Part shown: positions 1 through 34,229 of the stretch, piece after piece
How the letters are laid out: each line of letters starts with the position of its first letter
How positions within the stretch are numbered: the stretch's first letter is position 1
From: a virus
Strand: one strand, 5' to 3'
Virus record (IMG/VR): IMGVR_UViG_3300025094_000034
Coordinates: 1-34,229 of that record
Length of the DNA stretch: 34,229 nucleotides
Position numbers and translations under genes: made by a program
Notes under the pieces: model-generated
The model's input: the letters and a program-made list of their open reading frames with translations, nothing else
Database searches by the model: none
What the model was told of the DNA's origin: nothing

Positions 1-246
1 TTATAGCTTTGGAGGCTCCGGCCACAGGATATCCCCGGCCAGAACCTGCTCGTCCGTGAGGTGTGCCGGGAGGTCCCGGAGGGCTTGCCGGTAGGCCGCC
101 CAGGCCTCTGGCACGGGCTCGCCCCGCTCGTAGGCCCTGGCCACCACCCAGTCCGTCTCCGCCAGGCGGCGGTCCCGCTCGGTCCGAAAGGCCGCCCAGG
201 CCTCCCGGATGCGGTCCTGGTGGGTTTTGATTTTTAGTCTAGCCAT
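1..246 (-). CDS. Tail assembly chaperone, Phage_tail_APC type (81 aa)
   Basis: Small cytoplasmic protein, probably a chaperone that helps fold or attach the tail fibre. Residues about 22-65 match the pattern of the Phage_tail_APC family: an RDRRLAETDW segment followed by WAAYRQALRDLP. It is the last visible gene of the minus-strand tail module, after the fibre gene, which is where fibre-assembly proteins usually sit. The start is ATG at 246, overlapping the previous gene by 8 bp. The stop codon is the first three bases of the window, so the gene is complete. The family call comes from motif recognition only; the chaperone role is by family and position. Confidence 0.75.
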   Translation of the reverse strand: MARLKIKTHQDRIREAWAAFRTERDRRLAETDWVVARAYERGEPVPEAWAAYRQALRDLPAHLTDEQVLAGDILWPEPPKL

Positions 247-541
247 CCAGCACCTCCTCGCCCAACTCAGGGGGCTCAACCCCCTCATACCAGCGGAGGA
301 GGACCACCTCCAGCGTCCTGTCCTCGGCGCACCGGGCAGAGATGAGAGGGGAGAACTGGAGCGTCTCAGGCTCCACCCCTGCCACCTCGTCCCCAGGCTG
401 GAGGGCAGAGAGGTCGTAGACCTCCTGGCCCACCTCCTCCTCACCCCGGTATAGGGTGGTGGTGAGGACCCTCCCGGTCCAGCTATAGCGCAGGGTATGG
501 CCGGGCAGCCCTACCTGTGGGATGTACCGAACCCGAATCAT
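239..541 (-). CDS. Hypothetical protein between tail fibre and chaperone (100 aa)
   Basis: I do not recognise a family. The protein begins MIRVRYIPQVG, is beta-rich in appearance, and has an acidic C-terminus, with no membrane segment. Its ATG overlaps the fibre stop codon (ATGA) and its end overlaps the next gene by 8 bp, so the three are translationally coupled. By position it could be a receptor-binding accessory or a cap for the fibre. Base composition is less GC-rich than the baseplate genes and resembles the fibre gene, so the two may have been exchanged together. Confidence 0.7.
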   Translation of the reverse strand: MIRVRYIPQVGLPGHTLRYSWTGRVLTTTLYRGEEEVGQEVYDLSALQPGDEVAGVEPETLQFSPLISARCAEDRTLEVVLLRWYEGVEPPELGEEVLDG

Positions 542-1560
542 TTCCACCTCCCGATGGCGATGTAGTTGAACCAGTACGCAGTACTGGTGTACACAGTCCC
601 GTCTGCGTAGTATTTCCGGAACCTCTGTTGGGTAGTGCCATACCCCCATTGGGAATCCACGGAGATATGCCCAGGTGGCCAGTCAGATAGGGTTACCACC
701 ACCGCCGGGGGCGACACAAACGCCGCAGGGTAGATGATGGTCTGAGGGTCTGGACCAGCGCCAACGTTTACCCCCCAGCAGATTTGGGCCCCATCCGCAA
801 ACCGAATGTAGGAGCCGTTAGAGTTGGACCCATACATCACACCGGCCGTGGCCCAGGAAGACCAGGTGCCCCCGGCGTACTGCCGCCAATAGATGCCAGG
901 GTCGGCGCTTTTAGGGACGTACACCTGGGTGGTGGCCCCCGATGTTTTGAGAACCAGCAGGTGCCCCTGCTGGGTCACGGCGGGCGGCGTGTTGGCGCTG
1001 CCGGTGCCGAAGGCCCCGCTCGCTATCTCATATGTACCCGCATTGGTGAGGGTGTTCCAGTCTACGGCGCTGGTCACAGACCCCCTGCTCAGGTACGCGT
1101 CGGCGCTCGCGAGGGCACCGCTGGCATTGAGGAGGGGCACGCCGTTGGCTTGGCCGATGGGCAACTTGCCTACCCCGGTACCGCTAGCCAGCCCCCCGAG
1201 GAGCCAGTCTCCGGGGGAAGGCGTGATGGTAGGGGCGTTGCGGACCGCATCTAGCTTCGCCGCCGTGACACTGCCGTCTGGGTGGTCTAATACTGGGGCG
1301 GTGCGGTGGGCAGAGAGGGTTGTGCCACCCTGATTGGTTTCCAAGGTGCCTACACGCCCCGCGAGCCCGGCCAGCGTGTCTGGCGGCGTGGCGTCCCAGG
1401 GCAGGCCCAGGATGTCCGCAACGCGGTTTTTCAGGCGCTCAGTGCGGTTCAGAAGGCGCTGGAAGAGCACCTCCAGCGGCCCGATGCGCCGCCCCTCACC
1501 TGGGACAGGCACTTCAAAGTCAGTCTCCCAGCGGTCTTCAGGTGTTAGTCTTTTCGGCAT
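538..1560 (-). CDS. Tail fibre protein (340 aa)
   Basis: Host-recognition fibre. The N-terminal 70 residues (MPKRLTPEDRWETDF...) probably bind the baseplate. Residues about 70-140 are the Ser/Thr/Gly/Ala-rich shaft with the SVTAAKLDAVR segment common in fibres. The C-terminal about 100 residues resemble the gp53-like tail-fibre tip: a YIRFADGAQICWG strand, then AAFVSPPAVVVTLSD, ending WFNYIAIGRWK. It follows the gp48-like gene by 9 bp. GC and codon use are visibly lower and less Thermus-like than in the upstream baseplate genes, the usual sign that fibres are exchanged between phages. Function is confident; receptor unknown. Confidence 0.85.
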   Translation of the reverse strand: MPKRLTPEDRWETDFEVPVPGEGRRIGPLEVLFQRLLNRTERLKNRVADILGLPWDATPPDTLAGLAGRVGTLETNQGGTTLSAHRTAPVLDHPDGSVTAAKLDAVRNAPTITPSPGDWLLGGLASGTGVGKLPIGQANGVPLLNASGALASADAYLSRGSVTSAVDWNTLTNAGTYEIASGAFGTGSANTPPAVTQQGHLLVLKTSGATTQVYVPKSADPGIYWRQYAGGTWSSWATAGVMYGSNSNGSYIRFADGAQICWGVNVGAGPDPQTIIYPAAFVSPPAVVVTLSDWPPGHISVDSQWGYGTTQQRFRKYYADGTVYTSTAYWFNYIAIGRWK

Positions 1561-1569
1561 CCTTACCTC

Positions 1570-2232
1570 CTATGGGTATATCTGTATGGGCTCAGGACCC
1601 CAGACATCGCCGTCTTCATCCCACACCGCTCCGTCATCCCAAACATCTCGGGGCCCCGGGATGTAGTAGATGGATCGCACGCGGGCATGAGCGGGCTTCA
1701 CTTCCCGCACCAGGGCGGGGATGCGTTCCAGCTCCACCCCGTTTAGGGTGTAGTCCCAGGAGGTGTCGTCGTCCCACGCTCCCACCCCGTCGTCCCAACG
1801 GTCCGTGGTGAACTCTGGGCGGTAGGGCCAGAGGTAAAGGGAGAACTCGGCCCAGATGGAGGGGTCGTCTCGGAAGTGCTCGTGGATGTGGGCCTCGTAG
1901 CCCGCCGCCTCCAGCCACAGACGCATCCCGGGCAGGGTGCCCCCGAGGAGCCAGAAGTGCGTGGCATACACCACCCGATTCCGGAAGGCGGCTTCCAACT
2001 CCTCCCGGAACGGGGACAGCCCCCTCCCCCGCCCCACCTCCTCCAGGAACTTCCCCTCGGCGTACTGGGGCAGGGCCTGGCGGAAGAGGGCCAGGGTCTC
2101 CTCCACGGCGGAGGCCTCCAGGGCCCCCAGCATCCGCACCGTCCCGTCCGCGGCCCCGCCCTCCCGAGGGTAGCGCCCCGGGGGGAGGAGGGACAGCAGA
2201 TGGCGGTAGAAGGCCTCGGCGAGCTCACTCAA
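1570..2232 (-). CDS. Baseplate/tail protein, Mu gp48 (DUF2313) type (220 aa)
   Basis: Corresponds to Mu gp48 / P2 gpI, a baseplate component that links the wedge to the tail fibres. The N-terminal region (AEAFYRHLLSLLPPG, then ALEASAVEETLALFRQALPQ) is typical of the family, which opens with a helix ending in LLPPG. The start appears to be TTG at 2232, preceded by a GAGGTGA ribosome site and overlapping gp47 by 8 bp. The C-terminal half contains two clusters of Trp-Asp repeats (WDDGVGAWDDDTSWD near residue 145, and a second cluster near 195). It lies directly between the gp47-like gene and the fibre, as in Mu. Confidence 0.8.
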   Translation of the reverse strand: MSELAEAFYRHLLSLLPPGRYPREGGAADGTVRMLGALEASAVEETLALFRQALPQYAEGKFLEEVGRGRGLSPFREELEAAFRNRVVYATHFWLLGGTLPGMRLWLEAAGYEAHIHEHFRDDPSIWAEFSLYLWPYRPEFTTDRWDDGVGAWDDDTSWDYTLNGVELERIPALVREVKPAHARVRSIYYIPGPRDVWDDGAVWDEDGDVWGPEPIQIYP

Positions 2233-3262
2233 CTACGCTCACCTCCCCGGGGACGAGGAGCTCGTCCTGGGCCGGGACCACGGAGGCGGCCGGGGTGAGG
2301 ACCTCCACCGCCTCGAGGCCCCCATAGTCGTGCAAGCGGTCCATGAGCCGGGAGGGCCAGAAGGGCTCCCCGATGTCCAGGCCGTGGAGGAAGTCCAGGG
2401 CACAGGAGCGCCAGGCCTCCAGGGGTGGGCTCCCCGGCAGGCGGTGCAGGCGGAGGGAGAGGTTGAGGGTCCTAGGGGTGGGGCCCCGGACCAGGGCGTC
2501 CGCGGTCACAGGGCGGCGCTCGTCCACCAGGGCCTGGACCCGGGCGATGAGCTCGGGGGAGGGGAGGCCTCGGGCCGGGGCGATGACCACGTCCACGGTG
2601 CCCTGGCCCCGGGGGTGCTGGTCCAGAACCTTCACCTTCCGCACCTCGGGCACCTCCAGGGCCCAGCTCATGTAAGCGTGGTAGGTGCTCCCCCGGCTCA
2701 GAGCGGGCCAGGAGAGGAGGAGGCGAGCCCGGAGCTCCTCGTCCGTCTCCTCGTCCTGCCCCGCCTCCAGGACCTCCACCACCTCCAGGCGCTCCAGGCC
2801 GGGCACCACGGTCACGGGGTAGAGGACCGCCCCCACGGGCAGGGTGTAGCGGCTTCCCACCCCCTCGCTCACCCCTTCCACCAGGGCCTCGGGGGCGTAG
2901 GGGCCCTGCACCCGGTAGCGGAGCTCCCCCAGGCCTACCAGGGCCCCAGGGGGGAAGGTACCGGAGGCCGAGGCCACGCAGCGGAGGCGGAGGCGGGCGG
3001 GACGGGCGGGCTTCCGCTCCAGGCCCATCCCCTTCGCGTGCTCGTCCAGCCAGGCCCCCGTGGCCCGGGTGACCAGGAGCTGGGGAGCCAGGGCCCGGGC
3101 GAAGGCGCGGGCCTCCAGGGAGGCCTGGGCGGCGAGGCGCAGGTAGGTGCCGAACACACTATAAGCGTCCGGGTCCCGCACGGGGAAGCCCTCGGGCAGC
3201 AGGGCCACGAGCCGCGCCACCTCCTCCTCCAGGTCGGGTAGGGGCGGGATCAGGTCAGCCAC
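2225..3262 (-). CDS. Baseplate wedge protein, Mu gp47 / gpJ type (345 aa)
   Basis: Baseplate_J family structural protein that forms the wedge around the tail hub. Supporting features are length (Mu gp47 is similar), the N-terminal helical region with the conserved LVTRATGAWLDEHAKGMGL segment near residues 63-81, the central beta domain (RYRVQGPYAPEALVEGV), and the SRGSTYHAYMSWAL segment near residue 190 typical of the family. The start is GTG at 3262, overlapping the gp46-like gene by 8 bp. The neighbours gp45-gp46-gp47-gp48 keep the exact Mu order. Confidence 0.88.
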   Translation of the reverse strand: MADLIPPLPDLEEEVARLVALLPEGFPVRDPDAYSVFGTYLRLAAQASLEARAFARALAPQLLVTRATGAWLDEHAKGMGLERKPARPARLRLRCVASASGTFPPGALVGLGELRYRVQGPYAPEALVEGVSEGVGSRYTLPVGAVLYPVTVVPGLERLEVVEVLEAGQDEETDEELRARLLLSWPALSRGSTYHAYMSWALEVPEVRKVKVLDQHPRGQGTVDVVIAPARGLPSPELIARVQALVDERRPVTADALVRGPTPRTLNLSLRLHRLPGSPPLEAWRSCALDFLHGLDIGEPFWPSRLMDRLHDYGGLEAVEVLTPAASVVPAQDELLVPGEVSVVE

Positions 3263-3617
3263 GCGTCACCTCCAGGGGCCAGGGCAGGAGGAGGCTCAGG
3301 GCCTCCTCCGTGAGGCGGGCGGTGAGGCGGAGGCCCCCCTCCGTCCACTCTCCCCAAGCCTCCAGGACCCGGGGGTCTTCCAGAAGGGTCCTCTCGGCCT
3401 CCTGCAGGACCTCGGTGCGGGTGAGGTCGTCCAGGGGGGCCCCCACGTAGTCCAGGAGGTCCGAGCCCTCGAGGGGGAAGGCCCAGTGGCTCCCCCGGGG
3501 GGAGACCAGGCGGGCGAGGAGGTCCTGCCTGAGGACCTCCATCCCCTCCGCCAGGGCCGCGTCCCCCCTGGGGGAGAGGAGGATGTCCCCGTCCTGCCAC
3601 TTCCAGTCCCGGTACAT
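3255..3617 (-). CDS. Baseplate protein, Mu gp46 / T4 gp25 type (120 aa)
   Basis: Small baseplate wedge component of the GPW/gp25 class, on which sheath polymerisation begins in contractile tails. The sequence has the family layout: a short N-terminal beta region (MYRDWKWQDGDILLSPRGD), a middle helix around GMEVLRQDLLARLVSPRGS, a D/E-rich turn, and a C-terminal strand region. ATG at 3617 follows the gp45 stop by 3 bp. Identification rests on size and position between gp45 and gp47 as much as on sequence. Confidence 0.75.
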   Translation of the reverse strand: MYRDWKWQDGDILLSPRGDAALAEGMEVLRQDLLARLVSPRGSHWAFPLEGSDLLDYVGAPLDDLTRTEVLQEAERTLLEDPRVLEAWGEWTEGGLRLTARLTEEALSLLLPWPLEVTRG

Positions 3618-3620
3618 GGC

Positions 3621-4265
3621 TCACCCCGAGTAGACCTTGGCGCTGCCCCCGATGATCTGGCCCACGGCGCTCCCCACCTGCACCGGGTCCCCCACCCGGG
3701 CCACGGGGGGGCCGCCCCCGGCGAGCTCCACCCGGGGGGCGTCCACCCGCACCACCGCCGTGCCGTAGAGCTCCACGGCGCCGTCGGGCTTCAGGCGCAG
3801 GTGCACCCCGGGGGCCGCCTGGACGTGGATCTCCCCGTCGGGGCGGAGGCGGACCCAGGTGTCGGCGTCCCGCTGCACCAGGTACTCCCCGGGCTCCACC
3901 TGGGGCACGCTTCTCCCTTCGGAGAGCACCCCGTCCACGTAGGGGTAGGCGGGGTTCCCGTCGTAGTAGGCCACCCGCACGATGGCCCCCACCTCGGGCA
4001 GGGCGTAGACCCCCCGCCCGTGCCCCACCCAGGGCACGTCCAGGGGGACGTCCCGGAGGAAGGGCCGGGTGGGGTCGGGTCGGCCGTCCGGGGTGAGGGG
4101 CTCCAGGTCCACGCTGTAGCGGCACGCCCCCGGCGGGCCCGCCACCCCCGCCTCGGAGCGCACCGCCACCACCCTCGCCTTGTGCGCGAGATGGGTTCGG
4201 GCGGCGAGCTCGGGCCAGAGGGCCTCCACGAGCCGCCTCAGGGCCAGGTGGAGCCTGGAGGTCAT
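3621..4265 (-). CDS. Baseplate spike protein, Mu gp45 / gpV type (214 aa)
   Basis: Central spike at the tail tip that punctures the outer envelope. Residues 20-110 form an OB-fold-like region typical of baseplate assembly protein V, with the VPWVGHGRGVYALPEVGAIV segment conserved in the family. The C-terminal half is a repetitive beta-helix-like stretch of hydrophobic/charged alternation (WVRLRPDGEIHVQ, HLRLKPDGAVELYG), ending in GQIIGGSAKVYSG. ATG at 4265 overlaps the preceding stop codon (ATGA). It sits between the gp44-like hub and gp46, as in Mu. Confidence 0.85.
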   Translation of the reverse strand: MTSRLHLALRRLVEALWPELAARTHLAHKARVVAVRSEAGVAGPPGACRYSVDLEPLTPDGRPDPTRPFLRDVPLDVPWVGHGRGVYALPEVGAIVRVAYYDGNPAYPYVDGVLSEGRSVPQVEPGEYLVQRDADTWVRLRPDGEIHVQAAPGVHLRLKPDGAVELYGTAVVRVDAPRVELAGGGPPVARVGDPVQVGSAVGQIIGGSAKVYSG

Positions 4266-4948
4266 ACCGCCCTCCCGTAAACCTCGTGCACGGCTTCCCG
4301 CCCGGAGAGGTGGAGCCGGTGCTCCACCACCCTCAAGACCCCTCGGAAGCCGGGGTGGTCCACCTCCACGAGGTGGTACAGGCGGAGGCGGGGCATGGGG
4401 GGGAGAAGCAGGTAGTAGCGCCCCTCGGCGAGGCGCCGGAGGACGGCCACCTCCTCCGCTACCCGGTGCCGCACGGAGGCGTGGGGGCTCCCGTCCAGGG
4501 GGCCAATGTAGAGGGTCCCGCCGTCCAGCTCGTGGAGGACGTCCTCCTTCCCCCAGGCCCTCAGGGCGTGGAGGGCGGCCTCCCAGGCGGGAAGGCGGGG
4601 CAGGGCGTAGTGGCGCTTGGCCTCCCCCTGGCTTTGGATCTGCGCCTTCCCCCCACAGGCCCCCTGGACCCAGCCCAGAACCTCCTCCAGGCGGACGTCC
4701 TGAAAGCCCTGGGGCCCCACGGGCCGCCGCCACTCGGAGAGCCCCCAGAGGGCCCACTCCTGGGCGGGCAGGCGGGCCACCGCCTGCCCCATCAGGAGAG
4801 GCTCGTCGTCCACCACGAGGCGGGAGGGCGGGCGCTCCAAGCCCCGGAGGAGCCCCCACCGCCAGGGGACGTGGGGGCTTTCCGCCACCTCCACCAGGGA
4901 GGGGACGCCCTCCGGGGTCCTGGGCCTAGGCAGGTGGAAGAGCCTCAC
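4262..4948 (-). CDS. Tail hub protein, probable Mu gp44 / gpP functional equivalent (228 aa)
   Basis: I infer a baseplate hub protein from position: it lies directly before the gp45 spike gene and after the tape measure and an accessory gene, where Mu has gp44. The sequence is mixed alpha/beta without membrane segments; near residue 105 an AKRHYALPRLPAWEAALHAL segment and a C-terminal beta-rich region (RLYHLVEVDHPGFRGVLRVVEHRLHL) recall hub domains, which end in ...VVEHR.... The start is GTG at 4948, overlapping the previous stop (GTGA). The family assignment is moderate; it is considerably shorter than Mu gp44. Confidence 0.6.
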   Translation of the reverse strand: MRLFHLPRPRTPEGVPSLVEVAESPHVPWRWGLLRGLERPPSRLVVDDEPLLMGQAVARLPAQEWALWGLSEWRRPVGPQGFQDVRLEEVLGWVQGACGGKAQIQSQGEAKRHYALPRLPAWEAALHALRAWGKEDVLHELDGGTLYIGPLDGSPHASVRHRVAEEVAVLRRLAEGRYYLLLPPMPRLRLYHLVEVDHPGFRGVLRVVEHRLHLSGREAVHEVYGRAV

Positions 4949-5538
4949 CGGCCACCTCCCGCCGCGGCGGCGCCCGCCCGATCCCCGGCGATGAAGCCCT
5001 GCAGGAAGGCCGGGGGCTCCGCGGGCTTCCGCGCCTCGCTGTTCCTCCGGGCCTGGGCGCTCCCGGGGGGCGGGCCCGCCACCGGGCCTTGGGCCGCGGC
5101 CTGGCCCAGGGCCTTCCCCTCCTCCGCGTTGGCCTGGGCGATGGCCTCCCGGGGCTCCACCTGGGTGAGCTCCAGGACGGCCTCCATCCCCTCCTCTCCC
5201 CCGAGCTCCCGGGTGATGAGCCGGGCGAAGAGGGCCTTCTCCACCCCCCGGGCCGCCAGGTGGGGGTGGACCACCCGGAGGGGCTCGGTCTTGCTCTTGG
5301 CGAACTTGGCCTGCAGCTTGCGGGCCTCGGCCAGGGGGTCCTGACCCGCCAGGCGCAGGGCGATCCGCACCCGGAAGTCCCGATACCCCCGCATCACGTG
5401 CACGTCCCCGGCCCGGTTCTCCCGGGGGATGGACTCTATGGAGTTCTCCCCTTCCACCTCCACGGCCACCACCACCCCGGGCATCTCCTCGCCGTCCAGG
5501 CGGAGCCGGTCTCCCGTGGCGAAGCGCAGATAGGGCAT
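4945..5538 (-). CDS. Tail/baseplate accessory protein, family not recognised (197 aa)
   Basis: Lies between the tape measure and the hub gene, where Mu-like phages carry a DNA-circularisation/tail gene (gp43). Residues 1-140 look folded and beta-rich (MPYLRFATGDRLRLDGEEM, GDVHVMRGYRDFRVRIALRL). Residues 140-197 are low-complexity, rich in Ala, Gly, Pro and Arg, and probably disordered. The ATG at 5538 directly follows the tape-measure stop (TAGATG), implying coupling. A role in joining the tail tip to the tube is inference from position only. Confidence 0.65.
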   Translation of the reverse strand: MPYLRFATGDRLRLDGEEMPGVVVAVEVEGENSIESIPRENRAGDVHVMRGYRDFRVRIALRLAGQDPLAEARKLQAKFAKSKTEPLRVVHPHLAARGVEKALFARLITRELGGEEGMEAVLELTQVEPREAIAQANAEEGKALGQAAAQGPVAGPPPGSAQARRNSEARKPAEPPAFLQGFIAGDRAGAAAAGGGR

Positions 5539-8085
5539 CTAGGCCTCCAGGTAGGGCAGGAAGAGCCGCTTGAGCTCCTCCAGGAACTCCTGGGCGTCCC
5601 GCACCCCGGGGAGCTCCAGCCGCTCTATGCGGATCACCTGCTGGACCTGCCTGGCCTCCCGGGAAGGGGCGGCCCCTGGGGGTTCTGCGAGGGTCCGGGA
5701 AGGAGGCGGAGGCACCTCGGGGACCTCCACCCCCACGGGAAGCGCCGCCTCGGGAAGCCGGGGCAGGGGCACCTCGGGAATGAGCGTCTTCAGCCGGGGG
5801 GTGGCCGCCTGGGCCAGGGCCTCCGCCTGCTGGGCCACCCGGGGGGCCATGTTCTGGAGCCCCACGGCCAGGCCCAGGGCGGCCATCATCCCCAGGTGGG
5901 CCATGACGCGGGAGGGGGAGCGGATTCCAAGCCGGCTCCTAATGGCTTCCCAGACGGAGGAGGCCAGGTTCTCCACCGCCTTCACCGGGGCGAACGCCCA
6001 ACTCTTGATGCCCTCCACCAGGCCCTGGACGAGCTGCCCTCCCACTTGCTTCATGCGGTCCACGAGCCCCCGTAGCCAGGCCAGGGCTTGCTCCAGCCCG
6101 CTCCGGATGGCGTCCCAGGCCACCCCGCCGAGCCTCAGGGGGACGGAGAGGACCGCCCTCAGCCCTTCCCAGACCCTGAGGGCCCCCTGCCGCGCCCGGT
6201 CCAGGTCCAGGGTGAGGAGGCCCACCACCACGTCCACGAAGCCCCGGATCACCCTCACCACCCCGGCCAAGCCCTCCCCGAAGATGGGGGCGAGGCGCTG
6301 GAGGAGGCCCCGGAGGAAGCCGAAGAGGAAGCCCAGGCCGAACCCCAGGGCGTACATGACCCGGTCCCAGGCGGGGAGCACCCCGGCCAGGGAGGCCTGG
6401 AGGCTCTCCCCCACGGGGCGGAAGAGGCCCGCCAGGGCCTCACCCAGGCCCCGGAGCTCGGCCAGGACCGGGGCGAAGGCCCCCCGTAGGGCGTTCAGGG
6501 TGTCCATGACGCCCTGCCGGAAGGTCGCGCTGGCCTGCCAGGCCTGGCGGAATAGGGCCACCGTCCCCGCGAGGGCGGTGAGGAGGAGGCCCAGGGGGTT
6601 CAGGAGGACGGCCCGCCCCAAGAGGAGCAGCGCCCGCCGGGCGAGGGTGGCCCCCTGGGCGAGGGCGCCGAAGGCCCCCCGGAGGAGGCCCGCCGCGCCC
6701 AGGCGGGCCATCTCCCCCCGCAGAAGGGCGAGGCTCAGGGAGAGGCCGCGGAGCTGGCGCGTGAGGCTTCCCGCCGCCCCCTGCAGGGCCAGGAGGCCGA
6801 GCCTCGCCTGGGCGGAGGCGAAGCCGATGGCGGCCAGGCTCCCCACCACCAACCCCCCGAGGACGAGGAGGCCCCCCAGGACCCCGAGCACCCCCACCAC
6901 CGCGCCCCGCAGGAGAGGGAAGCGCTCCAGGAGGTCGGAGACGCGGTTGATGAGGCCGGTGAGGCGCTCCACCACGGGGGTCACGACGGGCAGTAGCGCG
7001 TTCCCCAGGACGATCCACACCCGCTCCAGGGCGTTCCTGAGGAGCTGGAGCTGGTTTTTGAGGGTCTGGCTCCGGTTTTGGAACTCCTGGAGGACGCTCC
7101 CCGTGTACCGGGCGGGGTCGGCCACCAGGCCGAGGGCCGTGCGCAAGGTCCCCAGGGACCCCACCAGCTTGGCGATGTCGTCGGCGTACTCCATGCCGAA
7201 GAGGTCGGTGAGGAGGGTGAGCTGGTCGGGAGCGGCCCGGAGGCGGTTCAGGAAGTCCAGGATGGCCCCGGCGGCGTCCCGCCTAAGGGCCTCCTGGAGC
7301 CCCCGCGCGGTGAGGCCCAGGCGGGCCAGGGCCTCCTGGAAGGCTTTGGGCTGGGCGGGGGCGGTGGCCAAGCGCTGGAAGAGGGCGTTGAGGCCCGTGG
7401 CCGCCACCTCGGGGGCGGTGCCCAGGGCGAGGAGGCTCGCCCCGAAGGCCGCCACCTGCTGACCCGTGAGCCCCAGGAGCTTCCCTGTGCCGCCCACCCG
7501 GCGGAGGACGTCCAAAATCTCGGGGGCGGTGGCGGCCATGTTGTTGGAGAGGTAGTTGATGGCGTCCGCCACCCGCATCACCTGGGGCTGGGTGAGCTCC
7601 AGGACGTTCCGTAACTTGGCGAGGGCGTCCCCCGCCTCTTGGGCGGTGATGCCGAAGGCCACCCCCACCCGGGCCGCGTCCTGGGTGAAGCGCACGAGCT
7701 CCCCGAAGGGGATGCCCGCCTGGCCCGCGGCCGCGGCGATCTGGGTGAGCTCGGCGGCGCTCATGGGGATGGTCCGGGTGAGGGCCAGGAGCTCCCGCTG
7801 CAGGGCCTGCAGGGCCGGGAGAGGGGCGTCCACCACCTTTCTGACGTCGGCGAAGGCGTCCTCAAAGCGCATGGCCGCCCCGGTGGCGAGGACCAGGGGG
7901 GCGGCCAGGGCGGCCCCGGCGGCGGTGAGGGAGGTGGCGGTCTGCAGGCGCTCCAGGGCGGCCCCGGCCCGCAGGGTGGCGCTCTCTATGGCCTGGATGC
8001 GGGCGGCCACCGCTCCCGCCGGACCCGAGACGCGGTCGGCGAGCTCCATCAGGACCTGGAGGCGGAAGAGGGCGCCGGTGAGCAT
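5539..8085 (-). CDS. Tape measure protein (848 aa)
   Basis: Sets tail length and is released into the host envelope on injection. The length, the Ala/Leu-rich helical sequence and the N-terminal TP901-type domain (FEDAFADVRKVVDAP near residue 75, MSAAELTQIAAAAGQAGIP near 108, then YLSNNMAATAPEILDVLRRVGGTG) are diagnostic. Hydrophobic segments lie around residues 385-425 (GVLGVLGGLLVLGGLVVGSL), 500-520 and 575-600. The C-terminal region includes a RSRLGIRSPSRVMAHLG motif common near the end of tape measures. By the usual relation of about 1.5 angstrom per residue, the tail would be roughly 125 nm. ATG at 8085 directly follows the M23 stop codon. Confidence 0.93.
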   Translation of the reverse strand: MLTGALFRLQVLMELADRVSGPAGAVAARIQAIESATLRAGAALERLQTATSLTAAGAALAAPLVLATGAAMRFEDAFADVRKVVDAPLPALQALQRELLALTRTIPMSAAELTQIAAAAGQAGIPFGELVRFTQDAARVGVAFGITAQEAGDALAKLRNVLELTQPQVMRVADAINYLSNNMAATAPEILDVLRRVGGTGKLLGLTGQQVAAFGASLLALGTAPEVAATGLNALFQRLATAPAQPKAFQEALARLGLTARGLQEALRRDAAGAILDFLNRLRAAPDQLTLLTDLFGMEYADDIAKLVGSLGTLRTALGLVADPARYTGSVLQEFQNRSQTLKNQLQLLRNALERVWIVLGNALLPVVTPVVERLTGLINRVSDLLERFPLLRGAVVGVLGVLGGLLVLGGLVVGSLAAIGFASAQARLGLLALQGAAGSLTRQLRGLSLSLALLRGEMARLGAAGLLRGAFGALAQGATLARRALLLLGRAVLLNPLGLLLTALAGTVALFRQAWQASATFRQGVMDTLNALRGAFAPVLAELRGLGEALAGLFRPVGESLQASLAGVLPAWDRVMYALGFGLGFLFGFLRGLLQRLAPIFGEGLAGVVRVIRGFVDVVVGLLTLDLDRARQGALRVWEGLRAVLSVPLRLGGVAWDAIRSGLEQALAWLRGLVDRMKQVGGQLVQGLVEGIKSWAFAPVKAVENLASSVWEAIRSRLGIRSPSRVMAHLGMMAALGLAVGLQNMAPRVAQQAEALAQAATPRLKTLIPEVPLPRLPEAALPVGVEVPEVPPPPSRTLAEPPGAAPSREARQVQQVIRIERLELPGVRDAQEFLEELKRLFLPYLEA

Positions 8086-8718
8086 CTAGGGCCTTCTCAG
8101 GGCCATCTGGACCAGGGCGGGGTCTTCCAGGTTCACCACCACCCCGGAGAGCTCCCGCCGCTCGGGGATCCAGAGCACGCCCCGCGCGCGGAAGTACCTG
8201 CGCCGGGGCTCGTAGTGGGCCCCGAGGAACGCCTGGGGGTCCAGGTACTTCTCCCGGATGAGGTTCACGTCCCCGCCAGGCCAGAAGTCGGCCTCCAGGG
8301 GGGCTTGCCGTATCTCAAAGTGCAGGTGGGCCAGGTAGGGGCGGGCCGGATCCCCCTTGCCCACGCTCCCCACGGGCTCCCCGGCGAAGAGGTAGTCCCC
8401 CTCTCGGGCCGCCCGGTGGGCCAGGTGGGCGTACTGGGTCCAGAAGCGCCCGAGACCCGGCAGGTCGTGCTCCATGAGCACCACGCTCCCCCACACCCGG
8501 TGGAAGGCGGAGTGGACCACCCTTCCCTCGGCCACGGCCACCACCGGGTAGCCCAGGTCGGCGTCCCCGGAGGAGCCTTGGAGGTTGATGTCCACCCCGG
8601 GGTGTTGGTCGGGCCGCAGGCCCTGGGCCCGGCGCCACTCGGGGTAGCGGGGGTCAAGGAAGCCCGCGTCCACGCGGTTCAGGTCCGGCGAGGGGGGGAG
8701 GGGCCAAAGCACGCGCAT
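8086..8718 (-). CDS. M23 (LytM-type) peptidoglycan peptidase (210 aa)
   Basis: Zinc metallopeptidase that cleaves peptide cross-links in the cell wall, either tail-borne for DNA entry or for lysis. Zinc and catalytic residues are visible: HxxxD at His39-Asp43 (HPGVD), YAHL at 96-99, and HLH at 131-133. The core fold (GYPVVAVAEGRVVH, VVLMEHDLPGLGRFWTQYAHL, GEPVGSVGKGDP) is complete. I chose ATG at 8718 because homology with the broken copy at 10164-10556 begins there. A GTG at 8763, in frame and just after the -10 box, is an alternative that would add 15 residues. It is the first gene of the tail module, immediately upstream of the tape measure. Confidence 0.88.
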   Translation of the reverse strand: MRVLWPLPPSPDLNRVDAGFLDPRYPEWRRAQGLRPDQHPGVDINLQGSSGDADLGYPVVAVAEGRVVHSAFHRVWGSVVLMEHDLPGLGRFWTQYAHLAHRAAREGDYLFAGEPVGSVGKGDPARPYLAHLHFEIRQAPLEADFWPGGDVNLIREKYLDPQAFLGAHYEPRRRYFRARGVLWIPERRELSGVVVNLEDPALVQMALRRP

Positions 8719-8729
8719 AAAAACCTTAA

Positions 8730-8801
8730 CCCCCTGGGCTTTCCCAGGGGGCACTTCTGGCACTCTAACCTTATTTTAGCCCTGAGCTTGGTCCTTGGCA
8801 A
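8730..8801 (-). promoter_or_regulatory. Late promoter-hairpin cassette, copy 1 (tail module)
   Basis: Read on the minus strand: -35 TTGCCA (8801-8796), a 17-nt spacer, -10 TAAAAT (8778-8773), then a conserved GTG at 8763 and a hairpin with stem CCCCCTGGG / CCCAGGGGG and a 4-nt loop at 8751-8730. The spacer AGGACCAAGCTCAGGGC is identical to that in the copies at 19.4 kb and 28.0 kb. It drives the M23-tape measure-baseplate-fibre operon. The hairpin is followed by a short T-rich stretch, so it could act as an attenuator. Promoter function is inferred from consensus match and repetition. Confidence 0.8.
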
Positions 8802-8842
8802 GTACCTGTTCAGGACACTCACAACCCCAGGGGGTGGGGTGT

Positions 8843-9472
8843 CTAGGGGTCTCCTCCCCCCTTCTGTTCTTGGTCTTTCAGGCCACCCTCGCTCCCGTTG
8901 AGGGGCTCCATGAGTTCTTTAAGGAGCTCCCTCTTTTCCTCCTTCTCCCGGAGGTTGGCCTTCTTGCCCGTAAAGAAAGCTATGAGAACGCCAGAAACGG
9001 AAGCGGCAACGGTCCCCAGGGCGTAGAGGGATTGCCCCTGGCTCACCATGTGGTAGCCAAGGGAAGACACGGCCACTATAAGTAGCGCCGCCACCAGAAT
9101 GCTCCCCATCTCCCTGCGGGCGATATTGGAGACCATCTTCCGCTCAATCTCCCGACGATGCTCGCTTTGGCGCTCAAACTGGGCCAGAATGCGTTCAGCT
9201 GCCCCAGGAACGATTTCGTCGTACCCCCTCAACATCTCCGGAGGCGGGAGAGGTCCCCTGTAAAAGACGCTGATCAGATCCCCCTTGAGTTTCCTACTCA
9301 ACCCCTGACCGTCCTTGGGAGCAAGACGAGCAAGAGGTTCTAAAAGCTCGGCGATATGGGGGTCTTCTTCAGCCAGCCTCTGGAGGGCTCTGAGAGCCTC
9401 CTCGGTTCTTGGGTTCAGCGGAGCCCGCTCAGGGACGGCTTCCTCAGGGGACCCGTTGTTGGGCTCACTCAT
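8843..9472 (-). CDS. DUF2335 family membrane protein (209 aa)
   Basis: The middle region carries the DUF2335 signature: GPLPPPEMLRGYDEIVPGA around residues 75-93, followed by ERILAQFERQSEHRREIER. Two hydrophobic segments follow (about residues 128-145, SILVAALLIVAVSSLGY, and 155-170). The N-terminal 65 residues are Pro/Glu-rich and the C-terminus is a charged coiled tail (ANLREKEEKRELLKEL). This layout places both ends in the cytoplasm. The family has no established function; members are often found near mobile elements. ATG at 9472 overlaps the upstream gene by 8 bp, so the two form a pair. It is not a known virion gene and looks like accessory cargo. Confidence 0.75.
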   Translation of the reverse strand: MSEPNNGSPEEAVPERAPLNPRTEEALRALQRLAEEDPHIAELLEPLARLAPKDGQGLSRKLKGDLISVFYRGPLPPPEMLRGYDEIVPGAAERILAQFERQSEHRREIERKMVSNIARREMGSILVAALLIVAVSSLGYHMVSQGQSLYALGTVAASVSGVLIAFFTGKKANLREKEEKRELLKELMEPLNGSEGGLKDQEQKGGGDP

Positions 9473-9770
9473 CGCCCTTGCCTTCTGCCAAGCCAAGGAT
9501 GATGGCCAGAAGCACGGAGGCGGCCAGCTCCCTCTCGCTGGCCCGGTTAACCTCCCCGGCGAAAGCGGCCTTGAAGTCCTCGCCAATGGCCGCCCAGTCG
9601 GCCGCGATAGCTAGGAGGTCGTTGATCTCTCCAGCCTCGCCGGGCTCGCCCAAGAGGTTGAGTTCCGAGGTAACCCCGGCCAGGTCAAAGGGGCGGGACA
9701 GAGACTCCGCCAGGGTAGGGAGCGCAAAGAGGTACGTGCTGTACTTAGTAGCCCGGTCCAGCCCAGTCAT
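9465..9770 (-). CDS. Hypothetical partner of the DUF2335 protein (101 aa)
   Basis: Not recognised. ATG at 9770 is chosen because a GGGAGGG ribosome site lies 6 nt upstream. Acidic and helical, with a C-terminal hydrophobic helix around ERELAASVLLAIILGLAEG that may insert in or lie on the membrane. It overlaps the DUF2335 gene by 8 bp and shares its promoter at 9793-9821. Together they make a two-gene unit flanked by phage late-promoter copies on both sides, which suggests lysogenic cargo. Confidence 0.6.
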   Translation of the reverse strand: MTGLDRATKYSTYLFALPTLAESLSRPFDLAGVTSELNLLGEPGEAGEINDLLAIAADWAAIGEDFKAAFAGEVNRASERELAASVLLAIILGLAEGKGDE

Positions 9771-9792
9771 ACCCATCCCTCCCGCTGGCTCC

Positions 9793-9821
9793 ACTCTAGC
9801 CCCCCTCGTTCTCACTTGCAA
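9793..9821 (-). promoter_or_regulatory. Probable promoter of the DUF2335 pair
   Basis: On the minus strand, TTGCAA (9821-9816), 17-nt spacer, TAGAGT (9798-9793). It lies about 23 bp before the start at 9770. Matches to consensus are moderate, so this is a tentative call. It differs entirely from the late cassettes, consistent with expression in the lysogen. Confidence 0.4.
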
Positions 9822-9951
9822 GCCGGGGGATCACAAACTCGGGGAGAAAAGGCCCTCAGGCGTATCCCGGCGGTACAGGTCAGCTCCCCATACTTCCTGA
9901 TGGGGTTCGGATAGGTCTTGACAACCATGAGAACGCGCTCCAGCGGCATGT

Positions 9952-10187
9952 TTAGAACAACGGCTCCATCCCCCCCTTCGGCTTCGCCGTCCGGACTTCC
10001 TTGGGCTCGTAGCTCACGTTGAGGCTCCCGAGGGGAAGCTTGGGCGTGGCCCCGCTCAGAAGTTCCTCCACGGTGAGGATCTGGAGCCTCGGGTAGGCCT
10101 GACTCCCCCAGGAGTACGAGCCCGCCTTAGCCGCCTCAAGCAACATCCCCTTAGTGGGCTCCTTTAAGGTGATGAGCAAGCCAAAAG
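9952..10187 (-). pseudogene. C-terminal remnant of a DNA methyltransferase
   Basis: About 78 codons of an open frame encode the characteristic end of a site-specific DNA methyltransferase of the type III / Mod-like class: a GLLITLKEPTKGMLLEAAKAG segment, then YPRLQILTVEELLSG and a Pro-rich tail ending GGMEPLF. No catalytic motifs (DPPY, FxGxG) are present because the upstream part of the gene is missing. The remnant begins abruptly at about 10187, where the truncated M23 copy ends, and lies in a different frame from it. It has no start or ribosome site of its own, so it is very likely non-functional. Family call is by motif memory. Confidence 0.65.
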
Positions 10188-10556
10188 GGGGTCCCCCTTG
10201 CCGATGGAGCCCACGGGCTCCCCGGCCATCACCCAGTCTCCCTCCCGCACCACGGCGAAGAGGAGGTGGGCGTACTGCGTCCAGAACTTGCCGAGGCCCG
10301 GCAGGTCGTGCTCCAGGAGGATGATCTGGCCCCAGACCCGGTGGGCGCGGGCGTGGACCACCCGCCCCTCGGCCACGGCCACCACGGGGTAGCCCAGGTC
10401 TCCATCCCCTGAGGTGCCCCGCAGGTTCAGGTCGGCCCCAGGATGCTCGTCCGGGGGGAGCCCCATGCGGCGGCGCCACTCGGGGTAGGCGGGGTCCAGG
10501 AAGCCCGCGTCCACGCGGACCCGATCGGGCTCGGGGAAGGGCCAGATGAGGCGCAT
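10164..10556 (-). pseudogene. Truncated second M23 peptidase
   Basis: Residues 1-118 align closely with the intact M23 protein at 8086-8718: RVDAGFLDPAYPEWRRRMGL, HPGADLNLRG, GYPVVAVAEGRVVHARAHRVWG and HDLPGLGKFWTQYAHLL. Similarity stops right after GSIGKGDP. The reading frame then runs about 5 codons into foreign sequence and terminates at 10164. The HxxxD zinc motif is kept but the HxH motif is lost, so the enzyme should be inactive. It is preceded by its own diverged late-promoter cassette, so promoter plus gene were duplicated or came from a related phage. ATG at 10556 corresponds to the start of the intact copy. Confidence 0.8.
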
Positions 10557-10574
10557 GGGCTGAAACAAGCTTTG

Positions 10575-10643
10575 CCCCCCGGTTTCCCGGGGGACACTTC
10601 TGCACCTTAGCTCAAGTTTAAGGCGAATCCTGGGCCTTGTCTA
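10575..10643 (-). promoter_or_regulatory. Late promoter-hairpin cassette, copy 2 (diverged)
   Basis: On the minus strand: -35 TAGACA (10643-10638), 17-nt spacer, -10 TAAACT (10620-10615), GTG at 10605 and a GC hairpin at 10593-10575. The architecture and spacing match the other three copies, but the spacer sequence and -10 differ. It begins 11 bp downstream of the antirepressor stop codon and precedes the broken M23 gene. Its divergence suggests an older or separately acquired copy. Confidence 0.7.
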
Positions 10644-10653
10644 GGGGGCTCGT

Positions 10654-11382
10654 CTAGGGGGCTCGGAGCCTGCGGGCCAGCTCGGCCAGAAGGGCCGCCT
10701 GCTGGGCCAGGACCTCGGCCAGAAGGCGGTCCTGGCTCCGCCGAGGAGGTGCCGCCCGCAGGTGGCCAACGCCCAGGCGTTTGGCCATATTGTGCAAGGT
10801 GGTTTTGGGCACCCCGGTCTTGCGGGAAATCGCCTTGTAGCTCAACAGCTCCCCCCGGGGCCCCCTGATTTCCCCTTTGAGCATCCGCTCCGCCAGCGCC
10901 CGGTCCCCCCGGCCCACGGGGGAGAAGGTCTGGGCAGGCGGGGGGAAGAGGGAAGGCTGAGGGGAGGGAGAGGCAAAGAGGGCGGGCTGGGGGGCCATAG
11001 AGGAGAAGAGGAGCCGGTCCAGGGTCTCAAAGGCCCAGCGCTGGAAGGCGATGACCCGCTCCCGCTTGGCGGGGTCCTGGATGCGGCTCGTGTCCATCTT
11101 GGCCAGAACCCCCAGGACCCCGGGACGCTGGAGGAAGGCCGTCTTGTGGGGCACTCCGTCCCGCGTGGTCATCAAGACCACACGGTAGTTGGAGAGCACA
11201 GGGTCCCTATCCACTAGACCGTACAGATTCTTCCGCTCGTAGCCCAACACCTCCCCCAGCCTAGCCATCGGCACTGCCACCTCCGTCCGCCCCCCAAGCT
11301 CCAACCAGGCCACAGGCAGACGGGTGCCCAGGGGAGTCTCCAGCTCCTCCACCTTCTGAAGCCGGACCATTTGGGCTGTCAT
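10654..11382 (-). CDS. Antirepressor-like protein, P22_AR_N type (242 aa)
   Basis: The N-terminal 115 residues fit the P22 antirepressor N-terminal domain: VPMARLGEVLGYERKNLYGL, DRDPVLSNYRVVLMTT, then a DTSRIQDPAKRERVIAFQRW helix. A Pro/Phe-rich linker (about residues 135-160) leads to a C-terminal helix-turn-helix (AISRKTGVPKTTLHNMAKRLG, about residues 188-208) and a Leu/Ala coiled tail. Such proteins inactivate prophage repressors or act as DNA-binding switches. ATG at 11382, with GGAGGAGG upstream, overlaps the preceding stop (ATGA). Its target could be the repressor at 27359-28021 or a lost one; this is inference. Confidence 0.75.
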   Translation of the reverse strand: MTAQMVRLQKVEELETPLGTRLPVAWLELGGRTEVAVPMARLGEVLGYERKNLYGLVDRDPVLSNYRVVLMTTRDGVPHKTAFLQRPGVLGVLAKMDTSRIQDPAKRERVIAFQRWAFETLDRLLFSSMAPQPALFASPSPQPSLFPPPAQTFSPVGRGDRALAERMLKGEIRGPRGELLSYKAISRKTGVPKTTLHNMAKRLGVGHLRAAPPRRSQDRLLAEVLAQQAALLAELARRLRAP

Positions 11383-11645
11383 TCCTCCTCCTTCAGAGCT
11401 TCCCACGCTCCGGCCAAGAGCACCCCCAGGGGCAGGGCGCCGTCTGAGGCCCCCTCCAGGTACACGTCCCGGAGCACGTCCACGAAGCTCTCCCAGTCGC
11501 CGCTACGAGCCGCGTCCCAGGCCTGGTAGAGGAAGGGGCCGAGGCGGTTCCACACCAGGGCCTCGGCCGGAGGAAGGTGGAGCTCGGGCCTCTCCCGCGC
11601 GGCGCGTATTATGGCCTGAAACCGGACGCTTGTGGTATCTTGCAT
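11379..11645 (-). CDS. Hypothetical protein coupled to the antirepressor (88 aa)
   Basis: Not recognised. Mostly helical and acidic, with aromatic residues in the middle (VWNRLGPFLYQAWDAARSGDWESF). It starts at ATG 11645 after an AAAGGAGG ribosome site and a strong promoter at 11708-11736, and overlaps the antirepressor start (ATGA). Being first in the operon, it may control or modify the antirepressor, but nothing in the sequence shows this directly. Confidence 0.65.
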   Translation of the reverse strand: MQDTTSVRFQAIIRAARERPELHLPPAEALVWNRLGPFLYQAWDAARSGDWESFVDVLRDVYLEGASDGALPLGVLLAGAWEALKEEE

Positions 11646-11707
11646 ACGTCCTCCTTTCGGAGACCCAAGAGGGGTGGCTTTGGCGGGCTCCCTCTTGGGT
11701 CACCACT

Positions 11708-11736
11708 ATTATTGCCAAGCCATTATGGTTTGTCAA
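11708..11736 (-). promoter_or_regulatory. Leftward promoter of the antirepressor operon
   Basis: On the minus strand a perfect -35 TTGACA (11736-11731), 17-nt spacer and -10 AATAAT (11713-11708). It lies back to back with the rightward promoter of the HTH gene at 11778, a layout typical of a phage switch. No clear palindrome for an operator was found between them. Confidence 0.7.
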
Positions 11737-11740
11737 CATA

Positions 11741-11770
11741 TTGCCTTCCAGTAATAGCCGGGGGTATCAT
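11741..11770 (+). promoter_or_regulatory. Rightward leaderless promoter of HTH gene 1
   Basis: TTGCCT (11741-11746), 18-nt spacer, TATCAT (11765-11770), then 7 nt to the ATG at 11778. There is no ribosome site. This is the leaderless arrangement common in Thermus. Confidence 0.6.
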
Positions 11771-11777
11771 CCGGGCG

Positions 11778-11999
11778 ATGAAGTACCGGGTGCGCATCAA
11801 AGAGCTGGCCGAACAAAACGGCCTGACCCTGTATAGACTTAGCAAGCAGAGCGGCCTCCTGCCGTCTACCGTCTACGCCGTCGGCAAAGGGCAAACCTCA
11901 CCGGGTCTAGACACCTTAGCAAAGCTCCACGCCGCCCTCGAGGCCCTCCTGGGGCGGGAAGTGGGGGTGGACGAGATTATTGAGGTGGTGCGGGAGTAG
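11778..11999 (+). CDS. XRE-type HTH regulator 1 (73 aa)
   Basis: Compact Cro/CI-type DNA-binding protein. The HTH spans about residues 6-60: IKELAEQNGLTLYRLSKQSG, LLPSTVYAVGKGQTSPGL, then a LAKLHAALEALLG helix. ATG at 11778 fits the leaderless promoter. It is transcribed away from the antirepressor operon and may control it. Its last 25 codons are nearly identical to those of the next gene, down to a shared 51-bp identical stretch, so the pair arose by tandem duplication or gene conversion. Confidence 0.82.
   Translation: MKYRVRIKELAEQNGLTLYRLSKQSGLLPSTVYAVGKGQTSPGLDTLAKLHAALEALLGREVGVDEIIEVVRE
11921..11971 (+). repeat. 51-bp direct repeat, copy A
   Basis: Identical over 51 bp to 12219-12269. 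It encodes the KLHAALEALLGREVGV region shared by the two HTH proteins. Conservation at every third base means recent duplication or conversion rather than protein-level selection alone. Confidence 0.85.
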
Positions 12000-12017
12000 C
12001 TGATTGACGAGCCGCCC

Positions 12018-12047
12018 CTGACTGGCGCATGTCAAGCGGGGTATGAT
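12018..12047 (+). promoter_or_regulatory. Leaderless promoter of HTH gene 2
   Basis: -10 TATGAT at 12042-12047, followed by exactly 7 nt to ATG at 12055; a weak CTGACT lies at 12018-12023 with 18-nt spacing. The match of spacing with HTH gene 1 decides the start codon of the next gene. Confidence 0.55.
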
Positions 12048-12054
12048 GCAACCG

Positions 12055-12297
12055 ATGCCGTTTGTAGCGTGGCGCCTACGAGTTGCTGACCTCTTGAAGA
12101 GGGAAGGGCTATCGCGATATAGGGTGGCGAAACACATGGAGCGCCACTTCGGGGTCTCAAGCGCACACGTTTACGTGGTCCTAAACGGCAAGGCAGCCCC
12201 CAGCTGGGCGCTCCTCCAAAAGCTCCACGCCGCCCTCGAGGCCCTCCTGGGGCGGGAAGTGGGGGTGGAAGAGCTAATAGAGGTGGTGCGGGAATAA
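12055..12297 (+). CDS. XRE-type HTH regulator 2 (80 aa)
   Basis: Second Cro/CI-like regulator. HTH about residues 8-70: VADLLKREGLSRYRVAKHME, then SSAHVYVVLNGKAAPSW in the recognition region, and the shared C-terminal helix. The start at ATG 12055 is preferred over an in-frame ATG at 12043 because the -10 box TATGAT at 12042-12047 covers the latter. The recognition helix differs from HTH 1, so the two should bind different sites or have opposing roles. Confidence 0.8.
   Translation: MPFVAWRLRVADLLKREGLSRYRVAKHMERHFGVSSAHVYVVLNGKAAPSWALLQKLHAALEALLGREVGVEELIEVVRE
12219..12269 (+). repeat. 51-bp direct repeat, copy B
   Basis: Identical to 11921-11971, 298 bp downstream; lies in the 3' part of HTH gene 2. 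Confidence 0.85.
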
Positions 12298-12363
12298 TCG
12301 GCTTGGTTAAAACGGGGGCTGCTACGTTACCTCCCATGTAAAATAGAAGCCTGGAGGTGAAAC

Positions 12364-12990
12364 ATGGGTGGTCTGCTTATACTTACGGGGCTGGCGCTTA
12401 TCATCTTCGGCCTTACGCGCAAGCGCGGCCAAAAATGGAAGGGGGTCCTAGGAGGAATCGTAGCTTTGCTTATAGGCACGGCCCTAACCCCAAGCACAGA
12501 ACAGAATACTCAACCCGCACCAACTGCCCCCGTTGAGGGGAACTCTGTCCAGACCCCCGCGTCCGAGCCTTCAAAAGCCCCACTCGTAGCAGAACCTGGC
12601 ACTACCCTCAGAGTAGGCATTTGGGCTATAACGGCTGGGCATGCAGAAACCAAGCGCCTAAAGGTCTTGGGGAACGAGTACTTTAATACCCGTGCAGATG
12701 ACGGTTTCGTTTACGCCCTCGTACCTGTGAGCGTGACTAACGTAAGCAACAAGACAGATAGCCTTATATTTGTCACCTGGGCGCTCCGAGACGCTCAAGG
12801 GCGGGAATACGAAGTCGAAACGATGTCGGATATGTACCTTCCAGAAGGAACACAGCTGGACCTAGTAGACGTGCCTCCCGGAGCCACACGTAGTGGCTAC
12901 TTGGTTTATCAAGTAGCGGAAGACGCCACAGGATTAACGCTTACCGTTCGAGCGGGGCTTTCCGGCGAAAAGAGCTGGAAACTAAAGTAG
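12364..12990 (+). CDS. Membrane-anchored DUF4352-type protein (208 aa)
   Basis: Residues 1-16 and 27-42 are two hydrophobic segments separated by a basic loop (RKRGQKW), forming an N-terminal hairpin anchor. A Pro/Thr/Ser linker (about 43-78) leads to an Ig-like beta domain (about 80-208) with the DUF4352 pattern: FVYALVPVSVTNVSNKTDSL, then DAQGREYEV and a PPGATRSGYLVYQV segment. The domain should face outward. GGAGGTGA precedes ATG 12364. GC is clearly lower than in the surroundings, with many A/T-ending codons, so the gene is likely a recent acquisition. It ends in a clear terminator. A role in surface change or exclusion is speculation. Confidence 0.72.
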   Translation: MGGLLILTGLALIIFGLTRKRGQKWKGVLGGIVALLIGTALTPSTEQNTQPAPTAPVEGNSVQTPASEPSKAPLVAEPGTTLRVGIWAITAGHAETKRLKVLGNEYFNTRADDGFVYALVPVSVTNVSNKTDSLIFVTWALRDAQGREYEVETMSDMYLPEGTQLDLVDVPPGATRSGYLVYQVAEDATGLTLTVRAGLSGEKSWKLK

Positions 12991-13006
12991 CGCGCCTCGC
13001 TCACGA

Positions 13007-13037
13007 CCCCGCCCACATGATGGGGGGCGGGGTTTTT
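13007..13037 (+). terminator. Intrinsic terminator after the DUF4352 gene
   Basis: Stem CCCCGCCC (13007-13014) / GGGCGGGG (13025-13032), 10-nt loop, then five T residues. It lies 17 bp after the stop codon and insulates the convergent rnpB gene. Confidence 0.85.
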
Positions 13038-13112
13038 GTTAGCCGCATAGGGGGGAGTATCCCAAGAAAACAAAGACCACCTCAAAGAAGCAGGTCAAGA
13101 ATAACCCCTTCC

Positions 13113-13490
13113 GGGGGCCCCGGGACGGGGCGTAAGCCGGGTTCTGTTTTCCGCGGTCATCTCTCTGGGACCGGTGTCGCCACCGGCCTCAAGCGGCCCA
13201 TCCCGCAGGTTCTGGCGGGCCGGGCAAGCCCTTCCTGCCTACCGGGCCTTGCACCGGGTGGGGTTTGCCGTGCCGCCCCTGTTTCCAGGAGGCGCGGTGG
13301 GCTCTTACCCCACCGTTTCACCCTTGCCCGCACCGGGGGAAGCCCCGGCCGCTGGCGGTCTCTTCTCTGTGGCACTTTCCGTCGGGTTACCCCGCCCAGG
13401 CGTTACCTGGCACCCCGCCCTATGGTGCCCGGACTTTCCTCACCCAGGGGGGTTGGCCCCTGAGCGCGACCGCGCCCCCGTCCCGGGGCA
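13113..13490 (-). ncRNA. rnpB: RNase P RNA, bacterial type A
   Basis: Catalytic RNA of RNase P, which trims the 5' ends of tRNA precursors. On the minus strand it contains the universally conserved GAGGAAAGTCCGGGC near the 5' end (13441-13427) and ACAGAACCCGGCTTA at the 3' end (13147-13133). Between them lie ACGGAAAGTGCCACAGAG, GGGTGAAACGGTGGGGTAAG and GAGAGATGACCGC. The termini (GCCCCGGGACGGGG and CCCCGTCCCGGGGC) pair to form helix P1. All core elements are present, so it appears functional. A -10 TAGAAT lies at 13501-13496 with a poor -35. The GC-rich helices are Thermus-like. This is a host housekeeping gene; finding it between phage modules is unexpected. Exact ends are approximate. Confidence 0.95.
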
Positions 13491-13700
13491 CCCCTATTCT
13501 ACCACAGGCAAAAGCATTGAGGAAATCGCTCACGCTCCAGGACAGAAACCCGCCTGAGCGCCCTCCCGGAGAGGGAAAGACGCTGTGCACAGGAGGGAGG
13601 AAACCCGGCCTGAAAGGCCCAAAAAGGCGGGGGGAGGCCGGGGCTAAGGGGAAGGCCAGGCCACCCCCTTCCCGGGCCTTCCAGGGGGGTTACAGGGCCG

Positions 13701-13714
13701 TGTAAGCGCTTTCA
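13701..13714. promoter_or_regulatory. LacI-family-type palindromic operator (cre-like)
   Basis: TGTAAGCGCTTTCA is a 14-bp near-perfect palindrome with the central CG characteristic of LacI/GalR/CcpA operators. No sugar gene lies next to it: rnpB reads away on one side and phage DNA begins on the other. The stretch 13491-13745 holds no credible gene. An alternative is that this sequence, starting TGTA, is part of a transposable-phage end. I see no matching inverted partner in the window. Confidence 0.45.
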
Positions 13715-13745
13715 AATCGGGGGGTGGGATGGCGGGGCGGAAGAA

Positions 13746-13774
13746 GGGGGGCCGGGGAGAACCCCCGGCCCCCC
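13746..13774 (-). terminator. Hairpin terminator at the end of the packaging module
   Basis: A perfect 12-bp stem, GGGGGGCCGGGG (13746-13757) / CCCCGGCCCCCC (13763-13774), with a 5-nt loop. On the minus strand it follows the stop codon at 13789 by 14 bp and is followed by a short T/C-rich stretch rather than a true T-run. It probably ends the terminase-portal-gpF transcript. Confidence 0.6.
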
Positions 13775-13788
13775 TGGGCCTGCCGCCC

Positions 13789-14085
13789 TCAGGGCTCCAG
13801 TCCCACCCGGGCGAGGAAGGCCTCCCAGGTCTCGGGAAGGGGGAAGCCGTGGGCCCGAAGCCTGGGCCCTTCAGCGAAGACCTCCCGGGCCAGGGCGAGG
13901 GCGGCCTCCCGGTCCTCCCGCGCGGCGTCCCTCAGGTACCCCCGGAAGGGGGTCCACTCCTCCACAGCGTCCAGGAGCTCGTCCGGGTCGGCCTCCTCCC
14001 CCCGGTCCAGGAGCTCCCTCACCCAGGCCACGTAGGCCCGGGCTAGGGCGAGGGGGGCGTAAGCCAGGGAGGTCTTTTGAGCCAT
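13789..14085 (-). CDS. Hypothetical protein after gpF (98 aa)
   Basis: Not recognised. Helical and acidic, with a repeated pattern of aromatic and Glu/Asp residues (YVAWVRELLDRGEEADPDELL) and a C-terminal LPETWEAFLARVGLEP. ATG at 14085 overlaps the end of gpF by 43 bp. It is the last gene of the packaging module before the hairpin at 13746-13774. A small head-assembly factor is possible by position. Confidence 0.65.
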   Translation of the reverse strand: MAQKTSLAYAPLALARAYVAWVRELLDRGEEADPDELLDAVEEWTPFRGYLRDAAREDREAALALAREVFAEGPRLRAHGFPLPETWEAFLARVGLEP

Positions 14086-15233
14086 ACCACCTTGTCCCAA
14101 GGGACGTCCAGCTCGCTCAGGTCCCGCACGCTGTAGCCGGTGGCCAGCGTCCCGCTGTGGAAGGAGTATACCACGAACCAGAGGGCCTTGAGCCTGGGCC
14201 CCCGGGCCTCCTCGGGGATGAAGGAGGCGGGGGCCAGGGCGGCCAGCACCGGGCCCTGGTCCCGGGCGTAGGCGAAGAGGGCGGCCTCGGGGTGGGCCGG
14301 GGCCTCGCGGCACAGGCCCTCGTAGACCTCGGGAGGGGTGCCCGGGGCCAGGTGCCCGTCCATGACCCGCTGGGCCACGTGGAGCTCCAGGCTGGTGGCC
14401 CGCTCCCGGCCGAGAAGGGGCCTCAGCTCCTCGGGAACGGAGCGCCCCCGGCGGTTGAAGGGGGCCCGCACCATCTCCCCGGCGGCGAAGAGCCAGTCCC
14501 GAGGGGCGGGCCTCCCCTGGCCCCGGCTCTCCGCCAGGCCCCTGAGGTGGGCCCGGGCCTCGGGGAGGGCGGCGAGGGCCCGCAGGAAGGCCCGCCAGAG
14601 CTCAGGGTGGTAGTCCCGGGGGTCGGGGCTCCACTCCTCCGCCGTGGGGGGGCGGCCGAAGCCCGCCTGGGGCTCGTGGGGAGGGGGCTCCTTCCAGGCC
14701 CGCCTCTCCCCTTCCTCCCGGGTGTAGGTGACCAGGGCGGTGCGGCAGTTGTGGTGGAGGGGCGGGACGTGGGTGCGCCAGAACGGGTGGTCGGCGGGGA
14801 GGACGATCCCCGCGAGGGGCCGGCAGATCTTTGAGGTGCGCCCGTCCAGGACCACGGAGAGGCCCCAGTAGGGCCTGAGCTCCCGGGCGGAGACCGCCTC
14901 CTTCCACCGCCCCGCCCCGTAGGCCAGCTGGAGGTTGGTGCGGAAGACGGTCTCCAGGCGGTGGCGGCTCCCCTCGCCCCAGGCGTTCTTGACCCGGTCG
15001 GAAAGCTCCCTTTGGAAGTCCTCAAAGGGCCTCCCCTCTTCCAGGGCCCGGGCGAGGGCGTCCATCGTCTCCTGCACCATGTCCAGCGCGGCGAGGCCCG
15101 CCACGAAGAAGGCCCGGCGCCTCGCCTCCTCCCCCAGGGCGCGGAACTCGGGATCGGGGAGGGGAAGGCGGGCCCGGAACCAGCGGAGGGCCTCCTCGGG
15201 CCGCAGGGGGTCAGGCTCAACCGTCCAGGCCAC
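14043..15233 (-). CDS. Head morphogenesis protein, Mu gpF type (396 aa)
   Basis: Minor head protein that acts with the portal in head assembly (Phage Mu protein F / SPP1 gp7 family). The diagnostic region lies about residues 95-175: FRTNLQLAYGAGRWKEAV, LDGRTSKICRPLAGIVLP, then HVPPLHHNCRTALVTYT, with the conserved Cys and HHNCR residues. The N-terminal helical part (residues 1-90) is normal for the family. A further 200 residues, including LELHVAQRVMDGHL, have no clear match. The start is GTG at 15233, overlapping the portal by 17 bp. Confidence 0.88.
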   Translation of the reverse strand: MAWTVEPDPLRPEEALRWFRARLPLPDPEFRALGEEARRRAFFVAGLAALDMVQETMDALARALEEGRPFEDFQRELSDRVKNAWGEGSRHRLETVFRTNLQLAYGAGRWKEAVSARELRPYWGLSVVLDGRTSKICRPLAGIVLPADHPFWRTHVPPLHHNCRTALVTYTREEGERRAWKEPPPHEPQAGFGRPPTAEEWSPDPRDYHPELWRAFLRALAALPEARAHLRGLAESRGQGRPAPRDWLFAAGEMVRAPFNRRGRSVPEELRPLLGRERATSLELHVAQRVMDGHLAPGTPPEVYEGLCREAPAHPEAALFAYARDQGPVLAALAPASFIPEEARGPRLKALWFVVYSFHSGTLATGYSVRDLSELDVPWDKVVWLKRPPWLTPPSP

Positions 15234-16728
15234 TGTCCTGCCGCTGGGCCCATCTCCCCGCGAGCTCGGAGAGGGTGAGGGCGGCCTCCAGGAGCTGGGC
15301 GAGCTCGGCGAAGGAGATCCCGGGGAAGAGAGCGAGGAGGCGCCGCCTCAGGTCCTCGTACCCCTCGGCCTCCCCGATGGCCTGGAGGAGGGTGGAAAGC
15401 CCGGGCATGGGGGCCTTTTCCAGGAGCCTGTCCCCCAGGCCGTCCACGAAGGCCTGACCCGCCACCAGGCCCCGCTCTTTTCTCTCCTGGGGGGCGAGGA
15501 GGGGGGTGAGGACGGGGCCCTGGGGGTCGGGGGCGGGGACGCCGAACTCCTCCCGGAGCCAGGCCTCGGGGATGGAGAGGCCCATGCCCAGGAGGGTCTG
15601 GAGCACCCGGGCCCGGCTCTCCAGGTCCTTCTCCTCCTCCACCTCGGGCACCACGAAGGGGGCGAGGTCCAGGAACTCGGGGCCGAAGTTGAAGGCCACG
15701 AAGGGCTTGAAGAGGCCCTCCCGGAGGGTCTTGGCCAGGGCGCGGGCGTCGGCCCGGAGGAGGTCTATCCGCACCCGCTCGTGCACCTTGGCCAGGGCGT
15801 AGCTCCCCCCGTCCCCCTCGCTGGAGGTGAGGGTCTGCCCCAGGACCGCCTGGGCCATCTCCCGGTTCACGAGGCGGATCAGGCTCTCGTACACCTGGGG
15901 GCCCTGGCCCTTGGCCGCCTCCAGGATCTGGATCTCCGTGTCCTTGGAGATGACCCCGGCGGCGTCCGCCCCCAAGGAGCGCACCGCCTCCTCCAGCCGC
16001 CGCCGCTCCTCCTCCCCGGCGGCGGGGTCGTACCGACCGATGCGGTAAGGCTGGCCGTAGGTCTCGGCGAAGACCACCCAGTCCTTGAGGGCGTAGTGCT
16101 TGAAGAGGTAGAACCAGGCCAGGCTCCGCATGAGCCCGGCCCGGGTGGGGAGGCCCGAGCGGGCCTTGTAGCGGTGCTCTATGGCCGCTCCGAACGCGAA
16201 GGGTTCCGCCTCCCCCCGCTCCCCTACCAGGAGGAAGCGGTCGTGGGCCTCCTCGTAGGCCAGGGCCCCGGGGTGGACCCAGCGGAACTGGGCGGGCCGC
16301 CAGAGGAGGCCGTCCCACTCCCAGGCCACGGCCACCACGCTCACCCCCTGGGGGATGGCGGAGAGGAGGTCCAGCATCAGGTCCTCCAAGGGGAGGTTCC
16401 ACCACACCTCCTCCAGGGCCCCGAGGACCCGCCTCCCCTGGCGGGAGGCCTCGGCGGGCTCCAGCCGCCAGTCCAGGCCGATGACGGCGAGCTTCCGGGT
16501 CTGGAGGAGGGAGAAGAGGAGGGCGTCCTTCTCCTCCATCTCCAGAAAGAGCTCCGCCTGCTCGGCCAGGTAGCCCTCGGCCCCCTCCCGGAGGATCCGG
16601 GCCAGCCGCTCGGGGGTGAGGCCGCGGGAAGGGTAGGTGGCGAAGGGTCGCCACACCGGCAGGCTTCCCCGGGCCGCCTTGGGGGGCTCCGTGGGGATTG
16701 GGCGTCCGTACTGGTCCAGGATGGGCAT
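15217..16728 (-). CDS. Portal protein, Mu gp29 (DUF935) type (503 aa)
   Basis: Dodecameric gateway for DNA entry and exit at the head vertex. The N-terminal part shows DUF935 features: LDQYGRPI near residue 4, EKDALLFSLLQTRKLAVIGLDW near 66-87, GVSVVAVAWEW near 129-139, and a DWVVFAETYGQPYRIGRYD segment near 219-237. A C-terminal helical region includes VLGQTLTSSEGDGGSYALA, typical of the family. ATG at 16728 overlaps the terminase stop by one base. Order terminase-portal-gpF matches Mu. Confidence 0.92.
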   Translation of the reverse strand: MPILDQYGRPIPTEPPKAARGSLPVWRPFATYPSRGLTPERLARILREGAEGYLAEQAELFLEMEEKDALLFSLLQTRKLAVIGLDWRLEPAEASRQGRRVLGALEEVWWNLPLEDLMLDLLSAIPQGVSVVAVAWEWDGLLWRPAQFRWVHPGALAYEEAHDRFLLVGERGEAEPFAFGAAIEHRYKARSGLPTRAGLMRSLAWFYLFKHYALKDWVVFAETYGQPYRIGRYDPAAGEEERRRLEEAVRSLGADAAGVISKDTEIQILEAAKGQGPQVYESLIRLVNREMAQAVLGQTLTSSEGDGGSYALAKVHERVRIDLLRADARALAKTLREGLFKPFVAFNFGPEFLDLAPFVVPEVEEEKDLESRARVLQTLLGMGLSIPEAWLREEFGVPAPDPQGPVLTPLLAPQERKERGLVAGQAFVDGLGDRLLEKAPMPGLSTLLQAIGEAEGYEDLRRRLLALFPGISFAELAQLLEAALTLSELAGRWAQRQDSGLDG

Positions 16729-18005
16729 CAGAAGGCTCCTTTCCAGCCCGCGAAGGCCCGGCGGAGGACGCTCTTGTACTCCACGGGGCCCCTCGGGTTC
16801 TCGGCGGCGTGGAGGGCCAGGGCCAGGGCCCAGAAGCGGTCGGCGTGGCCCTTCTCCGAGCGCTCGGCGTCGTAGCGCACGTTCCCGGAAGGGGTGACGA
16901 TCCGGCGCACGCTGTGGAGGTCCTCCCGGAGGGCCCGGTCCTCGGGGATGCGCACCTTGCGGTCCTCAAAGAAGAGGCGGAGGCGCTGGGCCAGGTCGGC
17001 CTTGACCTCAGGGGTGAACTTCACCGGCTCCACCTTGTAGCCGAAGGCCCGGCGGGCGTTCTCCGCCAGCATCTCCCCGAGGCCCGTGGCGTCCAAGCAG
17101 GCCCGGCGCACCTGGGGCAGGAGGGCGTGGAGGCGGGCCTCCTGCTGGGCGAAGGGAGCCCGGTGTAGCGCCTCCAGGAGGCGCACCCAGTAGACGTCTC
17201 CCACCCGCTCCAGGACCACGAAGACGGTGAGGTCCCGGTGGCGGCCCACGTCCACCCCCAGGTAGGCCTGGTCGGGGTTCCAGGGGCCCCGGGGGTCCTC
17301 CCGGGCCTCGGCCTCCAGGATGAGGCTCCAGGGCAGGAAGGCCTCCTCGGCGCTCAGGAACTCGCAGAGGTACTCCTGCTGCCAGATGAAGTCGTCCGCC
17401 AGGCCCGCGCGGAGCTCCTCGGGGTCCACGGGCAGGCCCTGGGCCACGGCGTCGTAGATGGTGACCTTGTGGCGGCTCCAGGCGGGCCCGCCCTTCTCCC
17501 AGAGCTCCCAGAACTTCCCCCGGGGGCCGTTGGGGGTGCTCATCACCCGGATCTTGAGGTCGGGCCTCCGGGTGATGATGGGGTACATGGCCGCCCAGAT
17601 GGCCTCGGAGTCCTGGTGGAAGGCGAACTCGTCCAGGACCACGTTCCCCGTGTAGCCGCGGGCGGTGCGGGGGTTGGCGGGGAGGAAGATCAAGCGGGAG
17701 AGGTTGGGCAGGCGGATCTCCAGCTGGGTCACGCTCTCGCCCCCCTCGAAGAAGCGGCTCTCCATGAGGGTGGCCATCTGCCGCATGGCGTCCAGGTGGG
17801 CCTTGGCCTTCTCGGCCAACTCCCGGCTCTGCCTCTCCCCCGCCGAGAGGAGGACCCAGGTGCTCCCCCGGTGCTCCACGGCGTGGAGGGCGGCCTCGAG
17901 GGTGAGGGCGAAGGATTTGCCCGTCTGGCGGGACCAGAGGCCGATCTTGAAGCGGCTCTCGTCCCGGATCCACGCCCGCTGGTAAGGGAGGAGGTCAAAG
18001 CCCAT
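16728..18005 (-). CDS. Terminase large subunit, Mu gp28 type (425 aa)
   Basis: Packaging motor: an ATPase that pumps DNA and a nuclease that cuts it. Walker A is SRQTGKS at residues 25-31, Walker B is VVLDEF at 122-127, and the coupling motif is STP at 156-158. The RNase H-like nuclease has Asp252 (LGVDVGRHRD), Asp305 (CLDATGLG) and Asp389 (HADRFWALALALH). ATG at 18005 is chosen because the family begins just before LLPYQRAWI; it overlaps the small terminase by 11 bp. Confidence 0.93.
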   Translation of the reverse strand: MGFDLLPYQRAWIRDESRFKIGLWSRQTGKSFALTLEAALHAVEHRGSTWVLLSAGERQSRELAEKAKAHLDAMRQMATLMESRFFEGGESVTQLEIRLPNLSRLIFLPANPRTARGYTGNVVLDEFAFHQDSEAIWAAMYPIITRRPDLKIRVMSTPNGPRGKFWELWEKGGPAWSRHKVTIYDAVAQGLPVDPEELRAGLADDFIWQQEYLCEFLSAEEAFLPWSLILEAEAREDPRGPWNPDQAYLGVDVGRHRDLTVFVVLERVGDVYWVRLLEALHRAPFAQQEARLHALLPQVRRACLDATGLGEMLAENARRAFGYKVEPVKFTPEVKADLAQRLRLFFEDRKVRIPEDRALREDLHSVRRIVTPSGNVRYDAERSEKGHADRFWALALALHAAENPRGPVEYKSVLRRAFAGWKGAF

Positions 18006-18534
18006 AGAGGTCCCGCTTGATGGCCTCAATCACCTCAGGCTCAATCTCCCGCACCCGGAGGGCCTTTTCCACCTTCTCCGCCGCCTCCTGCCTGAGGGAG
18101 CGGTCTATCCGCTCCAGGGAGAGGGCCACCCGGGCCGCCTCCAACCCGAGGCGCACCACCTTCTCCGGGTCCACCTCCGCCTCCCCCAGCTCCAGCCCGT
18201 CCAGGTAGCGGAGGGCCTTGTGCACCACGATGTTGGCCAGGGCGGCGGCGTAGGAGAGGCGCTTGCCCGTGGCCTCCTCCACCGCCTCCACCAGGCGCTC
18301 CATCTGCAGCACCTGGTCCAGGGCCGGGGCTAGGTGCCGGGCGTGGCGGTGTAGGCCCGAGGGGGAGGCTTTATACCCTTGGGCCTGGAGCCAGCGGGCG
18401 ATGCCCTCCAGGGTGTAGGGGCGCCCGTCCTCCTCGGTCTCCTCGCCCAGGAGCATGGCGTCTACCCGCTCCCGTACCTCGTCCGGGAGCGCGCAGACCT
18501 TGCAGAGGCGGTGCCTGCGGTAGTGGAGCTTCAC
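17995..18534 (-). CDS. Terminase small subunit candidate, Mu gp27 (DUF3486) type (179 aa)
   Basis: DNA-recognition subunit of the packaging enzyme. The N-terminal half matches the DUF3486 layout: LPDEVRERVDAMLLG, a GIARWLQAQGYKASPSGLHRH helix-turn-helix (about residues 43-63), followed by long helices (ALRYLDGLELGEAEVDPEKV). GTG at 18534 overlaps the previous stop (GTGA). The position directly before the large terminase supports the call. A Cys pair at residues 10 and 13 (CKVC) is unusual and might bind a metal with the nearby His residues. Confidence 0.72.
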   Translation of the reverse strand: MKLHYRRHRLCKVCALPDEVRERVDAMLLGEETEEDGRPYTLEGIARWLQAQGYKASPSGLHRHARHLAPALDQVLQMERLVEAVEEATGKRLSYAAALANIVVHKALRYLDGLELGEAEVDPEKVVRLGLEAARVALSLERIDRSLRQEAAEKVEKALRVREIEPEVIEAIKRDLYGL

Positions 18535-18713
18535 GGCCGCACCCACCCCACCAGGGCCAGGACCAGGATGACCGCGAGGAGCCAGCGCTCGGTCCTGCGG
18601 TGCCTCCGCTCCTCCTCCAGTTCCTGGCGGAGCTTCCGGATCTCGGCCAGGGTCTCCTCCTGGTACCGGCGGATGGCCACGGAGATGGCGTGGAGTTCTT
18701 CCCGGACGTCCAT
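18531..18713 (-). CDS. Small coiled-coil protein with C-terminal membrane anchor (60 aa)
   Basis: Residues 1-42 are a charged heptad-like helix (EIRKLRQELEEERRHRR) and residues 43-58 form one hydrophobic segment (WLLAVILVLALVGW). Mu-like phages place lysis and small membrane genes (gp19-gp25) in this area, so an accessory lysis role is possible. ATG at 18713; GTGA overlap with the small terminase. No family recognised. Confidence 0.65.
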   Translation of the reverse strand: MDVREELHAISVAIRRYQEETLAEIRKLRQELEEERRHRRTERWLLAVILVLALVGWVRP

Positions 18714-18719
18714 CGTCCT

Positions 18720-19046
18720 TCACCGCGGCAGGAGGACCCCGGCATCCCGGATGGACCCCTCCACCAGGTCTATGCCCTTCTCGGTGAGCCGGACCACGCG
18801 GAACTCCCCGTCCTCGTCCCACTCGGCCCGGACGTAGCCCTTCTCCTGGAGGTAGCGCACGGCGGCGTTGAGCTCAGGACGGGCAGGGAGGATGTGGGAG
18901 TACTCTAGGGTCCTCACCAGGACCCCCCTGGGCATGGCGTAGGGGTCCGCCACGTTGAGGGGCGACTCAGTTCCCATCGCGTGCAGGTAGAGCACCTGCA
19001 GCACGGCTCCCCGGATCAGCTTCGGACGGTTTGGATCGCGAAACAT
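18720..19046 (-). CDS. Winged-helix phage protein, Mu gp26 / VpaChn25_0724 type (108 aa)
   Basis: Small protein of a family widely found just upstream of Mu-like terminases. The winged-helix pattern is visible: a first helix (GAVLQVLYLHAM), ELNAAVRYLQEKGYVRAEW (about residues 58-76), the wing (DGEFRVVRL), then LTEKGIDLVEGSI and the usual GVLLPR ending. ATG at 19046 follows GAGGAGG. A role in packaging or regulation is not established for the family. Confidence 0.7.
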   Translation of the reverse strand: MFRDPNRPKLIRGAVLQVLYLHAMGTESPLNVADPYAMPRGVLVRTLEYSHILPARPELNAAVRYLQEKGYVRAEWDEDGEFRVVRLTEKGIDLVEGSIRDAGVLLPR

Positions 19047-19055
19047 CGCACCTCC

Positions 19056-19313
19056 TCAGGGGAAGAGCTTGTGGACGGGCAGGCCCATCATGGCGCCGAC
19101 AATGGCCAGGAGCAGGGCCAGGACCAGCCAGAGACGCGGGTTGGCCCAGAGGGAGCTGGGGCGGTCCCGCTCCGCCCGCATCCGGGTGTAGATCCGGAGG
19201 GCCAGGAGCTCCTCCCGGTAGACGCGGAGCCTCTCCTCGGGCACGCCCTGGTGGGCCAGCTCGTCCACGAGACCTTCCACCACGCGCATAAGCCCGTCCA
19301 CGCGCTCGTCCAC
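19056..19313 (-). CDS. Small membrane protein, first gene of the packaging module (85 aa)
   Basis: Residues 1-60 are a charged helical region (MRVVEGLVDELAHQGVPEE) and the C-terminus has one hydrophobic segment (LWLVLALLLAIVGAMMGL). GTG at 19313 is chosen because a GGGAGGGG ribosome site lies just upstream; a TTG at 19328 is an in-frame alternative. It is the first gene after the late cassette at 19.4 kb. With the 60-aa protein at 18531 it may form a holin/spanin-like pair, but this is inference. Confidence 0.6.
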   Translation of the reverse strand: MDERVDGLMRVVEGLVDELAHQGVPEERLRVYREELLALRIYTRMRAERDRPSSLWANPRLWLVLALLLAIVGAMMGLPVHKLFP

Positions 19314-19336
19314 ACGCCCCCCTCCCAAAAGGCCTA

Positions 19337-19409
19337 CCCCCTGGGGCTTCCCCAGGGGGCACTTTTGGCACTCTAGCCTTATTTTAGCCCTGAGCTTGGT
19401 CCTTGTCTA
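19337..19409 (-). promoter_or_regulatory. Late promoter-hairpin cassette, copy 3 (packaging module)
   Basis: On the minus strand: -35 TAGACA (19409-19404), 17-nt spacer identical to copies 1 and 4, -10 TAAAAT (19386-19381), GTG at 19371, and a perfect 10-bp hairpin CCCCCTGGGG / CCCCAGGGGG with a 3-nt loop (19359-19337). The promoter is embedded in the 3' end of the upstream gene: its -10 contains that gene's TAA stop. Flanking CCAAAAG / CTTTTGG extends the stem. Confidence 0.82.
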
Positions 19410-19836
19410 GCGGGATAACGGCGCAAAGCCGCGTCAGGCGCAGGAAGACCTCCAGGGTGTCCTCCCCTACCCCATCCGCGCGGCGGAAACGGCCTGTGAT
19501 GGCGTGCCAGTAGAGGAGCCTCCGGGCTCGGCCCAGGCCGAGGTAGGCCTCGAGGGCCTGCCTCTCCCCCAGGCTCAGACCCCGGAGGAAGGCCTGGTAG
19601 GTCTCCCGGTAAAGCCTGAGCTCGTGCGGCGGATCCCCGGCGGGGGAACGGGGCACGTAGACCGGGAGAAAGGCGGGGTGGGAAGGCCCCCCGGCGTAGA
19701 CCCGGGGACGGCCCGCCCCCCGGGGGGCCGGGTCCTGAGGAGCGAGCTCCACCCAGCGGGCCTCCCCGTGGGCCACCCGCCAGAGGGCCAGGGCCAGGAA
19801 GTTGGCCCGCCAGAGTTCCAGGTCGCGTTCAGCCAC
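19384..19836 (-). CDS. Hypothetical last gene of the early operon (150 aa)
   Basis: Not recognised. The N-terminal half is Trp/Ala-rich, then a Pro/Gly loop region (residues 35-70). The C-terminal half is helical with RETYQAFLRGLSLGERQALE, then YLGLGRARRLLYWHAITGRF and EVFLRLTRLCAVI. It sits exactly where Mu has its middle/late regulators (Mor, C), and its own C-terminus (DKDQAQG) is encoded by the late promoter spacer. It is therefore a candidate late activator, though I see no classic helix-turn-helix. It overlaps the upstream gene by 8 bp. Confidence 0.6.
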   Translation of the reverse strand: MAERDLELWRANFLALALWRVAHGEARWVELAPQDPAPRGAGRPRVYAGGPSHPAFLPVYVPRSPAGDPPHELRLYRETYQAFLRGLSLGERQALEAYLGLGRARRLLYWHAITGRFRRADGVGEDTLEVFLRLTRLCAVIPLDKDQAQG

Positions 19837-20695
19837 GTTCCGCCCTCCTCAGGGTCCACCCCTCCTCCGAACGGACCACCACCCCGGAGTCGGCCAGGGC
19901 GTTCAGCCGAACGTGGAGGGTGGACTTGGACATCCCCGTTCGGCGGGCCAGCTCGGAGAGGGAAAGTGGGGCGTTCGCCGAACGGAGGACCTGGAGAATG
20001 GCGAGCCCCCGTTCGTCCAGCGAAACCTCCAGGGAGCGTTCGGTCTCCACCTTGCGCTCCTTCAAGTGCAGGCGGGCCTCCCGTTCGGCGGCCCCGTTCG
20101 GCTCCCAGACGGGGGCGTGGAAAGGGGGTTCGGCGTTCGGCCTACCCCGTTCGGCCCCGGGTTCCAGCCGTTCGGCGTTCGGCCCAGGGCGTTCGGCCCC
20201 TTCCTCCAGGCGTTCGGCGTTCAGCCTACCCCGTTCGGCCCCGGGCTCCAGCCGTTCGGCCGCCCTCCGAACGGACCCCTCCCCCTCCCGAACGGCGGCT
20301 CGGGGGCGTTCGGCGGGGGTCAGGGGGTGCCGAACGAGCTCCCCCACCACCTTCCCCACAACCCAGGTCCCCACGGGAACGAAGAGGCTCATGGCCAAGG
20401 TCTCCCAGATGGGAAGCTCGGGGGCCGCCCGGCGCATGGAGAGGGCGTTTCCCATCCACACCAGGAGCAGAGCGGCCAGGGCCCCGCCCGAGGCCCAGGA
20501 GGAGCCCCGGAGGAGGGAGTTGGAGAGGAGGGAGAGAAGGAAGGCCGTGAACTCCAGGCTCCCCGCCAGGCCCCAGGCCAGCCAAGGGGGAAGCTCCCCC
20601 AGGGAAAGGGCGTACCACTGGGCCAGGTGGCCCGCGCTCATGGCCAGGGTGCTCAGATAGGCCAGAATCAGCAGTCCGATCAACGCGTTCCTCAT
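19829..20695 (-). CDS. Membrane-anchored winged-helix protein with internal DNA hexamer array (288 aa)
   Basis: Four hydrophobic segments (about residues 3-20, 36-57, 68-85, 97-118) form an N-terminal membrane domain. Residues 120-225 are a charged, Pro/Gly/Ala/Arg linker with three 14-residue repeats of the form AERLEPGAERGRLN (146-187). Residues 226-285 are a MarR/IclR-like winged helix (LSLSELARRTGMSKSTL, then VRLNALADSGVVVRSEEGW). The predicted protein would tether DNA to the membrane. The domain order recalls actinobacterial DUF2637 proteins, but I cannot confirm it. The linker and winged-helix half carries 20 exact GTTCGG/CCGAAC hexamers. ATG 20695 overlaps the upstream gene. Confidence 0.78.
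   Translation of the reverse strand: MRNALIGLLILAYLSTLAMSAGHLAQWYALSLGELPPWLAWGLAGSLEFTAFLLSLLSNSLLRGSSWASGGALAALLLVWMGNALSMRRAAPELPIWETLAMSLFVPVGTWVVGKVVGELVRHPLTPAERPRAAVREGEGSVRRAAERLEPGAERGRLNAERLEEGAERPGPNAERLEPGAERGRPNAEPPFHAPVWEPNGAAEREARLHLKERKVETERSLEVSLDERGLAILQVLRSANAPLSLSELARRTGMSKSTLHVRLNALADSGVVVRSEEGWTLRRAERG
19867..20335. repeat. Array of 20 GTTCGG/CCGAAC hexamers inside a coding sequence
   Basis: By my count 14 copies of GTTCGG and 6 of CCGAAC on the + strand within 469 bp, often extended to CCGTTCGG or GCGTTCGGC. They occur in all codon phases: GTT CGG (Val-Arg), CGT TCG (Arg-Ser), CCG AAC (Pro-Asn), GCC GAA CGG (Ala-Glu-Arg), CGC CGA ACG (Arg-Arg-Thr). GAA and GTT are otherwise avoided for Glu and Val in neighbouring genes. 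Part of the array coincides with the 42-bp tandem repeats, but copies extend well beyond on both sides. The N-terminal membrane-coding half has none. Confidence 0.9.
20135..20260 (-). repeat. Three 42-bp tandem repeats (14 codons each)
   Basis: Encode residues 146-187 of the membrane-anchored winged-helix protein, units AERLEPGAERGRLN, AERLEEGAERPGPN and AERLEPGAERGRPN. The units are similar at DNA level and each holds several GTTCGG-type hexamers. Confidence 0.85.
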
Positions 20696-20946
20696 AGCTT
20701 CAGCTCCCGTTCCAGCTCCAGGACCAGCTTGAGGACCCGGTAGCGGCCCTCCTCCACCGCCCGAAGGCGCCGGGCCAGGGCCGCCTCCCGGGCCCGAAGG
20801 GCTTCCAGCTCCCGCTCAACCTCCGTCAGCCTGCGCAAAGCCCCCCGAAGGACCTCGCCCGCCCGCTCCACCTCCAAGAAGGCGCCGCGGGAGGCGGCCT
20901 CGTAGGCGTGCATGAGGATGGCGTCCAGGGCCTCCTCGGGGGTCAT
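20692..20946 (-). CDS. Small coiled-coil early protein (84 aa)
   Basis: Helical throughout, beginning MTPEEALDAILMHAYEAASRG, followed by a long heptad-rich coiled coil (LTEVERELEALRAREAALARR) to the end. ATG at 20946 overlaps the previous stop (ATGA). No family recognised. It lies just upstream of the membrane winged-helix gene (4-bp overlap) and may interact with its product. Confidence 0.65.
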   Translation of the reverse strand: MTPEEALDAILMHAYEAASRGAFLEVERAGEVLRGALRRLTEVERELEALRAREAALARRLRAVEEGRYRVLKLVLELERELKL

Positions 20947-21161
20947 GCCACCTCCAACGGCTGCCACATCCAGTAGAGGCGCTCGCCCGAGCGGCCGTAC
21001 CAGACCAGCCCCCCGGGCACCTGGATGTAGGCCTTCAGGAGCCCGACCGGGGGGCAGTAGGGGGTCCCCGCCCCCGCCACGCCGAAGAAGGCGGGGACCC
21101 CCTTCTCGGTCCTGGCCAGGCGGCGCTCCACTTCCTCCACAAAGCGCGTCCAGTCCGTCAT
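20943..21161 (-). CDS. Hypothetical early protein (72 aa)
   Basis: N-terminal helix (MTDWTRFVEEVERRLARTE) followed by a Gly/Pro/aromatic region (FFGVAGAGTPYCPPVG, WYGRSGERLYWMW). Not recognised. ATG at 21161 overlaps the preceding gene by 4 bp. Confidence 0.6.
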   Translation of the reverse strand: MTDWTRFVEEVERRLARTEKGVPAFFGVAGAGTPYCPPVGLLKAYIQVPGGLVWYGRSGERLYWMWQPLEVA

Positions 21162-21346
21162 ACCCACCTCCACACCAGGGCCAGGAAGACCCCCAGGAGG
21201 CCCACCAGGCTGGCGAAGAGGGCCAGGCCCACGGAGGCCCCCTCGGGGAGGTCCTCCCGGCGGGTCAGGGCCAGGTAGCCCAGGAGGGCCAGGAGGCCCA
21301 CCTGGGCGGCCAGGACGTAGATCAGGACCAGCTTGAAGAGCATCAC
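21158..21346 (-). CDS. Small two-span membrane protein (62 aa)
   Basis: Hydrophobic segments at about residues 3-26 and 40-60, separated by a charged loop (TRREDLPEG), the topology of small holins. It is located in the early operon rather than next to a lysin, so another membrane role, for example with the winged-helix membrane protein two genes downstream, is equally possible. Confidence 0.6.
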   Translation of the reverse strand: MMLFKLVLIYVLAAQVGLLALLGYLALTRREDLPEGASVGLALFASLVGLLGVFLALVWRWV

Positions 21347-21364
21347 GGGCTTCCTCCCTGGGGG

Positions 21365-21628
21365 TCACGCCTCCGCCGCCTCGTCCGCCGCCTCCTCGCT
21401 GGGGTACACCGTGCCCACGTACCGGCCGTTGAGCCTGACCTTCACGGGCACCCCGTAGTCGTTGGCGAGGTCCTGGGCGTGGGCGGCCACCCACAGCAGG
21501 TCCTCGTTCTCGGGGAAGCTGTCCAGCACGTTGCCGGAGGCCACGAGCACGTAGCCCCGCCACGCGGCCCGGTCCTCCAGCGCCCGCGCCCTCAGGACCT
21601 GCCAAAGTAAGAACCGAAGCGCCTGCAT
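21365..21628 (-). CDS. Hypothetical early protein (87 aa)
   Basis: Begins MQALRFLLWQVLRARALE; the C-terminal half has a short beta motif (PVKVRLNGRYVGTVYPSEEAA). No recognised family. Overlaps its upstream neighbour by 37 bp. The Trp/Asp-rich centre (ENEDLLWVAAHAQDLANDYG) is not diagnostic. Confidence 0.6.
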   Translation of the reverse strand: MQALRFLLWQVLRARALEDRAAWRGYVLVASGNVLDSFPENEDLLWVAAHAQDLANDYGVPVKVRLNGRYVGTVYPSEEAADEAAEA

Positions 21629-21816
21629 AGGGCCTCCTCTACCTCCTCCGGGTCCCAGCCCCAGTCCAGGGCCACCAGGACCTCGCCCCGGAAGAGGGCC
21701 AGCGTCCAGCGTCCCCGCTCGTCGCGGTACGCGTAGACCTCCAGCTCCCCCACCCGGCGCGGGTAGCGCGAAGGGAAGCCCGCCAGGAAGGCCAGGACCT
21801 CATCCTCTCCCTCCAT
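21592..21816 (-). CDS. Hypothetical early protein (74 aa)
   Basis: Short alpha/beta protein: VLAFLAGFPSRYPRRV, a beta hairpin (LEVYAYRDERGRWTLALF), then DWGWDPEEVEEALCRRFG. Not recognised. ATG at 21816 overlaps the preceding gene by 17 bp. Confidence 0.6.
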   Translation of the reverse strand: MEGEDEVLAFLAGFPSRYPRRVGELEVYAYRDERGRWTLALFRGEVLVALDWGWDPEEVEEALCRRFGSYFGRS

Positions 21817-22180
21817 CGCCCACCTCAAAGAGGCTGGGCTGGCGCCAACGGGGCGCCCGGTGCTTCTGCCAGTGGGCCCAGGCCTCGTCCAGCCCCCGCA
21901 CCGCCGCGTAGAGCTCCTCAATGCGGGAGACCAGGCTCTGGCGGAAGGCCCGGAACTCCTCTTCCTTGTCCGCCACCTTGTAGACCTCGTCCCCCGCGGG
22001 GTTTTCCGCCACCACCACGGGGAGGATGCCCCGCTTGCGGAGCTCGGCCATGATGGCCCGGCCCCGGCGGTCCCCCCCGAACTGACGCTCAAAGTCCGCC
22101 CGGGCCACGCCCCACTCCCCCCGCTTCAAGAGCAGTTCCGCCGCGGCCCGCAGGTCGCCTTCAGAGATCTCCACCTTCAC
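21800..22180 (-). CDS. Small early protein with winged-helix-like start (126 aa)
   Basis: Residues 1-68 look like a small winged helix (VARADFERQFGGDRRGRAIMAELRKRG, strand LPVVVAENP, then DEVYKVAD). Residues 70-105 form a helix (RAFRQSLVSRIEELYAAVRGL) and the tail is basic/aromatic. DNA binding is plausible but unproven. ATG at 22180; overlaps both neighbours, so tightly coupled. Confidence 0.62.
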   Translation of the reverse strand: MKVEISEGDLRAAAELLLKRGEWGVARADFERQFGGDRRGRAIMAELRKRGILPVVVAENPAGDEVYKVADKEEEFRAFRQSLVSRIEELYAAVRGLDEAWAHWQKHRAPRWRQPSLFEVGDGGRG

Positions 22181-22559
22181 GCTCCACCTCCCCCGCGAGC
22201 CGGTCCGCCAGGGCCAGGACGGCCTCCTCAGGGGTGAGGCCCCGGCCCTCCTCTCCCAGGGCCCGGGCGGTGTAGCCCTCGGGGTGGGTGGCCAGCTCCA
22301 CCCGGGCCCCCAGGCGCTCCAGGAGCCTCAGGGTCAGCCAAACCGCCCGCCGCCTGGGCACCGCCCCCTCCAGGAGCTCCTCCAGGCTGGCCAGGGTGAT
22401 GTAGCTTTTGCGCCCCATGCGCACCACCCGGAGGAGGCCCCGCCGCATGAGGTCTTCCACCGCCGGGCGGCCCACCTCCAGGAGGGCGGCCACCTGGTTT
22501 GGGGTGAGGAGGGCCTTCCCGTCCAAGCCCAGCTCCTTCAGGCGCTCGCGCAGGCTCAC
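22161..22559 (-). CDS. Excisionase/MerR-type HTH protein (132 aa)
   Basis: Residues about 17-68 form the helix-turn-helix domain of the excisionase class: LLTPNQVAALLEVGRPAVED, then MRRGLLRVVRMGRKSYITLASLEELL. The C-terminal half is helical with LTPEEAVLALADRLAGEVE. Likely a DNA-binding regulator or architectural factor of the early operon. GTG at 22559 overlaps the previous stop (GTGA). Confidence 0.75.
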   Translation of the reverse strand: MSLRERLKELGLDGKALLTPNQVAALLEVGRPAVEDLMRRGLLRVVRMGRKSYITLASLEELLEGAVPRRRAVWLTLRLLERLGARVELATHPEGYTARALGEEGRGLTPEEAVLALADRLAGEVEREGGDL

Positions 22560-22798
22560 GCCACCTCCTCCACGGCCACGGGCCGGGCCTCCAGCACCCG
22601 CCAGCCCGCCATGACTTCCAGGGCCCTGGGCTCGGCGTAGGGGCCCTCCCACTGGCGGAGGGGGCGGAGGTAGAACATGACCCCGCCCCCGTCCCACTTC
22701 AGGAACACCGTCCCCTCCCCCGTAAGCCCCCGGATGCGCAGGCGGTAGGGGGTGCCGGGGTCGGCCCGGAGCTTGCGGATGAGGAACCTATGGTCCAC
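22556..22798 (-). CDS. Hypothetical early protein (80 aa)
   Basis: Beta-rich small protein: YRLRIRGLTGEGTVFLKW, GGVMFYLRPLRQWEGPYAEP. Not recognised. The start is GTG at 22798; it overlaps the zinc-ribbon gene by 11 bp. Confidence 0.58.
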   Translation of the reverse strand: MDHRFLIRKLRADPGTPYRLRIRGLTGEGTVFLKWDGGGVMFYLRPLRQWEGPYAEPRALEVMAGWRVLEARPVAVEEVA

Positions 22799-23066
22799 GG
22801 CGCACCTCCACCCAGGCCCGGGAAAGGTGAGGGTCGCACCGCCAGCAGAAGATGTCGTCGGCGATGCGCCCCGTGCCCCCGCAGAGAGGGCAGGGCCGGA
22901 GGCGAAGGGCCGCCTCCTGGGCCTCCGCCTCGTCCCGGTAGAGCTGGGCCAGGAAGGCCTGGCCGTGCCGCTCCGCCAGCCTGGCCCGCTCCCGAAGCTC
23001 CCCCGGGGTGAGGCCGTAGCTGCGGATGGTGTCCAGGGCGCTCTTGAAGGGCCGCTTCACGGGCAC
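22788..23066 (-). CDS. Zinc-ribbon early protein (92 aa)
   Basis: N-terminal helices (SYGLTPGELRERARLAERHG, then AFLAQLYRDEAEAQEAALRL) are followed by a zinc-binding unit near residues 59-76: CPLCGGTG and CWRC, four cysteines in a DnaJ-like CxxC pairing. Probably binds nucleic acid or protein. GTG at 23066, overlapping the neighbour by 10 bp. Confidence 0.65.
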   Translation of the reverse strand: MPVKRPFKSALDTIRSYGLTPGELRERARLAERHGQAFLAQLYRDEAEAQEAALRLRPCPLCGGTGRIADDIFCWRCDPHLSRAWVEVRRGP

Positions 23067-23341
23067 TCCACCCCCTTCATCCGGTGCGGGTGGGCCAGCA
23101 CCTCCCGCGCCTTCTGGTCCGACTCCGCCTCGGCGGCCAGGCGCACCGCCAGGGCCCGGCGGGCCAGCCGGGAGAGCTCCCCCAGGTCCACGGCCTCGGT
23201 GTCCCGCGCCTCGTTGGCCGCCCGCACCATGTCCCGGGCCAGGTCGTAGAGGGCGTAGGCCACCCGCAGGTGCCGGGGAAGCCCCTCCTCCGCCAGCTCG
23301 TCCACCAACTCCTCCAGCTTGCTCCTAGGCTTCTTGTTCAT
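23057..23341 (-). CDS. Hypothetical helical early protein (94 aa)
   Basis: Helical, charged: LEELVDELAEEGLPRHLRVAY, RDMVRAANEARDTEAVDL, RRALAVRLAAEAESDQKARE. Family not recognised. ATG at 23341; overlaps neighbours on both sides. Confidence 0.6.
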   Translation of the reverse strand: MNKKPRSKLEELVDELAEEGLPRHLRVAYALYDLARDMVRAANEARDTEAVDLGELSRLARRALAVRLAAEAESDQKAREVLAHPHRMKGVECP

Positions 23342-23513
23342 CCCTAACCTCCCTCCGGCGGAGCCACTCCAGCTCCGCCTCCGCCAAAATGGCCTGGATC
23401 CCCCTTCCCGCCTCCTCCAGGGGGCGGGGGCGAACCCCCCGGAGGGCTTCCACAAGGGCGGCCCGGACCTCCGGGTCCTCCCTGAGGAGCCGAATGAGCT
23501 CTTCCCGCGTCAT
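23325..23513 (-). CDS. Hypothetical small early protein (62 aa)
   Basis: Helical: MTREELIRLLREDPEVRAAL, then GIQAILAEAELEWLRRREV. The ATG overlaps the preceding stop codon by one base (TGATG). No recognised family. Confidence 0.58.
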   Translation of the reverse strand: MTREELIRLLREDPEVRAALVEALRGVRPRPLEEAGRGIQAILAEAELEWLRRREVRDEQEA

Positions 23514-23938
23514 CAGTTCCCTCCCCGGGGCGCCGGGGGCTTCGCCCCGAAGAGCCCCGCCGCGAGGGCCGCCTCCAGGGCCTCCGCGTGCCGGGCCACC
23601 AGCGCCCCGTAGACCGCCTTTCGCTCGTGCTCCAGGACCTCAAGCTCCACCTGGAGCTTGTCCAGCTGGGTTAAAATCTGCTGCAGCCTCTTTTCCGCCT
23701 TCTGCCACTCCAGGTCCTGGGCGAGGAGCACCCTGGTGCGGGCCTGGCGCTCCCGCTCCGTCTTGCCGGGGGCCTCGAGGTAGGCCTGGGCCTCCCGGGC
23801 CTCCATCCACCGCTCCAGCTCCCGCCTCTCCGCCCGGAGCGCGGTCATCTGCCGCTTCACCTCCCCGATGAGCCCGGGGAGCTCCAGAATGCGCATGACC
23901 AGGCGGGCGGCCTCGAGGGGGTAATCAACCCTGTTCAC
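23513..23938 (-). CDS. Coiled-coil early protein (141 aa)
   Basis: Begins at GTG 23938, supported by a GAGGAGG ribosome site 6 nt upstream. Almost entirely helical: VKRQMTALRAERRELERWME, then APGKTERERQARTRVLL and a long heptad stretch (LTQLDKLQVELEVLEHERKA). The GKTERERQA segment followed by helices is seen in small phage proteins near recombination genes. Mu has Gam in this part of the early operon, but I do not see Gam similarity. Confidence 0.65.
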   Translation of the reverse strand: MNRVDYPLEAARLVMRILELPGLIGEVKRQMTALRAERRELERWMEAREAQAYLEAPGKTERERQARTRVLLAQDLEWQKAEKRLQQILTQLDKLQVELEVLEHERKAVYGALVARHAEALEAALAAGLFGAKPPAPRGGN

Positions 23939-24269
23939 GAAGGGCCTCCTCAGCCAGCTCGTTGGTCCTCTCCATCGAGGGGACTTCAACCACCAAAACG
24001 CGCCGAATGACTTGGCTATACCTCCCCGTGCTGATGTGTATCTCCGGGCGCACTTCTATCACCCTCACGTGAGTAACTTCTCCCATTTGAGAAGAAGGGC
24101 GCAGGTCGCGGATTTGAAGGAAGGTGTCCTCCTCAATCCAGCTCAGGTCCTTGGGGATGATGGCGATGGGGTTACGAGGCCAGGTGCCGTCTTCCGTCAG
24201 GTAGATGTAGGTGGCCTCGTACCGGACGGGCGGTATGCCCTCCTGGAGCTTCCGAAAGGGCTTCTTCAC
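23925..24269 (-). CDS. Hypothetical protein after MuB (114 aa)
   Basis: Mixed alpha/beta: VRYEATYIYLTEDGTWPRNP, IIPKDLSWIEEDTFLQIRDL, VTHVRVIEVRPEIHI, and RRVLVVEVPSMER. Less GC-rich and less Thermus-like in codon use than its neighbours. ATG at 24269 overlaps MuB by 4 bp. Not recognised. Confidence 0.62.
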   Translation of the reverse strand: MKKPFRKLQEGIPPVRYEATYIYLTEDGTWPRNPIAIIPKDLSWIEEDTFLQIRDLRPSSQMGEVTHVRVIEVRPEIHISTGRYSQVIRRVLVVEVPSMERTNELAEEALREQG

Positions 24270-25060
24270 CGCCCACCCCCCGCGAGGTTCAGACGGCTCG
24301 CCACCCGGCGCACGTGGGCCGGGGTGAAGGCGGCCTTAGTGAGGCCCCGCTCGCTGCTCCACTGGACCACCCGGTCCATCTGCCGCATGAGCCGCACGAT
24401 GTCCCGCAGGATCCCCCCAGTGAGGGTGTGGACCTCGGCCAGGGTCTCCTGGGAGTAGCCGGAGTTTTCGTAGATGGCCTGGGTCTCCTGGAGGGAAATG
24501 GGGCCTATGCGGGCCACGGTGCCGATGCGGCTCTCAATGTCCCGGTGGCGCCGGATCTGTCCCTCAAACTCCTCCGAGGTGATGAGGACGAAGGAGCTCC
24601 CGGTCTCGTCCGCCAGGTACTTCACCGTCTCCAGGGTTGGGCGGTCCAGGAGCTGGGCCTCGTCCACGAAGATCACCCTGGGGCTCATGAGGAGGGCGTC
24701 CCGCACCATGCTCAGCAGGACGCGGAACGTCTTGGTGCGGGTGATGCGGAGCTCCACCGCCAGATCCTCCAGGAGGGCCGCCGGAGAGTAGCTGGGCTGG
24801 GCCCGCACCCAGGGGGCCTCGTGCTCCCGGGCCCAGTAGCGGCAGGTGAGGGTCTTCCCCACCCCCGCCGGGCCCACCACCAGGGCCAGGGGGAAGCCCT
24901 CCTGGGCCACCAGGTGGAGGTGCCCCAAGAGGGCCTTCGCCCCCTCCGTGGGGATGAACCCGTCCCGGGGGTCCTTCCAGAGCTCCGCCTCCCCCATGAC
25001 GATGCCCAGGGCCTCGTCAATGAGGGCCAAGGTCTGGTCGCCGTTCGCCTTCCTTCCCAT
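24266..25060 (-). CDS. MuB-type transposition target protein, AAA+ ATPase (264 aa)
   Basis: ATP-dependent DNA-binding protein that delivers target DNA to the transposase, stimulates strand transfer and gives target immunity. Walker A is GPAGVGKT at residues 63-70 and Walker B is VIFVDEAQL at 129-137. A sensor segment SFVLITSEEF lies near 159-168 and an ARFG-like segment follows (RHRDIESRIGTVARI). The C-terminal helical domain resembles MuB/IstB-like AAA proteins. ATG at 25060 has AGGAGGT upstream and lies 10 bp after the transposase stop, as in Mu. Confidence 0.9.
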   Translation of the reverse strand: MGRKANGDQTLALIDEALGIVMGEAELWKDPRDGFIPTEGAKALLGHLHLVAQEGFPLALVVGPAGVGKTLTCRYWAREHEAPWVRAQPSYSPAALLEDLAVELRITRTKTFRVLLSMVRDALLMSPRVIFVDEAQLLDRPTLETVKYLADETGSSFVLITSEEFEGQIRRHRDIESRIGTVARIGPISLQETQAIYENSGYSQETLAEVHTLTGGILRDIVRLMRQMDRVVQWSSERGLTKAAFTPAHVRRVASRLNLAGGGR

Positions 25061-25070
25061 GCGCTACCTC

Positions 25071-27002
25071 CTATTCCTCCTCGCCCCGGGGCAGCAGGCC
25101 GCGCTCCTTTAGCCACTGCTCCCCCAGGGCGATGGGGTCCAGAACCAGGTCGTCCTCCAGCTCGGCGGCGAGCTCCTCCGCCCCGCGGGCGATCTCCTCC
25201 GGGGAAGGGGCAGGGAGCTCCTGGGCCCGGAGGGTGATGCGCTCCCGCCGGGGCAGGGGGGCGAGGCCGGAGAGGCGCTCCAGCATGTCTTCCAGCCGCA
25301 TGGCGGGGGAAAGCTCCTCCACCAGGCGGCGCGCCTCCTCCTGCAGGGCCCGGATGGCCGCCCGGTCGGCCGCCCGCTTGGCGCGGGCCTCGAGGCTGTC
25401 CGCCCGCAGGGGCTCGGGAAGGAGCTCCCCGAGGACCTTGAGGGTGCCGTCCGGGTTTCGGAGGGCCACCCGCAGGGGCTGGCCCGGGAGGACCTGCACG
25501 TCCAGGACCACCACCTTCTGCCCCTGCCAGGGCAGGAGGCTCCCGTGGCGGGGGTCCAAGTACCAGGTGCGGCCCCGGTACTGCACGGTGCCGTTCCCCC
25601 GCACCACCCGCTCCACCTGGTAGGCCGCGGCCAGGTAGAGGTCTTCCAGGCGGTACTCCGCGAGGCGGTGCCGGGGGACGAAGGCCCGGAAGAGGTCCAG
25701 GCGGCTGAGCCCGTCCTCAAGGGGCTCCCGGTGCCAGGTGCCGAGGAGCCACTGCAGGGCGCGGGCCTTGTACTCCTCCTCCAGGAGGAGGCGGTCGGGG
25801 TAGGGGTCCCGCTCGGGAGGCATCCCCTCCGCCACCCAGCGCCGGGTGTTCTGGAGGAGGCGGCGGAGCTCGGAGGAGTCCCGCTCCGTGGCGTCCGAGC
25901 CCGCGTAGCCGGGGAGCAGGGCCTCAAAAGTCTGGTGGAAGGCCCCGAAGAAGCGCTCCACCTTCCCCCGGGTGTGGGAGACGTGGGGCCGGGAGTAGAC
26001 GAGCTCAATCCCCAGGGTGCGGGCCCAGTGCTCCGACTTCTCTGAGCGGTAGACCTTGCCGTTGTCCCAGTAGATGCGCTCGGGCACGCCCCGGACGTCC
26101 CAGTCAGGGACGAGGGGCGTCTTGTCCTGGGTCATGAGGATGAGGAGCTGGTCCGTGGGGACCTGGCTCTCCTCCCGGCTGAAGACGAGGGAGGGCACCG
26201 CCCCCGAGTAGACGTCCAGGGCCACGTGGATGCGGAGGCGGACCATCCGGTCCTCCTCGGGGAGGTAGACGAAAACGTCGCACCTGGTCATGTCCACCAT
26301 GACCATCTGCATGGGGTACTCGGCCAGGACGTGCCCCGCCCAGGTGCGGGCGAACTCCCGCCTCCCCTCCTCGGAGAGGAGGGCGTAGCGGAAGGCGGGG
26401 TTCTCCTCGGCCTTCCGCAGGATGCGCCGCACCGTGGCCTCGGAGAGCCGGAACAGGGTTTCGGTGGAGTAGGGCCGGTAGAGGAGGAGGCCCGGGTCGT
26501 TGGCCTCCACGATGCGCAGGATCCTCCGGGCGCTCGCCCGGGGGTGGGCGAGCTTGAGACCCACCACGAGCTTCCTCAGCTCCGCGGGCACCCGGTGAGT
26601 TCCCCGGTCCCGCCGAGGGCGCCGTGCATACAGGAGTTGCCCCGCTTCATAGCGGCGGAGGAGCCGGGCCAGGTAGTTGGGCGTGACGCCGAGCCGCTGC
26701 GCCTCCTCCTTGATGAGGTCCCACTTGAGCCCCCGGGGGAGGTCCCGGGCCTCCGCGGCGATCCGGGGGAGGTGGGCCTCGAGGGCGGGCTGGGAGGCGG
26801 AGGAGGCCTCCACGGGCCGGGGTTCAGGGGGGGCCTCCCGCCCCAGGGCCAGAGCCAGGAGGTCGGCGTCCACCAGGGTGCGCCAGGTGCGGCCGTGCTT
26901 CTCCTTGCGGGTGGGAATGCCGTGGCGCTGAATGAGCCTCCACGCCGAAGCGCGCGAAACTCCCAATCTTTCCGCGGCCTCATCTACGGGAAGCCAGGAC
27001 AT
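25071..27002 (-). CDS. MuA-type DDE transposase (643 aa)
   Basis: Catalyses integration and replicative transposition of the phage genome. An N-terminal HTH (PVDEAAERLGVSRASAWRLI, residues 5-24) and a second helical DNA-binding region (about 95-200, GVTPNYLARLLRRYEAGQ) precede the catalytic core. DDE residues are visible: Asp237 (MVDMTRCDVFV), Asp313 (IYWDNGKVY) and Glu349 (HTRGKVERFFGAFH). A beta-barrel (about 490-550) and a C-terminal helical tail (580-643) for MuB contact follow. GAGGAAAG precedes ATG 27002, which overlaps the Ner-like gene by 23 bp. Full length, no broken motifs. Confidence 0.95.
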   Translation of the reverse strand: MSWLPVDEAAERLGVSRASAWRLIQRHGIPTRKEKHGRTWRTLVDADLLALALGREAPPEPRPVEASSASQPALEAHLPRIAAEARDLPRGLKWDLIKEEAQRLGVTPNYLARLLRRYEAGQLLYARRPRRDRGTHRVPAELRKLVVGLKLAHPRASARRILRIVEANDPGLLLYRPYSTETLFRLSEATVRRILRKAEENPAFRYALLSEEGRREFARTWAGHVLAEYPMQMVMVDMTRCDVFVYLPEEDRMVRLRIHVALDVYSGAVPSLVFSREESQVPTDQLLILMTQDKTPLVPDWDVRGVPERIYWDNGKVYRSEKSEHWARTLGIELVYSRPHVSHTRGKVERFFGAFHQTFEALLPGYAGSDATERDSSELRRLLQNTRRWVAEGMPPERDPYPDRLLLEEEYKARALQWLLGTWHREPLEDGLSRLDLFRAFVPRHRLAEYRLEDLYLAAAYQVERVVRGNGTVQYRGRTWYLDPRHGSLLPWQGQKVVVLDVQVLPGQPLRVALRNPDGTLKVLGELLPEPLRADSLEARAKRAADRAAIRALQEEARRLVEELSPAMRLEDMLERLSGLAPLPRRERITLRAQELPAPSPEEIARGAEELAAELEDDLVLDPIALGEQWLKERGLLPRGEEE

Positions 27003-27219
27003 CGCTTTCCTCCTCCATCAGATCCTCTACACCAACCCCCAGGGCCCTTGCGATTTTTAGCAACGTGGCCGCAGATGGCCTAGTTCTAGCCCCGGAAAGC
27101 AACATCGCTATATGGCCGCTTGACAGACCGGTCACTCGGGCTAGCTCCGCCTGCGTAAGGCCCCGGTCAGCCATCAGCTTTTGCATCATGCGAGGTGAAA
27201 AGCGGTGCTTTACTCTCAT
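26980..27219 (-). CDS. Ner/Cro-like XRE regulator (79 aa)
   Basis: Small DNA-binding protein at the head of the early operon, the place of Mu ner. HTH about residues 10-68: MMQKLMADRGLTQAELARVTGL, then SSGHIAMLLSGARTRPSAAT and a LLKIARALGVGVEDLM helix. I chose ATG 27219 because a TAGCAT box ends 8 nt upstream, consistent with a leaderless transcript; an in-frame ATG at 27237 would lie upstream of that box. It probably turns down the early promoter and the repressor gene. Confidence 0.82.
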   Translation of the reverse strand: MRVKHRFSPRMMQKLMADRGLTQAELARVTGLSSGHIAMLLSGARTRPSAATLLKIARALGVGVEDLMEEESDVLASRR

Positions 27220-27227
27220 CTGAGAGA

Positions 27228-27257
27228 ATGCTAGCATCCTTTTCGTGAGTAAGTCAA
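27228..27257 (-). promoter_or_regulatory. Early promoter (leftward), leaderless
   Basis: On the minus strand TTGACT (27257-27252), 18-nt spacer, TAGCAT (27233-27228), then 8 nt to ATG 27219. The -35 lies inside one arm of the operator palindrome at 27251-27275, so repressor binding would block it directly. Confidence 0.6.
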
Positions 27258-27275
27258 GGGCCACTCCCTTGACTT
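27251..27275. promoter_or_regulatory. Operator palindrome of the immunity region
   Basis: Perfect 10-bp inverted repeat AAGTCAAGGG / CCCTTGACTT with a 5-nt centre (CCACT). It lies between the divergent Ner-like gene and repressor gene; each arm contains a -35-like TTGACT reading outward. This is the expected position and form of a CI/LexA-type operator. I found no clear -10 for the rightward direction. Confidence 0.72.
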
Positions 27276-27358
27276 TGGGGTCATAAGGAGAGAAGCACAT
27301 CAACCTTAGGGGCACTCTCCGCCCCTGGAAGGGCCTCGGGCTCAGGAGGGGAGAAGAA

Positions 27359-28021
27359 ATGGGACGGACTAGAACAAAGGAAGCCCTAGAAGGGCCGTTC
27401 GCCAAAGAAATCATCAAGAAGATGAAGGAAATGGGATTTCGCAAACTTGAAGAGTTCGCCGACTACTACAATATCGGAAGGACCACCGTCTACAGCCTGG
27501 TCATCGGAAGAAAGATCGGGGACAAGTACATCAAGCCGAGCCTTGACACCCTTACCAAGCTTTCCCTTGCGCTAGAAATCCCGGTAGAACAGCTCATTGA
27601 ACGGCTTTACCCGGAAGGCTCCTTCCTTACAAAGAAAGAGGTGGGAGTTCCTATTATCGGCTACGTAGGCGGCGGCCCCTCCCAGCTGGAGGAGATTGAG
27701 GAGCGCACCGTCCCCGTGCGGGTCAAGGGGGACGCCCGGCACCTCGTGGCCTTCAAGGTGCGGGGCAACTCCATGTGCGCCGGGAAGCGCCCCATCTGCG
27801 ATGGGGACATCGTCATCGTCAACACCGAGGACAAGGGCCACCCCGGGGCCATCGTGGTGGCGCGGCTGGACGGGAACAGCTACGTGGTCAAAAGGATGGG
27901 GCCGGATGGCACCCTGTACTCCACCAACCCCGAGGAGCCCAACGGCCCTCCCGTCATCCCCGTGGACCAAGTGGCCGAAATCGTGGGCCGGGTGGTGGAG
28001 GTGCGGAGCAAGCTGGATTGA
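27359..28021 (+). CDS. Phage repressor, HTH plus S24 (LexA/CI-type) peptidase (220 aa)
   Basis: Maintains lysogeny and self-cleaves on DNA damage. N-terminal HTH about residues 28-80 (RKLEEFADYYNIGRTTVYSL, then SLDTLTKLSLALEIPVEQLI). C-terminal S24 domain about 95-215 with catalytic Ser138 in VRGNSMCAG and Lys178 in SYVVKRM; the cleavage region is near GYVGGGPS (101-108). AGGAGGG precedes ATG 27359. The 5' 300 bp are far less GC-rich than the rest, so the DNA-binding domain was probably exchanged. The stop codon overlaps the -35 of late cassette 4. Cleavability implies induction by the host SOS response. Confidence 0.93.
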   Translation: MGRTRTKEALEGPFAKEIIKKMKEMGFRKLEEFADYYNIGRTTVYSLVIGRKIGDKYIKPSLDTLTKLSLALEIPVEQLIERLYPEGSFLTKKEVGVPIIGYVGGGPSQLEEIEERTVPVRVKGDARHLVAFKVRGNSMCAGKRPICDGDIVIVNTEDKGHPGAIVVARLDGNSYVVKRMGPDGTLYSTNPEEPNGPPVIPVDQVAEIVGRVVEVRSKLD

Positions 28022-28089
28022 CAAGGACCAAGCTCAGGGCTAAAATAAGGCTAGAGTGCCAAAAGTGCCCCCGGGGAAAGCCCGGGGGC
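28018..28089 (+). promoter_or_regulatory. Late promoter-hairpin cassette, copy 4 (head module)
   Basis: TTGACA (28018-28023), 17-nt spacer, TAAAAT (28041-28046), GTG at 28056, and hairpin GCCCCCGGG / CCCGGGGGC with a 5-nt loop (28067-28089). This is the closest to the sigma-70 consensus of the four. The -35 contains the repressor's TGA stop. It drives the rightward head/sheath operon. A promoter this good must be held off in the lysogen, which implies repression or control at the hairpin. Confidence 0.85.
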
Positions 28090-28110
28090 AAAGGCGTTTA
28101 GGAGGGAAGC

Positions 28111-28380
28111 GTGCTGAAAGCCCTGCGGATCGTCTTCGCCGCCACCGCCCTCGCGGTCCTGGTGGTGGAGGACCTCATGGACGGAGTCCCAGGCATCCAG
28201 AAAAAGGAGGAGGCCCTGAAGCGGGTGAAGGAGCTGGTGGTTTCCATCATCGGCTTCTGGCCCGCCTGGCTCCCGGACTCGGTGGTGGGCTGGGTCATTG
28301 ACACGGTGGTGGCCATCTTCAACCGGGACGGCACCTTTCGCAAAGGCGCGGGCCCTCAAAGCGCCCCCGCCGGGGCCTGA
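28111..28380 (+). CDS. Small membrane protein, holin-like (89 aa)
   Basis: N-terminal hydrophobic helix (LRIVFAATALAVLVVEDLMDG), a charged helix (GIQKKEEALKRVKELVV), then an amphipathic/hydrophobic region (SIIGFWPAWLPDSVVGWVID). GTG at 28111 follows AGGAGGG. It is the first gene after late cassette 4, parallel to the membrane-protein gene after cassette 3. A holin or head-assembly membrane factor are both possible. Confidence 0.6.
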   Translation: MLKALRIVFAATALAVLVVEDLMDGVPGIQKKEEALKRVKELVVSIIGFWPAWLPDSVVGWVIDTVVAIFNRDGTFRKGAGPQSAPAGA

Positions 28381-28552
28381 AGCCCCCCGGTGGCCCCTCT
28401 CCCCGGAGACGGCCAGGCTGGAGAACCGAGCCTACTGGGGCGTGGTCCTGAGGAGGCCCTATGCCGAGTTTGACCGGCTTCCCCAAGAATACCGATACCT
28501 CCACCCCGACCTTTTCCGGCACGCTGCGCGCCGCCTTGGCCGAGGCGCCTAG
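28298..28552 (+). CDS. Uncertain small reading frame overlapping gpI
   Basis: An open frame runs from within the preceding gene across the junction into gpI. The part from about 28381 looks like protein (LSPETARLENRAYWGVVL, then FDRLPQEYRYLHPDLFRHA). No good start codon exists after the previous stop: TTG at 28298 lies inside the upstream gene, and GTG at 28442 has a poor ribosome site. It overlaps the annotated ATG of gpI by 92 bp. Either this is a real small gene and gpI starts later, or a frameshifted extension of the previous gene, or not coding. Confidence 0.35.
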   Translation: MTRWWPSSTGTAPFAKARALKAPPPGPEAPRWPLSPETARLENRAYWGVVLRRPYAEFDRLPQEYRYLHPDLFRHAARRLGRGA

Positions 28553-29471
28553 CCGCATCCCCCTCCACCCCTTCGGGGAGTTCGTGGGGAACGGCACCGT
28601 CTTCCTCTACGACGAGGAGAGCCTGCAGGCGGCCCTGCGGGACCTGGCCGAGCGGGGCGTGCCCTGGGTCCTGGACTTCCACCACCAGACGGTGCGGGTG
28701 GAGGAGGGCCAGGGCCAGGAAGCCCCGGCGGCGGGCTTCATCACCGGGCTGGAGGTGGGGGATGACGGCTTCGTCTACGGCCTGGTGGAGTGGTCGGAGA
28801 CGGGACGGGAGAGGGTGAGCCGGGGGGAGTACGCCTACGTGAGCCCTGTCTTCTACTACGACCCCCGGCCCGACGAGCTGGGCAGGTACCGGGTGCTGGG
28901 CTACCACTCCTTCGCCCTCACCAACAACCCCGGCATCCGGATGCAAAAGCGCATAGAAGCGGAGGCGGACATGCTGGAGAAGCTCAGGCAGGCCCTGGGG
29001 CTCCCGCCCCAGGCCACGGAGGACGAGGCCTTCCAGGCCCTGGAGAGGACCCTGGCCGAGGCCCGGGTGGGCCGGGTGGTCCTGGAGGTGGGCCTGGGGG
29101 CCGAGGACGAGACGGAGCTGAAGGCCAAGCTCCTCAGGCTCCTGGCGGCCCAGGACGCCCTGGCGGAGCTGGAGAGGACCCGGGCGGAGCTGGAGGCCCT
29201 TAGGGCCGAGACCCGGGAGGAGAAGGCCCAAGCCCTGGTGCGGGCCGCCCTGGAGGAGGGGCGCATCCTGCCCCACCAGCGGGAGTTCTGGCTGGCCCAA
29301 GCCCGGGCCGATCTGGAGGCCGCCCGCAAGGCCCTGGAGGGGATGCCCCGGCTGGTGCCCACCAGCCTGCCCCGGGCCGAGGCCCCCAGGGCCCCCCTGG
29401 AGGAGGACCCCGCCGAGCGGCTGCGCCGGGCTCTGGGCGTGAAGGACGAGGCATGGAAGAAGTGGGGGTAG
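28461..29471 (+). CDS. Mu gpI-type protease/scaffold (336 aa)
   Basis: Head maturation protease and, in its C-terminal part, scaffold. The N-terminal domain matches the Mu_I family: RIPLHPFGEFVGNGTVFLY, then VPWVLDFHHQTV (residues about 70-81, with the conserved His pair), GFITGLEVGDDGFVYGLVEW, and YAYVSPVFYYDP. Residues 160-290 are a Leu/Glu/Arg-rich coiled coil (ELERTRAELEALRAETREEK) typical of scaffolds. The start at 28461 is uncertain; TTG 28534 would remove the overlap with the preceding frame. Confidence 0.85.
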   Translation: MPSLTGFPKNTDTSTPTFSGTLRAALAEAPSRIPLHPFGEFVGNGTVFLYDEESLQAALRDLAERGVPWVLDFHHQTVRVEEGQGQEAPAAGFITGLEVGDDGFVYGLVEWSETGRERVSRGEYAYVSPVFYYDPRPDELGRYRVLGYHSFALTNNPGIRMQKRIEAEADMLEKLRQALGLPPQATEDEAFQALERTLAEARVGRVVLEVGLGAEDETELKAKLLRLLAAQDALAELERTRAELEALRAETREEKAQALVRAALEEGRILPHQREFWLAQARADLEAARKALEGMPRLVPTSLPRAEAPRAPLEEDPAERLRRALGVKDEAWKKWG

Positions 29472-29474
29472 CGT

Positions 29475-29858
29475 ATGTTTGACACCGAGCGCTGGCTAGA
29501 CGAATACCTGATCGCCCTGCCGGTGAAGGCGAACGCCGTCATCCGGCAGGGAGCGCTGGTCATGGTCTCGGGGGGCTACGCCGAAGAGGCCGGGCCTGGC
29601 ACCGGGCGGATTGCGCTGGGCGTGGCCCAGGAGACCGTGGACAACACCGGGGGCGCCGACGGGGCCAAGGAGGTCCTGGTGCGGCGCGGGGTGTTCCGGT
29701 TTGAGAACGACCCCGCCGACCCGGTGGGGCCCACGGAGCTGGGGAAGGACGTCTACGCCACCGGGCCCAACACCGTGGCCAAAGGTGGCACGGGCCGCTC
29801 CAAGGCGGGCCGGGCCCTCCGGGTAGACGGAAGCTACGTCTGGGTGGAGGTGTGGTGA
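29475..29858 (+). CDS. Head decoration/stabilising protein candidate, DUF2190-like (127 aa)
   Basis: Beta-rich small protein with AVIRQGALVMVSGGYAEEA, ALGVAQETVDNTGG, then a RRGVFRFENDPADP segment and a Gly-rich stretch. This pattern resembles phage capsid-cementing proteins of the DUF2190 type. It lies between protease/scaffold and major capsid, the usual place for decoration proteins. ATG at 29475 follows the gpI stop by 3 bp. Confidence 0.68.
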   Translation: MFDTERWLDEYLIALPVKANAVIRQGALVMVSGGYAEEAGPGTGRIALGVAQETVDNTGGADGAKEVLVRRGVFRFENDPADPVGPTELGKDVYATGPNTVAKGGTGRSKAGRALRVDGSYVWVEVW

Positions 29859-30754
29859 TGCTGCTCAACAGGGAGAATCTCAACGCCCTCTCCCGCTCCC
29901 TCCGGGCCCTGGTCTTCCAGGCCCGGGAGGAGTACCGCCCCTTCTGGAACAGGATCGCCCTGGAGTCCAGGACGGAAGGGCGGGTGGGGGTCTACACCTG
30001 GCTGGAGGACTTCCCCACCATGCGGGAGTGGAAGGGGGAGCGCCAGGTCCAGAACCTGAGCCTCAAGACCATCAACCTGGAGAACGCCGACTGGGAGATG
30101 ACCTTCGCCATCGCCCGCAAGGACGTGGAGGACGACCTCCTGGACCAGGTGGGCGCCAACGCTCGCGAGTACGCCTTCCGCTGGGCGCAGCACGACGACT
30201 ACCTGGTGACCCAGCTCCTCCTCAAGGGCTTCAGCGCCCAGGGGCCTGACGGCGCCAACTTCTTCGGCACCCACCGGGTGGGCAAGAAGAACTACCAGAA
30301 CGCCGGCACCAACCCCCTCACCCGTGAGAGCTTCCGGGCCGCCCTGGCCGGGATGCGCAGCCTCCAGGACAGCCGGGGCTACCCCCTGGGCTTCTTCCTG
30401 GACCGCCCGCTCCTCATCGTGGGCCCCCAGCTGGCCCCCACCGCCACGGAGATCGTGGGGGTCCAAACCCTGCCGAGCGGGGGGGCCAACCCCGACTACG
30501 GGGCGGCCGAGGTCGTGGTCAACCCGTGGCTGGTGGACAGCTACGCCAGCTACTGGTTCCTGGTGGACGGCTCGCGGCCCATCAAGCCCCTCATCCTGCA
30601 GCGGCGCATGGACCCCGAGTGGGTGGCCAAGACCGACCCCGAGGACGACCACGTCTTCCGCCACAACGAGTTCGTTTTCGGCGTGTACGAGCGCAAGGCC
30701 GTGGGCTACCTCTACTGGCAGCTGGCCTACGGCTCCACCGGCGCCGGCTCCTGA
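29858..30754 (+). CDS. Major capsid protein, Mu gpT type (298 aa)
   Basis: Forms the icosahedral shell. The sequence matches the Mu gpT family: LNRENLNALSRSLRALVFQA at the N-terminus, then YTWLEDFPTMREWKGERQVQ (about 47-66), INLENADWEMTFAIARKDVE (about 72-91), ANFFGTHRVGK, and FLDRPLLIVGPQLAPTATEI. ATG at 29858 overlaps the preceding stop (TGATG); a GTG at 29852 is possible. No Cys-rich or unusual inserts. Confidence 0.92.
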   Translation: MLLNRENLNALSRSLRALVFQAREEYRPFWNRIALESRTEGRVGVYTWLEDFPTMREWKGERQVQNLSLKTINLENADWEMTFAIARKDVEDDLLDQVGANAREYAFRWAQHDDYLVTQLLLKGFSAQGPDGANFFGTHRVGKKNYQNAGTNPLTRESFRAALAGMRSLQDSRGYPLGFFLDRPLLIVGPQLAPTATEIVGVQTLPSGGANPDYGAAEVVVNPWLVDSYASYWFLVDGSRPIKPLILQRRMDPEWVAKTDPEDDHVFRHNEFVFGVYERKAVGYLYWQLAYGSTGAGS

Positions 30755-31191
30755 TGATCACCCTAGAGGACCTCCGCCACGCCCTCCCCCTGGACACCCT
30801 CCTCTACCTGGTGGACGAGGAGGGGGCGGGGGTCCTCACCCCGGAGGGGGAGGCCCGGGCCCAGGCCGCCCTCAGGGAGGCCTGGGGCGAGGTGGAGAGC
30901 TACCTGGCCCAGCGCTACGCCCTCCCCCTCCCCGCCCTGCCCGAGGTGCTGCGGGCCAAGGCGCTGGACATCGCCGTCTACCGGCTCGCCCTCAGGCGGG
31001 GCATCCGACCCGGCACCGCCGACGAGGTCCTCCTCCAGCGGTACCGGGACGCGGTGGCCTTCCTCAAGGACGTGGCCCTGGGCAAGGCCAGCCTCCCCCT
31101 TCCCCCAGCCTCCGCCCCGGCCCAGCCCAAGGGCGGGGCGAAGGTCCGGGGTACACGGATCTTTAGCCGGGAGAGCCTGGAGGACTTCTGA
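30754..31191 (+). CDS. Head completion protein, Mu gp36 (DUF1320) type (145 aa)
   Basis: Small head-tail joining protein. Helical segments AREAWGEVESYLAQRYALPL-like and LRAKALDIAVYRLALRRG (about 72-89), then QRYRDAVAFLKDVALGKASL match DUF1320. The Pro-rich tail (LPPASAPAQPKGG) precedes a basic end. ATG overlaps the capsid stop (TGATG). Order gpT-gp36-gpG matches Mu. Confidence 0.85.
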   Translation: MITLEDLRHALPLDTLLYLVDEEGAGVLTPEGEARAQAALREAWGEVESYLAQRYALPLPALPEVLRAKALDIAVYRLALRRGIRPGTADEVLLQRYRDAVAFLKDVALGKASLPLPPASAPAQPKGGAKVRGTRIFSRESLEDF

Positions 31192-31676
31192 TGGGCGTGC
31201 GGCTCAAAGGGGACTGGCAGGACCTCCACCGGCACCTCCACCGCCTCTCCGGGGGCGTCCCCGAGGCGGTGAAGCGGGCGGTGGCCGAGGGCATCCACGC
31301 CCGCACCCAGCGCCGCTTTGAGGAGAGCCGGGGGCCGGACGGCCGGCCCTGGCCGCCCCTCTCCCCGGCCACCCTCCTCGGGGAGGTGGGCCGGGACCGC
31401 GCCAAGGGAGGCCTCTCCGCCCGGGCCCAGCGGCGCGTGGCCCTGCGGAAGCCCCTCATCCGCACCGGGCGCCTCCGGGCCTCCATCGCCTGGAAGGTCG
31501 CGGGGAACGCCATCGCCGTGGGCACCAACCTGGTCTACGCCGCCATCCACCAGTTCGGGGGAAGGGCGGGCCGGGGGAGGAAGGTGCGCATCCCCGCCCG
31601 GCCTTTCCTGGGCCTCACCGAGGAGGACCGCCAAGAGGCCGAGGCCCTCCTCCTGGAGTGGCTTTCCCGGAGATGA
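31191..31676 (+). CDS. Virion morphogenesis protein, Mu gpG type (161 aa)
   Basis: Tail completion/head-tail joining protein (Phage_tail_S / gpG). Supported by the N-terminal LHRHLHRLSGGVPEAVKRAV region, RFEESRGPDGRPWPPLSPAT (conserved Trp-Pro), RLRASIAWKVAGNAIAVGTN and YAAIHQFGGRAGRGRKVRIP, then ARPFLGLTEEDRQ. This is the standard order of motifs in the family. ATG at 31191 abuts the preceding stop (overlap of one base). Confidence 0.9.
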   Translation: MGVRLKGDWQDLHRHLHRLSGGVPEAVKRAVAEGIHARTQRRFEESRGPDGRPWPPLSPATLLGEVGRDRAKGGLSARAQRRVALRKPLIRTGRLRASIAWKVAGNAIAVGTNLVYAAIHQFGGRAGRGRKVRIPARPFLGLTEEDRQEAEALLLEWLSRR

Positions 31677-32158
31677 CCGCCCCTGTGCTCGCCTACCTCA
31701 CCGAGGCCTGCGTCCACGCCGGGCTACCCCGGACCCGGGTCCTCGTGCGCCGGAGCCGCGAGGAGGCCTACCGGACGGTGCCCGCCGCCCTCCTCGCCCT
31801 AACCTCGGGGAGCCTGCGGCGGGACGGGAGCCGGGTACAGGTGGGGCCCGAGCGCACCACCCGGACCCTGTATCGCGGGCTCGTGCGGGCCCGCCTGGAA
31901 CTCTATGCCCGAAGCCAGGAGGAGCTGGACCGCCTCCTGGTGGGGGTACTCCTCTATCTCTGGCACACCCCCTTGGAAGCCGGGGGGTCCTATCAGGCCA
32001 AGCTGGACGAGATCGCCCTTTCGTATCAGGACGAAGAGGGCTTCCTCCTCCCCGAGAACGGGCTCGCCCTGGAGATCCCCGTGGAGGTCTACCTCCTGGA
32101 GGGGGTGGACTGGGTGCCCGTGGCGGTGGAGGTGGAAGGGCTCGTAGAGGAGGTGTGA
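31673..32158 (+). CDS. Probable tail terminator, Mu gp37-like position (161 aa)
   Basis: Alpha/beta protein with RRSREEAYRTVPAALLALTS, RTLYRGLVRARLELYARSQE and the beta end ALEIPVEVYLLEGVDWVPVA. Strand-helix order and size fit tail terminators (Mu gp37/gpK), and it lies between gpG and the sheath. Direct sequence similarity to DUF1834 is not evident to me. ATG at 31673 overlaps the gpG stop (ATGA). Confidence 0.65.
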   Translation: MTAPVLAYLTEACVHAGLPRTRVLVRRSREEAYRTVPAALLALTSGSLRRDGSRVQVGPERTTRTLYRGLVRARLELYARSQEELDRLLVGVLLYLWHTPLEAGGSYQAKLDEIALSYQDEEGFLLPENGLALEIPVEVYLLEGVDWVPVAVEVEGLVEEV

Positions 32159-32159
32159 C

Positions 32160-32369
32160 ATGCCCAAGGAGACCAAGGAAGTGGAGGACAAGGAGATCAC
32201 CCAGCCCGACCCCACCGTGGAGGAGCTCGCCGAACTCCTCAAGGTGGAGCCCTGGGCCCTGGCGGGCCTCCGGGTGCGGATGGGCTGGGCCGTGGGGACC
32301 CGGGTCTCCCGGGCCCAGTTTGAGCGGGCCCTGAGGGAGTTCCTCCAGGGGCCCACCGTCAAGGAGTAG
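32160..32369 (+). CDS. Small protein before the sheath gene, Mu gp38 position (69 aa)
   Basis: Acidic N-terminus (MPKETKEVEDKEITQPDPT) followed by two helices around LAELLKVEPWALAGLRVRMG and SRAQFERALREFLQG. It occupies the place of Mu gp38. The C-terminal part looks like a small helix-turn-helix fold, but a structural role is as likely. One base separates it from the previous stop. Confidence 0.62.
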   Translation: MPKETKEVEDKEITQPDPTVEELAELLKVEPWALAGLRVRMGWAVGTRVSRAQFERALREFLQGPTVKE

Positions 32370-32379
32370 GAGGTGAAGC

Positions 32380-33801
32380 GTGGCTAGACTGCCAGGAGTA
32401 TACCCCGAGATTCAGGACGGGGGCCTGGGCATCGTGGCCCCCAGCGGGGACGGCCAGCGGGTGGTGGTGGGGGTCTCCTCCAAGGGGCCCGTGAACCAGG
32501 TGGTGGGCCTCTCCGACCTCTCCCAGGTGCCCACCCTCCTCGGCACCGGCCCCCTGGCCCGGGCCGTGGCCGACCAGCTGGCCTACGGAGGCGGCCAGGT
32601 CTACGCGGTGCGGGCCGCGGGGGACATCGCGGGCAGCGTCACCGCCGGCACCGAAAACCCCGCCTCCCCCGCCGTGAGCGTGAGCGGAAGCCCCCTGGAC
32701 GCCTACGAGATCGTGGTGCGGATCGTCCGGGGCGGGGCCGTGGGCACCGCCACCTTCACCTACAGCCTGGACGGCGGGGACACCGTGAGCGCCGAGATCG
32801 TCACCGCCGCGAGCTACGACCTCCCCGGCACCGGGCTCACCTTGAACTTCGGCACCGGCACCTACACCGCGGGGGCGGTCTACCGCTTCCAGGCCACCGC
32901 CCCCAGGGCCAGCGTCTCCAGCGTCCAGGCCGCCGTGCGGGAGGCCCTCAACGCCCCCATCCTCTACGAGTACATCCAGGTGGCCCAGCCCACAGACGCC
33001 GCCATGTGGGCCGCCCTGGACGCCCTGGCCACGGAGGCGGAGGGCCGGTTCCGCTACATCTGGTTCCTCACCGAGACCGCCGCGCCGGGCAACGACGTGG
33101 ACGCCTGGGTGAACGCCAGGCTCGCGGAGAAGGCCAACTTCACCTCCAAGCGGGTCATGATCGTGGCCGCCTGGGGGGAAGTGGTGGACACCCTCAGCGG
33201 GAGGCTGGAGGTCCAGAGCCTGGCCGCCCGGGTGGGGGCCCGGATCTCCAAGAACCGGGTCCACGTCTCCCCCGCCTGGGTCCAGCTGGGACCCCTCCCC
33301 GGCGTGGTGGCCGTGGCCCCCTTCGTGCTGACGGACTACGGCAAGAAGAGCCTCTTCAACAACGCCCACGCCCTGGCCCTGGACACGGCCGGCTTCACCA
33401 CCGTCTACCGGCTCATCGGGCGGGACGGGGTCTACCTGGTGGACGGCCGCATGGCGGCGCCCCCCACCAGCGACTACCTCATCGTCCAGAACCGGAGGGT
33501 GATGGACAAGGCGGTCACCCAGGTCCGCCAGGCCCTCCTGGACTTCGTGCAGTGGCACGTGGACCCCACGGACCTGAACGCCTCCCTGGCCAGCCTCATC
33601 GCCCGGGCCAACACCCCTCTCCGGGTCATGCAGTCCCTGGGAGAGATCGCCCGTGGCCGGGTGGTGGTGCCCCCGGGCCAGGACATCCTGGCCTCCAGGA
33701 CCCTCCTCCTGCAGGTGCGGGTCGTTCCTCTGGGCTATCTCAGGGAGATAACCTTGGACATCGGCTTTGAGAACCCCTTCCTGGCCCAGGCCAAGGCGTG
33801 A
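32380..33801 (+). CDS. Tail sheath protein, Mu gpL type (473 aa)
   Basis: Contractile sheath subunit, the proof that this is a myovirus. N-terminal MARLPGVYPEIQDGGLGIV and GVSSKGPVNQVVGLSDL are typical of sheath starts. A variable beta domain lies at about 95-170, a DAAMWAALDALATEAEGRFR region follows, and the C-terminal conserved domain has GARISKNRVHVSPAWVQLG, FTTVYRLIGRDGVYLVDGRM and a terminal ITLDIGFENPF. GTG at 32380 follows AGGAGGTGA. Confidence 0.92.
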   Translation: MARLPGVYPEIQDGGLGIVAPSGDGQRVVVGVSSKGPVNQVVGLSDLSQVPTLLGTGPLARAVADQLAYGGGQVYAVRAAGDIAGSVTAGTENPASPAVSVSGSPLDAYEIVVRIVRGGAVGTATFTYSLDGGDTVSAEIVTAASYDLPGTGLTLNFGTGTYTAGAVYRFQATAPRASVSSVQAAVREALNAPILYEYIQVAQPTDAAMWAALDALATEAEGRFRYIWFLTETAAPGNDVDAWVNARLAEKANFTSKRVMIVAAWGEVVDTLSGRLEVQSLAARVGARISKNRVHVSPAWVQLGPLPGVVAVAPFVLTDYGKKSLFNNAHALALDTAGFTTVYRLIGRDGVYLVDGRMAAPPTSDYLIVQNRRVMDKAVTQVRQALLDFVQWHVDPTDLNASLASLIARANTPLRVMQSLGEIARGRVVVPPGQDILASRTLLLQVRVVPLGYLREITLDIGFENPFLAQAKA

Positions 33802-33812
33802 GGAGGTAAAAC

Positions 33813-34229
33813 ATGCCCATCAACGGCCGCTACTATGACTGGGAGCACATCAGCATCCAGGTGAAGGGCGTGCCCCTGGCCGACGTCCTCTCCATTGACT
33901 ACGAGGACTCGGAGAAGGTCAACGCCATCTTCGGCAAGGGGCGCACGCCCAGGGGCTACACCAAGGGGAACTGGGAGGGCTCGGGGAAGCTCACCCTCCT
34001 CCGCGAGGAGTACGACCGCCTCCGGGCCGCCGCCCCCGAGGGGAACGTCTACAAGCTTGACCCCTTTGACATCGTCATCTCCTACGACAAGGGCAACGGC
34101 ACCGCCGTCACCGACACCCTGAAGGACTGCCTCTTCACCAAGCGCTCCTTCGGCGGGGTGGAGCAGGACACGGAGCGGATCACCGTGGAGCTGGAGTTCG
34201 TGGTGCTCGGGGAGATCCAGCACGGCTAG
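33813..34229 (+). CDS. Tail tube protein, Mu gpM type (138 aa)
   Basis: Forms the inner tube through which DNA passes. Features: N-terminal MPINGRYYDWEHISIQVKG, LSIDYEDSEKVNAIFGKG (conserved in Mu-like tubes), then YTKGNWEGSGKLTLLREEYD and the C-terminal beta strands CLFTKRSFGGVEQD and ITVELEFVVLGEIQ. ATG at 33813 after GAGGTAA, 11 bp beyond the sheath stop. The stop is the last codon of the window; a tape-measure chaperone would be expected next, outside. Confidence 0.9.
   Translation: MPINGRYYDWEHISIQVKGVPLADVLSIDYEDSEKVNAIFGKGRTPRGYTKGNWEGSGKLTLLREEYDRLRAAAPEGNVYKLDPFDIVISYDKGNGTAVTDTLKDCLFTKRSFGGVEQDTERITVELEFVVLGEIQHG

Follow-up and report, generated by a model that had tools for sequence, protein, structure and literature searches.

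Why should a short stretch of one phage gene carry the same six bases twenty times, and what would read them there? The question arises from the window, a virus record of 34,229 bp that belongs to a Mu-like Thermus phage. GTTCGG and its complement CCGAAC occur 31 times in these 34,229 bp, and an exact count places 20 of them within 19867–20335 (14 GTTCGG and 6 CCGAAC on the plus strand), all 20 inside a single gene on the minus strand (19829–20695). The recount is identical to the figures in the preliminary description of this DNA. A second-order Markov background of the phage gives approximately 0.14–0.19 expected copies per 450 bp, in line with the value of about 0.2 proposed there, and the second-densest 500-bp window of the whole phage contains 2 copies. 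When GTTCAG is allowed, the array comprises 22 sites with a consensus of approximately CGTTCRGC. Six of the 22 are located in the last 225 nt of the gene; as described previously, the sites run past the 42-bp tandem repeats (20128–20260), and they enter the DNA encoding the winged helix (wHTH).

The array gene and its product

The features of the locus and its surroundings are as follows.

16728–18029, minus strand: gene of the terminase large subunit, with which the Mu-like structural genes begin
19384–19836, minus strand: conserved downstream gene, 150 amino acids, no family found
19829–20695, minus strand: gene of a predicted membrane-anchored winged-helix protein, 288 amino acids (P0001), which carries the array
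19838–20023, minus strand: part encoding the winged helix, residues 225–286, the proposed array reader; sites also lie here
20024–20329, minus strand: part encoding the disordered linker, residues 123–224; most sites lie here
20330–20695, minus strand: part encoding four predicted transmembrane helices, residues 1–122
19867–20335, no strand: GTTCGG/CCGAAC array, 20 exact sites (22 with GTTCAG), spacing phased near 10.8 bp
20128–20260, no strand: 42-bp tandem repeats, 3.2 copies, within the array
20335, no strand: edge of the exchangeable cassette towards the membrane domain, nt 360 of the gene
20692–20967, minus strand: small upstream gene, 91 amino acids, sub-threshold family matches only
25071–27002, minus strand: MuA-like transposase

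The recognised central genes of the phage are on the minus strand, with the MuA- and MuB-like transposition genes at 27.0–24.3 kb and the Mu gp27-like, terminase and Mu-type portal genes at 18.8–15.2 kb. A repressor-like HTH gene adjoins MuA. The two genes flanking the array gene showed no match to partition motor ATPase or GTPase families. In the T. brockianus prophage (approximately 34.9 kb), the sole prophage with bounded ends, the array is located about 43% from the left end.

The AF2 model of P0001 is of modest confidence as a whole (mean pLDDT 61.7). It contains four predicted transmembrane helices spanning residues 2–122, a linker (residues 108–224) with pLDDT below 50 that is read as disordered, and a winged helix (residues 225–286) with pLDDT of about 90. 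Pfam searches matched P0001 to HTH_IclR (E = 1.4e-12) and HTH_24. Foldseek matched the wHTH to MarR/IclR/CggR-type wHTHs, none at E ≤ 0.001, and the sequence search for solved structures of this domain gave none. The membrane part matches PHROG 26929 (function unknown, E = 6e-6) and no describing entry among the curated families searched; DUF2637, the family of SpdB-type membrane proteins, is absent from the 25 Pfam matches listed. The 288 residues are accounted for by helices, linker and wHTH, with no match to a RecA-like motor domain, and the families matched are those of wHTHs only, with none of the ParB/Noc family. Among the named phages of INPHARED, the gene has no DNA homologue, and the only protein match is one of the wHTH, to an FtsK-like translocase.

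Codons, reading frames and helical phasing

The number of sites was compared with a synonymous-codon null, in which the protein segment was kept, codons were drawn from the usage of the phage and the maximum for any hexamer was recorded in 400 recodings. The mean maximum was 8.3 and the largest 12, and none of the 400 recodings reached the 20 copies of the window array, which is the outcome of the shuffled-codon comparison that the preliminary description had proposed. In all, nine arrays gave 0 of 400. Weaker results were also obtained: L032 was not significant, L031 was weak and L013 gave p = 0.02, the last being not significant in a stricter version of the null. Codon choice conditional on the protein thus fails to account for the array. 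In eight other genes of the phage, GAA is used 19 times against 272 for GAG, and GTT accounts for 10 of 276 Val codons, as expected from the earlier remark that neighbouring genes shun GAA and GTT. Within the array gene itself, the membrane part has no GAA against 5 GAG, and the remainder has 14 GAA against 12 GAG.

The sites occupy several reading frames, the non-palindromic word is present on both strands, and many peptides lie beneath the sites. In the window these are AER, VR, PN, LN, AEP, TER, RSA, RRT and RSE, a variety that had been pointed out before (for Val-Arg, Arg-Ser, Pro-Asn, Ala-Glu-Arg and Arg-Arg-Thr). The peptides under the sites of the relative L014 are GT, QVP, EVP, PVP, RYQ and WYL. 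In the Meiothermus types, the GGTACC sites, judged from their positions, continue past the end of the gene.

Inter-site distances favour multiples of approximately 10.8 bp in all ten arrays tested. The p values, computed with a null that preserved reading frames and repeated the optimisation, are 0.045 for the window (which may lean on its 21/42-bp tandem), 0.022 for L013, <0.0025 for L030, 0.018 for L006, 0.005 for L008, 0.003 for L010 (based on three site pairs), 0.003 for L012, 0.03 for L014, 0.018 for L033 and <0.0025 for L031; related arrays among them are not independent. Phasing is also present in arrays without a tandem. The layout is not that of head-to-tail (CCGAACG)n heptamers, since 7-bp spacings occur only three times among the 22 sites and both strands are used. 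A protein repeat written in ordinary codons is ruled out by the synonymous-codon nulls together with the same word under unrelated linkers, and tandem duplication or a heptamer microsatellite alone by the site layout, the phasing and a survey of CCGAACG.

Exchange of word and winged helix among relatives

Viral contigs as well as genomes of Thermus and Meiothermus contain homologues, and so do 22 of 50 Thermaceae genomes. Close relatives have a well-conserved membrane domain, nearly constant among phages with different arrays, and their linker and wHTH fall into types, each with its own word. The word is C[C/T]GAAC in the window, L003–L005, L013 and L030; TGGCCA in L006–L010; and GGTACC in L011, L012 and the Meiothermus loci L014, L015 and L033, with GGYACC in L031. 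Counted over linker plus wHTH, the window has GTTCRG 15 + 6 times and neither GGTACC nor TGGCCA, L012 has GGTACC 8 + 1 times and neither of the other words, and L006 has TGGCCA 6 + 5 times, no GTTCRG and one GGTACC. Stray words are otherwise single sites (for example, one GGTACC in L013 and one GTTCRG per segment in L014).

The word follows the winged helix. The window and L006 share 100% identity in the membrane domain and 30% in the wHTH, and their words differ; the same holds for L030 and L012 (100% and 35%). L012 and L014 have the same word, with 76% identity in the membrane domain, 57% in the wHTH and 21% in the linker. The preliminary description had considered the case in which homologues keep the peptide repeats and lose the hexamer. 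The opposite was found: the pairs L012/L014 and L013/L030 keep the word together with a similar wHTH and lose the repeats.

At the DNA level, L012 and L013 are 98% identical up to nt 362 of the gene, cannot be aligned up to nt 786 and are then 96% identical for 3.2 kb. L013 and the G032 prophage show the same exchange pattern from nt 360 to 769. The membrane-side boundary, located at nt 360 in the window, recurs at nt 360–362 in three other phage pairs. The far boundary is at nt 769–787 in those three pairs and is not sharp in the pair of the window and L009. The segment exchanged between near-identical phages is thus approximately 0.4 kb and consists of linker plus wHTH. From these alignments, the array and its putative reader form one exchangeable cassette.

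Because word and wHTH switch together, recognition of the word by the encoded wHTH is the simplest account. The pairing of reader and array is strongly supported by the comparisons, and the gene probably carries binding sites for its own protein, as had been suggested from the window alone. The earlier proposal that selection acts on the DNA is likewise strongly supported, given that the word changes with the wHTH cassette among near-identical phages. Sites for a host factor are disfavoured because near-identical phages bear different words at one place. Restriction sites (GGTACC is that of KpnI and TGGCCA that of BalI) are also disfavoured, as the third word is non-palindromic and the word tracks the encoded wHTH. 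The mixture of two palindromic hexamers with a non-palindromic word is unusual for a single fold and is a point against the best explanation given below. The sites could have settled in the linker, maybe because it is the least sequence-conserved part of the protein. Prophages that are otherwise nearly identical, including two at a single chromosomal site, have exchanged the cassette, which suggests that being different from siblings is selected for, comparable to incompatibility or heteroimmunity.

A scan with no preselected word sought the hexamer with the strongest clustering at any position of a locus, in 20 loci of phage, plasmid or conjugative type. The gene region ranked first in 11 of the 20, with about 1.2 expected (binomial, 5e-9); the loci are partly related, and L076 is borderline with a cluster mostly upstream of the gene. 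Further possible words are ATGACC (L089), GTTCCA (L080), CCGTTC (L088 and L057; the L057 array is not significant in the stricter codon null) and CCATTC (L093, in a tandem repeat). L097 has GGACC 15 times (0 of 200 in the null), and its gene region ranks second in the scan. Arrays are not a feature of every relative, and many divergent relatives showed nothing significant in the tests run. Clusters of three GGTACC sites occur in 7 of the 50 Thermaceae genomes; in G001, G003, G004, G005 and G010 they are found mainly or only in the array gene and on its immediate 3' side. The corresponding search for triple TGGCCA was uninformative, such triples being common by chance.

Relatives are also found on elements other than phages. 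L086–L088 adjoin VirB4/TraG- and VirD4-like genes, a gene for a SpoIIIAA-like or VirB11-like ATPase and a lytic transglycosylase gene, and L094–L100 are copies on Thermus plasmids, most of which are typed MPF_T. The preliminary description had envisaged a phage DNA-anchoring system. For such a putative system, "phage" is too narrow in view of the T4SS elements and plasmids.

Several minor observations were made on the relatives. In the conjugation-type clusters of L086, L087 and L088, the best Pfam match of the VirB11-like neighbour is SpoIIIAA. L093 (8545–9422, identical to L082) is a Meiothermus-type relative whose linker consists of four 78-bp tandem repeats. In Thermus sp. 2.9 (L016/L024/L027), the homologue is frameshifted in a G run and the GGTACC array is intact; a sequence error has been suspected in a prophage gene of this strain (PMC4605624), which was not matched to the array gene here. 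Heptamer clusters of the (CCGAACG)n type with variants are present genome-wide in G008 and G050 (67 and 8 triple matches, respectively). Strong hexamer clusters away from the gene include AAGACT (8 copies at position 6966 of L091) and ATGAGA (11 copies at position 1099 of L087).

Proposed tethering to the membrane and its alternatives

The best explanation of the whole, to which we give a probability of roughly 0.55, is a cognate wHTH–array cassette that tethers its own DNA to the inner membrane. Specifically, P0001 would be an integral membrane protein of four helices, with a cytoplasmic winged helix on a flexible linker that recognises a short word (here, approximately CGTTCRGC). The recognised sites would be packed, mostly on one face of the DNA helix, into the DNA coding for the linker and winged helix themselves, so that reader and address travel as one exchangeable cassette. 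Many membrane-bound copies may bind the array together and thereby hold the DNA of their own element, and not that of a related element, at the inner membrane. While the phage grows, this could serve to anchor, position or retain its DNA; in the relatives, it could do so for plasmid and conjugative DNA. We infer direct binding, membrane topology, tethering and its benefit; the reader–array unit probably tethers the DNA of its own element to the membrane. SpdA2 and Noc, described below, are published parallels in favour of this explanation. Against it, many divergent relatives lack an array that the tests detect, the AF2 model is of modest confidence, integrating Mu-like phages have no evident need of partition, and the benefit of tethering is a guess.

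The main rival is a transcriptional road-block, which we consider unlikely. The wHTH would bind the array in its own operon and block transcription, silencing itself and the downstream late genes; the specificity types would act like heteroimmunity groups, and the attachment to the membrane would serve for sensing a signal or for stronger repression. The array indeed lies in a long co-directional operon just ahead of the terminase and head genes, and the co-switching of reader and sites is explained as well by a road-block as by tethering. However, a separate repressor-like HTH gene is present beside MuA, some 20 sites in one place are far more than needed, the relatives in T4SS elements have a different operon, and the four membrane helices are left unexplained.

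Less probable still is a role in DNA delivery or superinfection, in which the membrane-bound reader would capture element DNA at a site of secretion or entry, either for transfer or for trapping a phage of the same type. In agreement with this, relatives adjoin VirB4, VirD4, VirB11-like and lytic transglycosylase genes, and the closest phage match of the wHTH is the FtsK-like translocase; yet no secretion genes were recognised in the window phage, and a trap for the phage's own type would favour loss of the arrays, which are kept.

It is very unlikely that the sites serve another host or phage protein (for example, in a gyrase-like synapsis) and lie in the gene by chance. Each phage has a single dense locus, roughly mid-genome, but a change of word coincides exactly with a change of the encoded wHTH among near-identical phages, and the position is about 43%. 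The strong gyrase site of Mu is a single gyrase site at the exact genome centre. The array resembles it as a special interior site of a Mu-like genome and differs from it in being a type-specific array off the centre; the central synapsis site proposed earlier, judged from the T. brockianus prophage, and a gyrase-type centre in general do not fit this position.

Least probable is a repeat by-product with no binding function, arising from duplication in tandem, from the spread of a heptamer (CCGAACG) or from repetition at the protein level. The 42-bp tandem, the CCGAACG clusters common in G008 and G050 and the three 7-bp spacings in the window would agree with it, but sites also lie outside the 42-bp copies, use both strands and fall in several frames, unrelated words occupy the corresponding place in other types, the word persists under unrelated linker peptides, and arrays without a tandem are still phased.

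Among known systems, the nearest published case found, within the open-access literature, is SpdA2/sps. SpdA2, from the Streptomyces plasmid pIJ101, has its binding sites within the gene that encodes it and contributes to the stability of the plasmid (PMC4170104). Both are DNA-binding proteins of mobile elements with sites in their own gene (predicted in the case of P0001), and the link of SpdA2 to segregational stability speaks for a stability role. They differ in fold, site, number, diversity and membrane anchoring: SpdA2 is small and soluble with a zinc-finger-like N-terminus, whereas P0001 has four predicted membrane helices and a C-terminal wHTH, and SpdA2 has 1–3 copies of one conserved 12-bp palindrome (CGTCACGTGACG, with no match in the window at up to 2 mismatches), in contrast to 9–22 copies of type-specific words here. 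Noc of Bacillus recruits its own DNA sites (NBS) to the membrane (PMC4331003), a sequence-specific bridge that is predicted from architecture for P0001. Noc is a ParB-family protein with an amphipathic helix and sites scattered over the chromosome; P0001 is an unrelated protein whose putative sites are in its own gene.

Plasmid partition is carried out by ParABS, ParMRC and TubZRC and by single-protein systems such as StbA. The present array shares with these a centromere-like arrangement, a predicted cognate binder and incompatibility-like specificity types; unlike them, it has no recognised motor gene adjoining, it lies inside the gene of its reader, and the reader is a predicted integral membrane protein. 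FtsK gamma/KOPS and TraB/TRS likewise combine a wHTH, short repeated words and membrane helices, but FtsK and TraB have a motor domain, which P0001 lacks. The stoperators of mycobacteriophage L5 are many sites in transcribed phage DNA that are scattered over the genome, bound by a soluble repressor and divided into specificity groups. The sites here form one cluster in the reader's gene, and other 500-bp windows of the window phage have at most 2.

A broader reading, put forward tentatively, is that the array gene is a self-addressed membrane anchor whose own sequence serves as a centromere-like landing array. It may represent a new kind of segregation, anchoring or competition system by which Mu-like phages and, by way of remoter relatives, T4SS elements and plasmids of Thermaceae would hold or move their own DNA at the membrane and stay distinct from siblings; novelty is provisional because the literature check was limited to open-access papers. 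If right, one short gene would combine three roles, as a protein, as an array of binding sites and as a specificity tag, with a DNA-binding protein and its sites evolving together. Several wHTH/word pairs in near-identical backbones would then be a natural panel for specificity change in winged helices. The system would also offer a candidate route by which the DNA of Mu-like phages and of conjugative elements of Thermus reaches the membrane. A cheap test would offer the three wHTH domains (window, L006 and L012 types) the three DNA words (CGTTCGGC, GTGGCCAC and CCGGTACCGG).

The prophages gave some further observations. Those of T. brockianus (L063–L065) and G032 (L066–L068) share a chromosomal place beside mraZ. 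The paper on the genome of T. aquaticus includes a related prophage and reports, for prophage 2 of T. aquaticus Y51MC23 and for Thermus sp. 2.9, the same flanking mraZ and L31 genes; its prophage section makes no mention of the array (PMC4605624). A repeated target site is unexpected for a Mu-like transposase. A repeat element of approximately 200–380 bp is present at 13113–13493 of the window and recurs at each edge of the G032 prophage and close to the right edge of that of T. brockianus; it occurs in both orientations and may belong to the target or be an intergenic repeat of Thermus. Strong hexamer clusters near the left ends of the prophages, GAGACA (8 copies at position 427) in G032 and GGCACA (7 copies at position 208) in T. 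brockianus, are possibly end sites of the transposase.
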